A DNA stretch of 64,000 bases from Nostoc sp. JL34. GTDB lineage: Bacteria; Cyanobacteriota; Cyanobacteriia; Cyanobacteriales; Nostocaceae. The notes under the pieces are model-generated. The model did no database searches. It was not told the origin of the DNA and worked only from the letters and a program-made list of their open reading frames with translations. Of this stretch, positions 1 through 64,000 are shown in pieces (the first letter of the stretch is position 1; each line of letters begins with the position of its first letter). The translations under genes and the position numbers were made by a program. The DNA lies in the NCBI RefSeq assembly GCF_017114945.1, contig NZ_JABXKQ010000134.1:1-64000 (forward strand), given 5' to 3'.

Positions 1-107
1 TCATGTTTCATATCTAGCAAGCTTTTTGCCGTTTTCTATCCGTCGAACTCACGTTTATTTATGGGGAATACAAAGGTAGAACAGTTGCATCCAAAAGAAA
101 ATTGCAT

Positions 108-137
108 AAAAAAACCCCCGGTATTTATACTAGGGGT
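108..137 (-). terminator. Probable terminator of clpC
   Basis: On the minus strand an 11-bp stem with one mismatch (ACCCC...GGGGT arms) is followed by a run of seven T. It lies about 120 nt past the clpC stop codon. The rest of 1-255 shows no gene. Confidence 0.7.
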
Positions 138-255
138 AAGAAATAATACCATTTCACTTAATGTTTGTCTGAGATGACCCTGTTTGTGCCTCTGCTCTAC
201 GCAAAAGGCTGGAGTTATTTCTCAAATATTACAGTAAAAAGCGATCGGGTATAAA

Positions 256-2709
256 TTAGCCAGCACTTGCCAAAAGTAACTCTCGTTTTTCTGATTTTTG
301 TACTCTCACCTGAGAGTCATCATCAACATCGATAAGCGCTGTGTCTCCATCTGTAATTTCACCAGACAGCATTGCTTCGGCGAGAGAATCTTCTAGGAGG
401 CGCATAATTGCCCTACGTAATGGCCTAGCGCCGTAACTGGGGTTATAACCTTCTTGTACCACAAGCTCTTTGAAGCGATCGCTAACTTCTAGGATAATTC
501 CCTTTTCTGTCAAGCGGCTAGCAACATCGCGAAGCATAATTTCGGCGATTTGCTTAACTTCATCCTTGGAAAGCTGGGTGAAGACGATAATCTCATCAAG
601 ACGGTTAAGGAACTCAGGACGGAAGTAAGCTTTCAATTCTTCATTTACCAAGGTGCGGATGCGGTTATAACTAGCGTCGGCTTGAGTGTCGAAGTCAAAG
701 CCTAAACCACTACCACCTTTTTCAATCACCTTGGAACCGATGTTTGAAGTCAAAATGATCAGCGTATTCTTGAAGTCCACTTTCCGACCTTTGGCATCGG
801 TAAGATGACCGTCATCCAAGAGTTGCAGTAGCATATTGAATACATCGGGGTGCGCTTTTTCGATTTCGTCGAATAGCAGCACTGAGTATGGTTTCCGCCG
901 CACCGCTTCTGTAAGTTGTCCGCCTTCGTCGTATCCTACATAACCAGGAGGCGAACCAATGAGCTTGGCGACGGTGTGGCTTTCCATGTATTCGGACATA
1001 TCTAGCCGAATCATCGAATCTTCCGCGCCGAAGAAGTAGGCAGCTAATGCCTTCGCCAATTCTGTTTTACCGACTCCAGTGGGGCCAGAGAAGATAAAGC
1101 TAGCAATGGGACGATTGGGATTTTTCAAGCCAACGCGGGCGCGACGGATACCGCGAGATACAGCTGTAACTGCTTGCTCTTGTCCGATGAGCCGCTGATG
1201 CAGAGTGTCTTCTAGGTGTAGAAGCAACTCCGACTCAGATTCAGTGAGCTTATTAACTGGTACGCCAGTCCAAGAAGCAACGATTTGGGCGATGTCTTCT
1301 TCGTCAACCACAGTCGAGTTGACAGGTTGCTCGTTTGGTGTAAACGTTGCTTGCAGTTGTTCTGCGAGTTTTAACTCTTGGTCGCGCAGTTGTGTAGCTT
1401 TGTCAAAATCTTGGACTCTGACAGCTGCTTCTTTTTCTTTGGTAACGCCAGCGAGTTCCCGCTTCAGTTCTTTATTAGGAGAACTTTGGGAGTTCCGCAG
1501 ACGAACGCGAGAACCAGCTTCATCAATCAAGTCTATTGCCTTATCGGGCAAGAAGCGATCGCTAATATAGCGGTCTGATAATTCTGCTGCTGCTACAAGT
1601 GCCGCATCCAAAATTGTGACTTTGTGGTGTTGTTCGTAAGCGCCGCGCAAGCCGTAAAGAATTTGTACGGTTTCCTCTACTGAGGGTTCCCCGACCTTAA
1701 TCGGTTGGAAACGACGCTCTAGGGCAGCATCACGCTCAATATGCTTGCGATACTCATCGAGGGTAGTTGCGCCGATGCACTGGAGTTCACCCCGTGCTAA
1801 AGCAGGTTTGAGGATGTTGGCTGCATCCAAGCCACCTTCTGTACCACCAGCGCCAACCAAGGTGTGGATTTCGTCAATCACCAAGATGATATTGCCTACA
1901 GTGCGGACTTCTTCCACGACTTTTTTGATGCGTTCTTCAAAATCCCCACGGAAGCGAGTTCCAGCTACCAATGACCCCATATCGAGGCTGATAACTTGTT
2001 TGTCTTGCAAACTTTCAGGAACATCCTGGTTGATAATCCGTTGAGCTAGACCTTCTGCGATCGCAGTTTTACCAACTCCTGGTTCTCCAATCAACACCGG
2101 GTTATTCTTAGTCCGGCGACCAAGAATTTGGATCGCCCGCTCAATTTCCTTCTGACGACCAACTACGGGGTCGAGTCTGCCTTCTTGGGCTAATTTGGTC
2201 AAATTCCTGCCATACTCTTCCATCGTTAGCGGTTGGGTGCGCTTTTGATTACCACTACCAGCAAAAGCCGGTGCATTTTCACCCAAACGGCGAACTATGG
2301 CACTGCGGACACTCTTGAAGTCAACCCCTAGATTTTGCAGTACTTTGGCGGCGACACCTTCACCAGCCTCGGTTAATCCTAAGAGTAAGTGTTCAGTGTT
2401 AATGTAATTCTGTCCCAAACTATGAGCTTCTTTAAACGATTGCTCGAAGAGGCTTTTTACTTTAGGAGTAAAAGGAATTTCTGGTGGTACAAAGCCAGAA
2501 CCCCTACCAATAATTTTTTCTACCTCGCGACGTGCATCTTTGAGGGTAACGCCTAATTCAGCTAGCACTTTAGCAGCAACCCCAGTTCCTTCTCCCATCA
2601 AACCCAGGAGAATTTGCTCAGTTCCTACGAAGTTATGTCCCAGGCGACGTGCTTCCTCCTGAGCTAACATAATTACTCTAATGGCTTCGGAAGTGAAGTG
2701 TTCAAACAT
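256..2709 (-). CDS. clpC: ATP-dependent Clp protease ATP-binding subunit ClpC
   Basis: AAA+ unfoldase that feeds substrates to the ClpP/ClpR protease in the cytosol (family knowledge). The 817-residue protein has the full class I Hsp100 layout: two N-terminal Clp repeats (about 1-145), a first AAA+ domain with Walker A GEPGVGKT at 208-215, a UVR-type helical linker near 415-450 typical of ClpC rather than ClpB, a second AAA+ domain with GPTGVGKT near 545, and the C-terminal D2-small domain. A GLGF loop in the second ATPase domain fits the ClpP-docking motif. Length matches cyanobacterial ClpC. The ATG at 2709 begins the conserved MFEHFT. The gene appears monocistronic, with a terminator-like hairpin downstream at 108-137. 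Confidence 0.97.
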
Positions 2710-3031
2710 AATGGGTTATTGCTCCCTCGCTGCTTGGACTTTGGGTGAGATAAAATTCACCCTCATCTAAAGTTTTTTGTATTTTCTTAAGGACTAATGT
2801 AACTTTATTTAAAGTTAAGTGGCAGTGGTGAGAGCCGTAAGACATCAGGTGTACTTGCCGTCTACTAGGAGTGCTGAGTAGTGAGTGCTGAGTGGAGTAT
2901 GTAGGAAGTCAAGAGTTGCAAAGTTGACAATTAAGCTTTCGGTATTTGACAATTTTCTTTTGTCTGTCCTGTTTTCCACTGTCAGGTAAACTTAAAATTC
3001 AGGACTTAGCACTCTCAACTCAGGACTGACA
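2710..3031. other. Divergent intergenic region clpC / DUF3288 gene
   Basis: 322 bp between divergent genes, so it must hold both promoters. Visible content is short direct repeats of the GAGTGCTGAGTAGTGAGTGCTGAG type near 2867-2893, as is common in Nostoc intergenic DNA. I see no RNA gene or riboswitch. Confidence 0.5.
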
Positions 3032-3328
3032 ATGACTGAAGCAACGGCCGGTAAAGATCAACAACATCCACTTTATAACCGCGATCGCCCCCTTATTGAT
3101 ATTTTACTCGCTCAAGAGGCGACAGACTACAACTTAGCAGAATTGGCTAGACTGCGAATGCGTTATCAAGGGTTTCCAGGGGCGAGAGACATCCAAAAAG
3201 ACTTAGATAAAGTCTTGCAGCAGTGGGGTTTGAGCGAAGCCGAGCTTTTTGAGAAAACTCGTCAAATTCACGATTTGGGAGGAATTTACAAAAGTCGCGG
3301 CAAGAAGGATGAACAGGATTGGAATTAG
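3032..3328 (+). CDS. DUF3288 family protein
   Basis: A 98-residue soluble protein, rich in charged residues and predicted helical, without signal peptide or membrane segment. The motif string DRPLIDILL ... EATDYNLAELARLRMRYQGFPGARDIQKDL is characteristic of the cyanobacterial DUF3288 family, whose function is unknown. ATG at 3032 follows AGGACTGACA, a weak ribosome-binding site. It is transcribed divergently from clpC and ends just before the minus-strand histidine kinase gene, so it is probably a single-gene unit. Assigned from memory of the family; no function is inferred. Confidence 0.8.
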   Translation: MTEATAGKDQQHPLYNRDRPLIDILLAQEATDYNLAELARLRMRYQGFPGARDIQKDLDKVLQQWGLSEAELFEKTRQIHDLGGIYKSRGKKDEQDWN

Positions 3329-3371
3329 GGCAGGGGGCAGGGGGAGAAAACCAATGACAAATGACAAATGA

Positions 3372-4808
3372 CTAACTCGCCACTGGAATAACGATCGCTA
3401 ATTCTGTGCCTTTGCCTAACTCAGATGTCACTGTGAGTTGTCCCCCATGTTTTTCTTCTATAATCTGCCGGGAAATGACTAATCCTAAACCAGTACCTTT
3501 ACCTACTGGTTTGGTGGTAAATAAATAACCAAATAGTTTTTGCTTGACATTTTCGGACATTCCCTCACCATTGTCTTGGATTAGGATCGAGACGTGATGC
3601 CGATCTTCAGACAAGGTGGTGGTAATTGTGAGACGATTGGGATTGTCTTTAATTTGTTGGAAACTACGCCCTTTGTTAGATTCTTCTAAAGCATCAATGG
3701 CGTTGGCGATCAGATTCATAAAAACTTGGTTGAGTTGCCCAGGAAAGCATTCTAATTGAGGTATTTGCCCGTAATTTTTGACTACTTCAATGGCAGGGCG
3801 ATGCTCATTGGGTTTGACTCGGTGCTTGAGGATGATTAATGTACTTTCAATACCTTCATGAATATTAAAATGAACCTTGCGATCGCTATCTCCTCTAGAG
3901 AAGGTGCGGAGACTGGCGCTGATGCCACGAATCCGATCACTACCTTCTTTTAGGGAGTCGATGAGTTTGGGTAAATCTTCTTGGAGATAGTCTAAATCGA
4001 TTGTGGCGATCGCTTCTTCAATTTCTGCTCCCGGTTCGGGAAACCTTTGCCGATAAAGGTTAATTAGTGCCAATAAATCGTGAATGTAGTCCTGTGCAGG
4101 TTTTAAGTTGCCTGCAATAAAATTAATTGGGTTATTTATCTCGTGGGCAATGGCTGTAACCAGGTTGCCCAATGCAAACATTTTTTCCTTTTGGACGAGA
4201 TTGTATTGTGACTCTTGCAAATCTTGCAATGCTTGAGTTAATTGTGCTGTTTGTTGTTCTATGGTGATTAAATCGCGATATGATCTTAAAGCCGCGATCG
4301 CACTTGTAATTAACTTTTGGCGAGTTAATTCCACTTTCAACTTATAATCATTGATGTCATAATTCAAAATCACTGATTCTTCAGGCGCATCTCCCGGTTG
4401 TCCTGTGCGTAAAATCACCCGCACAATCTGGTTTTTCAACTCCTCCCGAATATACTTAACCACCCTTAACCCAGCATCATTAGTTTCCATCACCACATCT
4501 AATAAAATAAACGCGGTATCTGAGTGAACTGCAATCAGCTTTTTGGCTTCTATTCCCGAAAAAGCTGAGAGAAAATTTAAAGGTTTGCCCTCAAAGGTAA
4601 AACTTCTCAAAGCTAGCTTGGTTGCTTGGTGGACTTCAACATCATCATCCACAATCATAATTTTCCAAGCTTCAGAAGTCTCTTGTCCCAGACTCTCCAC
4701 CTCCAACGGAGTTAATTGAGTTTTATCACTTATCTGCTCTTGATCATCTTCAAACACCAAGACTTCATCGTCTGTCGGTGAGAGAGATATATCGGTATCG
4801 TTAAGCAT
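3372..4808 (-). CDS. Receiver domain-histidine kinase hybrid (REC-HisKA-HATPase)
   Basis: Cytosolic two-component protein of 478 residues counted from the ATG at 4808; an in-frame TTG lies two codons upstream. The N-terminal receiver domain (about 48-170) has the acidic pair D54/D55, phospho-acceptor D104 in FILLDVVM and K156. A coiled linker is followed by a dimerisation domain with H222 in AIAHEINNPINF, then a HATPase with N box (LIANAIDAL), G1 box (DNGEGM) and G2 box (GKGTGLGL). A receiver placed before the kinase suggests that phosphorylation of the receiver sets kinase output. It starts 34 nt after the giant kinase gene at 4843-10146 and is probably co-transcribed with it. The partner response regulator is not visible. 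Confidence 0.9.
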   Translation of the reverse strand: MLNDTDISLSPTDDEVLVFEDDQEQISDKTQLTPLEVESLGQETSEAWKIMIVDDDVEVHQATKLALRSFTFEGKPLNFLSAFSGIEAKKLIAVHSDTAFILLDVVMETNDAGLRVVKYIREELKNQIVRVILRTGQPGDAPEESVILNYDINDYKLKVELTRQKLITSAIAALRSYRDLITIEQQTAQLTQALQDLQESQYNLVQKEKMFALGNLVTAIAHEINNPINFIAGNLKPAQDYIHDLLALINLYRQRFPEPGAEIEEAIATIDLDYLQEDLPKLIDSLKEGSDRIRGISASLRTFSRGDSDRKVHFNIHEGIESTLIILKHRVKPNEHRPAIEVVKNYGQIPQLECFPGQLNQVFMNLIANAIDALEESNKGRSFQQIKDNPNRLTITTTLSEDRHHVSILIQDNGEGMSENVKQKLFGYLFTTKPVGKGTGLGLVISRQIIEEKHGGQLTVTSELGKGTELAIVIPVAS

Positions 4809-4842
4809 TGTCAACCAACTTTGTGAAAAAGAACAAGAAAAC

Positions 4843-7800
4843 TTAATAGTTTGTGGACAGAGGTAGTGTCACTGTAAATAGGGTTCCCTTTTCTACCTCA
4901 CTGTAAACATCAATTGTTCCTTGTAACTTTTGAGTAACTAAGTTATAGGCAATATGTAGCCCTAAACCGCTGCCTCCTTGTTGCCTAGCAGTAGTGAAGA
5001 AAGGTTCAAAAATTTTGTTTAAGTTTTCTTGCGGAATACCGCAACCATCATCGCTATATTCAATCACAACGCGCTCGCCTTCTTGCTTCACCTGAATCCG
5101 CAACTCCCCTGATTCGTGAAGCTGATAGGCATGAGTTAAGGAATTCATCACTAAGTTGGTGATAATTTGCGCCAAAGCCCCAGGATAGCTGTCGATTCTA
5201 ACAGTTTCATCTCCTGCCACAGTCAGGGTATGGGAAGCTTGTTTGAGTTTGGGATTTAAGCTGGTAACAATTTCTTCCAAATACTGCTTGACTACAAATG
5301 TCCGTTGTTCCAAACTGGTTTGATCTACAGCTACTTGCTTGAAGCTTTGCACTAGTTCTCCGGCACGATTGAGGTTGCTGAGAATCAGGTCAGTACTTTC
5401 TTTAGCAATTTCCAAATAGTTGTTTAAAACTGAGCGCTTTAATTGACCTTGTTCAACAGCCGTAATAAACGATCGCGTTTCGTCAGCTAAAGTAGAAGCA
5501 ACGGTGATACTGGTGCCCACAGGTGTATTGATTTCATGAGCAACTCCAGCCACAAGACCACCCAAAGCCGCCATTTTTTCAGATTCCACCAGCTGCTTCT
5601 GTGTAGCCTTAAGGTCTTTTAGAGCTTGAGACAACTCTTGAGTTCGTTCGGCTACCTTTTGTTCTAAGGTATTGTACAGGGTAGCGTTTTCAATGGAGAT
5701 GGCAGCTTGGGAAGATAGCAAATTCAGAACTTCCATCCGTTCTGGCGTGAAGGCTCCAGTTGTGAGATTATTTTCTAAATAAACAATCCCAATCAATTTG
5801 CCTTGATTGAGCAGAGGAAAACTCAAGATAGATTTAGGTTGCTGTTGATGAATGTAAGAATCACGAGTGAAGTTACCTTCATTAGCAGCATCGCTTAATA
5901 CAACACTATCTTTGGTACGAATAACATAATCGATAATAGCATTAGATAATATTGATTTACTGAAGGTTTCGATGGCGTAGGCGTAGCCTGTCGTAGACAT
6001 CGCTTCTCTGACTTTAACTGCATCTGAGTCAATTGTTCCTGATGCTGCAATCTGCCATTCTTCCTGTTCTTTGAGAAGTAAATAACCCTTTTGTGCCCCA
6101 GCATTTTCGATGACGATTGTCATTAGTTTAGTCAGTAAAGTATCGAGCTTGATTTCTCGGCCCAGAACGTGGGAGGCTTTGAGGACGCTGTTTAAGTCTA
6201 AGGAAGTTGATAGGGAGGTACTAGTATTGGTGATACTTTTAGAGGTTATAAATTGAGAGTTCCTTCCGATTTGGGTAAAAAATTGGGGATAGCGTTTTTC
6301 TAAATCTGCTACTTTTGCTTTAGCTCCCCAACGAGTGTAGGCATAGTGGGCATTAAGTAGATAATCTTGAGCAATTCTATCTTTGCCCCATTGGAGATAA
6401 AATTTGGCAGCGAGTTCATTGGCGATCGCTTGTTCGTTAAGATATTCATGTTCTGTCGCTTTGGCGATCGCGCGATCGTACATCTCAATTGCTTCTGCTT
6501 TCTGTCCTAAAACTCGATGCTGTTCAGCTTCCACTAAATAAAATTTGTGCAATAAATTTGTCGGCGTGTAGTTCGCCCAATTCTGCATTTTGGCTTGATT
6601 GGCTGTGACTTTTTCTAATAAGCCTTTTTGTGCTGACGGCAGTGCATCAGCATATATTGCTAATGCCGTTAGAGAATCGTAAAAATTGTAAAGTGGTACG
6701 ATTATGGCTCCGGTTACTGCATTTAGACACTTTTCCAACTCTTGGGCATTGGCTGCGGCTTGCAGGAAATCTTGGAAAAGATAGCAGAGAATAAGCTTTG
6801 AGCAATATAGAAATGCTAGTCCAGTGCGATCGTTCGCTTGCTGATGCCAAGGTAGCATTTGCTCCTCGTGATAAGCTGCCCCACTTAAAAGACAACTATT
6901 TTCAGTTACCTCTAGCATATTTAAGGTTAACTGCCAATAAATAGCTAGATACTCAAAAGCCATTTTGTTCTGGACTTGACCAATGGCATGATGATAGCTA
7001 GCAATTTGCCGTTCAACTTCCACCAAGTTTTGTCCACACACCCAGGAATGCAGACTATCATAGAATGCACAAAGACCAGAAAATTGTATATCTCCTCTAT
7101 CTCTACCAATTTGATAGGCTTCTTTTAAGGGCTTGATGGTTTTCTGGACTGGTTGTTGCCAATGGTAGATAGAAACATTAAACACAAAGTTGATGTGACA
7201 TTCGATATATTGAGTATCGTAAAGTTCTAATAGGCTTAAAGCAAGTTGACCAAATTGATAGCCCAATGGAATCTCTTCCGATGTTCCACAGAGAATTAAA
7301 CCGTACATCACATAGCCAAGTGTTGATAGTGCCGTATTGCCATGTTTTAGAGATAAATTTACCATCTCTAAAATAAGGAATGGGAGTATCTTATGTCCTA
7401 CCCGAAAGGCAGGTGACATGATGCTGGAAATAATTTGCATTGCTGCCAGTTGTTGAACTGACTGCATTTCGGGCAAGTTGATCAAGTCTTCGACTTCCCT
7501 TCCCGCCAGATGAACTGCTGTTTGCTGTAACACTTTGCTCAGTTCTAACTGACTCAGAGTAGAGGGAAAATGAATTCCCAAGGCTTGCAGAACTTCTAGA
7601 CCCGTTGCGAGCGCTTCCTGCAACTTGCTCTCAAGTGTAAGGGCTGTGATTTTAATGTCATAAACTTTTAGCTTGTCTAACAAAGTTTTAGCGTGTTGTA
7701 ATACCTCTTCCACGCATTTATTCATTTGTGCGAAGTCACTGCACATAAGTGCTACTTCTGCTGCTGACTCGAATAATGTTAATGTGAGGTCATAGTTTGT

Positions 7801-10146
7801 TTGCCAACAGTCTACTGCTAGTAATTTACTGCCCATTAAAAAATATCCCAAAGCAGCTTCATAAGCAGCAGATGCCTTAGCTTTAGCTCCTGCCAATAAA
7901 TTCAACTTGATTAATTCATTCTGTTTGCTTTGGGTGTCAATTAACTCTGCACCAATGTTTAATTGGTTAACAATTTCAAAAATTTTTTCTTCTTGCTCTG
8001 CTGCTGATGTATTGCTCAACACCAGTCGCCCAATTTTCAGGTGGGTTGCTTTCTTTTGCGCTTCTGGAATCAAATAATAGGCAGCTTGTTGGACGCGATC
8101 GTGCTGGAATTTCCAAATAGCTTCACTAGCTTTTTTCTCATCCTTGAGAATTCTCAGATGATATTGATTATTTACGGGGATAATTAAACCTTCTTTTAGT
8201 GCTGGTAATAAATGCTCTAACACTTGCTTGGCTGATTGTTGAGAAATAATTGCCAAGGTGGACAAATCAAAATTATTACCTATACAAGCAGCTAACTGCA
8301 AATTTTTCTGAGTTTCTTCTGCCAGATTGACAATTTTTTTTGTCATTAATTCTACTACATTATCGGTAATATCCTTGGCTTGAATCTGCTCTAAATCCCA
8401 GCACCACTGCTTTTTTGTGTAATCAAAGCTGAGTAACATATCTGTATAGAGAGATTTCAAAAATTCAGTGATAAAGAAAGCATTACCCTGAGTTTTCTGG
8501 CAAACCAAATTAGTTAATGCCTGACTAAAGATGGTTGAACAGCCCAATGCTTCCGCAATTAAAGCATTCACATCTTTTAAAGTCAGGTTTCCTAAATGAA
8601 TCTTGGATACATATCCGCCCTCTTTTTCAATCTCATCCAAAGTCATCGCCAGGGGATGAATGAAATCCACTTCATTATCTCGATAGGCTGCGACGATGAG
8701 TAAATTTTGAATACTGCGATCGCTTAAAATAATCTTCAGCAGTTTTAGCGAAGCACTATCAGCCCATTGCAAGTCATCAACGAACAAAACTAGGGGATGT
8801 TCAGCCTGACAAATCGCCTTGATAAAGTTTTGGAAGACCAGATTGAAACGGTTTTGGGCTTCTTGTCCACCTACCTGAGCTACAGGAGGTTGTTCGCCAA
8901 TCACTAATTTTAAATTGGCAATGACATCAATTAAAACCTGTCCATTATTGCCAACAGCAACTAATATTTTTTCTTGCCATTGTTTTAAAACAGATTCGCT
9001 TTCAGTTAATAATTGATTACACAGGTCATTGAATGCTTGAGAAATGGCGTAGTAGGGAATATTACGTTGGTACTGGTCATATTTACCAGTAATAAAATTA
9101 CCGCGTTTGGCTGTAATGGGTTTATGAACCTCATTTACTAAAGCTGATTTGCCGACTCCAGAATAACCTGCAACCAGCATTAGTTCATTTGTACCATTGG
9201 CGATGTGATCGAAAGCTGCCAATAGCGTCTCTAATTCTGGTTCTCGTCCATAGAGCTTTTGCGGAATTATAAAGCGATCGGAGACATCTTGACTAGCTAA
9301 CGCAAAGACATCAATTTTCCCATTGCTTTGCAGTTGATGCAAACATTGTTCTAAATCTGTCTGAATCCCAGAAGTAGACTGATAGCGGTCTTCAGCATTC
9401 TTCGCCATCAGTTTCATCACAATCTCACATAACACTTGGGGAATCTCTTCTCTGTGCCCTAAAAGTGGTGGTTGTTTCGCAATATGGCAATGAATCAACG
9501 CTAGAGGATCGTCTCCTAAAAATGGCACTTCTCCTGTTAGTAATTTGTAGAAAGTTACTCCTAAAGAATAGAAATCGCTGCGATAGTCAATCGCCCGATT
9601 CATTCGCCCCGTTTGCTCAGGAGAAATGTAGGTAATAGTACCTTCTAGAACATTGGGATTTTTAAATGATTGAGTTTCTCGTGACAAAACTGTGGAAATA
9701 CCAAAATCGATTATCTTAATCTGTCTAGTGTTGGGATTAAAGACAATATTAGAGGGATTAATATCTTTGTGGATGATGTTAGCAGCGTGGATTTGTCTGA
9801 GGCTTTCGACAATAGAAATACCCAATCGAAGAAACTGTTCTAACTCAATTTCTCCAGCTAGTTGCAATTGAGCTAAAGAACTACCGCTGAAGTCTTCTAA
9901 CACTAAGACTGGTCGTTGTTGGTGAATTTCCAAAGCGTAAACTTGGACAACTCCTGTGAGATGGAGATTGTGGATAATGTCATATTCACGTTGGTAACAA
10001 GCAATGCGTTCTGGCGAGGGATAAACATCTCGCAGGGTTTTGAGAATTACAGGTTGATTATCCGCTTCCCGATAGCCTCGATATATCAGAGAATTACTGC
10101 TTTCGTAGATTTGTTCAATAATTTGATAGCCGGAAAGCGTGAGCAT
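4843..10146 (-). CDS. Ser/Thr kinase-AAA ATPase-GAF-histidine kinase multidomain sensor
   Basis: A giant signalling protein of 1767 residues, a type abundant in Nostoc. Order: Ser/Thr kinase domain (about 5-270; K36, catalytic HKD with D128, DFG at 147-149), AAA/NACHT-like ATPase with Walker A GYSGVGKS at 327-334 and Walker B LFVDDLQWAD, a long TPR-like helical region (about 620-1250), a GAF domain (about 1320-1490), then a histidine kinase with AGVAHEINTPVG and HATPase boxes ending GGSGLGLHIAYNLV. ATG 10146 is chosen because an AGGAG lies 9 nt upstream; an earlier in-frame TTG at 10164 lacks such a site. The downstream receiver-kinase gene begins 34 nt on. A dispersed repeat adds about 11 residues (AMSTTGYAYAI) inside the GAF domain near residue 1383. 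No membrane segment is visible. Confidence 0.93.
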   Translation of the reverse strand: MLTLSGYQIIEQIYESSNSLIYRGYREADNQPVILKTLRDVYPSPERIACYQREYDIIHNLHLTGVVQVYALEIHQQRPVLVLEDFSGSSLAQLQLAGEIELEQFLRLGISIVESLRQIHAANIIHKDINPSNIVFNPNTRQIKIIDFGISTVLSRETQSFKNPNVLEGTITYISPEQTGRMNRAIDYRSDFYSLGVTFYKLLTGEVPFLGDDPLALIHCHIAKQPPLLGHREEIPQVLCEIVMKLMAKNAEDRYQSTSGIQTDLEQCLHQLQSNGKIDVFALASQDVSDRFIIPQKLYGREPELETLLAAFDHIANGTNELMLVAGYSGVGKSALVNEVHKPITAKRGNFITGKYDQYQRNIPYYAISQAFNDLCNQLLTESESVLKQWQEKILVAVGNNGQVLIDVIANLKLVIGEQPPVAQVGGQEAQNRFNLVFQNFIKAICQAEHPLVLFVDDLQWADSASLKLLKIILSDRSIQNLLIVAAYRDNEVDFIHPLAMTLDEIEKEGGYVSKIHLGNLTLKDVNALIAEALGCSTIFSQALTNLVCQKTQGNAFFITEFLKSLYTDMLLSFDYTKKQWCWDLEQIQAKDITDNVVELMTKKIVNLAEETQKNLQLAACIGNNFDLSTLAIISQQSAKQVLEHLLPALKEGLIIPVNNQYHLRILKDEKKASEAIWKFQHDRVQQAAYYLIPEAQKKATHLKIGRLVLSNTSAAEQEEKIFEIVNQLNIGAELIDTQSKQNELIKLNLLAGAKAKASAAYEAALGYFLMGSKLLAVDCWQTNYDLTLTLFESAAEVALMCSDFAQMNKCVEEVLQHAKTLLDKLKVYDIKITALTLESKLQEALATGLEVLQALGIHFPSTLSQLELSKVLQQTAVHLAGREVEDLINLPEMQSVQQLAAMQIISSIMSPAFRVGHKILPFLILEMVNLSLKHGNTALSTLGYVMYGLILCGTSEEIPLGYQFGQLALSLLELYDTQYIECHINFVFNVSIYHWQQPVQKTIKPLKEAYQIGRDRGDIQFSGLCAFYDSLHSWVCGQNLVEVERQIASYHHAIGQVQNKMAFEYLAIYWQLTLNMLEVTENSCLLSGAAYHEEQMLPWHQQANDRTGLAFLYCSKLILCYLFQDFLQAAANAQELEKCLNAVTGAIIVPLYNFYDSLTALAIYADALPSAQKGLLEKVTANQAKMQNWANYTPTNLLHKFYLVEAEQHRVLGQKAEAIEMYDRAIAKATEHEYLNEQAIANELAAKFYLQWGKDRIAQDYLLNAHYAYTRWGAKAKVADLEKRYPQFFTQIGRNSQFITSKSITNTSTSLSTSLDLNSVLKASHVLGREIKLDTLLTKLMTIVIENAGAQKGYLLLKEQEEWQIAASGTIDSDAVKVREAMSTTGYAYAIETFSKSILSNAIIDYVIRTKDSVVLSDAANEGNFTRDSYIHQQQPKSILSFPLLNQGKLIGIVYLENNLTTGAFTPERMEVLNLLSSQAAISIENATLYNTLEQKVAERTQELSQALKDLKATQKQLVESEKMAALGGLVAGVAHEINTPVGTSITVASTLADETRSFITAVEQGQLKRSVLNNYLEIAKESTDLILSNLNRAGELVQSFKQVAVDQTSLEQRTFVVKQYLEEIVTSLNPKLKQASHTLTVAGDETVRIDSYPGALAQIITNLVMNSLTHAYQLHESGELRIQVKQEGERVVIEYSDDGCGIPQENLNKIFEPFFTTARQQGGSGLGLHIAYNLVTQKLQGTIDVYSEVEKGTLFTVTLPLSTNY
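5970..6002. repeat. Dispersed Nostoc-type repeat inserted in frame in the GAF domain
   Basis: The stretch reads GGCGTAGGCGTAGCC ... GTAGACATCGC, a repeat that recurs in intergenic form near 28,369-28,403. It is in frame and codes on the minus strand for AMSTTGYAYAI inside the kinase gene. Confidence 0.65.
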
Positions 10147-10524
10147 AATTTGGGTACTCCTCAAAAGTGGGTCAATGCTGTCCCAGTCACTTTGTTAGAG
10201 TTAGTGTACCCATCAGCTTGGTGGAGTCTTATGCAAGTACGGCGCTGATTCTGGAGATTTTGTTACAAAGTTAATGGAACAACCCACGAGTTCCCATCCC
10301 CGTTAGGGGAAGTGGTTATGGAAAGTTAGTGTAGAACCCCGCATAATACTGCGAATGTACATGAACGTTTCCATCCCCGTTAGGGGAAGTGGTTATGGAA
10401 AGAGTTACCTTCTGCAACCCTTACTGTGCAAACAATCGACACCAGTTAACGAAATTATGCGGTTTTCCAGTTCTGGTGAGTGGTGTCGATGAGCTTCAAC
10501 ACACTTACTTGAAAGTAAAATATC
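10147..10524. other. Intergenic region with CRISPR remnant and inverted repeat
   Basis: 378 bp between two minus-strand genes. It holds the kinase promoter region, the two CRISPR repeats at 10,290-10,402, and a 10-bp inverted repeat (ATCGACACCA at 10,435-10,444 with its complement at 10,481-10,490). No cas gene is near. Confidence 0.6.
10290..10402 (+). CRISPR. Two-repeat, one-spacer CRISPR remnant
   Basis: Two 36-bp repeats at 10,290-10,325 and 10,367-10,402 differ at one base (position 4, C versus T) and flank a 41-bp spacer at 10,326-10,366. The repeat begins GTTTCCATCCCC, has a short internal hairpin (CCCC GTTA GGGG) and ends ATGGAAAG, as in many cyanobacterial type I/III arrays. The ending suggests plus orientation. 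It is not like the GTTTCAA...GTTGAAAG repeats of type V-K transposons. No cas genes are in the window, so it would need proteins encoded elsewhere, or be inert. Confidence 0.75.
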
Positions 10525-12039
10525 TTACTTAAAATTGTCAACAGTTCGGCTTCGCTCAGAGTCAACAGTGAGCGAAGCCGAAGGGTCAACTTTTATTTCC
10601 TCTTTCTCTGGCTCCAGTTGCCCCCGTTGCTTGCCATACTCCCGCAGCTGCTTCAACAGGTTTTCTTGGGATGAGTTAGGGATAGATGGACTGGGACTTG
10701 GTTGAAGGTCAGTGTCGGTACTTGCAAAATTAGTAGGTGAGGGATTAATTACATAGACAGGTAGCGACTTGTCATGAAACATCGCCTGTTGGGTTGGCGC
10801 TGGGGTAGGAATTAGATTCTTTGGTTTGCTCACAGCAGCTTTTACCGAATCTAGAGTAGTAGCAACCTGCACTTGCTGCTGCATTTGTTGTGTAGAAGAT
10901 ACTAAACCACTTAGACCATTAACCAATTGCCGTAGATTTTTACGGAAATTAGGATCGCCTGTCAATTCATCTAAATCAGATGTAATTTTTTGGGTATTTT
11001 CAAAGGTTACTCGTGCTGAATCTAAAGTTTGTTGCAGCAACACCACATTCTTGGGATCGTTTAAGGTTTTAGAAGCATCACGTAAATTAGCTGAGGCTTG
11101 CGCTGCATTTGCGGAAAGCGTTTCTAAATTGTTGAGTAATTCTCCCTGAGTCAATCGATTCACAGATGGTGATAAGCTACTGACTGTAACCCGCAGTTGG
11201 TTGCTGGTTTCGGTGATATTGTTCAAAGCACCAACCAGCGCCGAACGATTTGTTGTCAACAAATTATCCAGGTTATTCAGCAACCTATTTGCTTGAGTTG
11301 CAGTTGCGCCAAATTTATTTACTGTTTGATTTGCGGATGCATTAAGTTGGTTTGTCGCCCGTTGCACTGAATTAGCCGTGGCGGAAAAGGTGTTAAGTTG
11401 TTGTCGTAAGCTTTTGGTCAAACCTTGTAAATCCTGACTTAACTCACTAAAACTGGATGCTGCACCTGTGGTAGTTTCTAGAACCCTATTAACATTTCGA
11501 TAAAATTTCGGGTTATTGTATGCAGCAGCTAGGTCAGTTGAACTGCGAATTAGTTCATCAACACTAATGCCAACCTGACCTTTTAACCGAGAGCCATTAC
11601 AGACTATGAGACTGGTATTACAACTTTTATCTAGGGGTTTAGCAATCACAACCCCAGTAGGTAAGGTTGCTTTTGGTGTGATGTCGATAATACTTTCGCT
11701 AATTAGCCCACTTTGATTAGCTTCCACCACTACATTGCGGGGGATAATTAGGTCAGTTTGGGCAATTTCAATCTCTACATCAATGGCATTTGGCCCTGGT
11801 CGAACCTGGGAAATAGTTCCTACCTTAACGCCACGATAGCGAACTGCTGCCCCCTTTTGCATTCCGCCAGCGTTGGCAAATTCTACAATAATTTTGTATG
11901 AACGACCAGCAGCAGTGAATCTATTTAACCACAGAAAGAGTAATCCAAATACCCCTAGTCCTAGCAGGAGTAATAACCCCACAGAACCTTCTCTAAATGT
12001 TCGCCCAGACGCGAAGCGGCTTGTCATAAGACCTCGCAT
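10525..12039 (-). CDS. MlaD/MCE family lipid-transport protein
   Basis: Membrane-anchored substrate-binding component of an Mla/TGD-type phospholipid transporter (family knowledge). 504 residues from ATG 12039, chosen because GGAGG lies 7 nt upstream; an earlier ATG at 12066 in the same frame has no such site. A single N-terminal membrane helix (about 18-38) is followed by the MCE domain (about 47-125, with GAAVRYRGVKVGTI) and a long helical region rich in N, Q, S and T (about 170-400), then a Pro/Ser-rich tail. The last about 20 residues are encoded partly by an inverted repeat that reads through in frame. The gene lies 101 nt after the ABC ATPase gene; no MlaE permease gene is adjacent, as is usual in cyanobacteria where these parts are scattered. 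Confidence 0.9.
   Translation of the reverse strand: MRGLMTSRFASGRTFREGSVGLLLLLGLGVFGLLFLWLNRFTAAGRSYKIIVEFANAGGMQKGAAVRYRGVKVGTISQVRPGPNAIDVEIEIAQTDLIIPRNVVVEANQSGLISESIIDITPKATLPTGVVIAKPLDKSCNTSLIVCNGSRLKGQVGISVDELIRSSTDLAAAYNNPKFYRNVNRVLETTTGAASSFSELSQDLQGLTKSLRQQLNTFSATANSVQRATNQLNASANQTVNKFGATATQANRLLNNLDNLLTTNRSALVGALNNITETSNQLRVTVSSLSPSVNRLTQGELLNNLETLSANAAQASANLRDASKTLNDPKNVVLLQQTLDSARVTFENTQKITSDLDELTGDPNFRKNLRQLVNGLSGLVSSTQQMQQQVQVATTLDSVKAAVSKPKNLIPTPAPTQQAMFHDKSLPVYVINPSPTNFASTDTDLQPSPSPSIPNSSQENLLKQLREYGKQRGQLEPEKEEIKVDPSASLTVDSERSRTVDNFK
10545..10582. repeat. 14-bp inverted repeat inside the mlaD-like C-terminus
   Basis: Perfect arms TTCGGCTTCGCTCA (10,545-10,558) and its complement (10,569-10,582) with a 10-nt loop. 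This is a common small dispersed repeat of filamentous cyanobacteria. Here it encodes part of the protein tail. Confidence 0.75.
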
Positions 12040-12103
12040 TTTTTTGCCTCCACCAACAACCAACAACCAATTAGGAGTTAGGAGTTAGTAGTTGAATTTA
12101 ACT

Positions 12104-12131
12104 TCTCACTCCTCACTCCTCACTCCTCACT
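12104..12131. repeat. Tandem heptamer repeat
   Basis: Several head-to-tail copies of CTCACTC / ACTCCTC, a short tandemly repeated repeat of the Nostoc type, between the ABC ATPase and MCE genes. Confidence 0.75.
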
Positions 12132-12140
12132 TTTAAGTTT

Positions 12141-12923
12141 CTAGCCGGCGACTTGAATCGGCCCTTTCACGCTTCCACTGAGAAATTGTCTGATCAAGGG
12201 ATGTTCTGTGTTGTATGTTTCACTAACTGTACCCTGCCACTGCACTTTACCTTCATAGAGAAATATAAGTCTATCAGCTGTACGGCGGATAGTGCTGTCT
12301 TGGTGGGTAACAACGGCGTATGTACTACAAACTCCATGTAAACATTGCAAATACCGGATTAAATCTTCGATTACTGTTGAGGCAATGGGATCAAGTCCGG
12401 CTGTTGGTTCGTCGTATAGTAGAACTTCCGGGCCTTCACTGGGATTATCGGGATTAGACATAATCGCACGGGCAAAACTTACCCGTTTTCGCATTCCCCC
12501 GGAAAGTTCGGCGGGGTAGAGGTGGCCTATTGCTGGCAAACCTACCATCTCCAATTTTTCTTTTACCAAATCTCGGATGCGCGATCGCGGCAGCTTTGAA
12601 TTTTGATAAAGTAAAAATCCCACATTTTCCTCCACCGTCAGCGAATCAAATAGCGCCGCCTGCTGAAACACCATACCAATGCCAACCTGCTGGCCACCAT
12701 CCTCAATCAAACCGTCTCTCCGCACTCCTTGTACATAAATTTCTCCCTCATCAGGAATAAGTAATCCCGCCATTACCCGTAAAATTGTTGATTTACCAGT
12801 CCCTGATGGGCCAATAATCCCCAGCGCTTCTCCCCTATAAATGGTCAAGTCTACATTATCTAGAACTTTACGGCTACCAAAGGACTTAGAAACACCTTTC
12901 AGTTCAATCAATGGTTCAGTCAT
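12141..12923 (-). CDS. MlaF-type ABC transporter ATP-binding protein
   Basis: ATPase of a phospholipid (Mla/TGD) ABC importer (family knowledge); acts at the cytoplasmic face with an MlaE permease encoded elsewhere. 260 residues with Walker A GPSGTGKST at 38-46, signature LSGGMRKR near 145, Walker B VLLYDEPTAGLDP near 175 and the H loop VVTHQD. The GGMRKR signature and the ribbon after Walker A are typical of the MlaF/Ttg2A subgroup. ATG 12923 is followed by a canonical first strand. It precedes the MCE protein gene on the same strand, and the two probably form one operon. The specific cargo lipid cannot be told from sequence. Confidence 0.93.
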   Translation of the reverse strand: MTEPLIELKGVSKSFGSRKVLDNVDLTIYRGEALGIIGPSGTGKSTILRVMAGLLIPDEGEIYVQGVRRDGLIEDGGQQVGIGMVFQQAALFDSLTVEENVGFLLYQNSKLPRSRIRDLVKEKLEMVGLPAIGHLYPAELSGGMRKRVSFARAIMSNPDNPSEGPEVLLYDEPTAGLDPIASTVIEDLIRYLQCLHGVCSTYAVVTHQDSTIRRTADRLIFLYEGKVQWQGTVSETYNTEHPLIRQFLSGSVKGPIQVAG

Positions 12924-13667
12924 TAGTTATTAGTCATTGGTCATTGGTCATTGGTCATTAGTCAGTAGAAAATAAACAAATGACTACTGAGAACTAACAA
13001 AGGACAAATATGCCCAATAGTGATGTCATAGTTATTGGTAGGATATTGTATACTAAATTATAAGTACATGATTAGCATTCTAATTAGCAAACTTTATTTT
13101 TTTAGCATAATTATTTAGTTATTTGCGATGTTTAACGTCTCAAAATACCCTCAAAGCAAGGCTGACGAAGACACCGTAGTAATTAAACGTCTCAGTGACA
13201 GGAACTTAAGACTCCAGTTTTTTGTAGACATTAGCCAAGTTATTTAATAGCATTAATATACTAATTGAGAGTATAATTACTCAGAAAAAAGCTGCGATCG
13301 CAAAAGCTAATTAATAAGTTGATAAAAAATATAGAAATCAAATTTAATTTTTACAAATTAAAAGGTTCAGACTCACAACTTTTTAGATAAGTCAAAACCT
13401 TTTTTTCAATAACTATTAAGTATAGCTATATAAAGATTTAGTTTCTGCAATCCAAAATTCTTGGAATACAAGTTTTAAAAAAGAGTGTGACAGATAGATT
13501 AACATAACTGAGACACAGAAGTGATTCCCAATCAAGAATGGTAGAAGTAGCAAAGTTATTAGATAATTTGAGAGTTTTATAGTATATTCGTCAACATTGG
13601 AGTTGGCAAAGTCCAAGATTATTCACTAGTATTGTAACAATTACTGTTAAAAATAAAAGCAGAAATT
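12924..13667. other. Divergent intergenic region with tandem heptamers
   Basis: 744 bp between the ABC ATPase and threonine aldolase genes. The first 45 bp hold heptamers of the TGGTCAT / TAGTCAT type (about 12,924-12,966). The rest is AT-rich, contains one HIP1 site near 13,294, and shows no convincing gene; a 66-codon minus-strand frame at 13,416-13,616 looks like chance. Confidence 0.55.
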
Positions 13668-14705
13668 ATGAGTAGTCAATTAGAACAGTTTGCAAGTGAT
13701 AATTCCTCTGGTATTTGTCCTGAAGCGCTGGAATATATGATTAGAGCAAATCAAGGTAGTGTTCCAGCCTATGGAAATGATGAATGGACTCAAAAAGCAA
13801 CAGATTATTTTCGGGAACTCTTTGAAATTGATTGTGAAGTATTTTTTACCTTTAACGGTACAGCCGCAAATTCTCTATCTTTAGCTGCTCTTTGTCAGTC
13901 ATATCATAGTGTTATTTGCCATGAAACATCTCACATAGAAACAGATGAATGTGGCGCACCTGAATTTGCATCTAATGGTTCTAAACTACTACTGGCTCAA
14001 GGTAAAAATGGCAAATTAACATCAGAGTCTATAGAGTCCATTGTCACTAAGCGGACTGATATTCATTACCCCAAACCTAAAGTGATTAGCATTACACAAT
14101 CAACTGAGTTGGGAACTTTATATTCTATTGAAGAACTTTTAAGTATTAAAGAAGTTGCGAAAAAGCATAATTTAAAGATTCACATGGATGGCGCTCGTTT
14201 TGCAAATGCAGTTGCCGCTATGAATAAAAGTCCTGCTGAAATTACTTGGAAAACTGGAGTTGATGTATTGTGTTTTTGTGGTACTAAGAATGGAATGGCA
14301 TTAGGTGAAGCCATTCTTTTTTTCAACAAAGCGTTAGCAGAGGATTTTGATTATCGATGCAAGCAAGCAGGCCAGCTAGCCTCAAAAATGCGGTTTATTT
14401 CGGCTCCCTGGTTGGGTTTATTAGAAACTGGTGCTTGGCTAAAAAATGCCAGACATGCCAATCAATGTGCTGAATACTTAGAAAATCAACTATTAAATAT
14501 AGAAGGCGTTGACTTGATGTTTCCTAGAGAAGCCAACGCCGTATTTGTAAAACTACCTGAAGAAGTCATTCACAGCTTAAAAGCCAATAATTGGCAGTTT
14601 TATACATTTATTGGTGTGGGAGGAGTACGTTTTATGTGTTCTTGGAACACTACTCAATCAAGGATTGATGAGTTAATTGGTGATATTAAAAACGCAACTA
14701 AGTAA
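13668..14705 (+). CDS. ltaE: Low-specificity threonine aldolase (beta-eliminating lyase family)
   Basis: PLP enzyme that cleaves L-threonine/allo-threonine to glycine and acetaldehyde (family knowledge). 345 residues, the normal length. Visible motifs are the N-terminal SDNSSG, the ring-stacking histidine H85 in CHETSHI, the cofactor aspartate D174 and R177 in HMDGARF, and the Schiff-base lysine K207 in FCGTKNGM. The ATG at 13668 gives the usual short N-terminus. It stands alone between a long AT-rich leader and a convergent nuclease gene. Substrate stereospecificity cannot be read from sequence; a related aromatic amino acid lyase is unlikely given the TKNG motif. Confidence 0.92.
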   Translation: MSSQLEQFASDNSSGICPEALEYMIRANQGSVPAYGNDEWTQKATDYFRELFEIDCEVFFTFNGTAANSLSLAALCQSYHSVICHETSHIETDECGAPEFASNGSKLLLAQGKNGKLTSESIESIVTKRTDIHYPKPKVISITQSTELGTLYSIEELLSIKEVAKKHNLKIHMDGARFANAVAAMNKSPAEITWKTGVDVLCFCGTKNGMALGEAILFFNKALAEDFDYRCKQAGQLASKMRFISAPWLGLLETGAWLKNARHANQCAEYLENQLLNIEGVDLMFPREANAVFVKLPEEVIHSLKANNWQFYTFIGVGGVRFMCSWNTTQSRIDELIGDIKNATK

Positions 14706-14766
14706 GCAATTTAGCCTACTTGTATAGGACTAAAATTCATTTTTGAAAATATCCTTAAAATGTTTT

Positions 14767-14810
14767 AGCGACAGCGTAACGCACCAAATCCTAACGAATG
14801 GTGCGTCGCT
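14767..14810. repeat. Dispersed hairpin repeat between ltaE and nuclease gene
   Basis: Arms ACGCACCA (14,779-14,786) and TGGTGCGT (14,799-14,806) with a 12-nt loop; an outer AGCGAC/GTCGCT pair is also possible. The repeat abuts the stop codon of the minus-strand nuclease gene and may end transcription from both sides, but it has no clear T run. Confidence 0.6.
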
Positions 14811-15250
14811 TACTTCGCATGAAGTTTTAACTGTAATTTTGATTGTTGCCACAATCCCAAGTGCTTATTTTTAGCATTAGCTTCTGCAATTAAAAATTGG
14901 GTTTTGCTCTCGTAGCAATTGTGTAAAGACTCTTGGTCAACAACGGCGTTACCTGACTCTACCAAAAGGAGATTTACTGACCGATTATCTACAAACACTT
15001 CACCAGCGGGGCGACCATTTTTAAGTTGTTCTGTGCTTCTAATTACGACAGGAGTTTGAGGTGGTAATAGCTGTTTTAGTCTTTGTGTTGCTGCTAAACC
15101 ATAGCGCTTGTCAGTCGCCTCTGGTGCATTAATACACGCTAGCTTGATTGTAGTTGTTTGTCCTGCATTATCTTTAAACAAAATTGTGTTCCCGTCTGCA
15201 ACACCAACGACTGTACCTAGCACCAAAATTAGTTGAAGTAATTCCATCAT
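14810..15250 (-). CDS. Thermonuclease (SNase-like) family protein
   Basis: Small nuclease-fold protein of 146 residues. The core pattern VADGNTI ... IKLACINAPEA ... GRPAGEVFVDNRSVNLLLVESG ... LGLWQQ is that of staphylococcal nuclease homologues, which cut DNA and RNA with calcium. The arginine that normally precedes LACIDAPE is lysine here (K36), while the second arginine (in NGRPAGEV) is kept, so activity may be altered. The N-terminus MMELLQLILVLG is hydrophobic but lacks positive charge, so export is uncertain. Two adjacent ATG codons (15250, 15247) could start it. It converges on the threonine aldolase gene. Confidence 0.82.
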   Translation of the reverse strand: MMELLQLILVLGTVVGVADGNTILFKDNAGQTTTIKLACINAPEATDKRYGLAATQRLKQLLPPQTPVVIRSTEQLKNGRPAGEVFVDNRSVNLLLVESGNAVVDQESLHNCYESKTQFLIAEANAKNKHLGLWQQSKLQLKLHAK

Positions 15251-15393
15251 TTTGTGTGTAATCTTTTATGCATAAATGGAATTTTATTTCAGTGCTGAGG
15301 TTGCTAGTGTGATTTAGCTCACAAGTTGCAAATCAAAATAAAAGTAATAAATATTATCATTGCAAAAACCTGGCATTTATATCAATCAAAACT

Positions 15394-16662
15394 TCATTTA
15401 ATAACTACAGGTAATTGAACACTCACAGTAGTTCCTGCCAAGAGGTCAGAAGAGATTAACAGTTCTCCACTATGAGCATTGACGATGCGTTTGGTAATAG
15501 CAAGTCCTAGTCCAGTGCCACAAGGTTTTGTAGAGAAAAATGGCTGAAAAAGTTTGGCGATAATTTCTGATGGAATTGGCTCACCGCCATTATGGACATT
15601 AATGCAAACTTTATCTGTATAGGAACAATCTACTTTCAATTTAACAATATCTTCTGCTGGAATTGCTTCGCAAGCATTGCGAACAATGTTGATAAATACT
15701 TGTTTCAGTTTGTCCTTATCTCCTAAGATTATTACCGTAGGTGATGCCGGAATAAATTCAATTTGTCGTTCTAAAGCTTCTGGCATTTCACGAATGCATA
15801 CAAGCAACTCATAAATGAATTCATTCACGTCTAATTCAAAAACTTGCAACAGTTGGGGCTTGGCGTAGAGTAGAATTTCACTTAATAGGCGTTCTAAACG
15901 ATTAGCTTCACTCAGTGCCAACGCTAATCGCTCTTGAGCAGATTCTGTTAAAATGGTTTTTCGGAAATATTTTAATCCCATAATCATTGTAGTCAAGGGA
16001 TTACGAATTTCATGCACAATAATAGCAGCGAATTCACCAATTGCTGCTAATCTTTCCTGCTCTAAAAGCTTGGCTTGGGCTGCTTGTAATTCTGCGGTAC
16101 GTTTTTCTACCTCAGCTTCTAGAATATGATTAAATTTGCACTGTTGTTGATAGAAATGATAGTTTTCAATTGCTGTTGCAGCTCGTTCAGCAAACAATTC
16201 CACAATTTGGATATCTTCTTTTGTAAAATCATGTGGTAGACGATTAAAAGAACAGATAGTACCAATCACTTCACTTTCAGCAGTCCGCAATGGTATCCCT
16301 AAATATGCACAATAACCTTCTGGAGCCTGTCCATACTCTGGGTGTTTTTGAGCATCTTTTATTGCTAATGATTCACCCATTTTGATAACAGTACCAGTTA
16401 GTAAACCATGTAGTGAATAAATATGTTCGCCTTCGCCCATTTCAAGGCTACTGGCTAGAACAGTTTCAAAGCCCTCTTGGCAAAAGGTAACAACCGTCCA
16501 GTCAACTCCAATGAGTTCGCTGACTCCGCAAGCAATGTTGTGTAAATAACTACCCAGTTCGCCAGTTCGATAATTCAAAGAAGATAAACGTGATATTATT
16601 TGCCGCTCACGATGCCAAGTTTGCTTGTGCAACAAAATTTCGTCATCACTGGTTTTGCTCAT
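15394..16662 (-). CDS. GAF domain sensor histidine kinase
   Basis: Cytosolic sensor kinase of 422 residues. A GAF domain (about 35-170) precedes a short coiled segment, the phosphorylation site H217 in AAIIVHEIRNPLTTM, and an HATPase domain with N box IVRNACEAI, G1-like VHNGGEPI and G2 CGTGLGLAITKRIV. The G1 box carries NGG where DNG/DDG is usual. GAF lacks an obvious bilin cysteine of the cyanobacteriochrome kind, so the ligand is unknown. No receiver or response regulator is next to it. ATG 16662 is used; no strong ribosome-binding site is seen. Confidence 0.9.
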   Translation of the reverse strand: MSKTSDDEILLHKQTWHRERQIISRLSSLNYRTGELGSYLHNIACGVSELIGVDWTVVTFCQEGFETVLASSLEMGEGEHIYSLHGLLTGTVIKMGESLAIKDAQKHPEYGQAPEGYCAYLGIPLRTAESEVIGTICSFNRLPHDFTKEDIQIVELFAERAATAIENYHFYQQQCKFNHILEAEVEKRTAELQAAQAKLLEQERLAAIGEFAAIIVHEIRNPLTTMIMGLKYFRKTILTESAQERLALALSEANRLERLLSEILLYAKPQLLQVFELDVNEFIYELLVCIREMPEALERQIEFIPASPTVIILGDKDKLKQVFINIVRNACEAIPAEDIVKLKVDCSYTDKVCINVHNGGEPIPSEIIAKLFQPFFSTKPCGTGLGLAITKRIVNAHSGELLISSDLLAGTTVSVQLPVVIK

Positions 16663-16962
16663 GGATGCCTATTGCATGGGTTTTGCAGCCTGTTTCCGCA
16701 AGCTTGGTTTGGGTAGCCGCGATTTTAATCGTTGAAATACAAGATGTGAGTTGATAGAAAGATTTTACTAGAGACAACTCCTATTTGCATACAACGGGAG
16801 TGGAGAGTGGGGAGTAATGTAGTAAAATTACTTGAAAAGTGGTTATGAATTATAAAATAGCAATTTTTCGGTAATTCAGAAGTAGATAAAGTAGATAATA
16901 GGCAATGGCTATTGAGCGACAAATTACCTAATTACTAGAAAGCATCTCACAAGTAAATCACT
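16663..16962. other. Divergent intergenic region
   Basis: 300 bp between the GAF kinase and cupin genes, carrying both promoters. I see no repeat array, RNA gene or clear operator. Confidence 0.4.
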
Positions 16963-17460
16963 ATGACAGTCAATTTACAAGGAATATTACAGCAACCAGG
17001 ACAAGGTTCTTCGTACTGGGTGCTTGGAGATTTGTATACCTTTAAGGCGGTAGGTGAAGAAACTGGTCAAGCTTATGCTCTAATTGAAATCGCCGTTCAA
17101 CCACAAAACGGTACACCTCCCCACATTCATAGTCATGAAGATGAAGCTTTCTATATTCAAGAGGGAGAATTGGAATTTCAGCTTGATGAGAAGATTATCT
17201 TAGCAATTCCTGGAACCTTTCTTCACTCTCCTAAAGGTCAACTCCACAGGTTTACAAATATCGGTACAAAGCCAGCAAAATTACTTTGCTGGTTCACACC
17301 AGCAGGGTTAGAAAAGTTTTTTAGGGAAATAGGTGTGCCAGTCTCAGAGAAGACGCAATTACCTAGCGTTAATCCCGCAGACATGGAAAAAGCTTTGGCT
17401 GCTGCTTCAAAATATGGTCTTGAAATTATTCCGCCGTCTGCTGAATCTTTGCAGGTATAG
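16963..17460 (+). CDS. Single-domain cupin protein
   Basis: A 165-residue cytosolic protein with one cupin barrel. The first metal motif is PPHIHSHEDEAFYIQEGELEF (H54/H56/H58 and E61 region) and the second is PKGQLHRFTNIG with H95. Such proteins include small dioxygenases and quercetinase-like enzymes, but the substrate cannot be told. ATG at 16963. It lies 192 nt upstream of recJ on the same strand; co-transcription is possible but not shown. Confidence 0.85.
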   Translation: MTVNLQGILQQPGQGSSYWVLGDLYTFKAVGEETGQAYALIEIAVQPQNGTPPHIHSHEDEAFYIQEGELEFQLDEKIILAIPGTFLHSPKGQLHRFTNIGTKPAKLLCWFTPAGLEKFFREIGVPVSEKTQLPSVNPADMEKALAAASKYGLEIIPPSAESLQV

Positions 17461-17652
17461 TATTTCGATTTGATTATTGAATCTATTTGTGGAGGGAATA
17501 GAAAAGAAGGAATCCTATAGATACGATGAGATTTAAGTCGTATGATTTTAGGGACTTGACTTTCTGAAAATATTTGTGATTCTGTATTAGCCATCTTTAA
17601 TGCTTTAACACAGCCTTGTATTTTAAAAGTTTTCACTCCTAACTTTATTTAT

Positions 17653-20274
17653 ATGCCAGAACAACAGCAGTGGACTATAACAGCAACTGAACAACCACCA
17701 GAGTGGTTTATCCAAGCAGTGAAACAGTATACACCTGCATCAAGTGGACTGTATGCAGCGCAGTTGTTGTGGCAACGGGGTATTAAAGATCGTCAACAAT
17801 TAACAGCTTTTATTAACTATAAAACTTATCAACCAGCAAGTCCCTTTGAGTTTGGGCAAGAAATGCATCTAGCGATCGCACGGTTGCAACAAGCATATAA
17901 TACTAAAGAAAAAATCGCCATTTGGGGAGACTTCGATGCCGATGGTATTACCGCTACATCGGTACTTTGGGATGGATTGGGGCAGTTTTTCGCTCAAAAT
18001 ACTCAGTTAGTTTACTATATTCCCAATCGCCTGAAAGAATCCCACGGGCTTAATAATCAAGGAATTGATAACTTAGCAAAACAAAGTTGCAAATTAATAG
18101 TTACTTGCGATACAGGTAGCACAAATGTTGAAGAAATTATCTATGCCAAACAGCTAGGTATAGATGTAATAGTTACAGACCATCACACTTTACCAGCCGA
18201 ACGCCCACCGGTTGCAGCGATTATCAATCCCCGCTATTTTCCAAAGGAACATCAGTTATTTAATCTTTCTGGGGTGGCAGTAGCTTATAAGTTGGTCGAA
18301 GCACTATATCAAAGCTTGCCCAATGTTGCAAAATATCCGTTGGAGGATTTATTAGATTTAGTTGCAGTTGGATTAATTGCCGACTTAGTGCAGTTAAGTG
18401 GAGATTGTCGCTACTTAGCACAGATGGGAATTCAACGACTGCAAGAAGATTTTAAACAGCCAGTAGCAGCACGGCGGCGGCCAGGGGTAGGAAGATTATT
18501 AGAATTGTGCCAGAAAAGTGGCGATCGCCCCACAGATATTTCCTTTGGTTTGGGGCCAAGAATTAACGCCGTTAGTCGCATCCAAGGTGATGCTAGTTTC
18601 TGCGTGGAATTATTAACTAGTCGGGATGTCAAACGTTGTAACGAACTCGCCGAAGTTACAGAACTCGCCAACGCCCGCCGCAAATCTTTACAAAAAGATG
18701 TGCAAGCACAAGTGGCACAAAAACTTACTCAACTAGATTTATCAACCACCAGCGTCATTGTCTTAGAAGATGCCCAATGGCCTGCGGGTGTATTGGGCTT
18801 AGTCGCCGGACAGATAGCACAGGAAACAGGACGCCCGACGATTTTGTTGAGTACGGAAGGAGCAGGGGAGCAGGGGAGCAGAGGCGCAGGGGAGCAGGGG
18901 GGCAGGGGAGCAGGGGGGCAGGGGAGCAGAGGGGCAGGGGAGCAGGGGGGCAGGGGAGCAGAGGGGCAGGGGAGCAGGGGAGCAGGGGAGCAGGGGAGCA
19001 GAGGCGCAGGGAAGCAGAGGAGCAGGGGAGCAGGGGAGCAGGGGAACAGCACTTCGGCTACGCTCAGTGACAGGGGAGCAGAGGAGCAGGGGAGCAATTC
19101 TTCTCCTCTGCCCCTCCGCCCCTCTGCCCCTCTGCTTGCAAGGGGTTCCGCCCGTTCGGTGAATTCTGTCGATTTATACCAACTGGTGAAAGAGCAAGCA
19201 CATTTGTTACACCGCTTTGGAGGACATCCCTTTGCAGCTGGTTTGAGTTTGTTGGTGGAGAATATTCCTTTATTTACAGCGGCGATTAATCAGCAGTTGC
19301 GGCAATCTTTAGGTAGTACAACTCTAACGCCAACTGTGCAAGCAGACTTGACGGTAACGGTAGCAGACTTGGGGAAAGAGTTATTTTTGGAACTGAAACT
19401 GCTAGAACCTTGTGGAATGGGTAATCCTGTTCCGAAATTGCTAATTCAAAACTGCTGGTTTGAAAATTCTTGGCATCGCAATCAGCAGGATTGGCAAGGG
19501 AAAAAGGTACAGTACATTAAAGCTGAGTTTGATATTCGGGATGATTCTAGCAGAAGTGCTTTTCCTGGCTTATGGTGGGGACATTACAAAGATGAATTGC
19601 CCATAGGAAGGTGTGATTGCATAGCAGAACTAGACTACAACACCTTCAAAAAACGTTATGAAATTAGATTAATTGCCGTGCGTTCTTCTGCTAACTCAGC
19701 ACTCACTACTCAGCATCTACCCTTCATCGTAGATTTACGGAATCAGGAACACTCAGCAACTCAACATGGGCTAAACGCCCCGCTACCGCTAACAGGACTA
19801 ATTATTGAAGATTGTCCCACGAATTGGGATGATTTACGTATGTGGTTGCGGCGATGTTTGGCAATAAGTCGCTCTACGTCCGGGCTTGACAATCAGCAAC
19901 AATTAGCGATCGCTTGGTCTAAACCTAAGCATCAACCACCCAATCAAATTTGGCTGACTCTTGTCGGAATTGCTAAATATCTAAGTCGCACAAATCAACT
20001 AGTTACCCGCGGACAACTTTTAGAGAAAATCGGTATCAGCGACCAAACTTTACTTGTCGGCATCAAAGCTTTAAAATACTTAGGGTTCACAGTTCAACGA
20101 CAAGACCGTTCTTTACAAATTACCTGGAATCCAAACGATAGTTCCGAAAACCTTGCTGACGAAGCAGTTGCGCGATTTTTAGCTGCTGTCCGAGAAGAAC
20201 AATTTCAGCAACAGTATTTTGCAGAAGTTCCCTTATCTACGATTGTGGCGATCGCCAGCTATGACAGTAAATAA
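17653..20274 (+). CDS. recJ: Single-stranded-DNA-specific exonuclease RecJ with repeat-derived insertion
   Basis: 5'-3' exonuclease of recombination and repair (family knowledge). 873 residues, with phosphoesterase motif GDFDADGITA, the signature VTDHHTLP, a DHHA1-type motif RFGGHPFAAGLSL and the long C-terminal extension of cyanobacterial RecJ. Between ...PTILLSTE and ARGSARS (about residues 403-495) lies an insertion not found in the family: octapeptide repeats GSRGAGEQ from an 8-nt unit, then a short core and a Pro/Leu-rich part. The frame stays open throughout and both flanks carry conserved motifs, so the protein is probably made. The insert enters at the edge of the DHHA1 domain and may form a disordered loop. 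ATG 17653. Confidence 0.93.
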   Translation: MPEQQQWTITATEQPPEWFIQAVKQYTPASSGLYAAQLLWQRGIKDRQQLTAFINYKTYQPASPFEFGQEMHLAIARLQQAYNTKEKIAIWGDFDADGITATSVLWDGLGQFFAQNTQLVYYIPNRLKESHGLNNQGIDNLAKQSCKLIVTCDTGSTNVEEIIYAKQLGIDVIVTDHHTLPAERPPVAAIINPRYFPKEHQLFNLSGVAVAYKLVEALYQSLPNVAKYPLEDLLDLVAVGLIADLVQLSGDCRYLAQMGIQRLQEDFKQPVAARRRPGVGRLLELCQKSGDRPTDISFGLGPRINAVSRIQGDASFCVELLTSRDVKRCNELAEVTELANARRKSLQKDVQAQVAQKLTQLDLSTTSVIVLEDAQWPAGVLGLVAGQIAQETGRPTILLSTEGAGEQGSRGAGEQGGRGAGGQGSRGAGEQGGRGAEGQGSRGAGEQGSRGAGKQRSRGAGEQGNSTSATLSDRGAEEQGSNSSPLPLRPSAPLLARGSARSVNSVDLYQLVKEQAHLLHRFGGHPFAAGLSLLVENIPLFTAAINQQLRQSLGSTTLTPTVQADLTVTVADLGKELFLELKLLEPCGMGNPVPKLLIQNCWFENSWHRNQQDWQGKKVQYIKAEFDIRDDSSRSAFPGLWWGHYKDELPIGRCDCIAELDYNTFKKRYEIRLIAVRSSANSALTTQHLPFIVDLRNQEHSATQHGLNAPLPLTGLIIEDCPTNWDDLRMWLRRCLAISRSTSGLDNQQQLAIAWSKPKHQPPNQIWLTLVGIAKYLSRTNQLVTRGQLLEKIGISDQTLLVGIKALKYLGFTVQRQDRSLQITWNPNDSSENLADEAVARFLAAVREEQFQQQYFAEVPLSTIVAIASYDSK
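18859..19137. repeat. Octamer (GGAGCAGG)n repeat with pyrimidine-rich second arm
   Basis: Twenty-four contiguous copies in 8-nt register (18,859-19,050), consensus GGAGCAGG, are followed by a core with CTTCGGCTACGCTCAGTGAC (19,052-19,071) and a C/T-rich arm (about 19,103-19,137). It lies wholly within recJ and is in frame. Confidence 0.9.
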
Positions 20275-20307
20275 TTTAAAGGGTTTATAGCGTTTACTAC
20301 ACAGCCT

Positions 20308-20437
20308 CTTTCCCCCTGCTCCCTGCTTCCCCTGCTCCTCTGCTCCTCTGCTCCCCTGCTCCCCTGCTCCCCTGCTCCTCTGCTCCCCTGCTCCCCTGCT
20401 CCCCTGCCCCCCTGCTCCCCTGCCCCCTGCGGTCTAA
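20308..20437. repeat. Octamer repeat, pyrimidine strand, downstream of recJ
   Basis: Many copies of the complementary unit CCTGCTCC / CCCCTGCT on the plus strand, between the convergent recJ and NDH-2 genes. Same family as the repeat inside recJ, in opposite orientation. Confidence 0.85.
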
Positions 20438-20492
20438 ATGATAAGTCTTTAGCAAGACACAATACGAGTTCTATCGGGTGTCATCCCTGAAG

Positions 20493-21839
20493 TTAAAGAG
20501 GTGTACCAGAAGGCTGTTGCACCCTCTTGTTAACAGTTTTTCCTTCTACAAAACCATCTCTACCTGTAATCAATCTAGAGCGACGATTACGAGTAATATA
20601 ATTCCATCCCCACTGAATTGCTACTACTATTTTAGTGTCAAACTCGATTAAGAAGTAGATGTGAATTACTAGCCAAAAGAGCCAAGCAATGAAACCTTTG
20701 AGTTTGACTAAGCCTAAATCTACAACAGCTAAATTTTGCCCAATCATCGCCAAAGTACCCACGTCATTGTAACGAAATTGTGGCAAAGTCTCACCTTTAA
20801 GCCTGCGTTTAATGAGTTTAGCTACATACTCTCCTTGTTGTTTGGCTACAGGTGCAACACCAGGTAAGGGTTTACCATTTTGATGGGAAAAGTTGCTTAA
20901 ATCTCCCACTACAAAAATGTTTTTATAACCCTTGATAGACAAGTCCGGTTCTACAATCACACGTCCTGAGCGATCGCACTCTACATCTGTATTTTTTGCT
21001 AGGGCTTTCCCCATCGGCGAACCTTGAACACCTGCTGCCCACAAGATAGTTTTTGAGTTAATTTCTGTCAATTCATCGCCTTGCTTGAAAGTAACGATGT
21101 TATCTTCAATCTTTGTCACTCTGGTGTTAGTGTAGACAGCCACACCCAACTTTTGCAAAGATTCTGCTGCTACTTTCGATAATTCTGGTGAAATGTGTGG
21201 GAGGATGCGCTCGCCCCCTTGCAATAGTAAAATACTCGCTTCTGAGGTGTTGATGCTGCGGAAATCTTCTGTGAGAGTTTGGTATGCCAATTCTGCGATC
21301 GCTCCCGATAATTCTACACCGGTAGGCCCACCCCCGACAATCACAAAAGTCAACAAAGCACGGCGTTTTTCAGGATCGGTTTCTTTTTCTGCCGCTTCAA
21401 ATGCCGAAAATATCTGGCGACGCATTTCTATGGCATCTTCAACAGTTTTCAAACCAGGAGCAAATTCTTTCCAGTTATCTTTACCAAAATAGGAATGGTT
21501 AGCACCTGTAGCGACAATCAATGTGTCATAAGGTACTACTTCATCACCCAAAATAACTTGTTGCGCTTTTGGATCGATATCATTTACCTCTCCCAACAGC
21601 ACTTTTGTATTCTTGCTTTTGCTGAATACAGATCGTAATGGTGCAGAAATATCAGCAGGTGATAGCGTACCTGTGGCAACTTGATATAAAAGTGGCTGAA
21701 ATAGGTGAAAGTTACGTTTATCAATGAGAGTAACATTTACATTTGCTTTCTTCAAAGCTTTTGCTGTATACAGTCCACCAAAGCCGCCACCAACGACAAC
21801 AACCCGATGTGGTGCATTCTTTTCAAGTGAGACTTCCAT
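20493..21839 (-). CDS. Type II NADH dehydrogenase (NDH-2)
   Basis: Single-subunit FAD enzyme that passes electrons from NAD(P)H to quinone at the membrane surface without proton pumping (family knowledge). 448 residues. FAD-binding motif GGGFGG at 17-22, then the conserved HLFQPLLYQVATG, a second nucleotide-binding motif VIVGGGPTGVELSG near 165-180 and FVVGD near 305. The C-terminal part (about 375-415) is hydrophobic and aromatic and should anchor it. It converges on recJ through a repeat. ATG 21839. Which of the cyanobacterial NdbA/B/C types it is cannot be decided; a redox-sensing role is known for some. Confidence 0.9.
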   Translation of the reverse strand: MEVSLEKNAPHRVVVVGGGFGGLYTAKALKKANVNVTLIDKRNFHLFQPLLYQVATGTLSPADISAPLRSVFSKSKNTKVLLGEVNDIDPKAQQVILGDEVVPYDTLIVATGANHSYFGKDNWKEFAPGLKTVEDAIEMRRQIFSAFEAAEKETDPEKRRALLTFVIVGGGPTGVELSGAIAELAYQTLTEDFRSINTSEASILLLQGGERILPHISPELSKVAAESLQKLGVAVYTNTRVTKIEDNIVTFKQGDELTEINSKTILWAAGVQGSPMGKALAKNTDVECDRSGRVIVEPDLSIKGYKNIFVVGDLSNFSHQNGKPLPGVAPVAKQQGEYVAKLIKRRLKGETLPQFRYNDVGTLAMIGQNLAVVDLGLVKLKGFIAWLFWLVIHIYFLIEFDTKIVVAIQWGWNYITRNRRSRLITGRDGFVEGKTVNKRVQQPSGTPL

Positions 21840-22127
21840 CAGAAATATTTCCTTGTGTTAAGAAGTTGTAACTATTCTTAACAAAGATGTAACAGCATTA
21901 TGATACTGGTTGCTGTCTATTTAGAACAATTGAAGAAATGATGAAAGTAGTCAAAGTTAGTTTTGATATCAAGTCCGGCTAATTAGTTTTAATTTCCGAA
22001 TCTATGCAGAAAGCCCAAAAACCCCTCTCCTCGGTCACTGAGCGTATCTGAAGTGCTTCTCCTCTGCTGCCTTAATGATATGAGCGGCAATATTGTTACC
22101 GCTCATTATTTTTATCAATCAAGCCGC
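21840..22127. other. Upstream region of the NDH-2 gene
   Basis: 288 bp holding the NDH-2 promoter and a partial copy (22,035-22,070) of a dispersed repeat related to the core inside recJ (TCACTGAGCGTATCTGAAGT on this strand). Confidence 0.4.
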
Positions 22128-22356
22128 TCAAAATGTGCTTTGAATAATTCCGCCATCTACTTGCAGCATGACTGCCTTCACAAATGAGGCTGCTGGTGAA
22201 CTCAGAAATACCGCAACATTGGCAAACTCTTCTGGTGTCCCGATATGACCCAAAGGGACTGTCCCATTGATTCTAGCAATTTCTGCTTCTTTCGTTTCAC
22301 CATTTCTAGCAATGCGGGCGTTGATTAATTTTTCTACCCGTTCTGTATATGTCCAG
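22128..22356 (-). pseudogene. 3' remnant of a short-chain dehydrogenase/reductase gene
   Basis: About 70 codons give the C-terminal end of an SDR oxidoreductase: PLGHIGTPEEFANVAVFLSSPAASFVKAVMLQVDGG is the classical end of FabG-like enzymes. The Rossmann fold and catalytic YxxxK are missing. The 5' side stops at a 26-bp palindrome (22,357-22,382), after which the nitroreductase gene end follows. The remaining frame has an ATG only inside the palindrome. This is a truncated gene, probably not functional. Confidence 0.85.
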
Positions 22357-22382
22357 TAGGGGCACGGCATGCCGTGCCCCTA
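22357..22382. repeat. Perfect 26-bp palindrome (TAGGGGCACGGCA type)
   Basis: TAGGGGCACGGCA followed directly by its reverse complement. A related 27-bp palindrome lies at 62,573-62,599 inside a miniature transposon. It marks the breakpoint of the SDR remnant. Confidence 0.9.
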
Positions 22383-22417
22383 TGGGTGTACCTCACGTAA
22401 ACGAGAACCACCATAAT

Positions 22418-23239
22418 TTACAGTAATTTGAAGCCAAGGTTATTGAGAGCTTCACGCAAGCGATCGCGTCCTCTCAATGATTCTACAGTGGCGATGCGTT
22501 GGGCTGAGTGTTCTGACCAATCACCAGCAATATTCATCTTTTGTTCAGTATAGAATTCTTTGATGATGTCGTTGTAGTGAGCGATCGCTTCTTCTTGTTC
22601 TGCCAATTTATAAGTTTCACGATGCAGTATCGCTGATTGGGGCAACCTTGGCTTAATCGCCGCTTCGACTTCAGGATTTGGATAGCCTACACACAGCCCA
22701 AATACAGCATACACAGAGGAGGGTAAATTCAATATCTCTGCTACCTCTTGCGGACGGTTGCGGATTCCACCGATATATACTGTTCCTAAACCAAGCGACT
22801 CAGCTGCAACTGCTGCATTTTGCGCCGCCAACGTTGCATCAATTGTTGCCATCACAAACATTTCCAAATATTCCAGCGCATCATGAGATATGCCGCGACT
22901 GTCAGCAACGTGACTTAGACGCGCCAAGTCTGCTAACCAAACCAAGAATAAAGGAACCTGCTTAATATGTGCTTGGTTTCCCGCCAGCTTGGATAACTCC
23001 TCTTTGCGCTGTTGATCTTCGACTGCTACCACACTCCAAGTTTGCAAATTAGAGGAAGTAGATGCAGATTGGGCGGCTGCAATTAGCAACTCCAGAGTTC
23101 CCGGTGGTAAAGGATCGGCTAGATAAGAACGAATTGAACGGTGAGATAGTAGTGCTGTGAGCGAATCATTCCATGCAATTTCGGGATTGAAGGGAATTTC
23201 ACCGTAGCGCGATCGCAGTAGTTCTGTAGGATTAGTCAT
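22418..23239 (-). CDS. Nitroreductase family protein (NfsA-like)
   Basis: FMN-dependent NAD(P)H oxidoreductase of 273 residues from ATG 23239; an in-frame TTG at 23251 is less likely. Motifs are SHRSIRSYLADPLPPGTLELLIAAAQSASTSSN at the N-terminus (FMN phosphate binding), ESLGLGTVYIGGIRN and GLCVGYPNPE. This matches NfsA-type oxygen-insensitive nitroreductases, which reduce nitro compounds and quinones and often flavins. It follows the sulfonate-binding gene on the same strand by about 100 nt, so it may supply reduced flavin for desulfonation there; that link is inference. Confidence 0.87.
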   Translation of the reverse strand: MTNPTELLRSRYGEIPFNPEIAWNDSLTALLSHRSIRSYLADPLPPGTLELLIAAAQSASTSSNLQTWSVVAVEDQQRKEELSKLAGNQAHIKQVPLFLVWLADLARLSHVADSRGISHDALEYLEMFVMATIDATLAAQNAAVAAESLGLGTVYIGGIRNRPQEVAEILNLPSSVYAVFGLCVGYPNPEVEAAIKPRLPQSAILHRETYKLAEQEEAIAHYNDIIKEFYTEQKMNIAGDWSEHSAQRIATVESLRGRDRLREALNNLGFKLL

Positions 23240-23290
23240 AATCAATTCCAAGATTTACATTTTCAAATTTGCTACTAATATCAATTTCAT

Positions 23291-23322
23291 CTGTAGGTGC
23301 ATACATCTCTATGTCCCTACAG
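23291..23322. repeat. Imperfect palindrome downstream of the sulfonate-binding gene
   Basis: CTGTAGG and CCTACAG arms with an inner CATACAT/ATGT part. No T run follows, so it looks more like a dispersed repeat than an ordinary terminator. Confidence 0.5.
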
Positions 23323-23340
23323 CCGATTCATTGTACTAGT

Positions 23341-24459
23341 TTAAGTTTTTGGTGAAAATGCAGCATATTCTTCTTTTGTCAACATTGCATCCTTCACATT
23401 TACCTCTTTGGGAATTAACTTCAATTTGTAATATGTATCTGCAACACCTTGTTGTAGATTTATCAAATTTTCGTCAATTGGTACAATCCCAAAAGTCCGC
23501 CTGTTAGTTGCTTTTTTCATCGTTTCTAAATCAATTCCTAACACAGGCGCGAGAGTTTTTGCTACTTCTTCTCGATTCTGTTTAGACCATTCTTCGAGAT
23601 TTTGAATTTCCTCCAGTATTGTCTTGACAGTTTGGGGATTTTCAGTGACAAATTTACGAGTCATCAAATAATATCCTCCCTGTTTATTAATTCCTGTGCC
23701 ATCAATCAGGACTCTAGCTTTAGTTGCCTCTTGAGCCGCTGCATAAAATGGGTCCCAAATTACCCAAGCATCCACACTGCCTTTCACAAATGCAGCACGC
23801 GCATCAGCCGGAGCCAAATATTTAGGTTCAATATCTGTATATTTTAATCCAGATTTTTCTAAAGCTTGGACTAACAATAAGTGGGCACTAGATCCTTTTT
23901 GAAAGGCAACTCTTTTGCCCTTCAAGTCAGTAACTTTTTGAATTTGCGAATTTTGAGGAACAAGAATTGCGGAACTAGCTGGAGTAGCCGCAGTACCAAC
24001 AACATAAGTTAGTGATGTTCCCGCTGCTTGAGCAAATATTGGCGGTGATTCTCCCACAGGGCCAATATCAATACTACCCACATTCATCGCTTCTAGTAGT
24101 TGTGGCCCCGCTTGAAATTCAGTCCACTGTACAGTAATACCTTGTGGCGCTAAACGCTTTTCTAAAACACCCTTAGTTCTCAGCAGAATGGTCGTTTTTT
24201 GATAGCCAAATCTGACTACTGTTGCTTTACTAGAAGCAGAATTACCCTGAGATGTAGTACTGGAATTAGGGGCATTAACAGTCGGTGTCGATGAACAAGC
24301 AGCAAATAGCAGGCTCAGACAAAAACCTGTAACAAAAGCCCCCACTATTGGCAAAGGAGAAGAAAAGAATAATTTATGTTGGTCGTTAAAGAAGATATTC
24401 GTGAATTTTATCAACGATATCCACTTGGCAATGAAACGGCGAAAGATGAAGTTAATCAT
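23341..24459 (-). CDS. Aliphatic sulfonate ABC transporter substrate-binding lipoprotein (SsuA-like)
   Basis: Periplasmic binding protein for sulfonates or a related compound (family knowledge). 372 residues from ATG 24459. A long basic N-region precedes a hydrophobic stretch and lipobox LFAAC (Cys55), so the mature protein is lipid-anchored. The mature part has the SsuA/TauA pattern: RFGYQKTT, RLAPQGITVQWTEFQAGPQLLEAMNVGSIDIGPVGESPP, and FVKGSVDAWVIWDPFYA. No permease or ATPase gene lies alongside, so it would need partners encoded elsewhere. It follows the class II aldolase gene by 151 nt on the same strand. Confidence 0.9.
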   Translation of the reverse strand: MINFIFRRFIAKWISLIKFTNIFFNDQHKLFFSSPLPIVGAFVTGFCLSLLFAACSSTPTVNAPNSSTTSQGNSASSKATVVRFGYQKTTILLRTKGVLEKRLAPQGITVQWTEFQAGPQLLEAMNVGSIDIGPVGESPPIFAQAAGTSLTYVVGTAATPASSAILVPQNSQIQKVTDLKGKRVAFQKGSSAHLLLVQALEKSGLKYTDIEPKYLAPADARAAFVKGSVDAWVIWDPFYAAAQEATKARVLIDGTGINKQGGYYLMTRKFVTENPQTVKTILEEIQNLEEWSKQNREEVAKTLAPVLGIDLETMKKATNRRTFGIVPIDENLINLQQGVADTYYKLKLIPKEVNVKDAMLTKEEYAAFSPKT

Positions 24460-24610
24460 CAAAATGAGTTCTCTGAATTATATTAATACTATAAACCTAT
24501 AGGTTTAACGGTGTATATAAATAATTTAGGTTTGATTGACATAAAAATAGCGGGAAGTTGGGTAAATTGATACTTCTCCGCCTATTATCCCAGTGCCAAA
24601 AAACACAGCA

Positions 24611-25366
24611 CTAATTTAGCAAATCGGGTTCTTCGCGCACAATCCGGTCGTAAAGGGGCTGAAAACTGAACCACCCACTTGTATGCGATCCCACTTGAGT
24701 CTGTGTTAAACGGGCTGTTTCGTGTTTGATAGTTGTGGGTCTACCCGCAGCTTCAGCCAGCAGTTGGGCTTGGCACGATCGCTCTAAGCTAATGTACCAA
24801 AAGGCAGCTTCATCTACTGTATGTCCCACAGTTAAAATGCTATGGTTACGTAGGATTATGGCTTTCTTTGGCCCCAAGGCTTGCGCCAGTCGCAGACCTT
24901 CAGAAGTTTCTAAAACAACACCTGTAAAATCGTCAAACAGGGCATGGTCTTCGTAAAAAGCACAAGAATCTTGAGTTAAGGGGTCAAGGAGACGCCCCAA
25001 ACTAGACCAGGCCTTACCATAAAGTGAATGGGCGTGAGCCGCCGCGATTACATCAGTTCGAGCTTCATGAATTTGAGAATGAATCGCGAAAGCAGCTTGA
25101 TTCACTTCAGCATCGCCTTTAACCACCTCACCTTCTCTGTTAACTAGAATCAGGTCAGAAACTCGGATATGACCGAAGTATGTCCCGAATGGATTGACCC
25201 AAAAATGGTCTGTAAACTCAGGATCGCGAGCCGTAATATGGCCTGCGATGCCCTCGCTGAAGCCAAACTTACCAAACAGGCGAAAGGCAGCGGCGAGGCG
25301 TTGTTTACGGTGCAGGCGTTCGTCTTCAACTCGCTCGAAGACTGGGGGTTGTGGTCTATTGGGCAT
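24611..25366 (-). CDS. Class II aldolase/adducin family protein
   Basis: 251-residue metal-dependent aldolase-fold protein. Zinc ligands are visible as H111 and H113 in AAAHAHSLYG and H175 in ILRNHSILTVG. ATG 25366 is chosen because the protein then begins MPNRPQPP, with a GAAGAGGAAG purine stretch just upstream acting as a ribosome-binding site. The reading frame extends further 5' but there it only shadows the preceding gene. It overlaps that gene by 11 nt, which suggests translational coupling. The substrate is unknown; relatives act on sugar phosphates or are decarboxylases. Its place beside a thiol dioxygenase hints at sulfur metabolism. Confidence 0.9.
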   Translation of the reverse strand: MPNRPQPPVFERVEDERLHRKQRLAAAFRLFGKFGFSEGIAGHITARDPEFTDHFWVNPFGTYFGHIRVSDLILVNREGEVVKGDAEVNQAAFAIHSQIHEARTDVIAAAHAHSLYGKAWSSLGRLLDPLTQDSCAFYEDHALFDDFTGVVLETSEGLRLAQALGPKKAIILRNHSILTVGHTVDEAAFWYISLERSCQAQLLAEAAGRPTTIKHETARLTQTQVGSHTSGWFSFQPLYDRIVREEPDLLN

Positions 25367-26024
25367 GTTCTTTTTCTTCCTCTTCTTTACAGGGAGCGTT
25401 AGAATATCCAGAGCGAAAGGATTTGACGCTGTGAGATTCTGGGATGAACTGGTGACGCAAAATGCAACCAGTATCATTACCCAAGATATGAATGGATACA
25501 GATGCGCTCTGGGATGTGGTTTTGACGGCGTGGATATCACCATCTGGGGGTAAGAGGCCGTAGATATCTCCTGGTTGAAGCGATCGCACTTCAGTTACTT
25601 GTAATTGTGCGTGTCCTTCTGCATCACCGCTATCTACACGGCGATAGACTGTTTCTTCTTGATTACCTTTATATAAACCAATCAATCCCCAAGCCAAATG
25701 ATCGTGGACGGGAGTCGTTGAATCTGGGGGAATTACCAAACTGAATACTGACAGGGAACGGTCTTTGGCGCGATAAAGCAACCATTGACCAATACCGCCA
25801 CCCATCCGGCTTTCGGGATTGACTTGGGCAAACTTTTCCGGTAGCCATTGCTGTTGGGCAAGGAGTTCTTGAAAATAGGGTTCTAGTTTGGTGAGAGTTT
25901 GGGTGCGATCGCCAACAGTACTAGCGCTAATTTCCCGCACTGTTGCTACAAAGGATTGTAGTTCCTGGCTCTCAATAAACCATTGGTCTTCTGGCAATGG
26001 TTCTAAGATGGTGTGGTTCGTCAT
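25356..26024 (-). CDS. Cysteine dioxygenase-family (thiol dioxygenase) cupin
   Basis: Non-heme iron thiol dioxygenase of 222 residues. Three-histidine iron site: H107 and H109 in TPVHDHLAWG and H165 in DGDIHAV. The HDHxxWG form is typical of bacterial cysteine or 3-mercaptopropionate dioxygenases, which turn a thiol into a sulfinic acid. The C-terminal tail is a Glu/Lys stretch whose DNA also serves as the ribosome-binding site of the following aldolase gene. First gene of a probable minus-strand unit (dioxygenase, aldolase, sulfonate-binding protein, nitroreductase). Whether cysteine or 3-mercaptopropionate is the substrate is not decided. Confidence 0.85.
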   Translation of the reverse strand: MTNHTILEPLPEDQWFIESQELQSFVATVREISASTVGDRTQTLTKLEPYFQELLAQQQWLPEKFAQVNPESRMGGGIGQWLLYRAKDRSLSVFSLVIPPDSTTPVHDHLAWGLIGLYKGNQEETVYRRVDSGDAEGHAQLQVTEVRSLQPGDIYGLLPPDGDIHAVKTTSQSASVSIHILGNDTGCILRHQFIPESHSVKSFRSGYSNAPCKEEEEKEHAQ

Positions 26025-26495
26025 CTATATTCCTCAGTTTGGGAGGCGACTAAGATAAATAGCAATTTATTTTATCTTTACTGACAATAGTACTAGTAGT
26101 TTTAACACCAGGGTGAATCTTGCAGCCAAGTTGCTCAAGTTTTAGATGAGAAAGGGACTCTTTCAGAATGATACTAAAAGGATATAGCTAGAATCCGGTA
26201 GCTTTACCTTGTGACAAGAGCAGCCTAGTACGGCTGATACGGACTAGATATAACGGTTGTTGGTTGGTATCGAGAATCAAAACAAAAACCCCAGAGCTAA
26301 AGTGAGGTTAGTCCAGTCCTAGTTTGCTTGTCTGCTTGAAGCCATTGTCGGGGTACAAGAATTTTTGGCGTTGCTGAATCAAGGGATGATTCTTGTAGGG
26401 TGGGCGACACGAGAGCCTTGAAATACAAGGGACAGACAAGATGCCCATCCCACAAAACTAGCAAAATCATCCCGCAAATATGCAACGCCGAATTT
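26025..26495. other. Intergenic region holding a miniature transposable element
   Basis: 471 bp between minus-strand glutathione transferase and dioxygenase genes. Positions 26,367-26,489 are a repeat element described separately. The remainder shows no gene. A minus-strand frame at 26,297-26,563 runs through the element and is not credible. Confidence 0.55.
26367..26489. mobile_element. 123-bp miniature inverted-repeat element with 8-bp target duplication
   Basis: Terminal inverted repeats start GGCGTTGC on both ends and share a second block GGGATGATT; an inner stem (GGGTGGGC / GCCCATCCC) adds to the hairpin. Direct repeats GAATTTTT flank it exactly (26,359-26,366 and 26,490-26,497). It sits just after the glutathione transferase stop codon. 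It codes for nothing and must be moved by a transposase in trans. Confidence 0.85.
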
Positions 26496-27134
26496 TTAAA
26501 TGCTCTTGGCGAAGTCGTATTTGCCTCCACGTTCAAGGGCGCGTTCGTAAGCAGGTCGTGCATGGATGCGCTCGATAAATTGCTTAATCTTTGGTCGGCT
26601 TGAGATCAGTTCGGCTTCCATAGCAACTATTTCTAGAGGAAAGCTCATTTGGATATCAGCGGCGGTAAATTCTTCGCCTACAAACCAGGTACTCTTATGA
26701 AGTTCACCTTCTATGTAGTCAAAGTGAAGCTTGATCTGGGGCGCGATAAATGCATCGTTGACGCTGCTGTCTCCTGTCGAAAAACGGTTAAAGACGAGGT
26801 TCATCACCAGAGGTGGCATTGCAGAGCCTTCAGCGTAATGCAGCCAATAGGTATAGCGCAGACGCTCCGGCGTACCGGATGGTGGGATTAGCCGACCATT
26901 GCCGTAGCGACCCACTATGTATTCAATGATAGCGCCCGACTCAGCAACCGTTTCTTCTGCATCTGTGATCACTGGTGACTTACCGAGTGGATGGACTGAG
27001 AGCAACGATGCCGGTGCCAGCATCGTTTTCTCATCGCGTTGGTAGAACTTAATCTCGTATTCGATACCTAATTCTTCAAGCAGCCATAGCACGCGCTGCG
27101 ATCGCGAGTTGTTGAGATGATGGACAACGATCAT
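26496..27134 (-). CDS. Glutathione S-transferase family protein
   Basis: 212-residue cytosolic GST. The N-terminal thioredoxin-like domain has the catalytic-type serine in HHLNNSRSQRVLWLLEELG, a cis-proline context in HPLGKSPVI and the glutathione-binding ESGAIIEYI. The C-terminal helical domain (about 85-212) contains FTAADIQMSFPLEIV. This matches bacterial beta/theta-like GSTs that conjugate or reduce electrophiles. ATG 27134. The stop codon lies within the right target duplication of the miniature element, yet the frame is intact. Confidence 0.9.
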   Translation of the reverse strand: MIVVHHLNNSRSQRVLWLLEELGIEYEIKFYQRDEKTMLAPASLLSVHPLGKSPVITDAEETVAESGAIIEYIVGRYGNGRLIPPSGTPERLRYTYWLHYAEGSAMPPLVMNLVFNRFSTGDSSVNDAFIAPQIKLHFDYIEGELHKSTWFVGEEFTAADIQMSFPLEIVAMEAELISSRPKIKQFIERIHARPAYERALERGGKYDFAKSI

Positions 27135-27609
27135 AATAGCTACTTTTTGACAATGGGGTTATTAGGAGCTTTTCATCGTCTCAACCTATCATCAGTTTCC
27201 CCACTCTTCATCTATCTGGTGGTTTGTCTTGGGTATGTAAGTAGAGGTATGTAAAATAATTAACAATTTCTCTTCTGCTTCCCCTGCTTATCCAAACCGT
27301 ATTGGAGTGGGAAGAGTTGATGCAGTCTGGTCAAATACTTCCACCATTTCAAGAGACGATTTTTAGCAAGCGTTCGTTAAGACCGTACAATAATGGTCGG
27401 TTGTTACACACACCAGTCTGATTGTTATTAGTCAGAATGTAGTGGTGCAATATATTACACTTAGTTCTTGCAGACGTTTGTACTTAAGCTGATTGTAACT
27501 CTTTTGTACTGGCGGCTGGTGGAACTAACCCTCAATATTTAACTCCAGACAGAGGTAGAGTCAGCATAGTTGATTAATATCTGGAAGTTAGAGCCGTAAT
27601 CGTCTGAAA
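27135..27609. other. Divergent intergenic region, no gene seen
   Basis: 475 bp between divergent GST and pentapeptide genes. Moderately AT-rich with a few short repeats (CTTTTGTACTGG, TTTGTACTTAAG). No RNA gene or clear operator found. Confidence 0.45.
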
Positions 27610-28323
27610 GTGCCAAAACTGAAAGAAATGAAAAATATTATCTCGATTGTTTGGAATAACTGGTTAAAACGACACAAAGACTCTGTTTTACTATTTGACT
27701 CAATTGTTGCCGCTAGTGAGATTGCCCTGATGCTTAACGGTCAGTGGGATGGCTGCAATGGTGTGATGGTAGACAAATGTGATGAGGTAGCTATTAACAC
27801 TGCTGCCAAAATATTAGAAGCTACATGGTGTTATCAAGGAGCTTCCAAAGCTGTTTTAGACAGAGTAACAACTGATGAAATTTTACGCCGTTATGCAATA
27901 GGAGAAAGAAATTTTATTAATGCTAATTTGAGGTGTGCAGTACTTACATCAGTGAAGCTAAGTGAAATTAACCTAAGTTATGCTCAGTTGAGTTGGGCAG
28001 ACCTAAATCAAGCCAATCTCAGTAAAGCTGATTTAACAGCAGCAGACCTAAGTCAAGCTAATTTAAGTGGAACCGACCTGAGTAAGGCATACCTAATGAG
28101 GGCAAACCTAAAGGGGGCAGACCTGCAACAAGCTTCACTTCAGGGGGCTAACCTAAGTAGCGCTAACTTAAGTGAAGTTAACCTCACTGATGCAGATTTA
28201 ACAGGAGCTAATCTAGCACTAGCAGACTTAAGAGGGGCAAATTTTCACGAATGCAATTTGAGTGGGGCTAACCTAACAAATGCTAAGTTAATTGAAAGTG
28301 ACTTGGCTTTTGCTAAACAATGA
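27610..28323 (+). CDS. Pentapeptide-repeat protein
   Basis: 237 residues. An N-terminal non-repeat domain (about 1-100) precedes some 25 pentapeptides of the A(D/N)Lxx type (about 101-235), expected to form a right-handed quadrilateral beta-helix. The first possible start is GTG 27610; ATG 27628 is an alternative six codons in, and neither has a strong ribosome-binding site. Such proteins are very numerous in Nostoc; roles range from gyrase protection to thylakoid assembly, but none can be assigned. It stands alone. Confidence 0.88.
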   Translation: MPKLKEMKNIISIVWNNWLKRHKDSVLLFDSIVAASEIALMLNGQWDGCNGVMVDKCDEVAINTAAKILEATWCYQGASKAVLDRVTTDEILRRYAIGERNFINANLRCAVLTSVKLSEINLSYAQLSWADLNQANLSKADLTAADLSQANLSGTDLSKAYLMRANLKGADLQQASLQGANLSSANLSEVNLTDADLTGANLALADLRGANFHECNLSGANLTNAKLIESDLAFAKQ

Positions 28324-28368
28324 TCGCGCCTAGAGGCATTTTGCTTAAGTAACCAACGATAATAATGT

Positions 28369-28403
28369 GCGTAGGCGTAGCCCAACCTAGACATCGCTAA
28401 CTA
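28369..28403. repeat. Dispersed repeat (GCGTAGGCGTAGCC type)
   Basis: Same family as the copy inside the giant kinase gene at 5,970-6,002; here it lies between convergent genes. Confidence 0.6.
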
Positions 28404-28420
28404 TCAGCAAGCTTACACGC

Positions 28421-29278
28421 TCATTGCATAACTCTGCTATCAATCGGTAGTGAGAATTCACGAGACCATTCATTCCACGAGCCAAAATAATTTCTGGCAG
28501 AAATTCCTGCCTCTTCTAGTGCTATTAATGTATTAGCAGCTCTTGAACCCTTAAAGCAATAAATGTACACAATGGAATCTGAAGTAATACCTACTGACTG
28601 ACAAATTTCTCGGATTTCATCTGGCGATCGAAAGGTGGGGATTTCCGATTCAAATGTCATCAACCGATGCCATTCTAGCCATACAGCGTTAGGGATTCTG
28701 CCTTTGCGAGGACAAAAATCAACAGCGTAGGGAGAAGAACTCAACCCAAGCCATTCCTCGCTGTCGCGCACATCTAATTTAATAATTGCTGGATTGTCAA
28801 TTGCTTGCAACATCTCGGTGGTAGTCACCATCATATCAGCGTTAGGATGCAATCTAAATATGCTGCTTTCACGTAATGGTACTTCATCGGTAGTAGGTAA
28901 TCCCGCCCTAAGCCATGCTCTATATCCACCGTGTAAGATAGATACCTGAGCGCAACCTAAATACTTCAGCAAGAAAGCTGCTCGACAAGATTGACCATAA
29001 CCTTTACTTAAAGTATCTTCATACACAATTAACCGTTCTGCACCCGATATTCCGACCCTGCTTAGAATTTGTGCAAAATACTCTTGCAATTTCTTTAATC
29101 CTGCTGGGTAGGAATTCTCTAAAAGATAGGTGAAAAAATCTCGAATATTTATGGATTGAGGAATATGAGAAATAGCATAATCTTCGGGAGTTCGCGTATC
29201 GATAATGACAGTCTGTGATAACTTTTCTGCTAACAGAGACGTGAGTTGTTGAGGAGAAATGAGGAGTTTTGTATTCAC
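28421..29278 (-). CDS. Two-domain sulfurtransferase (rhodanese)
   Basis: 285-residue protein with an inactive N-terminal rhodanese domain (about 5-130) and an active C-terminal one (about 150-280). The catalytic loop is YCFKGSRAAN with C241. It moves a sulfane sulfur from thiosulfate or 3-mercaptopyruvate to a thiol acceptor (family knowledge). The loop CFKGSR fits neither the CRKGVT nor the CG(S/T)GVT signature exactly, so the donor is unsettled. The start is GTG 29278. It is one of several sulfur-related genes between 22 and 29 kb but not in their operon. Confidence 0.88.
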   Translation of the reverse strand: MNTKLLISPQQLTSLLAEKLSQTVIIDTRTPEDYAISHIPQSINIRDFFTYLLENSYPAGLKKLQEYFAQILSRVGISGAERLIVYEDTLSKGYGQSCRAAFLLKYLGCAQVSILHGGYRAWLRAGLPTTDEVPLRESSIFRLHPNADMMVTTTEMLQAIDNPAIIKLDVRDSEEWLGLSSSPYAVDFCPRKGRIPNAVWLEWHRLMTFESEIPTFRSPDEIREICQSVGITSDSIVYIYCFKGSRAANTLIALEEAGISARNYFGSWNEWSREFSLPIDSRVMQ

Positions 29279-29552
29279 GCTTTCATGCTGATGTTATCGT
29301 ACCATTAGGCATTATCGCGTTCAGTAGAGAGAGCGTTTTGTCATGGAAATCACAGGAGAATGAATGTTGAATGTTACGAGAGAACTTTTGTGGCTAATCA
29401 ATACACTCTGCTTTCGCTAACTAACTTTTTTCTTCTTTACAAGCTTTACGCGAGCGCATCCAAGAAATATTCGACCAACTTACTTTTGAGCAGGTAATTT
29501 CTGTCTCTTCTTACAACTTTATCCTGGAAGCTTTATTCTATGCAGCTTCATA

Positions 29553-30117
29553 TTAAATTGGTATAAGCTTTTTGAGTTCCTCTAACTGGGGATGATCTTC
29601 ACCTCGGTAGTTGCAAAAGAACGTTGCCGTTGCTACTAGCACAGTTTCTAGTTCATGACCTTGAGGCACTGCATTATATAAAGCACGCATTAATTGAATA
29701 GTCAGTGCTAAAGTAGCTTGAATTCTCAGCGTCAACCAGATTGCTTGAGCTAGGTAAACCAAACCGTTGCTTTCATCTGTTACACCTAAGTTATTCAGAA
29801 CTGTTACCAAATCACCGTATGCACTTGTTTGTGCAAGTGTGGAAGCAACTTGCTTCCAAAGTGCGATCGCTTTTGGGATATCCCCTTGTTGGGCGATTAC
29901 CAGTGCCATGTTGTTGAGGGTAGTGGCTTTACCTTTGACATCGCCAATCTGCTCGGATATTTCTAAGGATTGTTCCCAAAGTGCGATCGCTTTTGGGATG
30001 TCCACACAAATCAATGAGTGCTGCTAACTCCGTTTTATCCAGGCGACGCGAGCCGTAATTACAGCGCAGTTCAAAAGTTTGCTGTTGACTGAGGGCGAAG
30101 GTGAAGCTTAGGGACAT
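29553..30117 (-). pseudogene. Broken TPR-repeat gene
   Basis: Two frames together resemble one gene. The first (30,117 to about 30,000) begins MSLSFTFALSQQQTFELRC; the second, one frame off, holds tetratricopeptide units (DIPKAIALWEQSLEISEQIGDVKGKATTLNNMA and a second copy) and a C-terminal domain ending at 29,553. The junction near 30,005 needs a frameshift and probably a deletion of further repeats. The second part has an ATG at 30,014 but this begins inside a repeat. Probably non-functional; Nostoc has many such large TPR proteins. Confidence 0.65.
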
Positions 30118-30175
30118 GGCTGACAGCAGGAGTTTCCACAGTAACCTTCACCGTATTATCACCTTTTTCCCGAAA

Positions 30176-31195
30176 TTATCGCCGATATTCGTCGCCACAA
30201 TCGCCGATAAGCTGGTATAAATCGCGTGATTGGCGAGATACTGCATTGATGCGATCGCGATCGTCAGCATCTAAACTAAAACTAAATACTTTGGCGTTAT
30301 CTTCTATATGTTCAGATACACCAAGTCTGGCACCAACTATCACACCGCCCACAGTTGGCTGATCTAAAATGTAACGCACTGCTATGTTGGAAATACTTAC
30401 CCTATGCTTATTAGCAATTTCCTTTAAGATAGCTAGCAACTCTTGAAATAATTGCCACCCACCCCAAGCATCGATCATATTTTTATATTTTTTCAAACTA
30501 GCAGTAGCTAGATCAAATCCTCGCGGTTCCGGTTTCCCCAAATAGTTTTCTGATAACAAACCGCCGCACAGCGTACCATAAGTAAAAAGCTTTATATCAT
30601 GCTGTTGACAAAACTGCATTATATTAACTTCGGGACGGCGGTCAACAAGGGAAAATTGTACTTGGTTAGAAACGATTTTGATACCTGCTTCGGTAATAAT
30701 CTTCAAGTTTTCCGTGTCAAAATTAGTTAAACCTAGATGCTTAATTTTACCCTCAGTCTGAAGTTCTGCCATATATTTTAGGGCATCCAGGTAATTTTTA
30801 TCCTGATATTCCCACCAGTGAAATTGCAATAAATCTAACGATTGCACATTCATTCTTCTCAGGGAAATATCAATATTTTCCTCAACGAGTTTTTTTGTCA
30901 TTTTGCCTGGACGAGGCACCCATTTTGTAAAGGCTTGTACCTGAGATAAAGCCTCTTTTCCACGAGTATCAATTAGTTGACAGCGAAACTCACCAATAAA
31001 GTCTTCTGCGGGGCCATAATGATCTGCTAAATCCCAAGTAGTGAAGCCTGCATCTACATATTTGAACATCGTCTCAATAGCGACTTGGGGATTGATCTGT
31101 CCATGTCCGCCAGAGACTTGCCACATCCCATTTAATATGCGGCAGATGTTCAAATCAGGAGTAAATTGGAGACGGCTAGCTGCGGGTAAGTTCAT
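30176..31195 (-). CDS. Aldo/keto reductase
   Basis: 339-residue NAD(P)H-dependent oxidoreductase with a TIM barrel. The catalytic tetrad is visible: D55 and Y60 (WDLADHYG), K91 (FTKWVP) and H126 (LQFHWWEY). C-terminal VGGVIVGARLGVSEHIEDN binds the cofactor phosphate. ATG 31195 is used; the frame opens two codons upstream with TTG. Substrate unknown. It ends about 60 nt before the TPR remnant and is preceded by short AGGAGTTAGGAG-like repeats. Confidence 0.9.
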   Translation of the reverse strand: MNLPAASRLQFTPDLNICRILNGMWQVSGGHGQINPQVAIETMFKYVDAGFTTWDLADHYGPAEDFIGEFRCQLIDTRGKEALSQVQAFTKWVPRPGKMTKKLVEENIDISLRRMNVQSLDLLQFHWWEYQDKNYLDALKYMAELQTEGKIKHLGLTNFDTENLKIITEAGIKIVSNQVQFSLVDRRPEVNIMQFCQQHDIKLFTYGTLCGGLLSENYLGKPEPRGFDLATASLKKYKNMIDAWGGWQLFQELLAILKEIANKHRVSISNIAVRYILDQPTVGGVIVGARLGVSEHIEDNAKVFSFSLDADDRDRINAVSRQSRDLYQLIGDCGDEYRR

Positions 31196-31357
31196 TTTCA
31201 AGTTTAGGAGTTAGGAGGAACCACTGCCTTGCTCTGCTCAAGAGAGTTCTAGCAAGTGCGTTGAAAAGGGAGGAATTAAGATTTTAATGATATATAAATC
31301 ATAGCTGATCATTATTAATTCCTAACTCATAACTCCCAACTCCCAACTTCTAGCTTT

Positions 31358-31693
31358 CTAACGCCAGTCTTTTTCAGATTGTTCAATAACGTAAGCAGCA
31401 ACGTCTTGAATTTGCTGTTCAGTGAGACGCTTTTTGTAAGCTGACATATTATTTTTACCATTGGTAACGATAGATGTAACTGCCTCTATTGAATTCATGC
31501 CATACTTTTTCAGCGCTTGCTTTTTGAGATTTTTACCTCGCCTAATTATGTTGCTACCGTTGATATGACAACCAGCACAATGAACACTAAATATTTGTTC
31601 ACCATTAACTGTGTCTACTGCACTAGCAGGTAAAGTAAAAGTACTGATTAATAACAAAAACGTTACTAATACTAATGTGAGTAATTTTTTCAA
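31358..31693 (-). CDS. Cytochrome c6-like protein (secreted, class I c-type cytochrome)
   Basis: 111 residues with a signal peptide (about 1-25, cut after ASA), heme motif CAGCH (C39, C42, H43) and likely axial methionine M83 in NNMSAY, where ordinary cytochrome c6 has GMPAF. It should carry electrons in the thylakoid lumen or periplasm. The start is TTG 31693, supported by GGAG 8 nt upstream; no ATG is available in frame. The basic segment RRGKNLKKQALKKYG gives it a high charge, unlike the main acidic c6 of many cyanobacteria, so it may be a c6B/c6C-type paralogue. Confidence 0.87.
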   Translation of the reverse strand: MKKLLTLVLVTFLLLISTFTLPASAVDTVNGEQIFSVHCAGCHINGSNIIRRGKNLKKQALKKYGMNSIEAVTSIVTNGKNNMSAYKKRLTEQQIQDVAAYVIEQSEKDWR

Positions 31694-31758
31694 TTAAATT
31701 CTCCATATTTTGACATCCTGGTTACAGCTATTTACAGCTATAAGTATCAGAACTAATA

Positions 31759-31983
31759 CTAAAGTGATTCAAAGTCAGTTGTAAATCCAGCAAAATTTGC
31801 ACAATCTTCTTGAAAAGCCTCTGCATCACTAACATCTTCAATTTTATAAGACATGATGCGCGTCCCATCTGGCATTTTTTTGGAACCAATCAATTCACCT
31901 TGATATTTCTCTGCGATCGCTTTAAAATCAACACCATAGATTTTCCAGGCATCACCCGAACAAGTAATATTTACTCGCCACAT
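31759..31983 (-). CDS. Small conserved hypothetical protein
   Basis: 74 residues, soluble, no signal peptide. Begins MWRVNITCSGDAWKIYGVDF and has two cysteines (C8, C62). I recall no named family. It lies 65 nt upstream of the cytochrome c gene on the same strand, so both may be one transcript. The coherent amphipathic composition and ATG 31983 make it a likely real gene. Confidence 0.65.
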   Translation of the reverse strand: MWRVNITCSGDAWKIYGVDFKAIAEKYQGELIGSKKMPDGTRIMSYKIEDVSDAEAFQEDCANFAGFTTDFESL

Positions 31984-32174
31984 ATTTTCATCTCAATTAC
32001 TACCAACAAATATTAATCATCTCACAAATGGGCAACATCTTACACATCACCTCTTTGGGACTGGAATTTTCTATCTAAAGGAAGTGCCTAGCTCAATCAG
32101 GCTACGCCATAATGTGGGTGTAGGAACATGTCTAAAAACTTTTATCCCAATTAGTTAAATTCCAAGAGTTGAAA

Positions 32175-32975
32175 ATGCCTAACAATATCAAACAACAAAT
32201 TCAAGCCGACTTGCAACAAGCTAAAGAAACCGGACAATTAAGAACTGATCGGATTCGAGAAATTGTAAAATCCGCAGTCTCTCAAGTAGCTTCTGAGTTT
32301 AAACAAGGTTCTACTGAAGTTCGTAGCATTGTAAGAGATGCAGTTTCTGCTGTAATAGAAAACTTCCAAGAAAAAGGTAGCGAACTCAAAGATGAAGTGA
32401 CAGCTTCTATTGAAGGAGCGCTGGAAGGGATTAATAGCAAAAGACACGAGAGCATTGCTCAAACTCAAACAGATATAAAAAGGTTACAAGCTCAACTGGA
32501 TGGTGAAGAAGAACAACTCCAACAAGAGGTTGATGTAATCTTGGCAGAGATTGAAGAGACAGGTAAGGAAAAATCTGCGAGTACCAAAACTGCAATTGAT
32601 TCTGCTGTCAATGCGATTAAAGATAGTGAAGAAGTCGGATTGTTAAAGAAGCGTTACGCACAACTGCAAGCACAGCTAGCCATTGTCCGAGCTAATATGG
32701 CTGCACGCTACGGCGGACGTAATATGGAGGTTCAAGATTATCTAGACGAGGCTAAACACTGGTATGATAAAGCTCGTCCCCAAGCGGAGTCTGTAGCTGT
32801 ACAGGTAGGACAAAAGCGATCGCAACTAGAAGATAAACTAGGTGAAGCTGGTACATCTCTAGCAAGAAAAGAACGCCAAATTAAACAAACCTTGAGAGAG
32901 TTACTTCTAACAGCGGCTGACTTATTCAAAGATAAAGAACCTGCTGATAAAGAACGGGAGACGATTCATAAATAG
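32175..32975 (+). CDS. Helix-rich coiled-coil protein of unknown function
   Basis: 266 residues, almost all predicted helix, rich in K, E, A and Q, without cysteine, signal peptide or membrane segment. The middle (about 90-150) looks like a coiled coil (TQTDIKRLQAQLDGEEEQLQQEV). The N-terminal part with repeated VKSAVSQVASEFKQG / VRDAVSAVIENFQEKG units recalls apolipoprotein-like or LEA-like stress proteins, but no family is assigned. ATG 32175 is preceded by AAGAG; an in-frame TTG lies two codons upstream. A strong hairpin follows the stop. Confidence 0.8.
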   Translation: MPNNIKQQIQADLQQAKETGQLRTDRIREIVKSAVSQVASEFKQGSTEVRSIVRDAVSAVIENFQEKGSELKDEVTASIEGALEGINSKRHESIAQTQTDIKRLQAQLDGEEEQLQQEVDVILAEIEETGKEKSASTKTAIDSAVNAIKDSEEVGLLKKRYAQLQAQLAIVRANMAARYGGRNMEVQDYLDEAKHWYDKARPQAESVAVQVGQKRSQLEDKLGEAGTSLARKERQIKQTLRELLLTAADLFKDKEPADKERETIHK

Positions 32976-33002
32976 ACTGCTTTGGCATTTAATTGACTTA
33001 GA

Positions 33003-33034
33003 AAAATAGGGTGGGAATTTCCCCACCCTATTTT
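33003..33034. terminator. Probable bidirectional terminator
   Basis: 13-bp perfect stem AAAATAGGGTGGG / CCCACCCTATTTT with a six-base loop, 27 nt after the coiled-coil gene; the T-rich arm gives a T run on each strand. Confidence 0.75.
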
Positions 33035-33116
33035 GGTGAAAATTTATTTACAGATTTTTTCTATTTAATTGAACTACAGATATAACTCATCTTTTCGATG
33101 TTGCTGATTGCGGTAT

Positions 33117-33164
33117 GATAAATAAATGGGTAATTGTGACACTACAATTACCCATTTATTTATC
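33117..33164. terminator. 21-bp perfect hairpin between convergent genes
   Basis: Arms 33,117-33,137 and 33,144-33,164 pair without a mismatch around the loop GACACT. It lies 16 nt past the stop of the minus-strand Pmp3-like gene and probably ends its transcript, though its perfection also recalls a folded repeat. Confidence 0.65.
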
Positions 33165-33180
33165 AAATTGCTATTGCGTA

Positions 33181-33372
33181 TTAGTAAATACGTCCTTCTC
33201 GATTAACTTGCTCATCATGCTTGGCTATAACCCAAATTGCATGAATACTACCAGGAAGCCAACCTAGAACTGTGAGCAGAATGTTAATAAACAGAGTTGG
33301 GCCAACTCCAACTGTCAAGAAAACGCCTAAAGGAGGCACTAACAAACCTAGAAGAAAACGAACTAATTTCAT
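33181..33372 (-). CDS. Pmp3/YqaE family small membrane protein
   Basis: 63 residues with two membrane helices; the pattern FLLGLLVPPLGVFLTVGVGPTLFINILLTVLGWLPGSIHAIWVI is the Pmp3 (PF01679) signature. Members are induced by salt or cold and affect membrane potential in yeast and plants (family knowledge). ATG 33372. Its neighbour upstream is another small membrane protein. Confidence 0.92.
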   Translation of the reverse strand: MKLVRFLLGLLVPPLGVFLTVGVGPTLFINILLTVLGWLPGSIHAIWVIAKHDEQVNREGRIY

Positions 33373-33500
33373 GATGTTACAATTTTGTGATTTTGTTTAA
33401 TACATTCATTTGAGGATGCCGAATGAGGAAATCCACCTTCGGAGATTTTATGTATGGTAGAAACGTTATGTAACTGGCATTTCTACCGCTTCTAACTAAC

Positions 33501-33902
33501 TTATCTAGAAGAAGGTAATTCAGCTTGACTCTTTACATCACCACTACTAGCTAAAAGGTTTCTTTCAACAAAATAGTTGTTAATGAAGGTGTTAGCAAAA
33601 GTTAGGATTACTGGGCCTAGAAGGAAACCAATAAGTCCGCGAACTGCGAACCCAGGAACTAGCACTGCTGCTAACCAGAAACATAAACCGTTGACGATGA
33701 GCGAAAATGCTCCAAATGAAAGAAAGTTAAGTGGCAGAGAAAGAGCAGACAGAACTGGTTTAACTGAACCGTTAATTAAACCAATTACTAAAGCAGCAAT
33801 CAAAGCTGCGGGAAAATTAGCAATATTAACGCCTGGAACAACTAAATCAACAATCAATAGGCTCAAAGCTGTAGCTAGGGCGGTTAATAATGGAGTCAAC
33901 AT
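33501..33902 (-). CDS. Phage holin family 4-like membrane protein
   Basis: 133 residues with four predicted membrane helices. The sequence (ALVIGLINGSVKPVLSALSLPLNFLSFGAFSLIVNGLCFWLAA) fits the PF04020 family, named from mycobacteriophage holins but found widely in bacterial chromosomes with unknown role. No other phage gene is near, so a lysis function is unlikely. ATG 33902. Confidence 0.88.
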   Translation of the reverse strand: MLTPLLTALATALSLLIVDLVVPGVNIANFPAALIAALVIGLINGSVKPVLSALSLPLNFLSFGAFSLIVNGLCFWLAAVLVPGFAVRGLIGFLLGPVILTFANTFINNYFVERNLLASSGDVKSQAELPSSR

Positions 33903-34093
33903 TGTTTTTACCTAATAACTAGAGATTTTCTATTTGCAACTTCTTATATCATCTTTAACTATCTGCTAAAGTTTCACCTCTCTTGCAAGATAGAATTTCC
34001 TTCTACCATTAGGTCTATCATTGAGAAAACTATAGCAGTTATCAATACATAGTATGGGCGCACATCTGCACACCCATACATTTAGACATAGGA

Positions 34094-34122
34094 GTAGAGA
34101 CGTAGCACTACTACGTCTCTAC
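34094..34122. repeat. 12-bp hairpin repeat
   Basis: GTAGAGACGTAG, loop CACTA, then the exact complement. A short dispersed palindrome of a kind common in Nostoc. Confidence 0.75.
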
Positions 34123-34181
34123 AAGAGTTCTGGATAACACATATTAATTTGTGGAGATATCTAACGGATTTCAATGTTTTC

Positions 34182-34211
34182 AGGGTGCGTTAAACAAATT
34201 TAACACACCCT
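34182..34211 (-). terminator. Hairpin downstream of ferredoxin gene
   Basis: AGGGTGCGTTAAA / TTTAACACACCCT, 12 of 13 paired, 38 nt after the ferredoxin stop. No strong T run, so only a possible terminator. Confidence 0.5.
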
Positions 34212-34248
34212 ATAAATTTAAGATTAATTTAATGTCACACCGCAAAAA

Positions 34249-34590
34249 TCACTCAGATTTTCCAGACTCAGGCTTATAGTAAAGGGCTGATTTATATAAG
34301 ACTTGTTCTTGATGAGTTTCTAAAGTGCAATCAGACAAAGGGTAAGTTACACAAGTAACAACATAACCAGCCCGTATTTCGCTTGGACGCAGAAATTTTT
34401 GCTCACTTTGATCGACTTCACCACTAATAAGTTTAGCAATACACGCAGAACATTCGCCTTGTTTACACCCAGATGGGAGGCGGATACCAGCTTCTTCCGC
34501 CATATCCAGAATATATTGATCGTCTGGTACTGGAATGGTGCGATCTAATCCAAGTGGAGGATTGATAAATCGAACTTGATAAACTGCCAT
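34249..34590 (-). CDS. Plant-type [2Fe-2S] ferredoxin
   Basis: 113-residue soluble electron carrier. Cluster ligands are C42, C47, C50 (GCKQGECSAC) and C80 (VVTC). It has an N-terminal extension of the beta-grasp core and a longer C-terminal tail than photosynthetic PetF (about 98 residues), so it is probably a specialised ferredoxin. ATG 34590 lies 13 nt after the Tex gene stop on the same strand, so the two are likely co-transcribed. Confidence 0.92.
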   Translation of the reverse strand: MAVYQVRFINPPLGLDRTIPVPDDQYILDMAEEAGIRLPSGCKQGECSACIAKLISGEVDQSEQKFLRPSEIRAGYVVTCVTYPLSDCTLETHQEQVLYKSALYYKPESGKSE

Positions 34591-34603
34591 CTGCTGTTTA
34601 TAA

Positions 34604-36763
34604 TTATTGTTTAACTGCTTTCATCGACAAACTAATCCGTTTGAGTTTCTCGTTGATTTCTAACACCTGGACTTTGACTACTTGTCCAACTTTGACAATT
34701 TTGTTGGGATCGTCTACAAATCTATCAGCAAGTTGGGATATATGCACCAAGCCATCTTGATGTACGCCGATATCGACAAAAGCACCGAAATTGGCGACGT
34801 TCGTCACAATTCCCTCTAGTTCCATTCCTACATTTAAGTCCCTGATTTCCTTAATTCCTTCTCTGAAGGTGGCATACTTAAACTCAGCCCGAGGATCTCT
34901 ACCTGGTTTTTCCAGTTCGCTGAGAATGTCGCGCAGTGTGGGTTCGCCGACGCTATCGGTAACGTATTTTTTCAGGTTGGTCTTTTTGAGTTTTTCGGCA
35001 ATTTGTGTTACCTGATTTAATGACACATTTAGATCAGATGCGATCGCTTCTACTACAGAATAACTCTCTGGATGCACTGCTGTATTATCTAATGGGTTAT
35101 CACCGCCGCGAATCCGCAGAAAACCCGCTGCTTGTTCAAAGGCTTTCGGCCCCAATTTAGCAACTTTCAACAGTTGTCGGCGATTTTTAAAGGCTCCATT
35201 CTGGTTGCGATGGGCGACAATATTATTGGCAACTGTTGCCGTAATCCCAGAGACGGATGTCAGAAGTTCTTTGGAGGCGGTGTTTAAGTCTACGCCGACG
35301 TAGTTGACGCAACTTTCTACAGTGTCATCCAATTTCTTTTTCAACAACTTCTGATCGACATCGTGCTGATATTGTCCCACACCAATGGATTTGGGGTCGA
35401 TTTTCACCAGTTCTGCCAAGGGGTCTTGCAAACGGCGGCCGATGCTAATAGCGCCGCGCACGGTAATATCTAAATCAGGAAACTCTTCCAGCGCTACAGT
35501 ACTCGCAGAATATATAGATGCGCCAGACTCATTCACCATCACCTTAACTGGTTTGCGTTCTATAGTTTGCAATATTTGTGTGACAAACTCCTCTGTCTCG
35601 CGGGACGCTGTACCGTTACCAATAGCGATTAACTCAATTTTGTACTTTTCAATCAGATTTTTGACAGTTTGTGCTGCTTTGAGTCGTTGTTCAGCCGCTT
35701 GGTGGGGAAATACCGCCTGATATTCCAAAAATTGTCCAGTTTGGTCGAGGACTGCAACTTTACATCCAGTTCTAAAACCAGGGTCTATCGCTAGGGTTGG
35801 TTTCATCCCTGCTGGTGCAGATAGCAGCAACTCCCGCAGATTAGTTTCAAATGTCTTGATTGATTCTATGTCTGCATAAACTTTTTTCTCAGAAATCACC
35901 TCTCCCATAAGAGAGACTTTCATCAAACGGTTGAATGCATCCTTCAGCATCGCCTGATAAAAATCTCGAATTGTCCGTACTTTGGTTTTAATTTCTTTCG
36001 ACTCAAGATAGTAAAGTACCGTATCCTCATCGAAAGCAATTTCAAAGCTTAATATTTTTTCGGTTTCACCCCGACACAACGCCAGCATATTGTGGGGTGC
36101 AATATTTTTTACCCTAATTTGATAGTTACGGTACATCTCAAATTTGGTTGTACCTTCAGGATAATCATCTTTGATGCGGGAGACAAATACCCCTTCTTCT
36201 AAAAGATAATCGCGGATATACGCACGTAACTCAGCTTTTTCAGCTACTTCTTCTGCCAAAATATCAGCAGCACCTTTCAGCGCTTCTTCTGCTGTTTTTA
36301 CTCCCTGCGTTTCCGAAATATACTTAGCCGTTGCTTCCTCCAGGGAAGCTGTTGCAGCATTTTTGACATTTAAAGATTTGATGAACTCAGCCAGTGGTTC
36401 AAGTCCTTTTTCTCTGGCGATAGTGGCGCGGGTGCGTCGTTTTGGTCGATAGGGTAAATATAAATCCTCAAGTTCGGTTTTTTGTAAGCAGGATGAGATT
36501 TTGGCTTTGAGTTCATCTGTAAGTTTACCTTGTTGAGCGATCGCACTTAGAATTACCGATTTCCGTTCTTCTAGTTCTGTTAAATAAGTATATCGATCAG
36601 CCAGTTCACGTAGTTGCACTTCATTCATCTCATCGGTGCGCTCTTTACGGTAACGTGCAATAAAGGGAATTGTTGCACCCTCCGCCAAAAGTTCCAGCGC
36701 GTTTTGCACCTGATGGGGTTTGAGGTTTATTTCAGTTGCCAGTAGTTGAGGAATGTTCAGCAT
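34604..36763 (-). CDS. tex: Tex family RNA-binding transcription accessory protein
   Basis: 719 residues with the usual Tex order: helical N-terminal domain, YqgF-type RNase H-like domain with LAIDPGFRTGCKVAVLD near 327, tandem helix-hairpin-helix (LNTASKELLTSVSGI...), and a C-terminal S1 domain (about 645-715, GMELEGIVTNVANFGAFVDIG). It binds nucleic acid and affects transcription; its exact role is not well defined. ATG 36763. First gene of a probable two-gene unit with ferredoxin. Confidence 0.95.
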   Translation of the reverse strand: MLNIPQLLATEINLKPHQVQNALELLAEGATIPFIARYRKERTDEMNEVQLRELADRYTYLTELEERKSVILSAIAQQGKLTDELKAKISSCLQKTELEDLYLPYRPKRRTRATIAREKGLEPLAEFIKSLNVKNAATASLEEATAKYISETQGVKTAEEALKGAADILAEEVAEKAELRAYIRDYLLEEGVFVSRIKDDYPEGTTKFEMYRNYQIRVKNIAPHNMLALCRGETEKILSFEIAFDEDTVLYYLESKEIKTKVRTIRDFYQAMLKDAFNRLMKVSLMGEVISEKKVYADIESIKTFETNLRELLLSAPAGMKPTLAIDPGFRTGCKVAVLDQTGQFLEYQAVFPHQAAEQRLKAAQTVKNLIEKYKIELIAIGNGTASRETEEFVTQILQTIERKPVKVMVNESGASIYSASTVALEEFPDLDITVRGAISIGRRLQDPLAELVKIDPKSIGVGQYQHDVDQKLLKKKLDDTVESCVNYVGVDLNTASKELLTSVSGITATVANNIVAHRNQNGAFKNRRQLLKVAKLGPKAFEQAAGFLRIRGGDNPLDNTAVHPESYSVVEAIASDLNVSLNQVTQIAEKLKKTNLKKYVTDSVGEPTLRDILSELEKPGRDPRAEFKYATFREGIKEIRDLNVGMELEGIVTNVANFGAFVDIGVHQDGLVHISQLADRFVDDPNKIVKVGQVVKVQVLEINEKLKRISLSMKAVKQ

Positions 36764-37313
36764 TAGGTGTCTAAAATGAAAAAATGAAAATCCTACTTCT
36801 AAAGGTAATATGCTAAATCCTTATCCTGGCGCAAGGCCAAAGTTTTAAGCTAATTTACCAGATGATTACTTACAAGAGTGTAATTGGCGAAATAGACAAA
36901 ACCCACTTACGCAAGTTTTAAACCCTTCCAATCCGCGTAAATGAGTATGAGTTTGTATAGCATAGCGCAGCTATACTGAGTCGGGACTATACAATGAGTG
37001 TCGTCGAAAGGCATTGTGTATGCTTACATACCAAGCAAGCTTCGCGTAGCATCTTGTAACCTACTCTTAAAGTAAGCTTGGCGCACCATCAACTACAGAA
37101 GAAGGAGTTATTCGATAAGCTTTTGGGCGCTTCATCTGTCGCAATAATTATTCCAATTGATATAAAATCCGCCGTTACGTAATCTTGATTATCTCTAATA
37201 TTTATTTCCATAGACTGTTGTGGCTAAAACCTGATTGGATGTAAAATTAATCGAAATTCCCGAAACAATTTCGTTTTATAAGCACAACAACTTTTAGTTC
37301 AGAGGTTAGTAAA
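36764..37313. other. Intergenic region, no gene seen
   Basis: 550 bp between divergent genes. Contains a short GTATAG...CTATAC hairpin near 36,955-36,976 and a partial dispersed repeat (CTTCGCGTAGCATCTTG near 37,050). No RNA gene recognised. Confidence 0.45.
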
Positions 37314-37532
37314 ATGCCTTTGTTTTTCTTGATACCACTGTGTACTGCTTTAGCTACTGGCTACTTATTTAAAAAGAGTACTGATGAAATTGCATATCTT
37401 GCAGGTGTATTTGCAGCTATTAGCTTGATTCTAAGTTTAGTATTAGCACCCTGGCAGATTCAGTTTGGATTTTTAATCATTGTCTTCATCATTACCAACA
37501 GACTTTTACAGAAAAATGAGTCAAAACTATAG
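37314..37532 (+). CDS. Small hydrophobic membrane protein, function unknown
   Basis: 72 residues with two predicted membrane helices (about 3-20 and 27-63, the latter possibly two spans) and a charged end QKNESKL. ATG 37314 has AGAGG about 10 nt upstream. I recall similar short proteins in cyanobacteria without known function. A hairpin with a T run (37,593-37,621) follows. Confidence 0.7.
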   Translation: MPLFFLIPLCTALATGYLFKKSTDEIAYLAGVFAAISLILSLVLAPWQIQFGFLIIVFIITNRLLQKNESKL

Positions 37533-37592
37533 AAAAACAACCTAGAGAAATTGAATAATCTCAACCACCAGAAAATCATTTGTGTGGCTATG

Positions 37593-37621
37593 GTCTTAAC
37601 TACTTTAAGACTAGGTTTTTA
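37593..37621 (+). terminator. Probable terminator of the small membrane protein gene
   Basis: GTCTTAA, loop, TTAAGAC, then TAGG and TTTTT, about 60 nt past the stop. Confidence 0.55.
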
Positions 37622-38037
37622 AATAGAATGATTCTTATTATTAATAAAAGTAGCTTTATCTTCCCCTGAGCCGATGAAAGCTATGCTTAGTTTAAGTGGT
37701 GTTGAAATTTTGATCAGTAAAACCACCCCAAGTTTTAAAACTATACTTGTAATCAATAGAATATCAAATTTTATTTAATATTCAAATCAAAAATAGGGGA
37801 TTCTAACTCATTTAGTGCGGTAATTAATCTTAAATCATTTCTGCCTGAGATATCTGAATTTTGAGATTCTTGTGGATAGAAAACGATTCAGACTCTCGAC
37901 ATTCCTCTATAATTTTTATTGTAATGTAGTGTATCTTCGCACTACAATATTCAAAGCTTACACTGTTGTTCAAGTTTAAATTCTGCTTTCGGAAATCCTG
38001 AGCTTTGCACTTATGGAGTCTGATACTAAGTCCCGAC

Positions 38038-38314
38038 TTCTGCCAGTTTAGTACTCAGAAAGTGCTTCATAAATGTACAAATCCTCAAAATAAAAGTTTA
38101 TATATCAAAGAAAGGTTCGATTTTATGAAGTTTTTGTTTAGGTATCTTTACTGTAAATAAATTTTTAATGTTAAGTTGCTAATTCTGCAAATTTAGTACC
38201 TGAAAAGTGCCTGATAAATGTACAAATCCTCAAAATAAAAATTTATATAGAAAGAAAGATTCGATTTTATGAAGTTTTTGTTTAAGTATATTTTCGGTAA
38301 ATGAATTTTTGATG
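38038..38314. repeat. Tandem direct duplication, about 133 bp per copy
   Basis: Copies at 38,038-38,170 and 38,183-38,314 are about 85% alike by eye; shared blocks include AAATGTACAAATCCTCAAAA and TTCGATTTTATGAAGTTTTT. The copies are non-coding and AT-rich. Confidence 0.85.
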
Positions 38315-39301
38315 AAGTATGACGATAAATTTGCAACATGCTTTTCTCGTGGTATTCTAGTAGGTGATTATATGTAACAATAAATTTGGAGGGAAAATCC
38401 TAGTTAGAATTACGAAGAACAATCAAGTAAGCCTAATACTAAACTGCTTAAAAACATCCCAAATCCGATGCTATCAATGTCAACTCCGAGTTGAGCAGCC
38501 GATTCTAGTCTCCATTAGCTGTTAGCGTCGTCAAAAACTCTACTTAATACATTCAGTAAAATCCTCTAGAAAGCTGTAAAGCATATTACTGTAGACGGAT
38601 TCATCTAATCTATGATTTACGCAGCAAAGTAGACTTTTGTTACTCATTTTGTTCCCATGTCCAAAAAGAGCATATATACAATCGATTTGAGTAAAAATTT
38701 TATTAATCGGCTAAGTTCCCAGCCAAAGTTATAAATATGTCTGTGAGCCTGGAGAAGTTCTATGGTACATCAGTAAATTAACAAACTTTCCTAGAACAAA
38801 CAAATAGAGAACATTGATCAATCCAGCTAGGTTCTTGGCAAAACTCTCAACTTCACTACATCTGTATACTTTGTAACCTAAAAATTGCGATCGCACTAAA
38901 AGTAGTGTTGAAGCAAAACTGGGTGGTGCAGAAGATATCTGTAATTCACAGTTGGACAATCGCTAAATTGATTGTGCCAATTACCAAGCAAAAAACTGGT
39001 TTGTTTGCCTGGGAGTATACCCAGTAAACCAATTTAGCGTACTCTACTCCGATAATGTCGAATTCTACCACGATCAAACAACCTGGAAGTTTCATAGTAT
39101 TTAGTTGCTAACTATAGGACATGGGCTTCAACGGTCATTTTGATATCAGTCCCTTCAACATAGCCTTCCTAATTTTGTTGTCTATTTACTGAAGTGGAGG
39201 TCGAATTGCAGAGAAGGTGTGACCGAAATCCGAAACGTTAAAAACAATAGACTGTTTACTGTCCGGTTCATACCTACTATCTCGATTGAGGTCAATATAC
39301 T

Positions 39302-39685
39302 ATGAAATCAATATCGCAAATTTCCCGTCTTCAAATAACTCCTTATATCATCTTGTTTGTCAGTATTTTATTTAGTATTTCTGGTCAATTGCTGATGAAG
39401 CATACCATGAGTAATACAAATGAAGGATTATTTACTTGGGAATTTCTTCAACAATTAGCATTAGCTGTTAGTGTTTATTGTTTAGGAATAGCAAATTGGA
39501 TATTGGCCTTGCGATCCGTCAAATTGAGTATTGCTTATCCACTGACTAGTTTAAATTATGTTGGGATACTTTTTGGCTCATACTACTTTTTTAATGAGGT
39601 AATTACACTAACTCGAATAGCAGGAGTCATCACTATTTTTATGGGTGTTCTTTTAGTAGCTATTCCACCCAAAAAATCTATATAA
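39302..39685 (+). CDS. EamA/DMT-type half-size transporter, subunit 1
   Basis: 127 residues with four membrane helices, the size of an SMR or ArnE/ArnF-type protein. ISGQLLMKHTM in the first helix and LRSVKLSIAYPLTSLNYVGILFGSYYFFNE in helices 3-4 are typical of the EamA fold. It probably pairs with the next gene (39,720) into a heterodimer that flips a lipid-linked sugar or exports a small molecule. It is first in a four-gene plus-strand cluster with an FAD oxidoreductase and a polyprenyl-phosphate type glycosyltransferase. ATG 39302. Confidence 0.83.
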   Translation: MKSISQISRLQITPYIILFVSILFSISGQLLMKHTMSNTNEGLFTWEFLQQLALAVSVYCLGIANWILALRSVKLSIAYPLTSLNYVGILFGSYYFFNEVITLTRIAGVITIFMGVLLVAIPPKKSI

Positions 39686-39719
39686 GTTTATAGTAAAATC
39701 CACAACAAAGTATTGACAA

Positions 39720-40076
39720 ATGAACATCACTAATTGGCTACTTTTAATGGTTGTAGTTTTCTTGGGAACAACAGCTAACTTGTCACTAAAATATGGACTT
39801 TACATTTCTAGCTCTACTAAGGGAGAAAGCGCATCTATCCTAAATCTGTTACTTTCTCGTTACTTTTTTATCTGGTTTATTTGCTATACATTTATGACTC
39901 TATTGTGGCTTTATGTATTGCGGACAATTCCTTTGAGTCAAGCATTTCCAGTTCTAGGATTAATGTATGCACTTATACCCATTGCTTCCCACTATTTTCT
40001 AAAAGAGCAGGTTGCATTTACCCAGTGGTTAGGAATTTCTATTATCATAACTGGTGTAGTTCTTGTTGTAAACTAA
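39720..40076 (+). CDS. EamA/DMT-type half-size transporter, subunit 2
   Basis: 118 residues, four membrane helices; LRTIPLSQAFPVLGLMYALIPIASHYFLKEQV matches the same fold as the preceding gene, which it follows by 34 nt. Paired adjacent half-size EamA genes recall ArnE/ArnF, which flip undecaprenyl-phosphate-aminoarabinose. That functional comparison is inference from gene order and size. Confidence 0.83.
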   Translation: MNITNWLLLMVVVFLGTTANLSLKYGLYISSSTKGESASILNLLLSRYFFIWFICYTFMTLLWLYVLRTIPLSQAFPVLGLMYALIPIASHYFLKEQVAFTQWLGISIIITGVVLVVN

Positions 40077-40167
40077 TAGCTGTATAGGTAATAAACCAGG
40101 TTATTAATATTAAAATAAAAGCCTCTGAAGACAAATCTCAAAAACATCCCTACAAAAATCTAAATTT

Positions 40168-41472
40168 ATGAATATAGGCATTGTTGGCGGGGGTATAACT
40201 GGGTTAGTATTAGCCCAACGTCTTTCACATCAAGGACATACAGTCACTGTATTCGATAGCAACAAGCAACTTGGTGGACTTACCACCTATCATGATTACG
40301 GGTTATTTACCTGGGATCGCTTTTATCACGTTATCCTACCTTCTGATACTCATTTAATAAACTTTCTAAGAGATATTGGTCTTGGAGATAAACTGCGTTG
40401 GCATCGAAGTTTAACAGGATTTTATGATAATAAAAAGCTTTATTCTATTAGTAACACTATAGAGTTTCTGCGCTTTCCTCTATTTGGACTTATAGGTAAA
40501 ATTAGATTAGCTTTTACTCTCCTGTATGGTTCACGCCTTAATGACTGGCGACGATTAGAGAAGATTTTAGTTGAAGATTGGCTATTAAAACTTGGTGGTA
40601 AAAATACATACGAAAAGCTCTGGAAGCCATTGCTTCTATCCAAATTAGGAGAGAATTATAAGCGAATATCGGCAGTTTTTATCTGGGCTTATATCAAACG
40701 ACTATTTTCAGCGCGTGATTCTTCATTAAATAAAGAGCAACTTGGTTATGTCTCAGGAGGTTACAAAACTGTTTTTGACCATATAGAAAAATTAATTTAC
40801 GCGGCTGGAGGTCATATCCACACAGGTGTTGCGGTAGAATATATCGCACCTCATTCAGGGGGTGGAATGTGGGTAGAATATCAGGGTAAAAAAGAGCATT
40901 TTGATAAAGTCATTTTTACTGGGCCAGTTAATATTCTGCAACAGGTTGCTGCTAAGGAACTGGTGAAAGTTTCAGACACTGGTGAAACAGTAGAATACCT
41001 GGGTGTAATTTGTATGGTACTTATTACTCGCAAGGCTCTAGTTCCTTATTACGTAGTAAATATTGCTGATAGAAATATTCCTTTTACCGGAGTCATCGGT
41101 ATGAGTAACTTAGTTTCTTTACAAGAGACAGCAGGATATCACATGACATTCCTACCAAAATATATACTTTCCACTGACCCGTTATTAAAACAGCCAGATG
41201 ATGAATTGCGGCAAGTATTTTTCCAGGGTATACGTTTGATGTTCCCTGAACTCAAAACAGATGACATTGTGGCAGCACACATTAATCGAGCTATTAAAGT
41301 ACAGCCACTACAAGTTTTAAATTATTCAAGTCTTGTTCCAAGAGTGAGTACAGAAAACGATGATTTTTTCGTCGTCAATACCTCACAGTTGGTCAATGAT
41401 AGCGTCAACAACAACGCAGTTGTGCGACAGGTCGATGAATTTCTTAAAAACTCAACATTACTGAATTATTGA
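40168..41472 (+). CDS. FAD-dependent oxidoreductase (protoporphyrinogen-oxidase-like fold)
   Basis: 434 residues. N-terminal dinucleotide fold GIVGGGITGLVLAQRL with FDSNKQLGGL places it in the amine oxidase/PPOX superfamily. Members next to sugar genes act on lipid or sugar precursors, but substrate is unknown. It lacks the long hydrophobic insert of carotenoid desaturases. ATG 40168, 91 nt after the second EamA gene and 45 nt before the glycosyltransferase gene, so all four genes look co-transcribed. Confidence 0.85.
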   Translation: MNIGIVGGGITGLVLAQRLSHQGHTVTVFDSNKQLGGLTTYHDYGLFTWDRFYHVILPSDTHLINFLRDIGLGDKLRWHRSLTGFYDNKKLYSISNTIEFLRFPLFGLIGKIRLAFTLLYGSRLNDWRRLEKILVEDWLLKLGGKNTYEKLWKPLLLSKLGENYKRISAVFIWAYIKRLFSARDSSLNKEQLGYVSGGYKTVFDHIEKLIYAAGGHIHTGVAVEYIAPHSGGGMWVEYQGKKEHFDKVIFTGPVNILQQVAAKELVKVSDTGETVEYLGVICMVLITRKALVPYYVVNIADRNIPFTGVIGMSNLVSLQETAGYHMTFLPKYILSTDPLLKQPDDELRQVFFQGIRLMFPELKTDDIVAAHINRAIKVQPLQVLNYSSLVPRVSTENDDFFVVNTSQLVNDSVNNNAVVRQVDEFLKNSTLLNY

Positions 41473-41517
41473 AATTTGAGTAATGATATTTTATTTTAAA
41501 AATCACACGAGGTCTTT

Positions 41518-42342
41518 ATGAGTCTTTTTGTTCTTTTACCCGCATACAATGAGCAAGAATCAATTCGCCCTTTGTTCAAAAGATTTCAGACATTGCAGCA
41601 AATCTCTAATATGGAGATAAAACTGATTCTTGTTGATGATGGTAGTAGTGATGCAACTGCTCAGACTGCTTTAGAAGAATCTCAATCACTGGGGATATTA
41701 CTGAAATTAGTCCAACATCCCAAAAATGCTGGTTTAGGTCAAGCAATTAAAACAGGTTTTACGACTTTCTTAGAAATTTCTCAAGAAGGTGATTTTTTAG
41801 CTGCGATGGATTGTGATAACACTCAACCACCAGAACTTTTAGTAAAGATGTATGACACTATGATAGCTGGGAGCTATGATATTGCGATCGCATCTAGATA
41901 TCGAAAAGGCTCTAAAGTCATCGGCTTATCAAAATTTAGAGAGCTAATGAGTTACGGAGCCAGCTGGCTTTTTAGAATTGCTGCCCGTGTTCCAGGTGTA
42001 AAAGACTATACTTGTGGTTATCGGCTGTATAACCGTACTTTCGTCAGTAAACTGGATATGTATTATGGGGACAGTTTATTTACTGAAAGTGGATTTGCTT
42101 GCATGATAGATTTACTGCTGAAAGCCAAAGTACTCAAACCAAAAATCGCAGAAATTCCAATGGTTTTGAGATATGATCAAAAGCCCAGTGCCAGCAAAAT
42201 GAAAATTCTTAAAACTATTACTCGAACCCTAAAGCTATTGTTTAAGAATTTAACATCGACAGCGCCAACTTCTAATTTAGGTCAGACTTTCAATGAGCAA
42301 GAAACAACAAGAATTCCGCTGAAAATGGCAAATCGTAAATAA
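41518..42342 (+). CDS. Family 2 glycosyltransferase (DPM1/ArnC-like)
   Basis: 274 residues; GT-A fold with LLPAYNEQESI, VDDGSSDAT and the metal-binding acidic motif MDCDNTQPPE. No C-terminal membrane helices, so it resembles soluble dolichol/polyprenyl-phosphate mannosyltransferases. It would load a sugar onto a polyprenyl phosphate for the neighbouring half-size EamA pair to flip. ATG 41518 has GAGG at good spacing. Last gene of the cluster. Confidence 0.88.
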   Translation: MSLFVLLPAYNEQESIRPLFKRFQTLQQISNMEIKLILVDDGSSDATAQTALEESQSLGILLKLVQHPKNAGLGQAIKTGFTTFLEISQEGDFLAAMDCDNTQPPELLVKMYDTMIAGSYDIAIASRYRKGSKVIGLSKFRELMSYGASWLFRIAARVPGVKDYTCGYRLYNRTFVSKLDMYYGDSLFTESGFACMIDLLLKAKVLKPKIAEIPMVLRYDQKPSASKMKILKTITRTLKLLFKNLTSTAPTSNLGQTFNEQETTRIPLKMANRK

Positions 42343-42399
42343 ACTTGAGAATGATAGTCTGGATTAAATTAAGGGTTTGCGGCAAACAAGATTGTATAT

Positions 42400-42536
42400 C
42401 AATACTGCGTAGGTTTTGTCTAAAAAATAAAAATGTGTGGGTTGAGTTTAGGAACAAAACCCAACAAACCCCGCAAAATTTAGGGTAACGCATTGCCTCA
42501 ACCCAACCTACGAATATTCTTAACCGAGCAGTATTG
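42400..42536. mobile_element. 137-bp miniature inverted-repeat element with 10-bp target duplication
   Basis: Ends CAATACTGC and its complement GCAGTATTG; a second inner inverted pair is GGGTTGAG / CTCAACCC. Direct repeats GATTGTATAT flank it (42,390-42,399 and 42,537-42,546). Non-coding, so moved in trans. Confidence 0.85.
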
Positions 42537-42845
42537 GATTGTATATTTAATATGAGTTAGTCATCAAAAAGCTTCTGTATTCTGGCCATAGTTGGAGTTT
42601 TTCTTATGCCACTCCTAGCTCATGACTGCCTTTGTTGAGAAGAGTGCCAGTTAAATACATACAGCAGTTTTCTTTTACATGAAGTACAAAGCTATGGGTT
42701 TTGAGGCAGGAGGAAGGAAGTAGAAACTCTTTGTGTTTGATTTTGAGTCCTGTATTTTGTACCTCATCTACTTGAAAACTGCTGTATATATAAATACACC
42801 TTACTTTACACCTACATTCTCAAGGGTGCGAACTTTCAAAATCTC

Positions 42846-42868
42846 AGCCCGCCTTTGCGGGCTTTTTT
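42846..42868 (+). terminator. Strong Rho-independent terminator
   Basis: AGCCCGC, loop CTTT, GCGGGCT, followed by TTTTT. It is 500 nt past the glycosyltransferase stop and 170 nt before tldD, so it ends either the cluster transcript or an unannotated small RNA. Confidence 0.85.
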
Positions 42869-43037
42869 ATATAGTCCCAAACTTCTAGTCTGAAGACGAA
42901 TTTGCCAAGGTGTTGCTAAAGAGGAGGGAAATCCACACCGCCTTTCTGCTGACTGTGGCTTTAACTCATTTGTTAGACTAAACACACCAAGATTTTTCAG
43001 TCAAATCTCTGAATTACGCCAGCAGACGAGGCTACCC

Positions 43038-44510
43038 ATGCTTACAAGTACGCTACTTCTCTCAAATCAACTTCCTACCCTCCAATATTCCTCCACACCA
43101 GAGCGTTTCGATGAAACCTGGGAAGCCCCCCTGGCTACTCTCCTGGGATTAGGACGCGCCGCCGGCGCTGACTTCATCGAATTATTTTTAGAGCGTCGTA
43201 ACTATATTAGTTGTCTTGCAGAAGATGACTCTATCACTAGTATTTCACCCAGTCTGTCTACAGGTGCGGGAGTCAGAGTATTTCGCGGCAAAGCTGACTG
43301 CTATGTTAGCACCAATGACCTTTCTTTTTCCGGTTTGAAAGCAGCCTTAGAAAAAGGTCTTTCTATCTTGGGATTACAACTACCCACTCCGAAAGCTTTC
43401 ATCCCAGAAATAAACCTAGAATTACTGAGAGATTACGCCACGAAAAGAGGTAAAGATGCCTGGCTACCAGTGTGTAGCTCCATCCGAGAAATGGGAGAAG
43501 TCCTCCTTGATGGTACTGCTCACCTAAAACAAAAAGCTAGCCACGTCCAATCACGTCGTGCTACCTATTTCCGAGATTGGCAAGAAGTTTTAATCGCCGC
43601 TAGTGACGGTACTTTTGCCCGTGATATTCGCCTCACCCAGTCAGTAGGATTTAACCTATTGTGTGCTGATGGTGCTAATCGTAGCTCAATTGGCGATCGC
43701 GCGGGTAACACTAGCGATGCCAACTTCTTGAGAACTTGGGATTCTCAACAAGCCGCTGAGAAAATAGCAGAATCTGCTGGAAAAATGCTCTACGCAGATT
43801 ATGTAGAATCGGGTACTTATCCCATCATTATGGCCAATCACTTTGGCGGCGTCATCTTCCACGAAGCTTGTGGACACTTGCTAGAAACCACTCAAATTGA
43901 ACGCAATACCACTCCCTTTGCTGACAAAAAAGGCGAAAAAATTGCCCATGAAAGTTTGACAGCCTGGGATGAAGGACGTTCTGAAAATGCCTTCGGGACA
44001 ATTGACATGGATGACGAAGGTATGCCTGCTCAAAGAACCCTCTTAATTGAAAAAGGCGTTCTGAAAAACTTCCTAGCAGATAGAACAGGTTCCTCACGCA
44101 CCGGACACCCCAGAACTGGAAGTGGCCGCCGCCAAAATTATACTTATGCCGCTGCTAGCCGGATGCGTAATACTTATATTGATTCTGGCGAATATAGCAA
44201 TGATGAGTTATTTGCCTCTGTTGATAAAGGTATTTACTGTAAAAAGATGGGTGGTGGTAGCGTTGGTGCTACAGGTCAATTTAACTTTAGTGTTGATGAA
44301 GCTTATTTGATTGAAAATGGCAAAATTACTAAACCGCTAAAGGGAGCAATTCTCATCGGTGAAGCCAAGGAAATTATGAATAAAATTTCCATGTGTTCCC
44401 AAGATTTGGAAATTGCACCAGGTTTTTGTGGTTCCGTCAGTGGCAGTATTTACACCACAGTAGGACAACCCCACATCAAGGTTGATTCTATTACCGTCGG
44501 TGGACGATAA
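43038..44510 (+). CDS. tldD: TldD-type metalloprotease subunit
   Basis: 490 residues. Metal site HEACGH (H275, E276, H280) with a later cysteine ligand in GFCGSVSGS near the C-terminus. With TldE it forms a heterodimeric zinc protease that trims unfolded or modified peptides; in E. coli it matures microcin B17 and degrades CcdA. ATG 43038. It precedes tldE by 143 nt on the same strand; the pair is conserved in cyanobacteria. Confidence 0.93.
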
Positions 44511-44653
44511 CCTTCTCAACTTCCAGGTTCTACCTGGAAACGACTTCTTCCTGACTCTGCCACTTATTTTATCTAGGAAGCAGCAGAAGCCCTTCATTAT
44601 TACACTCCCAGGCTGAAGCAGGGAGCGAAAAAATCCCAAATCCAAAATTGACT

Positions 44654-45994
44654 ATGCCGAATATAAATGAGATTGCAAATTCCGCCAAGGACAATGCTGA
44701 TAAGCTTGGCATTAAGAAATTCGACATTTATGGCTCAACAGTAGATGACACTAGCGTGCAAGTAGACCAAGGTGAGCCAAAACAAGTCAAAGCTTCAAAT
44801 CGCTCTGGTGTTACTGTTCGTGTTTGGAATGAAGATAATACAATGGGTGTCACCAGCACTACAGATGTAGACCCCAAGGGACTAGAACTAGCTTTGAAAA
44901 CTGCCTATGAAGCTAGTTTTTTTGGTGTTAAGGAAAATGTTCCTGATTTTAGTCCAGAGGCTACTGTTCCTATTCCAAATAAACCTCAGGATAAGACACC
45001 CCAAGCACCTGTTGCTGAACTCATAGAAAAATTGTTGGTAGCCGAAAAAGAATTACTGGCCGCTCATCCAGCAATTAAAGGTGTACCTTATAACGGTTTA
45101 TCGCAAAGAGATATTGACAGATTCTATCTCAATAGCGACGGCGCAGTAAGAACTGAATCTCACTCTTTGGCATCAGTTTATCTTTACAGCAAAACTGAGG
45201 AAGATGGGAAAAAACCACGCAGTGCAGGTGCTTTTAGAATCAACCAGAGTTTAGATAATCTAGATATTAATGGTTGCATCAAAGAAACAGCCGATAAAAC
45301 TATCAGCCACTTGAATTATGAAAAAATCAAAACTGGTAAATATCGAGTTGTTTTCTCAGCAGAAGCTTTCTTAAGTCTGTTGGGTGGTTTTTCTAATTTG
45401 TTCAATGCCCAAAGTATTTTGGACAATCAAAGCCTATCTACTCCTGATGATTTAGGTAAGCAAATTGCTTCTCCTTTACTTTCAGTTTATGATGATGCAC
45501 TTCACTCAGCTAACGTAGGTGCAGAAAGTTTTGATGGCGAAGGAACTCCTACTCGTCAGATTTCACTGATTGAAAATGGCGTTTTAACAGGATTTCTCCA
45601 TAGTGCAGGCACTGCTAAAAGGTTAAATACCCAGCCAACTGGTAATGCCAGTATTGGCGCAAAAGTCAGTGTCAGTCCCAACTTTTATCACGTTTTTTCA
45701 ACAGCAACTCCTGAGCAGGAGTTGAGCTTAGAAACGGCTGAAAATGTGATTCTTATCGATGATTTACAAGCTCTCCATGCTGGAGTTAAAGCCTTGCAAG
45801 GTTCTTTTTCTTTGCCGTTTGATGGTTGGCTAGTTAACAAGGGTGTTAAGACAAGTATTGAATCAGCAACTGTTGCTGGCGATTTCTTGGAACTCTTGAA
45901 GTCAATTATTTATGTAGAAAAAGAGCCAGAGTTAACGCCAGGGGGAGTTTGCCCAAAAATCTGGGTTAACGAACTGTCAATTACCGGTGAGTAG
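44654..45994 (+). CDS. tldE: TldE/PmbA-type protease subunit
   Basis: 446 residues, homologous in fold to TldD but without the HExxxH motif, as expected of the non-catalytic partner. Motifs include FDIYGSTVDDTSVQVDQGEPKQ at the N-terminus and SFDGEGTPTRQISLIENGVLTGFLHS, also seen in the family. ATG 44654 is used; the frame opens two codons earlier with TTG. It follows tldD and ends at a hairpin terminator shared with a convergent gene. Confidence 0.92.
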   Translation: MPNINEIANSAKDNADKLGIKKFDIYGSTVDDTSVQVDQGEPKQVKASNRSGVTVRVWNEDNTMGVTSTTDVDPKGLELALKTAYEASFFGVKENVPDFSPEATVPIPNKPQDKTPQAPVAELIEKLLVAEKELLAAHPAIKGVPYNGLSQRDIDRFYLNSDGAVRTESHSLASVYLYSKTEEDGKKPRSAGAFRINQSLDNLDINGCIKETADKTISHLNYEKIKTGKYRVVFSAEAFLSLLGGFSNLFNAQSILDNQSLSTPDDLGKQIASPLLSVYDDALHSANVGAESFDGEGTPTRQISLIENGVLTGFLHSAGTAKRLNTQPTGNASIGAKVSVSPNFYHVFSTATPEQELSLETAENVILIDDLQALHAGVKALQGSFSLPFDGWLVNKGVKTSIESATVAGDFLELLKSIIYVEKEPELTPGGVCPKIWVNELSITGE

Positions 45995-46005
45995 AAGTTA
46001 GTATT

Positions 46006-46056
46006 TGGGCAGTACCTACCATGATAAAATAGTGGGTATTGCCCATATAGATTTTT
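46006..46056 (+). terminator. Probable terminator of tldD-tldE
   Basis: Stem TGGGCAGTACC with GGTATTGCCCA (one G-T pair) and a T run at 46,052-46,056, 12 nt after the tldE stop. Confidence 0.7.
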
Positions 46057-47047
46057 AGTCGTTAATTGTTCCATCAGGCATGACCGCACCACGCAAATCT
46101 GCACCCGTCAGATTTGTACTACTCATTTCCGCTCTGATTAGATTTGCCTTACTTAAATTAGCACCAGTCAAGTTTGTTCTAGCAAGATAGGCATCAACTA
46201 AGTCTGCTTCAGTGAGGTTAGCCCCACGCAGGTTAGCCCTACTTAAATCAACTCTATTTAGCCTTGCAAAACTCAGGTTTACTCCAATCATCTGACATCT
46301 AGTCAGTTTAGCATCTGCCATAATTGCACCATACAAGTTAACACCTGTCAGTTCGGAATCAATGAGATTTGACCGTTCCAATCTAGCGTTCATCAGGTTA
46401 GCACCTTTCAAATTTGCACCTCCGATGTTAGTATCTGCCAGAGAGGCATTATACAAAATCGCTTCACTCAGGTTAGCATCACTCAAATCGGCATAACGTA
46501 GCGTTGCCTCACTTAAGTTAGCACCACTCAAATCAGCTTTAGACAAGTCTACACCAGTTAAATCAGCGCCCCGCAGGTCAGCCTTATGGAGGTTAGCACC
46601 CCGTAGACTAGCAGAGTACATTCTCTTCTCTTCTCGCAGGTTAGCACCACGTAGGCACGCACCAGTTAGATTTGCACCACTCAAATTTGCACCACGCAAA
46701 TCGGCATTCATCAAGTTAGTATCCAGCATATACGCCAAAGTTAAATTGGCGTTACGCAAATCAGCACCCTGCAAAGTTGCACCATGTAAATTAGCATCAT
46801 GCAAGTTGGCACTGATTAAACTTGCTTGATTTAGGTTCGCGCCACTTAGGTTTGTACAAACTAGATTTGCCTTATTTAGGATTCCCCGATTTAGATAGCT
46901 AAAAGTTAGGATGGCATTACGCAAATCTGCCTTATTCAAGGCTATACTGATCAAGTCTGCACCAAACAAATTTACCCCATTTAAGTTTGCCTCAATAAAT
47001 TTTGTTTCTCCATTTTCATATCGCTTCAAAAGTTCATTAGCATCCAT
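46055..47047 (-). CDS. Pentapeptide-repeat protein
   Basis: 330 residues, nearly all pentapeptides of the A(N/D)LxG type in one long ladder, so an extended right-handed beta-helix of about 14-16 turns. The ladder is broken once near residues 139-146 (EEKRMYSA), a likely loop. There is only a short N-terminal leader (MDANELLKRYENGETKF), a form common in Nostoc. ATG 47047. It lies 68 nt after an unknown gene on the same strand and may be co-transcribed with it. No function can be given. Confidence 0.9.
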   Translation of the reverse strand: MDANELLKRYENGETKFIEANLNGVNLFGADLISIALNKADLRNAILTFSYLNRGILNKANLVCTNLSGANLNQASLISANLHDANLHGATLQGADLRNANLTLAYMLDTNLMNADLRGANLSGANLTGACLRGANLREEKRMYSASLRGANLHKADLRGADLTGVDLSKADLSGANLSEATLRYADLSDANLSEAILYNASLADTNIGGANLKGANLMNARLERSNLIDSELTGVNLYGAIMADAKLTRCQMIGVNLSFARLNRVDLSRANLRGANLTEADLVDAYLARTNLTGANLSKANLIRAEMSSTNLTGADLRGAVMPDGTIND

Positions 47048-47114
47048 ATTTTTCCTATATCAATCACCATAACATTTCCCAATTTTGCCAGTTAAAGATA
47101 GTTAAAAATTGCCA

Positions 47115-47966
47115 TTATTCTTTGATAGGGGGTACAATAAATTGACAGGTATTATTGTCATCTTTGAGTCCCATTTTATAATTAGGATTAACTAGTGTTC
47201 TCATTTCTGGAGAAGAATCGCTGTTAAAGGGTTGATATCCGTTGGCACTGGATAATATATTGCCATAGAAGCCTCGCATAGATTGGATGATTGCACTAGC
47301 TGCTTGAATATTTTCATCCGGCTTTCCTAGAGATATCACAGCACTATTTAGTTTAGATTCAAGCTCTTGGAGAGTTGGACAAGTATCAAATAATCTCAGC
47401 AATAAATCATCAAGTTTTTCAGACTTCAGTTTCAACGAGTCTTCTTCATTGAAAGTAAATTTTTTGTAAAGTGCAGAAAATAGAACGATTTTAGCCCTAA
47501 GTGGATTAGTATACTTCATAATATTTTGGCGCAAATCAAACTGATTATATTGATGTTTGATTTGGTTGTTTGGAGATTTATCTATAGAATTTGATGATAT
47601 TTGTCCAGGATGATAAAATATTTTTTCCTCTTGATGAGGTTGATTTAATAATATTCCTGTTGATTCATCCGGCGTTATATATAGCTTCTGCATTTCATGA
47701 GAAATGACACTAGCGATTAGGGTGTATTCAGCTTGTTTATTAAGGGTTTTTACAACTTTAGATAAACGATAATTTAAATTATTGATACTTGGATTCAATC
47801 TGCATAATTCTTGAATTAATTCTTGTAATTTAAACCTATCTAGCGTATTTTCATCATTCTCCCAAATACTCTTACAAGCTGAGTAGATTAATTTTTTAAT
47901 CTGTTTTGAGTTTTCATGCTGTTCTAAATTTTTAGTTACTGCATTGAGGCTAGATATAGTTTTCAT
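47115..47966 (-). CDS. Hypothetical protein
   Basis: 283 residues, soluble, mainly helical, without a family I recognise. Two parts (about 15-95 and 150-235) look alike: both have a segment of the form lysine-rich helix, ...LKL..L...L..L.P....L...L...V..L, so it may be an internal duplication. ATG 47966 is chosen because GGAG lies 8-11 nt upstream; the frame opens two codons earlier at a TTG. It precedes the pentapeptide gene on the same strand. Confidence 0.7.
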   Translation of the reverse strand: MKTISSLNAVTKNLEQHENSKQIKKLIYSACKSIWENDENTLDRFKLQELIQELCRLNPSINNLNYRLSKVVKTLNKQAEYTLIASVISHEMQKLYITPDESTGILLNQPHQEEKIFYHPGQISSNSIDKSPNNQIKHQYNQFDLRQNIMKYTNPLRAKIVLFSALYKKFTFNEEDSLKLKSEKLDDLLLRLFDTCPTLQELESKLNSAVISLGKPDENIQAASAIIQSMRGFYGNILSSANGYQPFNSDSSPEMRTLVNPNYKMGLKDDNNTCQFIVPPIKE

Positions 47967-48433
47967 CGGCAAATCTCCGGCACAGGTATCAAGTAGTAAC
48001 AGATGATAGAACTAGCCTTTTCAAGGTGACTCGTAAAATCTCTTTCTCTAATCACTCTCTGTGTCTTAACTAGTTTATAAGTTATTTATTTCACCAAAAA
48101 ACACAGTGGAAAGTCTGAGAGCAGGAAACCTCCAGTTAGGCTTTATAAGACAGAAAACACGGATAATAGAGCTTTAGAGAGAAATTATTTTTCTAGAATT
48201 TCTCTCTCACTTTGAAAGGGCTGGTCTTATGTTATACCCTTTTTATCTAGCTTGTGTAGTCATATCGAACCACTTTGCCCAAGGTTGGAGTTGCTGATTG
48301 GGATTCAATACTTCTTGGATAAGAATGGTAGGTTGGGTTAAGCGGTAGCGAAACCCAACGAAGGGTTGATGATGTTGGGTTTCGTTTCTCAACGGTTCGG
48401 ACTCGTGACACACTCCACTGAATGTTAAATTCC
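47967..48433. other. Intergenic region with hairpins and a dispersed repeat
   Basis: 467 bp. A 10-bp hairpin GAGAGAAATT/AATTTCTCTC lies near 48,176-48,208, and a GGTTGGGTT...GAAACCCAAC repeat of the Nostoc type spans about 48,330-48,397. No gene. The pyrB stop lies at its right edge. Confidence 0.5.
48330..48397. repeat. Dispersed repeat (TAGGTTGGGTT type)
   Basis: Nested inverted units GGTTGGGTT / GAAACCCAAC / TTGGGTTTCG, related to the interior of the element at 42,400-42,536, here without clear ends. Confidence 0.6.
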
Positions 48434-49513
48434 TTAAACCTTACCGCTTCCTATCAAATACAACAGCGCCATACGAACGGCGACACCGCTGGTAACTTGC
48501 GATTGAATAAGACTAAATTCCGGATCATCCATCAAATCAGAACTAATTTCAACACCACGGTTGACTGGGCCTGGATGCAAAACTTTAACGTTAGGTTTAC
48601 AAAGTTGCAGCTTTGCACGTGTAATACCAAATAGCTGATGATATTCTCGCAAACTTGGTAGCAAATGAGCCGTCATCCGTTCTTTTTGCAGGCGCAAAGT
48701 CATGACAAAATCAGCATTTTGCAAAGCTGGTTCTAATTGCCAGTGGAGAAATAGTTTTTGATTTGGGGAGTGGGATGAGGGAGACGGGAAATGCGAGATG
48801 GGAGATGCGAGAAGTAATTTGTCTCCTTCTGCTCCCTGCCCTCTGTCCCCTGCCTCCTCCAAGATATACTCAGCAAATAACTTGGGTAAGAGGGTGGGTG
48901 GTGCTGCGAGATGCACTTCGGCACCACTGGCAATTAAACTCCAGATATTCGATCGCGCCACACGAGAATGGAGAATATCCCCAACAATGGCAATCTTTTT
49001 CCCCTTTAAAAGTTCTAGTCGGGGGTGATCTGGGTCAATTAAAGTACAAATAGTAAATAAATCTAGCAGTGCTTGGGAAGGATGTTCATGTTGACCATCA
49101 CCAGCATTGAGGACACTAACTTTTACACCTAGACGATCCATTTCAGCCGCGATCGCATTTGGTACTCCTGCCTCTCGATGGCGGACTACCATGATATCAG
49201 TTCCCATAGCTAAATAGGTTTTCGCCGTGTCGAGAATTGTTTCTCCTTTAGTCATAGAAGAGGTGGCGGCGGCGAAGTTAAGCGTATCTGCACTTAAGCG
49301 TTTGGCTGCGAGTTCAAAACTACTGCGAGTGCGGGTAGACGATTCAAAAAATAAATTCGCCACCACCTGTCCCTGCAAGGTCGGCACTTTCTTTGTCCGC
49401 CGTGATAGCACCTCTTGAAAACTGGCAGCAGTTTGCAAAACTGTATCGTATTCAGCGGTAGTAAAGTCAGCCAGGGAAAGAATGTGATGACGATTCCAGG
49501 TGGTAGTAGGCAT
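48434..49513 (-). CDS. pyrB: Aspartate carbamoyltransferase catalytic chain, with repeat-derived insertion
   Basis: Second step of pyrimidine synthesis: carbamoyl phosphate plus aspartate to carbamoylaspartate. 359 residues from ATG 49513 ([13 protein letters not shown]). The frame extends 58 codons further upstream, but that part is octamer-repeat DNA and is not taken as native. Motifs: carbamoyl-phosphate loop STRTRSSFE (59-67), HPSQALLDL (144-152) and [10 protein letters not shown] (313-322). Between AEYILEEA and [11 protein letters not shown] (about residues 221-253) lies a stretch of some 30 residues absent from the family and encoded by purine- then pyrimidine-rich repeat DNA. The enzyme is essential for prototrophy, so the inserted loop is probably tolerated. 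Confidence 0.93.
48762..48860. repeat. Repeat-derived insertion within pyrB
   Basis: Purine-rich arm (GGGGAGTGGGATGAGGGAGA...), a short core AGAAGTAATTTG, and a pyrimidine-rich arm (CTCCCTGCCCTCTG...), the same plan as the recJ insertion but shorter and more diverged. In frame in pyrB. Confidence 0.75.
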
Positions 49514-49520
49514 AGAATTT

Positions 49521-49700
49521 GGGGAGTGGGGATAAGGGGAGCAGGGGAGCAGGGGAGCGGGGGAGCAGGGGAGCAGCACTTCTCTACGAGAGGCTGCGCC
49601 AACGGCTATGCTCTGTAACCGAAGAGAAGTAGCAGTTCTTTCCCCTCTGCTCCTCTGCCCCTCCGCTCCTCTGCCTCTTCTGCCCAATCCCCAATCCCCA
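49521..49700. repeat. Octamer-repeat composite element upstream of pyrB
   Basis: Purine arm of GGGGAGCA octamers (49,521-49,575), a core with CACTTCTCTACGAGAGGCTG (49,576-49,595) and a CTCTGCTCC-rich arm (about 49,645-49,680), then CCCAATCCC heptamers. It separates pyrB from mgtE and may lie in the pyrB leader. Confidence 0.85.
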
Positions 49701-49706
49701 ATCCCT

Positions 49707-51059
49707 TCATGTCGGTAAATGGAAAACGTTTAAAGCTAAAGAAATTAGGCTGAGGAAAGTTAAAAACCCAATTGTATCTAGCATTGTAGTCACTAATGGG
49801 CCACTAACCAAAGCAGGGTCAAGTTTCAAGCGTTTCAAACCCATTGGCAGTAAAGTACCAAGTGTAACAGCCACAATTGTATTAGTTGCCATTACCATGC
49901 CGGCAATTAAAGCCACCCATCGTTCTTGGGGTCGCGCCCAAATTAAAGAAAGCAGTATCATAGTCGTGGCTAAAGCTAGGGCTGTACCTAAACCAGCTAG
50001 AAGTTCCTTGCGGAGAATTTTCAAGGTATCTTTGGGTGTTACCTCTCCCACTCCCAAGCCCCGAATTGTTACTGTTAAGGATTGAATACCGACAGTACCA
50101 CCAGTGTTAGAAAAAATCGGCATGATTACTGCTAGAACTGGGACTGCGGCAATTACAGATTGAAAAGGCGCGATCGCACTGGCAGCACCAATATATAGTG
50201 CCATGATCCCCAACAGCCAAGGCAAGCGGTTACGGATGGTAAGTAAGGGAGAGGATAAAGCTGCTTCATCACCACTCACCCCCCCCAGTTTTTGGATATC
50301 TTCTGTGGCTTCCTCTTCCAAAATATCCATAACATCATCAATGGTGACAATGCCAACCAATCGGTCTTCCCGATCAACTACGGGGATAGCGATTAAGTCG
50401 TAGCGCTGCATGATTCGCGCCACTTCTTCTTGAGGGGTTTCAGTTGTCACCTTAATGACGCGATCGCTAGCGATATCTTTGATGAAAACATCGGGAAAGG
50501 TAAACAGCAATTGGCGCAGTGAAACTACTCTTACCAGCGTCCGGTTGTCGTCTGTGACGTAGGCATAGTAAATAGTCTCCTTGTCTTCATCCTGACGGCG
50601 GATCTTGCTCAAGGCTTCACCGACAGTCAATCCTTGACGCAACCGGACATATTCGGTTGTCATTACCCGCCCAGCCGTGCCTTCTGGATAGCCGAGAATC
50701 GTTGCTGTTGCTTGCCTTTCTTCTTGACTCAGTTCTTGTAATAGCCGTTTGATTACCCCAGCTGGTAGTTCATCAAACAATTCTGCCCGTTCGTCGGGAC
50801 TCATGGCTTCTACAAGTTGCACTACCTGGACATCATGCAGAGAATTAATTAGTTCTTCCTGCACTTCTGTGGGCAGATATTCAAATACATCAATTGCCTG
50901 AGCTTTGTTGAGTAAACGGAATGCGATCGCCCGTTGTTTTTCAGGCAATTGTGTAATGTAGTCTCCCACATCCACAGGTTGCAAGCGATTTAAATCCCAT
51001 TTCAATTGGTTTAAATCGGTAGTATCAGTTAGCAAATCACGAATATCTTGTGTGAGCAT
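49707..51059 (-). CDS. mgtE: Magnesium transporter MgtE
   Basis: 450-residue Mg2+ channel. Order: MgtE N-terminal helical domain (about 10-130), two CBS domains (about 135-255; [17 protein letters not shown] and [31 protein letters not shown]), and five membrane helices (about 285-450) with the pore motif [15 protein letters not shown]. Magnesium bound by the N and CBS domains closes the pore (family knowledge). ATG 51059 with AGGAG about 10 nt upstream; a hairpin lies just before this site. It reads toward pyrB over the octamer repeat. Confidence 0.95.
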
Positions 51060-51075
51060 GAGATATATCTCCTAA

Positions 51076-51096
51076 GTCTCCCCCGCGCTGGGAGAC
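51076..51096 (-). promoter_or_regulatory. Hairpin next to the mgtE ribosome-binding site
   Basis: GTCTCCC and GGGGAGAC arms just upstream of AGGAG in the mgtE leader. It could mask or expose the ribosome-binding site. I see no match to the M-box magnesium riboswitch. Confidence 0.4.
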
Positions 51097-51294
51097 TTCC
51101 TCGCCAGCTCAGAGGAGGTTGATACTGCCATCTGGTGGACTATTGCCCATAAAATTTCAACAATTCAATATCGATATCTAAATTAAGGATTAAGGCATCG
51201 CTGTTCATCATCCTAACCCGGAATAGCACTCTCCGGTAGATACTGAGATATCAGTATTGAGTACTTATAATATTTATGACTAACGACTAACTTC

Positions 51295-51320
51295 AATTCC
51301 CTGAGTTTCAGGGAATTTTC
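51295..51320. terminator. Hairpin with T run
   Basis: AATTCCCTGA, loop GTT, TCAGGGAATT, then TTT. No gene on either strand clearly uses it. Confidence 0.45.
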
Positions 51321-51943
51321 GTGTAACTTAAGGTAGATTTTACTACTGCTAGAAGTTATGTCAAGACAATCAACGAATTTACTCGCAAACTTCATAAAGT
51401 TAAAATATTTACAACATCATCAGTATTATTTGGTATCAAGCAACTTCATGCATAGTTACCTAGACGACAAAGAATCAAAAATGGGTTGGCAGGTTTTACT
51501 TCATTGTTGCGATAATGTGTTTGAGCTTTAGCGATCGCTTCAGATGTAATCTACTGTTGGTAGCCATTGGTTGGCGCGTGTGCAAGAAAGCGGGTATAAT
51601 GCGTCGCACCCACATCAGCAATAACTCGGTATTTGCCAGACGTTCACTTAACTTATTTAGCGTGAAAATTAGAGATAATAGCTTTCAAGAAGAAACTGAT
51701 ATATAGACAGTTTCTAACGTATAAACTCTCATCCGTAGTAATGAATATTTGCACAAATATTATATTTTAGTTTGCGATCGCTAAAATTAAGTACCCAGAA
51801 ACCTATTAACACGAGATAATAATAAACTCACATCACCCTCAGCTGTTGTCCCATCAACTATTACAGAACATGTTCTGGCGTGGTTTAGGTAATTCACTGC
51901 ACAGTCACAGGGTCGAATTTTGCAAGTAGTTCTGAACCAAATC

Positions 51944-54900
51944 ATGAAAACATCTACCAAATTGCTGGCTCGCTTGGACTATTACTACCAGCAAATCAAA
52001 ACGATCATCCTGACTCGGCAAAATCCGATTACTGGTTTACTACCGGCGAGTACAGCGATTACAGCCCACGGCGATTATACTGATGCCTGGGTGCGAGACA
52101 ACGTTTACAGCATTTTGGCTGTTTGGGGTTTAGGACTTGCATACCGCAAGATTGACGACGATGAGGGACGCACTTATGAACTCGAACACAGTGTCATTAA
52201 ACTGATGCGCGGGTTGCTATTTGCGATGATGCGACAGGCTCATAAAGTAGAAACATTTAAACATACTCAGTCGCTACTAGATGGACTGCACGCCAAATAC
52301 AATACCGCGACTGGCGATATTGTTGTTGGTGATGACGAATGGGGACATTTGCAACTTGATGCCACATCTATATTTTTGCTGATTTTGGGGCAAATGACGG
52401 CTGCGGGATTGCAAATAATTTATACTATTGATGAAGTAAATTTCGTCCAAAACTTAGTTTACTACATTGGACGAGCTTACCGCACACCAGATTACGGCAT
52501 TTGGGAACGTGGGAATAAAATTAATCGTGGTAGTGCTGAGTTAAATGCCAGTTCTGTAGGCATGGCAAAAGCTGCTTTAGAAGCTATCAACGGACTGGAT
52601 TTGTTTGGTGTGCGTGGTAGTCAAGCATCAGTAATTCATGTGCTACCAGATGAAATCGCCCGCGCTCGGATTACCTTAGAATCACTATTACCGAGAGAAT
52701 CTGGTTCTAAAGAAATTGATGCGGCGCTGTTAAGTATTATTAGTTATCCTGCCTTTGCAGTGGAAGATTTGGAGTTACGCGATCGCACTTTAAACGATAT
52801 TATTAATAAACTTGCAGGTAAGTACGGCTGTAAACGCTTTCTGCGTGATGGACACCAAACCGTTTTAGAAGATCATCAACGTTTACACTACGAACCGTGG
52901 GAACTCAAGCAATTTGAGCATATTGAATGTGAATGGCCGTTATTTTTCACTTATCTAGTTCTAGATGGATTATTTCGCGGCGAACAAGAACAAGTTAAAA
53001 AATACCAAGAGCTTTTAGAATCATTACTCATAGAACAAGATGGTTTGCGTTTATTGCCTGAACTTTATTATGTCCCAGCAGAAAATATAGAGGCAGAAAA
53101 GTCAGCACCTCAAACGCAACCACGTTTACCCAATGAAAATATTCCTTTGGTGTGGGCGCAGAGTTTATATTTCCTTAGCCAAATGTTGAGTGAAGGTTTA
53201 CTGGCGGTTGGTGATATCGACCCTTTGGGAAGACATTTGTGTGTAGGAAAACAGCGCGAAGCATTGGTACAAATTGCCTTATTAGCAGAAGATGAAGACT
53301 TACAGACAAAACTAGAAGTTCACGGAATTGAAGCACAAACGCCTACCCAAGTAGAACCAATTCAGGTGAGAAAAGCTGGAGAATTTTCAGCTATTTATAC
53401 CCAAATTGGACTTAACGACAAACTTGGGTTAACTGGGCGGCCAGTGCGGCGGCTGCGGAGTTTAACAACATCTAGAATCTTTCGGATTCGTGGTGAAACA
53501 ATTGTATTTTTGCCTTCATTTTCCGACTCTCAACAGTTTTATTTAACCCTTGATTACCATTTTCTACTAGATCAAATTAGAAGCGAACTAGCTTACATTC
53601 AAAAATATTGGAGCGACTTAGGACGTCCTACTCTGACTTTAATGTTAACGCACACCATGTTAGAAAGTGGTTCTGAAGCATTACTAGAACTGATGCAAGA
53701 ACTCAAAGATGGTGTTTGTAACGGCGTGCGGGTGAAATTAGGGCGGCTAAATCAGCTAATGCTAACAGCCGGAATCCAAAGAATTGATTTTCTCCCCAAT
53801 GCAGAATTCTCGCGATCGCCTGTGAAAAATGCTAGTCCACGTTGCTATTATTTAGCGTATCACCCTGAGAAAAACTGGCGCTTAGGACATACCCAAGAAT
53901 TTCAAATGGAGTGTGAAACCAACTTTGGATTATTACTTTCTCATTTGCGCTCATCAGAGAATATCTACGAGCAAATTGAGTTATTGCAAACTTTAACTCG
54001 CTTGCAGGGAATGGAATTTGATACAGGGTACGGTGGCCCAGGATATCGCGTCACCGTAGGCGATTTACTAGATGAAGTTTACACCAAAGCTGGAGATTTA
54101 GGTATTTGGGCAGTGGTACGGCGGGCTGCGGGGTTACGTCAAATGGTTGATATCAGCCTATCAGATGCAGTAACAAGTATTTTGGTGCGAGGTAAGCAAA
54201 TTGCTGTGGGTAAAGCTTACAGTGAAGCGTCCTTGATTACCGTACCCATGTCCCATGATGAAATTGCCGATAAAATTAATCATTTCTGTCGTGAGGATAT
54301 CCGCGATCGCGTCCTCACGCAAGAGATTTTAATCTATCTTGGCATCTTAATTCGCTCAGAACCCGAACTTTTTCAGGGACTACTAACGCTGAGAGTCGGC
54401 TATCTCATCTTATTGATAACCAGCGAATTAGCGCGGGAATTACACGTAACTCAAGATGAAGCTTATGATTACTTAATGCAACTTTCACCCTTTGAAGTGA
54501 AAATGCGCTTACGTCAGGTATTAACTGGATATACTGGCATGAGTAACCTGTTGCGCCAGCAAGAATCACTGCACGTCAAACAAAAAGAAAGTGATATTGC
54601 TTGGGTGGTGTTACCAGGAATCGCCGAAGGAATAGAAGTTCCGCCAGGCGGTTGGCGACGGTTTCGCCAAGCCGAGGGGGCGACGGGGCGCGTACCAAAA
54701 GAGTTTTTTAAGCAAGTTTGGCTATTAATGCAACATTGCAAGGGTCTAGTAATTGGCGATAAACTAGAGCGGCGCAATCGTTTAGATAGCGAGATAATGC
54801 TGTCGGAAATGACAGCTGGAGAAAGAAATTTTGCTCTGTTAGTTGAGCATTTACTGAATAAAATCGAAGCTCCAGAATACCGCCAAGTTAATATTGAAGC

Positions 54901-55150
54901 ATTGATCGAATTAGCTGCGATCGCCGCCAATAATCCAAAGCTGCAAATCGAAGAATATATCGTGTTGGATGTGTTAATTGGCCATGCAGTGCGATTGGCG
55001 TGGTTAGAGAATCATAGTCAACGCAGCGATCGCTATGATGAAGATAAGGCGAGTGCGTGGCGATCGTTTTACAACACCTCACCTAGAGATTGCGCTAGTT
55101 ATATTTTGAAGGCGTTTAGGTTCTTGACGGAATTTGTGAAAGATTTTTAA
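51944..55150 (+). CDS. GH15-like / phosphorylase kinase alpha-like protein
   Basis: 1068 residues from ATG 51944 (MKTSTKLLARLDYYYQQIK); the frame opens eight codons upstream with TTG. N-terminal (alpha/alpha)6 barrel of the glycoside hydrolase 15 type with ITGLLPASTAITAHGDYTDAWVRDNVYSILAVWGLGLAYR, the signature of eukaryotic phosphorylase kinase alpha/beta chains. The C-terminal half (about 560-1060) also matches that family. In cyanobacteria its substrate and role are unknown; a link to glycogen metabolism is plausible. Stands alone. Confidence 0.9.
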   Translation: MKTSTKLLARLDYYYQQIKTIILTRQNPITGLLPASTAITAHGDYTDAWVRDNVYSILAVWGLGLAYRKIDDDEGRTYELEHSVIKLMRGLLFAMMRQAHKVETFKHTQSLLDGLHAKYNTATGDIVVGDDEWGHLQLDATSIFLLILGQMTAAGLQIIYTIDEVNFVQNLVYYIGRAYRTPDYGIWERGNKINRGSAELNASSVGMAKAALEAINGLDLFGVRGSQASVIHVLPDEIARARITLESLLPRESGSKEIDAALLSIISYPAFAVEDLELRDRTLNDIINKLAGKYGCKRFLRDGHQTVLEDHQRLHYEPWELKQFEHIECEWPLFFTYLVLDGLFRGEQEQVKKYQELLESLLIEQDGLRLLPELYYVPAENIEAEKSAPQTQPRLPNENIPLVWAQSLYFLSQMLSEGLLAVGDIDPLGRHLCVGKQREALVQIALLAEDEDLQTKLEVHGIEAQTPTQVEPIQVRKAGEFSAIYTQIGLNDKLGLTGRPVRRLRSLTTSRIFRIRGETIVFLPSFSDSQQFYLTLDYHFLLDQIRSELAYIQKYWSDLGRPTLTLMLTHTMLESGSEALLELMQELKDGVCNGVRVKLGRLNQLMLTAGIQRIDFLPNAEFSRSPVKNASPRCYYLAYHPEKNWRLGHTQEFQMECETNFGLLLSHLRSSENIYEQIELLQTLTRLQGMEFDTGYGGPGYRVTVGDLLDEVYTKAGDLGIWAVVRRAAGLRQMVDISLSDAVTSILVRGKQIAVGKAYSEASLITVPMSHDEIADKINHFCREDIRDRVLTQEILIYLGILIRSEPELFQGLLTLRVGYLILLITSELARELHVTQDEAYDYLMQLSPFEVKMRLRQVLTGYTGMSNLLRQQESLHVKQKESDIAWVVLPGIAEGIEVPPGGWRRFRQAEGATGRVPKEFFKQVWLLMQHCKGLVIGDKLERRNRLDSEIMLSEMTAGERNFALLVEHLLNKIEAPEYRQVNIEALIELAAIAANNPKLQIEEYIVLDVLIGHAVRLAWLENHSQRSDRYDEDKASAWRSFYNTSPRDCASYILKAFRFLTEFVKDF

Positions 55151-55245
55151 ACGCAGAGGGGAGGCAGCGCATTGCGGGGGTTCTCCTTTGCGTTGAAAAA
55201 AAATATCCCCCACCTCCGATTCCAAAAGCAGGGGTTTTATTAAAA

Positions 55246-55560
55246 CTACTTAACAGAAACAGCATCAACATCAATAGTGCTTCCACTAGAGGTAGAACCC
55301 TCAGTAGTATTAGGTACTTCAGTACCCACCTCACCCTTACGAGCTTTCCAGCCTTCAATTACTAGCCCAGACACCTCACTAACTAGCAGAGTCAAAAGGA
55401 AAACATCATCAATCTGTCCCACAACGGGTATAAAATCTGGGAGAACATCAAATGGGCTGACCAAATAGACCAACGTTCCTAAAATAACCCACCAACGATA
55501 CTTGGGGTTACGAAGCACATTGCGATACCAGGTGTAAAGTGATTGGATTGAAAATTTCAT
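55246..55560 (-). CDS. YkvA (DUF1232) family small membrane protein
   Basis: 104 residues; the core NPKYRWWVILGTLVYLVSPFDVLPDFIPVVGQIDDVFLL is the DUF1232 signature, with two membrane-associated helices. Function unknown. ATG 55560 has GGAGG 9 nt upstream. It converges on the GH15-like gene. Its 5' side faces the left end of the CAST-like transposon 213 bp away. Confidence 0.93.
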   Translation of the reverse strand: MKFSIQSLYTWYRNVLRNPKYRWWVILGTLVYLVSPFDVLPDFIPVVGQIDDVFLLTLLVSEVSGLVIEGWKARKGEVGTEVPNTTEGSTSSGSTIDVDAVSVK

Positions 55561-56254
55561 ATTTTGAACCTCCAGTTATCTTTAATTTTGACAAATTATG
55601 CTAAAAACTCCCGGTGCGAATAACCGCCCTAGTTAGTCTGGAAGACGCTACTAGTAATCTGTCAAGAAATACAAATAAGTAGATAAGCAGGAATATTTAT
55701 AACTGTGTTAATTTAGAGGGCAAATAGTTTGCCTCTTTGTCTAGCTTGAAAAATAATTAGTTATTCAACAACTGTCGATTAACTAATTGTTTGTCGTCTT
55801 AACAAATTAATGTCGTTTATTTAAAATAGCTACAAGTATTACAGCATAAAGGATATAGCTTTTCTCGGCTATATTTAATGCCATGTAGGATTTAACTCAT
55901 TAGCTGTCGTAAATTACATACATAACACTTTAAGCGTCGTTTTTTCAAAAAAAGCTTTAAAATTTTTTTGCCTAACCATAACTAAATAAGTGTCGTTTTT
56001 TTTGAAATAAGGGAAAAATAAAAATTTAAATGTCGCTTTTTGGAACAAAGTAGTATTATGTTAATTAACACACAAACAACATTAAGTAATAAATAAGACA
56101 TTAGTACATATATGTCTTATTGTTTCTCTCTACCTGCGAAGTCATACTCCTATTCCGGCTTCATTTCGATGCAAGCTAAATCTGTAAACTTGGCTTTTCT
56201 TAGAGAGACTTGCTGTACGCCTAATCAATTAGTTTCAAGCTATGAAGTTTGTTT
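55561..56254. other. Boundary region: flank plus transposon left end
   Basis: 694 bp. Positions 55,561-55,772 are flank with a hairpin at 55,715-55,736; from 55,773 on the seven TGTCG-type sites of the transposon end and the AT-rich tnsB leader. No tRNA gene was found in the flank. Confidence 0.55.
55773..56035 (+). mobile_element. Left end of a CAST/Tn7-like transposon with repeated TnsB sites
   Basis: Seven direct copies of TGTCG (one CGTCG) at 55,773, 55,792, 55,811, 55,905, 55,935, 55,991 and 56,031. Several share the context TTAAnTGTCGTTTTTT. Ends with clustered same-direction TnsB sites of this kind are known from type V-K CASTs, including TTAATGTC and TTGTCGTC sites in ShCAST as I recall it. 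The outermost copy, TGTCGATTAACTAATTG, starts with TG as Tn7/Mu-type ends do. The five bases before it (ACAAC, 55,768-55,772) would be the target duplication. The exact boundary is inferred. Confidence 0.75.
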
Positions 56255-57994
56255 ATGGGTGAAACTCCAAACTCCAATCAGGTTGATGAATCTTTGCTTT
56301 TGCACGATCGCTCGGATCAGGTTGATAAAACTTCGGAGAGTGCAGATGCAAAAGAAAACAATGTAATTGTTACTGAACTTTCGGCAGAGGCTAAGTTGAG
56401 AGTGGAGGTATTACAAAGTCTGATTGGGCCATGCGATCGCAAAACCTACGGAATTAAATTAAAGCAAGCCGCAGAAAAACTTGGCAAGACGGTTCGGACA
56501 GTACAGCGACTCGTCAAAAAATATCAAGAACAAGGGTTATCAGGCGTTACTGAAGCCGAACGTTCTGATAAAGGTGGCTATCGGATTGATGATGGTTGGC
56601 AAGATTTTATCGTCAAAACTTATAAAGAAGGTAACAAGGACGGTAGAAAAATGACACCGGCTCAAGTCGCAATTCGAGTTCAGGTTAGAGCCGGACAGCT
56701 AGGTTTAGAGAAATATCCCTGCCACATGACGGTCTATCGCCTTCTTAACCCAATTATTGAACGTAAAGAGCAGAAGCAAAAGGTAAGAAATATTGGTTGG
56801 CGTGGATCGAGAGTTTCCCATCAAACTCGTGATGGACAGACACTCGATGTACATCATAGTAACCATGTTTGGCAGTGCGACCATACAAAATTGGATGTCA
56901 TGCTAGTTGACCAGTACGGTGAAACTTTGGCACGTCCTTGGTTCACAAAAATTACAGATAGCTATTCGCGCTGTATTATGGGCATCCATTTAGGCTTTGA
57001 TGCACCTAGTTCTCTGGTAGTTGCCTTAGCTATGCGTCATGCGATGTTACGCAAGCAGTATAGTTCGGAATATAAACTTCATTGCGAGTGGGGAACTTGC
57101 GGGGTTCCAGAAAACCTATTTACTGATGGCGGAAAGGATTTTCGCTCCGAGCATTTGAAGCAAATTGGTTTTCAACTTGGTTTTGAGTGCCATTTACGCG
57201 ATCGCCCACCAGAAGGTGGTATTGAAGAACGTGGATTTGGGACTATCAACACAGATTTTTTGTCGGGATTTTACGGTTATCTAGGTTCAAATATTCAAGA
57301 ACGCCCAGAACAAGCGGAAGAAGAAGCGTGTATTACTCTGCGGGAATTAAATCTGCTGATAGTGCGTTACATCATTGATAACTACAATCAGCGAATAGAT
57401 GCTCGCAGTGGAGATCAAACACGGTTTCAACGCTGGGAAGCGGGATTACCTGCGCTACCAAGTTTAATTGAGGAGCGGCAATTAGATATCTGTTTGATGA
57501 AAAAGACGCGTCGCAGCATTTACAAAGGTGGATATGTAAGCTTTGAAAATATTATGTATCGGGGAGATTACCTGGCAGCTTATGCAGGAGAAAGTGTATT
57601 GCTGCGATATGACCCCAGAGATATATCAACTGTTTTTGTATACCGTCAAGATTCAGGTAAGGAAGTACTACTGTCCCAAGCTCATGCGATTGACTTAGAA
57701 ACGGAGCAAATCTCCTTGGAGGAAGCGAAAGCTGCAAGCCGAAAAATTCGTAGTGCAGGCAAGCAATTAAGTAATAAATCTATCCTTGCAGAAGTGCAAG
57801 ACAGAGATACTTTTCTTAAGCAAAAGAAAAAGACCCATAAGGAACGCAAGAAGGAAGAACAAGCTCAGGTGCATTCTGTAAAACCGTTTCCAACTAAAGA
57901 GCTAGTAGAAACTGTCGAAGAAACCTCTCAACCTCAAAAGCGTCGCCCCAGAGTATTTAACTACGAGCAACTTCGCAAAGACTACGATGATTAA
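56255..57994 (+). CDS. tnsB: TnsB transposase of a type V-K-like CAST
   Basis: DDE transposase that binds the ends and joins them to the target. 579 residues from ATG 56255 (MGETPNSNQVDE); TTG 56249 opens the frame. Helix-turn-helix domains (about 60-175) precede the RNase H fold with D209 (WQCDHTK), D291 (FTDGGKDF) and E325 (EGGIEERGF). The stretches SYSRCIMGIHLGFDAPSS and QTRFQRWEAGLPALP closely match ShCAST TnsB as I recall it, and the length is nearly the same (584). The C-terminal part is basic and ends in YEQLRKDYDD, like the TnsC-contacting tail of ShTnsB. No tnsA gene is present, as in V-K elements, so transposition should give cointegrates. Order tnsB-tnsC-tniQ follows. Confidence 0.95.
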   Translation: MGETPNSNQVDESLLLHDRSDQVDKTSESADAKENNVIVTELSAEAKLRVEVLQSLIGPCDRKTYGIKLKQAAEKLGKTVRTVQRLVKKYQEQGLSGVTEAERSDKGGYRIDDGWQDFIVKTYKEGNKDGRKMTPAQVAIRVQVRAGQLGLEKYPCHMTVYRLLNPIIERKEQKQKVRNIGWRGSRVSHQTRDGQTLDVHHSNHVWQCDHTKLDVMLVDQYGETLARPWFTKITDSYSRCIMGIHLGFDAPSSLVVALAMRHAMLRKQYSSEYKLHCEWGTCGVPENLFTDGGKDFRSEHLKQIGFQLGFECHLRDRPPEGGIEERGFGTINTDFLSGFYGYLGSNIQERPEQAEEEACITLRELNLLIVRYIIDNYNQRIDARSGDQTRFQRWEAGLPALPSLIEERQLDICLMKKTRRSIYKGGYVSFENIMYRGDYLAAYAGESVLLRYDPRDISTVFVYRQDSGKEVLLSQAHAIDLETEQISLEEAKAASRKIRSAGKQLSNKSILAEVQDRDTFLKQKKKTHKERKKEEQAQVHSVKPFPTKELVETVEETSQPQKRRPRVFNYEQLRKDYDD

Positions 57995-58056
57995 TCTGAT
58001 TGAGGCTTCTGGTTTATCGATTTTGAACGCACTTTATATTTGAGAAACCACTAATT

Positions 58057-58893
58057 ATGGCAGAAGATTTTTTGCGAAAGTGGGTGCAAAATTTATGGGG
58101 AGATGACCCAATACCTGGAGAATTACTACCGATAATTGAACGGCTAATTACTCCTAGCGTTGTCGAGCTTGACCATATCCAAAAAATCCATGACTGGTTA
58201 GACAGTTTGCGCCTTTCTAAACAATGTGGTCGAATCGTTGCACCACCACGAGCGGGTAAGTCGGTGACTTGTGATGTTTATAAACTGCTGAATAAACCGC
58301 AAAAAACAACAGGTAAACGCGATATTGTACCCGTATTGTATATGCAAGCGTCTGGAGATTGTTCTGCTGGAGAGTTGCTAACTTTAATACTTGAAAGTTT
58401 AAAATATGATGCGATTTCTGGAAAGCTTACAGACCTGAGACGGCGAGCATTAAGGATTTTAAAAGAGTCCAAAGTTGAAATGTTGATTATCGATGAAGCA
58501 AATTTTCTGAAGTTAAATACTTTTAGTGAAATTGCCCGCATTTATGATTTATTGAATATTTCAATTGTTCTTGTGGGAACAGATGGTCTGGATAATCTCA
58601 TTAAAAAAGAGCCATATATTCACGACAGATTTATAGAATGTTATAGATTACCATTAGTATCAGAAAAAAAATTTCCTGAATTTATTCAAATTTGGGAAGA
58701 TGAGATTTTGTGTTTACCTATCCCATCAAATTTAACTAAACATGAAACTTTAATGCCACTATATCAAAAAACAGGGGGCAAAATTGGTTTAGTGGATAGG
58801 GTATTAAGAAGGGCTGCAATTTTATCCTTAAGAAAAGGGTTAAAAAATATTGATAAGGCTACTTTAGATGAGGTTTTGGAGTGGTTTGAGTAA
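58057..58893 (+). CDS. tnsC: TnsC-like AAA+ transposition regulator
   Basis: 278 residues, close to ShCAST TnsC (276). Walker A APPRAGKS at 62-69 and Walker B MLIIDEAN (D146, E147) place it in the short TnsC/TniB group. It forms ATP-bound filaments on target DNA and recruits TnsB (known for ShCAST). ATG 58057 is 62 nt after tnsB; its stop codon overlaps the tniQ start (TAATG), so the two are translationally coupled. Confidence 0.95.
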   Translation: MAEDFLRKWVQNLWGDDPIPGELLPIIERLITPSVVELDHIQKIHDWLDSLRLSKQCGRIVAPPRAGKSVTCDVYKLLNKPQKTTGKRDIVPVLYMQASGDCSAGELLTLILESLKYDAISGKLTDLRRRALRILKESKVEMLIIDEANFLKLNTFSEIARIYDLLNISIVLVGTDGLDNLIKKEPYIHDRFIECYRLPLVSEKKFPEFIQIWEDEILCLPIPSNLTKHETLMPLYQKTGGKIGLVDRVLRRAAILSLRKGLKNIDKATLDEVLEWFE

Positions 58894-59396
58894 TGAAAGC
58901 ATCTTCAGAAACACCAAGATTTTTTCCAGTAGAGCCACTCGAAGGAGAAAGCTTGAGCCATTTTTTAGGTCGTTTTCGCAGGGCAAATTATTTAACTGCA
59001 ACTCAATTAGGTAAATTAACGAGAATTGGCGCAGTTATTTCACGTTGGGAGAAGTTTTATTTAAATCCATTTCCGACAACGCAGGAGTTAGAAGCGTTGG
59101 CTGCTGTGGTGGAAATTAAAGTTGACAGATTAATCGAGATGCTGCAACCATTGGGTGTGACGATGAAACCAAGACCTATTCGATTGTGTGGCGCTTGTTA
59201 TCAGGAGTCACCTTATCACCGCGTCGAGTGGCAGTTTAAAGATGTGATGGTATGCGATCGCCATCAATTACGCTTACTCACAAAATGCACTAACTGCGAG
59301 ACACCCTTCTCGATTCCAGCAGATTGGGTACAAGGTGAATGCCCTCACTGTTTTTTGCCTTTTACTACGATGGCGAAGCGTCAAAAATATCGCTAA
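58893..59396 (+). CDS. tniQ: TniQ target-selection protein
   Basis: 167 residues, the length of ShCAST TniQ. N-terminal part EPLEGESLSHFLGRFRRAN is the TniQ signature; the C-terminal half has zinc-binding pairs CGAC, a C/H pair (VCDRH), CTNC and CPHC. In V-K systems it links the Cas12k-RNA complex to the TnsC filament (known for ShCAST). The ATG overlaps the tnsC stop by one base. Confidence 0.95.
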   Translation: MKASSETPRFFPVEPLEGESLSHFLGRFRRANYLTATQLGKLTRIGAVISRWEKFYLNPFPTTQELEALAAVVEIKVDRLIEMLQPLGVTMKPRPIRLCGACYQESPYHRVEWQFKDVMVCDRHQLRLLTKCTNCETPFSIPADWVQGECPHCFLPFTTMAKRQKYR

Positions 59397-59435
59397 GAAA
59401 TGCCATCGACCCTTTTATACAATATCAACTAAAGA

Positions 59436-59736
59436 GCGATCGCACGATGGGAATTTCGCTTGAATCCGTCTCCTTATCAGCAGCATTTGGAGGCATTAGC
59501 TAAGGTTATAGAGGTTGATGCTGATAGGTTAAAGCAGATGTTACCATCTGCTGGTGTGGGGATGAAAATTGAGCCTATTCGATGACGTGCTGTTTGCTAT
59601 GTTGAGTAGCCTTGCCACAAAATTGAGTGCCAGTTTAAGATGACTCAGGGCTGCGATCGCTACAACTTAAGCTTGCTTTCAGAATATCCCAACTGTGGGG
59701 CAAGATTTAAGCTTCGAGCGTTGTGTATGAATGAGT
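59436..59736 (+). pseudogene. Decayed second tniQ copy
   Basis: Conceptual translation in one frame from 59,436 gives RWEFRLNPSPYQQHLEALAK..., then IEPIR, a TGA stop, RAVCYVE, a TAG stop, and CHKIECQFK ... CDRYNLSLL ... YPNCG. This matches the tniQ just upstream (SRWEKFYLNPFPTTQELEALAA, RPIRLCGACY, VEWQFK, CDRHQLRLL, CTNC). Two in-frame stops and a missing N-terminus make it a pseudogene. It differs much from the intact copy, so it is a separate tniQ, not a fresh duplication. Confidence 0.85.
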
Positions 59737-59818
59737 AGTGTTAAAGGTGCTTTACCCCGTTTGTGAAGATGATGCGTAAACAAAATAATTTTTAATATTT
59801 TCTTTCTTAATCTTCCTA

Positions 59819-60412
59819 TTATCCTCCCTTTTCACTTTCATATTGTGCAGGAAGTGCAACACGTCCATGATAGTCATGATAACGATGTGAAAAGTGTTCC
59901 AAATATGGACATTCAAGTATTGTACGTCGCCTAGCAATCTTATTATTTATTTGGTGGTACAAAAATCCGGCATCTATTGCAAAATTTTTTTTAAAATCTA
60001 CTGTTAATTCTGGCAAACCTTCATTATTTAATTCATCCTCTGGAGGTACTTTTTCAAAAAAATGATACTGCTGATGACGATTGGATTTCACTAAGTTCCA
60101 TTCGGATGAGCTTATTGGGAGGATTGCATTAAAACGAGTCTCTTGCGCTGTATAAACTTCACAAAATTTTACTGAATTTAATAGTTTATATGGTTTATCT
60201 TTATTTTGCCTAGCTTTATAGTCCCAATCTAAATCACAATCTTGACTAACAATAATTGCGTAAGGATGAAGTAAAGATTTAAACTGAGTTTTCTCTAGCT
60301 CTAGGGATGATTCGGCAGGAACAGGTATAAACTGTATTACTCCCGTTAAAATTTCCCCCTGCCTAATAGCCTCCTTTTCATCAGAGGCTCGATAAATTAA
60401 ACTTTTGGGCAT
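59819..60412 (-). CDS. Hypothetical protein, third gene of cargo cassette
   Basis: 197 residues, soluble, ATG 60412. A conserved-looking core is HPYAIIVSQDCDLDWDYKAR, an acidic/cysteine motif suggestive of a metal or catalytic site; the C-terminus is rich in H, R and Y. I do not recognise a named family. It starts 8 nt after the preceding gene on the same strand, so it is co-transcribed with it. The gene lies within the presumed transposon cargo, facing the tniQ remnant. Defence or regulation are possible but not shown. Confidence 0.75.
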   Translation of the reverse strand: MPKSLIYRASDEKEAIRQGEILTGVIQFIPVPAESSLELEKTQFKSLLHPYAIIVSQDCDLDWDYKARQNKDKPYKLLNSVKFCEVYTAQETRFNAILPISSSEWNLVKSNRHQQYHFFEKVPPEDELNNEGLPELTVDFKKNFAIDAGFLYHQINNKIARRRTILECPYLEHFSHRYHDYHGRVALPAQYESEKGG

Positions 60413-60420
60413 GATGCAAG

Positions 60421-60828
60421 CTATTCAAAATCCAAAATTAAAGGTGGTCTGACTTCACTAGGCAATACGCTCCCAGTAATCACTCCTAAACTTTGGGGTA
60501 AGCTAGTTTGTCGCAAATCAAACGGACTATCCTTATAATATTCCACCATACTTTCAAGTGCTTCGGATGCTTCTTGTAAGCCTTCTGTTGTAGAAGTTGC
60601 AACAAGCATACTAATCAAAGTTAAACATTTAACTAATAAAACACTATTTTGATGTAATTTACTTGGTAATTCTGTACCAAAAGGCGATTCTATCGATACT
60701 CTAATCTTTAGATTGGCTATATTAGGCGATAAAGTTTGCCCATGAGATGTTTGGGTATGACTTGGTATTACTTCATACCTTTGCCCAATTAAGTTATTGC
60801 TTTTAGCGCCACCAGTTGTTATTTGCAT
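60421..60828 (-). CDS. Hypothetical protein, second gene of cargo cassette
   Basis: 135 residues from ATG 60828, chosen because it follows the stop of the TIGR04255 gene by 4 nt; the frame extends upstream to 60,942 but only over that gene. It begins MQITTGGAKSNNLIGQRYEV and has a helical segment SVLLVKCLTLISMLVATSTTEGLQEA. No family recognised. Its tight spacing with both neighbours makes a three-gene operon. Confidence 0.72.
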   Translation of the reverse strand: MQITTGGAKSNNLIGQRYEVIPSHTQTSHGQTLSPNIANLKIRVSIESPFGTELPSKLHQNSVLLVKCLTLISMLVATSTTEGLQEASEALESMVEYYKDSPFDLRQTSLPQSLGVITGSVLPSEVRPPLILDFE

Positions 60829-60832
60829 AAAG

Positions 60833-61618
60833 CTATATGTTTTTAGGTCGCATTGCGCTGTGTAATTCTTCGGTGATACTCCACCGAAAGAGATTTCTGG
60901 CTGTACGATTTGATTTTTCAAATATCTTCCAGACACTTTCACCTTTTTCTATCTTTTCTTCTGTAAAAAAATCAGCATCGAGCAAATAGGCTGTTTCATC
61001 AATGTTTTTTTCTATATCTCTAACCTGGACAAGTCCATGATTAAAATTTACTTGACCGAATTCAGTTCGCAATTGGAAATTTTTGATGAAATTTATAATT
61101 GATTCTTCTATCTCTGGCGTATACAATTCAGACGCAATATGTCTAGGTATTAATTCAACCCATGTTCTATTGGTGATATTCAGCTTTGACCTAATGATTA
61201 AATCGCGATATCTTAAACCTATTCTTGAATAAAATGATGGATTATAGATTTTCTCAAATATTTCTATAGCACTTTTAAATCTTTCAATAAATATTTCATA
61301 CTTTTCATATTTATTGGTCACGAGTGTAATAGAACTCTTATCTACAGAAAGCTGCCAACTTAAGTCTTCGGATTTAAATTGATACGTCAATTCACTAGGA
61401 ACATTTGAGCTAAATTGGGTTAAAAGGTTTGATAATTCAACTGGTATTTGCAAGTTCCTAGAAGCCTCAAAAATAGGGTATTCAAACCTTACACTATCTT
61501 GAAAATCTACAGGTTCTTGGCTTGTAATCTTCAAAATAGTGGGAAACCTGATTTGAGCAATCACCTCGATTAGAGGATTATACTCATAAATTACTCTCTC
61601 ATAATCTGGGAGCTTCAT
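60833..61618 (-). CDS. TIGR04255 family protein, first gene of cargo cassette
   Basis: 261 residues. The opening YNPLIEVIAQIRFPTILKI and the end ARNLFRWSITEELHSAMRP are characteristic of TIGR04255, a sporadically distributed family of unknown function. No signal peptide or membrane segment. ATG 61618. The sporadic spread of the family and its location in presumed transposon cargo suggest an accessory, perhaps defensive, role; this is inference. Confidence 0.85.
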   Translation of the reverse strand: MKLPDYERVIYEYNPLIEVIAQIRFPTILKITSQEPVDFQDSVRFEYPIFEASRNLQIPVELSNLLTQFSSNVPSELTYQFKSEDLSWQLSVDKSSITLVTNKYEKYEIFIERFKSAIEIFEKIYNPSFYSRIGLRYRDLIIRSKLNITNRTWVELIPRHIASELYTPEIEESIINFIKNFQLRTEFGQVNFNHGLVQVRDIEKNIDETAYLLDADFFTEEKIEKGESVWKIFEKSNRTARNLFRWSITEELHSAMRPKNI

Positions 61619-62011
61619 CTTTTAAAAATTGCCATGACCAAGTAAAACAACCTTCATATTATAGATTAGCCTAATTCAGACTATTAGTTCAGTGATGTTT
61701 ACCACACTTGAAAGTAACGGCTTTTAACCAATGGCGTAACATAAGTAGAACTTACACTACATCTTATTCCACAACTGTAAAGGTTAGATAAAAAATAAAT
61801 GTAGCTTGTTCTGGCTAAACCCCGGCAAAGCCCTGCAATCGTGTCTCTTTATCAGGCAAATAAGCAGATATAAAGCACTTGAAGACCTTACCGTGATTGA
61901 GAACGAGCAAATGTACTAGTTAGTGGACAATAACCAACTCCCCAAGCTCTTTTGGCAAATATAAGATTCCATGTTAGCGTTAAGCGTCGTGTAATGGTAA
62001 AAATGGATGCA
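61619..62011. other. Intergenic region, nothing recognised
   Basis: 393 bp upstream of the cargo cassette on the minus strand. AT-rich with no repeat or gene that I can support; must include the cassette promoter. Confidence 0.4.
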
Positions 62012-62734
62012 TTACTGTGTATTTGCTTGTTCGCTGATAACTTGGTCTACTCTACTACGGAAATCAGGGTCGGAGTAATACCGCTTGGAATTTTCTATTA
62101 CTAGTTTGAGTATTTGTTTACCAACCGTATTTAGATTGGAGAACTTGAGCAGACGGTTTAGGGTTTCTGGCTTAATATCCCGAAGTAATTGTCCAATAGC
62201 AAAGTTAAAGAACGGGGAAGCAAAAATTTCTACTCCTGCAAAGTCTAGCTCAACTTCATTAAGAGCTAATAATTCTGGATGAACCAATTCATCTTTATTT
62301 TGCTTTGGATCTTCTCGATATGGGATAGAGTTTCCCTGCCAAGGTGCCATATCCTGGCAAAAGGCATACATAAACCCATTTTGTTGCAGATTTCTCTTGA
62401 CTTTTTTATGAAGAGTATGTTGCTGAAAAGTGACTTTTCTACCTTGTGATTCAATTAACCGAATTAATCCACCCAGAAAAGCTACTGCGTTTGGTCGTAG
62501 AAACCAACATTTGGAAAAGTCGAAGATTACTTCTGATACCATTTCATTTTAATAATGATACAAATACCTTGGTAGGGGCATGGCATTGCCATGCCCCTAC
62601 GATAAATCTATATGTATCAGGATTTTCGTGAATTGGTATGAGCAGTCTTGGTTGACTTTTTGCCAAAGTTGAAACAAGCTATCAAAGTCATCTAGGTTAT
62701 CGTTGACAGTCGGAATTTGAAGAGTAACGCTCAC
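62012..62734 (-). pseudogene. STAS-like (DUF4325) gene split by a miniature element
   Basis: The 3' part (62,012-62,535) encodes VIFDFSKCWFLRPNAVAFLGGLIRLI..., a STAS-like fold, then a DUF4325-like segment (LDFAGVEIFASPFFNFAIGQLLRDI). The 5' part reads from GTG 62,734 (AAGGGA 6 nt upstream) VSVTLQIPTVNDNLDDFDSLFQLWQ... and is cut at 62,640. Between them sits a 104-bp element whose own sequence supplies the ATG at 62,542, so a shortened protein of 176 residues could still be made. Simple removal of the element with one TA leaves the two parts out of frame by one base, so the break includes extra change or my edge is slightly off. Original role unknown; similar proteins accompany anti-phage and signalling genes. 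Confidence 0.75.
62536..62639. mobile_element. 104-bp miniature inverted-repeat element with palindromic centre
   Basis: Terminal inverted repeats ATACCAATTCA.../ATACCATTTCA... share about 20 of 31 positions. The centre is the 27-bp palindrome TAGGGGCATGGCA...TGCCCCTA at 62,573-62,599. A TA at each end fits an IS630/Tc1-like target duplication. It interrupts the STAS-like gene. Confidence 0.75.
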
Positions 62735-62804
62735 AATTCCCTTTTGAATGTTTCGTTAAGTATCGATTTTAGCAGAGCTTGTAAGGGTAATTGGTGAGTT
62801 TTAT

Positions 62805-63989
62805 CTATAATTCTCCTTTGAATGCTTTGTCCAAGATAGAAGGTAGTAGAGCATCAAGTTCTTCCATTGCCTGTTCTCTTAGGTGTCTCATTGCGCCTAC
62901 TTTACTTTGTAGTTGATCAAGGTAGGCGACGATACAGTGTTGTTCGGGGAGGGGTGGAACAGGTATATGGAACTCGCGAATACGTTTAATACCTAAATCT
63001 GGAACACCAACGCTACGAGTAGCATTAGCAGCTTGAGCGATGATAGAATCACTACGTAAATACCATAATAAAAATCTGGGTAATACGATATCTCTATTAG
63101 GTTTAACAACTACTAAAACATGAGAAAGTGCGAAATCCCAAATTTCCGTTAATATTCTCGCCTGGCCTATAGTACCAATCCGAGAATATAAAATATCACC
63201 GATGGCAAATGTACAACGCTTTAACTGTTCGTCATAAGTTTCTTCTGTCACATACTTTGCCGTCTTCTTACGAATACTTTCTGAGCCTTCAAAATCAACT
63301 GTAGATATAAATGTAACACCATGTTCTGAATAATGTGGCATTCTATGGCTTGGATTAGGATCTATAATTTCTGCTACTGAGCCAACATTTAACTGCATCC
63401 AAACATTTTCCTCATCTACAAATACTTTATGAAGAATACTGTCCAATAAAGCTTGTGCTTCTTGATTGACTTTTTGACGTAGCGATCGCACTTCCTCAAC
63501 CTTCCCCACCAGTTCCTCAACCCGCGCCACAACCCGCCGTTGTTCCTCTAGCGGTAGTAAAGGGATTTCAACAGCCAAAAATAAATCTGGTTTAATCCTA
63601 TTTTTACCACTAGTACCTTGCGAAAGTTGAGCGCATTTATCCCAAAATTCTCTCGTTTTCGTATACCAATGTAACCACCTCGGCAAAACTTCATTTAAAT
63701 CAAGCTCAAATGTTGGAAACTCTCCAGACGCAGCACATCCATCAACATCTTTTCCTGCAATTGCAATAGAGCCATGTCTAACCCATATTTTATTGATGAT
63801 TAGGTCGCCTTCTCTAACAATGGATAAAGTTTTAGCTGCTGTCTGAGAACCATCAATAGTTTCTCGTTCATATGCACCTTCTCCCCACCACTTAACACCC
63901 ATAGTGCGATATGAAGTGCCAGGCAATACATCTACACTTCGTAAAATTTGTTTTGCAATCTTCCTCAAAGGAATTGTAGTAATTCTCAT
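62805..63989 (-). CDS. hsdS: Type I restriction-modification specificity subunit (HsdS)
   Basis: 394 residues, with two target recognition domains: one at about 1-150, with IWVRHGSIAIA and GTSGKNRIKPDLFLAVEIPLLPLEEQRRV, and a second at about 200-355, with RIGTIGQARIL and PVPPLPEQHCIVAYLDQLQSKV. Each is followed by a coiled helix that sets the spacing, the normal HsdS plan. It picks the DNA site methylated by HsdM and cut by HsdR. ATG 63989 is close to the window edge; hsdM would be expected just upstream, outside the window. It lies in the presumed transposon cargo. Confidence 0.92.
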   Translation of the reverse strand: MRITTIPLRKIAKQILRSVDVLPGTSYRTMGVKWWGEGAYERETIDGSQTAAKTLSIVREGDLIINKIWVRHGSIAIAGKDVDGCAASGEFPTFELDLNEVLPRWLHWYTKTREFWDKCAQLSQGTSGKNRIKPDLFLAVEIPLLPLEEQRRVVARVEELVGKVEEVRSLRQKVNQEAQALLDSILHKVFVDEENVWMQLNVGSVAEIIDPNPSHRMPHYSEHGVTFISTVDFEGSESIRKKTAKYVTEETYDEQLKRCTFAIGDILYSRIGTIGQARILTEIWDFALSHVLVVVKPNRDIVLPRFLLWYLRSDSIIAQAANATRSVGVPDLGIKRIREFHIPVPPLPEQHCIVAYLDQLQSKVGAMRHLREQAMEELDALLPSILDKAFKGEL

Positions 63990-64000
63990 GTCTCTAACTA

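What the first reader, a model, noticed from the sequence alone, without database searches (positions are those of the whole stretch)
55773..59396. Left half of a type V-K-like CRISPR-associated transposon
An end with repeated TnsB-type sites is followed by tnsB, tnsC and tniQ in the order, sizes (579, 278 and 167 residues) and motifs of ShCAST. There is no tnsA. Cas12k, tracrRNA and CRISPR are not in the window; in known V-K elements they lie at the other side of the cargo. If Cas12k is absent, this would be a TniQ-based element without RNA guidance, which would be more unusual.
Basis: partly seen in the sequence, partly recalled or inferred. Interest (0 to 1): 0.85.

Follow-up and report, generated by a model that had tools for sequence, protein, structure and literature searches.

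The report
Cyanobacterial RNA-guided transposon with swapped parts
This is one half of a complete RNA-guided jumping element of a cyanobacterium; its guide genes lie on another piece of the assembly, and comparison with relatives shows that such elements trade their guide half between quite different transposase halves.

Summary
An end with six TnsB-type sites is followed by tnsB, tnsC and tniQ, with ShCAST as nearest solved relative. The element is not guide-free. Its other half lies on contig C88: tRNA-Pro(CGG), right end, truncated repeat with a 17-nt spacer matching that tRNA beside a GGTA PAM, five CRISPR repeats and the genome's only Cas12k. Both contigs break inside hsdR, in copies of one IS end, with the same nine bases beside it. 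So it is an ordinary type V-K CAST.

The unusual part is comparative. The V-K elements compared have three cores (A, ours; B, ShCAST-like; C), differing in TnsB and TnsC, A and C also in ends. A and C share one Cas12k pool: proteins up to 97.5% identical sit in elements whose TnsB is 39% identical, and where both ends were found (18 of 18) they match the core. C-type TnsC lacks the Walker-B glutamate. Behind the window's tniQ lies the 3' part of a B-type tniQ, probably a swap scar. The papers searched showed no report of this.

The parts
55744..55768 (-). relic of an older A-type transposon end just outside the element (reverse strand TTGAATAACTAATTATTTTTCAAGC)
   Evidence: read from the sequence by eye; a similar relic stands behind the tRNA-Pro of genome G418, which has no element there
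55773..56060 (+). left end of the element: terminal TGTCG and five further TGTCG TnsB-type sites
   Evidence: its first 45 bases align at 91% with the inverted right end on contig C88
56255..57994 (+). tnsB, DDE-type transposase (D209, D291 and the GIEERGF motif; which residues are catalytic is recalled), core type A
58057..58893 (+). tnsC, AAA+ regulator, Walker A and Walker B motifs present
58893..59396 (+). tniQ, A-type
59436..59783 (+). broken remnant of a second, B-type (ShCAST-like) tniQ, residues 48 to about 165 only; probable scar of a core replacement
59819..60412 (-). cargo ORF, 197 aa, no Pfam or NCBIfam family
60421..60942 (-). cargo ORF, 173 aa, overlaps the next gene in another frame
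60833..61618 (-). cargo ORF, 261 aa, TIGR04255 family
62012..62542 (-). cargo ORF, 176 aa, DUF4325
62805..63989 (-). cargo hsdS, type I restriction specificity subunit; hsdM and the two halves of hsdR follow beyond the window on C162 and C88

Best explanation
The finding is the tnsB side of a complete type V-K CRISPR-associated transposon of at least 20 kb. Shown: matched inverted ends; tnsB-tnsC-tniQ; a type I restriction cargo, its hsdR split at the contig break; a small ribbon-helix-helix gene divergent from cas12k; Cas12k; a CRISPR array; and a truncated repeat with a 17-nt spacer identical to the tRNA-Pro(CGG) gene just outside the right end. Inferred: an IS in hsdR joins the two contigs. 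Inferred from ShCAST: Cas12k, tracrRNA and the truncated crRNA bind the tRNA gene, TniQ links this complex to TnsC, and TnsC brings TnsB with both ends, inserting about 57 nt behind the PAM. Lacking TnsA, the element should move by copying. Its history is chimeric: the core (both ends, tnsB, tnsC and mostly tniQ) and the guide half (cas12k, array, much cargo) have separate histories in this group. A and C cores trade guide halves, and the window keeps a fragment of a B-type tniQ behind its own.
For: V-K membership: (ShCAST TnsB, TnsC, TniQ and Cas12k as best solved relatives); right end, array and tRNA on C88; the only Cas12k match and only full-length tnsB match of the genome. Homing spacer GCGCACTTCGTTCGGGA, PAM GGTA, 57 nt to the end; published range 46-82 nt (PMC9938897, passages). 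Contig join: hsdR halves, the nine bases AGCAACACC and the same IS end at both contig tips. Site without element: in G418 the tRNA is followed by DNA matching the window's left flank, 91% over 582 bp. Separate histories: Cas12k tree, one clade for five C rows rejected at p-AU 7e-72 and for A at 4.5e-47, against TnsB and TnsC trees in which A and C are each one clade. G079 (A) and G087 (C): Cas12k 97.5%, TnsB 39%, TnsC 26%. Both ends of the core's type in 18 of 18 elements where both were found; 8 of 8 closed elements have exactly one inverted end pair. B-type tniQ fragment.
Against: Linkage of C88 and C162 is inferred: the IS between them was not assembled. The target-site duplication of the window element is 4 of 5, and in 8 of 18 elements it is 3 of 5 or poorer, among them G079, G087, G034 and G057, which carry much of the exchange argument. 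No transposition or expression was tested. The tracrRNA is only suggested by a -27.9 kcal/mol duplex in the expected place, with no shuffle control. The B-type tniQ fragment could be a leftover of a neighbouring B element and not a crossover scar. The A clade as such is not rejected in the TniQ tree (p-AU 0.19), so a tniQ exchange is less certain than the cas12k exchange. 4 of 17 elements with a right end showed no spacer match to their flank.
Confidence: 0.9

Rival explanations
1. A TniQ-based Tn7-like or Tn5053-like element without RNA guidance.
For: No cas genes in the window; the Pfam RuvC_1 family searched in the own genome gave nothing.
Against: Cas12k, array, homing spacer and matching right end are on C88. 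The RuvC_1 negative is void: Cas12k has no Pfam match at all, and a protein search finds it at once. Sister elements carry both halves on one contig.
Confidence: 0.02
2. The A/C mixing in the Cas12k tree is an artefact: Cas12k of one element was assigned to the core of another by contig neighbourhood or misassembly.
For: L017 is such a case (a Cas12k directly upstream of tnsB) and was dropped. Linkage of 3 of 15 A rows (window, FACHB-973, L021) is inferred across contigs. Of the 9 C rows added, 6 showed a C-type end in the 1.5-kb flank and 3 none.
Against: Eight elements that carry the argument lie each on one contig, with exactly one inverted pair of ends and Cas12k between them. Five come from assemblies of 1 to 10 contigs (G079, G355, G367, G057, G106). 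G355, G367 and G106 have perfect 5-bp duplications.
Confidence: 0.05
3. The cores were not exchanged; the TnsB-TnsC core simply diverged very fast in C elements while Cas12k stayed conserved.
For: A, B and C TnsB are homologous; between groups TnsC is less conserved than TnsB.
Against: Cas12k of A_G079 is nearer to C_G087 (97.5%) than C_G063 is to C_G087 (93.5%), though the two C cores are 98% alike in TnsB. At least five changes of core type are forced on the Cas12k tree. Fast divergence would not give the same two kinds of core and ends on several branches of it.
Confidence: 0.03
4. The second tniQ fragment is a within-element duplication that decayed, not a foreign remnant.
For: It lies about 40 bp behind tniQ; 3 B loci and 1 C locus among the 52 examined also have a second tniQ piece, of their own type.
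Against: It scores 153 bits (62-66% in the best rows) against B-type TniQ and 100 bits against its own tniQ; the tree puts A and B TniQ apart, but for B_L042.
Confidence: 0.1

Closest known systems
ShCAST (Tn7747), type V-K CAST of Scytonema hofmanni
   Same: TnsB, TnsC, TniQ and Cas12k homologues as best solved relatives, sizes close to theirs; no tnsA, gene order, GTN-type PAM and truncated repeat with a tRNA-matching spacer as described for the family (PMC9938897 and PMC11406308, passages; here)
   Different: Core type A, not B. A B-type TnsB and TnsC (L065) score 1092.7 and 500.6 bits to ShCAST, ours 736.7 and 200.1. A-type TnsC is on average 43% to B where TnsB is 58%; TniQ N-terminal tail PRFF where ShCAST and B rows have PWLF or alike
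Cyanobacterial V-K CASTs with Arc-type regulators (Arc_1, Arc_2) in the survey PMC9938897 (passages)
   Same: A 53-aa ribbon-helix-helix gene (PF21432 above its cut-off) divergent from cas12k; anchor spacer of 17 nt behind a truncated repeat
   Different: I did not test which Arc class it is. The passages that I read do not treat cores and Cas12k as exchangeable. Its left/right naming is the reverse of mine
C-core V-K elements (G087, G034, G057, G063, G106 and others here)
   Same: Share a Cas12k pool, near TniQ, some cargo and tRNA sites with A-core elements
   Different: TnsB 40%, TnsC 27% to A; ends of the kind TGTACATTCGCAAATTATATGTCGC; Walker B reads DN in place of DE in 6 of 6
Modular target selectors of Tn7 transposons (PMC10293859, passages)
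   Same: General idea that target selectors are modules
   Different: There, selectors of different kinds are recruited by different Tn7-like groups; here the same kind of guide half moves between cores inside one CAST type

Membership tests
type V-K CAST | tnsB, tnsC, tniQ in this order beside one end, no tnsA | tested here: met
   no TnsA among 19 proteins scanned
type V-K CAST | Cas12k encoded within the element | tested here: met
   C88:127544-129472, 780.8 bits to ShCas12k; same element inferred through the split hsdR and seen on one contig in a sister
type V-K CAST | CRISPR array of 37-nt repeats between Cas12k and the right end | tested here: met
   five repeats at L009 10623-10958, Rfam CRISPR-DR15, each 37 positions
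type V-K CAST | tracrRNA between cas12k and the array | tested here: inconclusive
   repeat-complementary stretch near L009 11185-11245, duplex -27.9 kcal/mol, no control
type V-K CAST | truncated repeat and about 17-nt spacer matching the flanking tRNA, GTN PAM, 46-82 nt to the end | tested here: met
   17 nt exact, GGTA, 57 nt; published range in PMC9938897 (passages)
type V-K CAST | inverted ends with TGTCG-type sites | tested here: met
type V-K CAST | 5-bp target duplication (recalled as a trait) | tested here: inconclusive
   4 of 5 in the window element; 5 of 5 in 7 of 18 elements, two of these in runs of A
type V-K CAST | Cas12k RuvC site inactive | not tested
   family trait named in PMC11406308 and PMC10293859 (passages); catalytic positions were not examined here
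type V-K CAST | RNA-guided insertion in an assay | not testable with these tools
   needs an experiment
Tn5053-like element | no Cas12k or CRISPR array | tested here: not met
   both present on C88
Tn5053-like element | TnsB (TniA) of the Tn5053 branch, resolvase and res site (recalled) | not tested
   no Tn5053 row was put in the tree and no resolvase search was made; the nearest solved relative is ShCAST TnsB

The most novel reading that the evidence does not exclude
Type V-K CASTs are two-part machines. The guide half (Cas12k, tracrRNA, array, often cargo) is a plug-in that is traded, repeatedly and recently, between transposase cores that read different end sequences and differ even in whether TnsC keeps the Walker-B glutamate. 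The fault line runs between TniQ, which follows the core, and Cas12k, which does not. New ends come with the new core as a matched pair, and the window element bears the scar of such a replacement inside tniQ. Chimeric elements with perfect 5-bp duplications (G355, G367, G106) have probably moved since.
Probability: 0.75. Interest if true: 0.75.

Novelty: new member of a known kind. Interest (0 to 1): 0.6.

Why it matters
The element itself adds one more V-K CAST, with a core type clearly apart from ShCAST. The comparison matters more. Nature seems to have run the exchange experiment that CAST engineers need: closely similar Cas12k (90-97% identical) works, or at least persists, with two transposase cores that differ in TnsB, ends and TnsC Walker-B motif. 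This makes testable whether TnsC ATP hydrolysis is needed for Cas12k targeting, which TniQ residues set core compatibility, and whether guide halves can be moved at will between V-K cores.

Tried and rejected
Searching the own genome with the Pfam RuvC_1 family PF18516 for Cas12k gave no match. Our Cas12k matches no Pfam family, so this negative meant nothing. PLSDB plasmids gave only TnsB relatives under 60% identity in the best place of each of 4379 records.

TnsC of the A clade is an outlier (43% to B where TnsB is 58%). I considered a foreign origin. Among 386 genomes of the phylum, 33 had a match; after the A type the best were 46% and below. The seven of these that I fetched (L151-L157) stand beside B-like tnsB; the rest were not checked. 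Fast change or old replacement stays open.

A_L017 was dropped from the Cas12k trees because its Cas12k lies upstream of tnsB; it is still in the identity table. Linked but broken C-type Cas12k (G526, G527, G411) were left out of the larger tree; G530 entered with 520 residues, and the tnsB of G535, G536 and G572 has one stop. C_G200, O_G042 and B_L153 are long branches. Groups were named by hand. A_G079 Cas12k lacks the first 83 residues, so its 97.5% is over the shared part. The trees are quick ones, with SH-aLRT only.

In one search the Arc-like gene was translated one base out of frame, so its hits there are void; replace them.

The tRNA-Pro site was first read as 'three core types occupy one att'. 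Of 21 stretches fetched (485 to 40,000 bases, several cut by contig ends), 3 matched tnsB, tnsC or tniQ; of the 12 stretches of at least 15 kb, the same 3. So only shared use of the site by different ends is claimed.

No structure was predicted; homologues of all four proteins are solved.
Full report
What is in the window. The window is contig C162:1-64000 of a 7.82-Mb genome in 184 contigs. The four nearest TnsB relatives are from Nostoc and Scytonema by record title. tnsB, tnsC and tniQ lie at 56255-57994, 58057-58893 and 58893-59396. Their nearest solved relatives are ShCAST TnsB, TnsC and TniQ. The left end at 55773 carries six TGTCG sites on one strand in 288 bp; 0 of 1000 shuffles gave as many. 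TnsB keeps the three DDE motif blocks and TnsC both Walker motifs. The own-genome searches found one full-length tnsB, short remnants on C158 that score best against A-type TnsB, a distant hit on C136, and one Cas12k.

Where the other half is. The left-end DNA matched one other place in the genome, C88:126249-126294. There, reading inward, lie tRNA-Pro(CGG), the right end, a truncated repeat and spacer, five CRISPR repeats, cas12k on the minus strand, a divergent 53-aa ribbon-helix-helix gene, a GmrSD_N gene and the first part of hsdR. C88 stops inside hsdR, and so does C162. At C88 the hsdR text ends in AGCAACACC followed by an IS-like end; at C162 the same nine bases stand beside the same end inverted. 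That end occurs at four exact places in the genome, these two included. An IS copy inside hsdR is therefore the likely cause of the assembly break. The sister element of Nostoc sp. LEGE 12450 (TnsB 97%, Cas12k 96%) has core and Cas12k on one 35,284-bp contig.

How it got there. The spacer behind the truncated repeat is GCGCACTTCGTTCGGGA, exactly the tRNA-Pro gene beside GGTA, 57 nt from the right end. Of 19 elements in that call, 17 showed a right-end motif, and 13 of these a match of at least 13 nt between the element and its flank; Tricho40, Cal7103, G063 and G200 did not. The survey in PMC9938897 (passages read) describes the same anchor spacer, usually 17 nt, with a GTN PAM, 46-82 nt from the end. 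In genome G418 the tRNA is followed, after a relic end, by DNA 91% identical to the window's left flank over 582 bp; it was the only such case among 21 sites examined, a 22nd locus giving no usable tRNA hit. Five-bp duplications are perfect in 7 of 18 elements (two in runs of A), 4 of 5 in 3 (ours among them), and poorer in 8.

Three cores. By TnsB the V-K elements compared fall into A (ours), B and C. B is the ShCAST kind: TnsB and TnsC of a B row (L065) score 1092.7 and 500.6 bits against ShCAST, ours 736.7 and 200.1. Mean identities A-B: TnsB 58.5, TnsC 42.8, TniQ 56.8, Cas12k 56.1. A-C: TnsB 39.8, TnsC 26.9, TniQ 63.9, Cas12k 66.3, with a top value of 97.5. In the TnsB and TnsC trees A and C are each one clade with SH-aLRT 100; B is not. 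The groups were named by me from TnsB identity, and the named loci come from a peptide-pattern scan started from our own TnsB, so B and C are not sampled evenly.

Guide halves move between A and C. In the Cas12k tree of 31 proteins (A 15, B 10, C 6) holding five C rows together costs 578 log-likelihood units (p-AU 7e-72), and holding A together 660 (p-AU 4.5e-47); starred branches force at least five changes. With nine more C rows, linked to a C-type tnsB by contig (40 rows, quick tree), A and C need eight changes each, five of them forced, B one. Examples: Cas12k of A_G079 and C_G087, 97.5%; of A_G367 and C_G034, 91.6%, while A_G367 and A_G355, with TnsB 97% alike, share 87.2%. On DNA level G355 (A) and G034 (C) share long blocks of their cargo and cas12k side at 84-94%, but in the tnsB region only 235 bp at 71%. 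The window's own cargo shows the same: one ORF is 95% identical in C_G034 but 54% in A_G355. Not all of it fits: hsdM is nearer to A elements (92-95%) than to C_G034 (87%). No Cas12k of an A row is above 61.4% to one of a B row.

Ends belong to the core. A elements end in TGTCGAATAACTAATTATTTGTCG or near variants, C elements in TGTACATTCGCAAATTATATGTCGC or near variants. Where both ends were found (18 of 19 elements; LEGE05292 lacked a left-end match) both were of the core's type. In eight closed elements (G079, G355, G367; G034, G087, G057, G106, G063) there is exactly one inverted pair of ends and none inside; 144,800 control bases, both strands counted, gave none. So an exchange replaces the left end with tnsB-tnsC and the right end together, or elements with mismatched ends are lost. 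Which of the two is inference.

Why the fault line may lie there. [quoted passage not shown] This fits the trees: TniQ of C elements is one clade (100/100), near or inside A, so TniQ mostly follows the core, while Cas12k does not. The TniQ tail differs with the core: a W at that place in 29 of 29 B rows shown, 1 of 12 A rows and 0 of 3 C rows; 7 of 51 rows (2 A, 2 B, 3 C) were not shown and not counted. C-type TnsC reads DN in place of DE in Walker B in 6 of 6, against DE in 16 of 16 A and 30 of 30 B. The review PMC11406308 (passages) notes that some V-K TnsC lack this glutamate; that the two kinds share one Cas12k pool is my addition.

The scar in the window. From 59436, about 40 bp behind tniQ, lies a broken tniQ piece matching residues 48 to about 165. 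It scores 153 bits against B-type TniQ and 100 against the element's own. Nostoc sp. FACHB-973 and LEGE 12450 share it at 79-81% DNA identity; no such match was found behind tniQ of NOS(2021) and Scytonema hyalinum. Of 52 loci examined, 7 have a second tniQ piece downstream, and only these three carry one of another type than their own; 3 of the 52 had under 1500 bp to look at. The simplest reading is that an A-type core was joined into a B-type element within tniQ; a leftover neighbour is possible.

The shared landing site. Behind the orthologous tRNA-Pro in 21 genus-mates the motif scan found A-type ends in 6 and C-type ends in 2; by eye five more look C-like, four bear a further end type, G418 a relic, and three none. 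Few hold core genes in the stretch fetched (3 of 21). Use of one site by different cores would bring their DNA together, which is the likely opportunity for exchange. This step is inference.

Novelty. Searches of the held library and the passages read showed no report of guide halves moving between V-K cores. Of the papers most likely to mention it, Hsieh and Peters 2022 is not held, their 2021 preprint is of a kind not held, and Saito et al. 2021 is recalled and was not looked up, so priority is not shown. The element as such is a new member of a known kind; the exchange pattern is what deserves attention.

Noticed in passing
L211-L231 (tRNA-Pro(CGG) site in 21 genus-mates): The site gathers transposon ends: A-type, C-type and a third kind (near TGTAGAGCGACAAATTATTTGTC, in G410, G404, G414, G403) whose element I did not identify.
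   Followed up: partly
window 58057-58893 and L012-L024: TnsC of the A clade is far more diverged from B than TnsB, TniQ or Cas12k are (43% against 56-58%), while within B pairs with TnsB 55-66% have TnsC about 68%. Cause unknown.
   Followed up: partly
L017:7698-11716: Tolypothrix sp. FACHB-123: a Cas12k ends about 0.5 kb before the tnsB of an A-type core, as if two V-K elements sat head to tail.
   Followed up: no
L008:11203-12879 (C158:68.2-69.9 kb): Remnants of a second tnsB, scoring best against A type, with a 382-aa transposase-like ORF between them, close to a contig end.
   Followed up: partly
L142 (G042) and G042:C1:3406564-3408810: A deep V-K-like lineage: TnsB 38%, TnsC 35%, TniQ 43% to ours, with a Cas12k-like open frame of 773 aa some 50 kb away.
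   Followed up: no
C_G034 ends (L188/L208): The 10 bp outside the two ends are identical and in the same order (GATTGAAAAG), so the duplication there may be longer than 5 bp or the tip placed wrongly.
   Followed up: no
window 60421-61618: The TIGR04255 cargo gene and the next ORF overlap by 110 bp in different frames, which looks like a frameshift in one longer gene.
   Followed up: no
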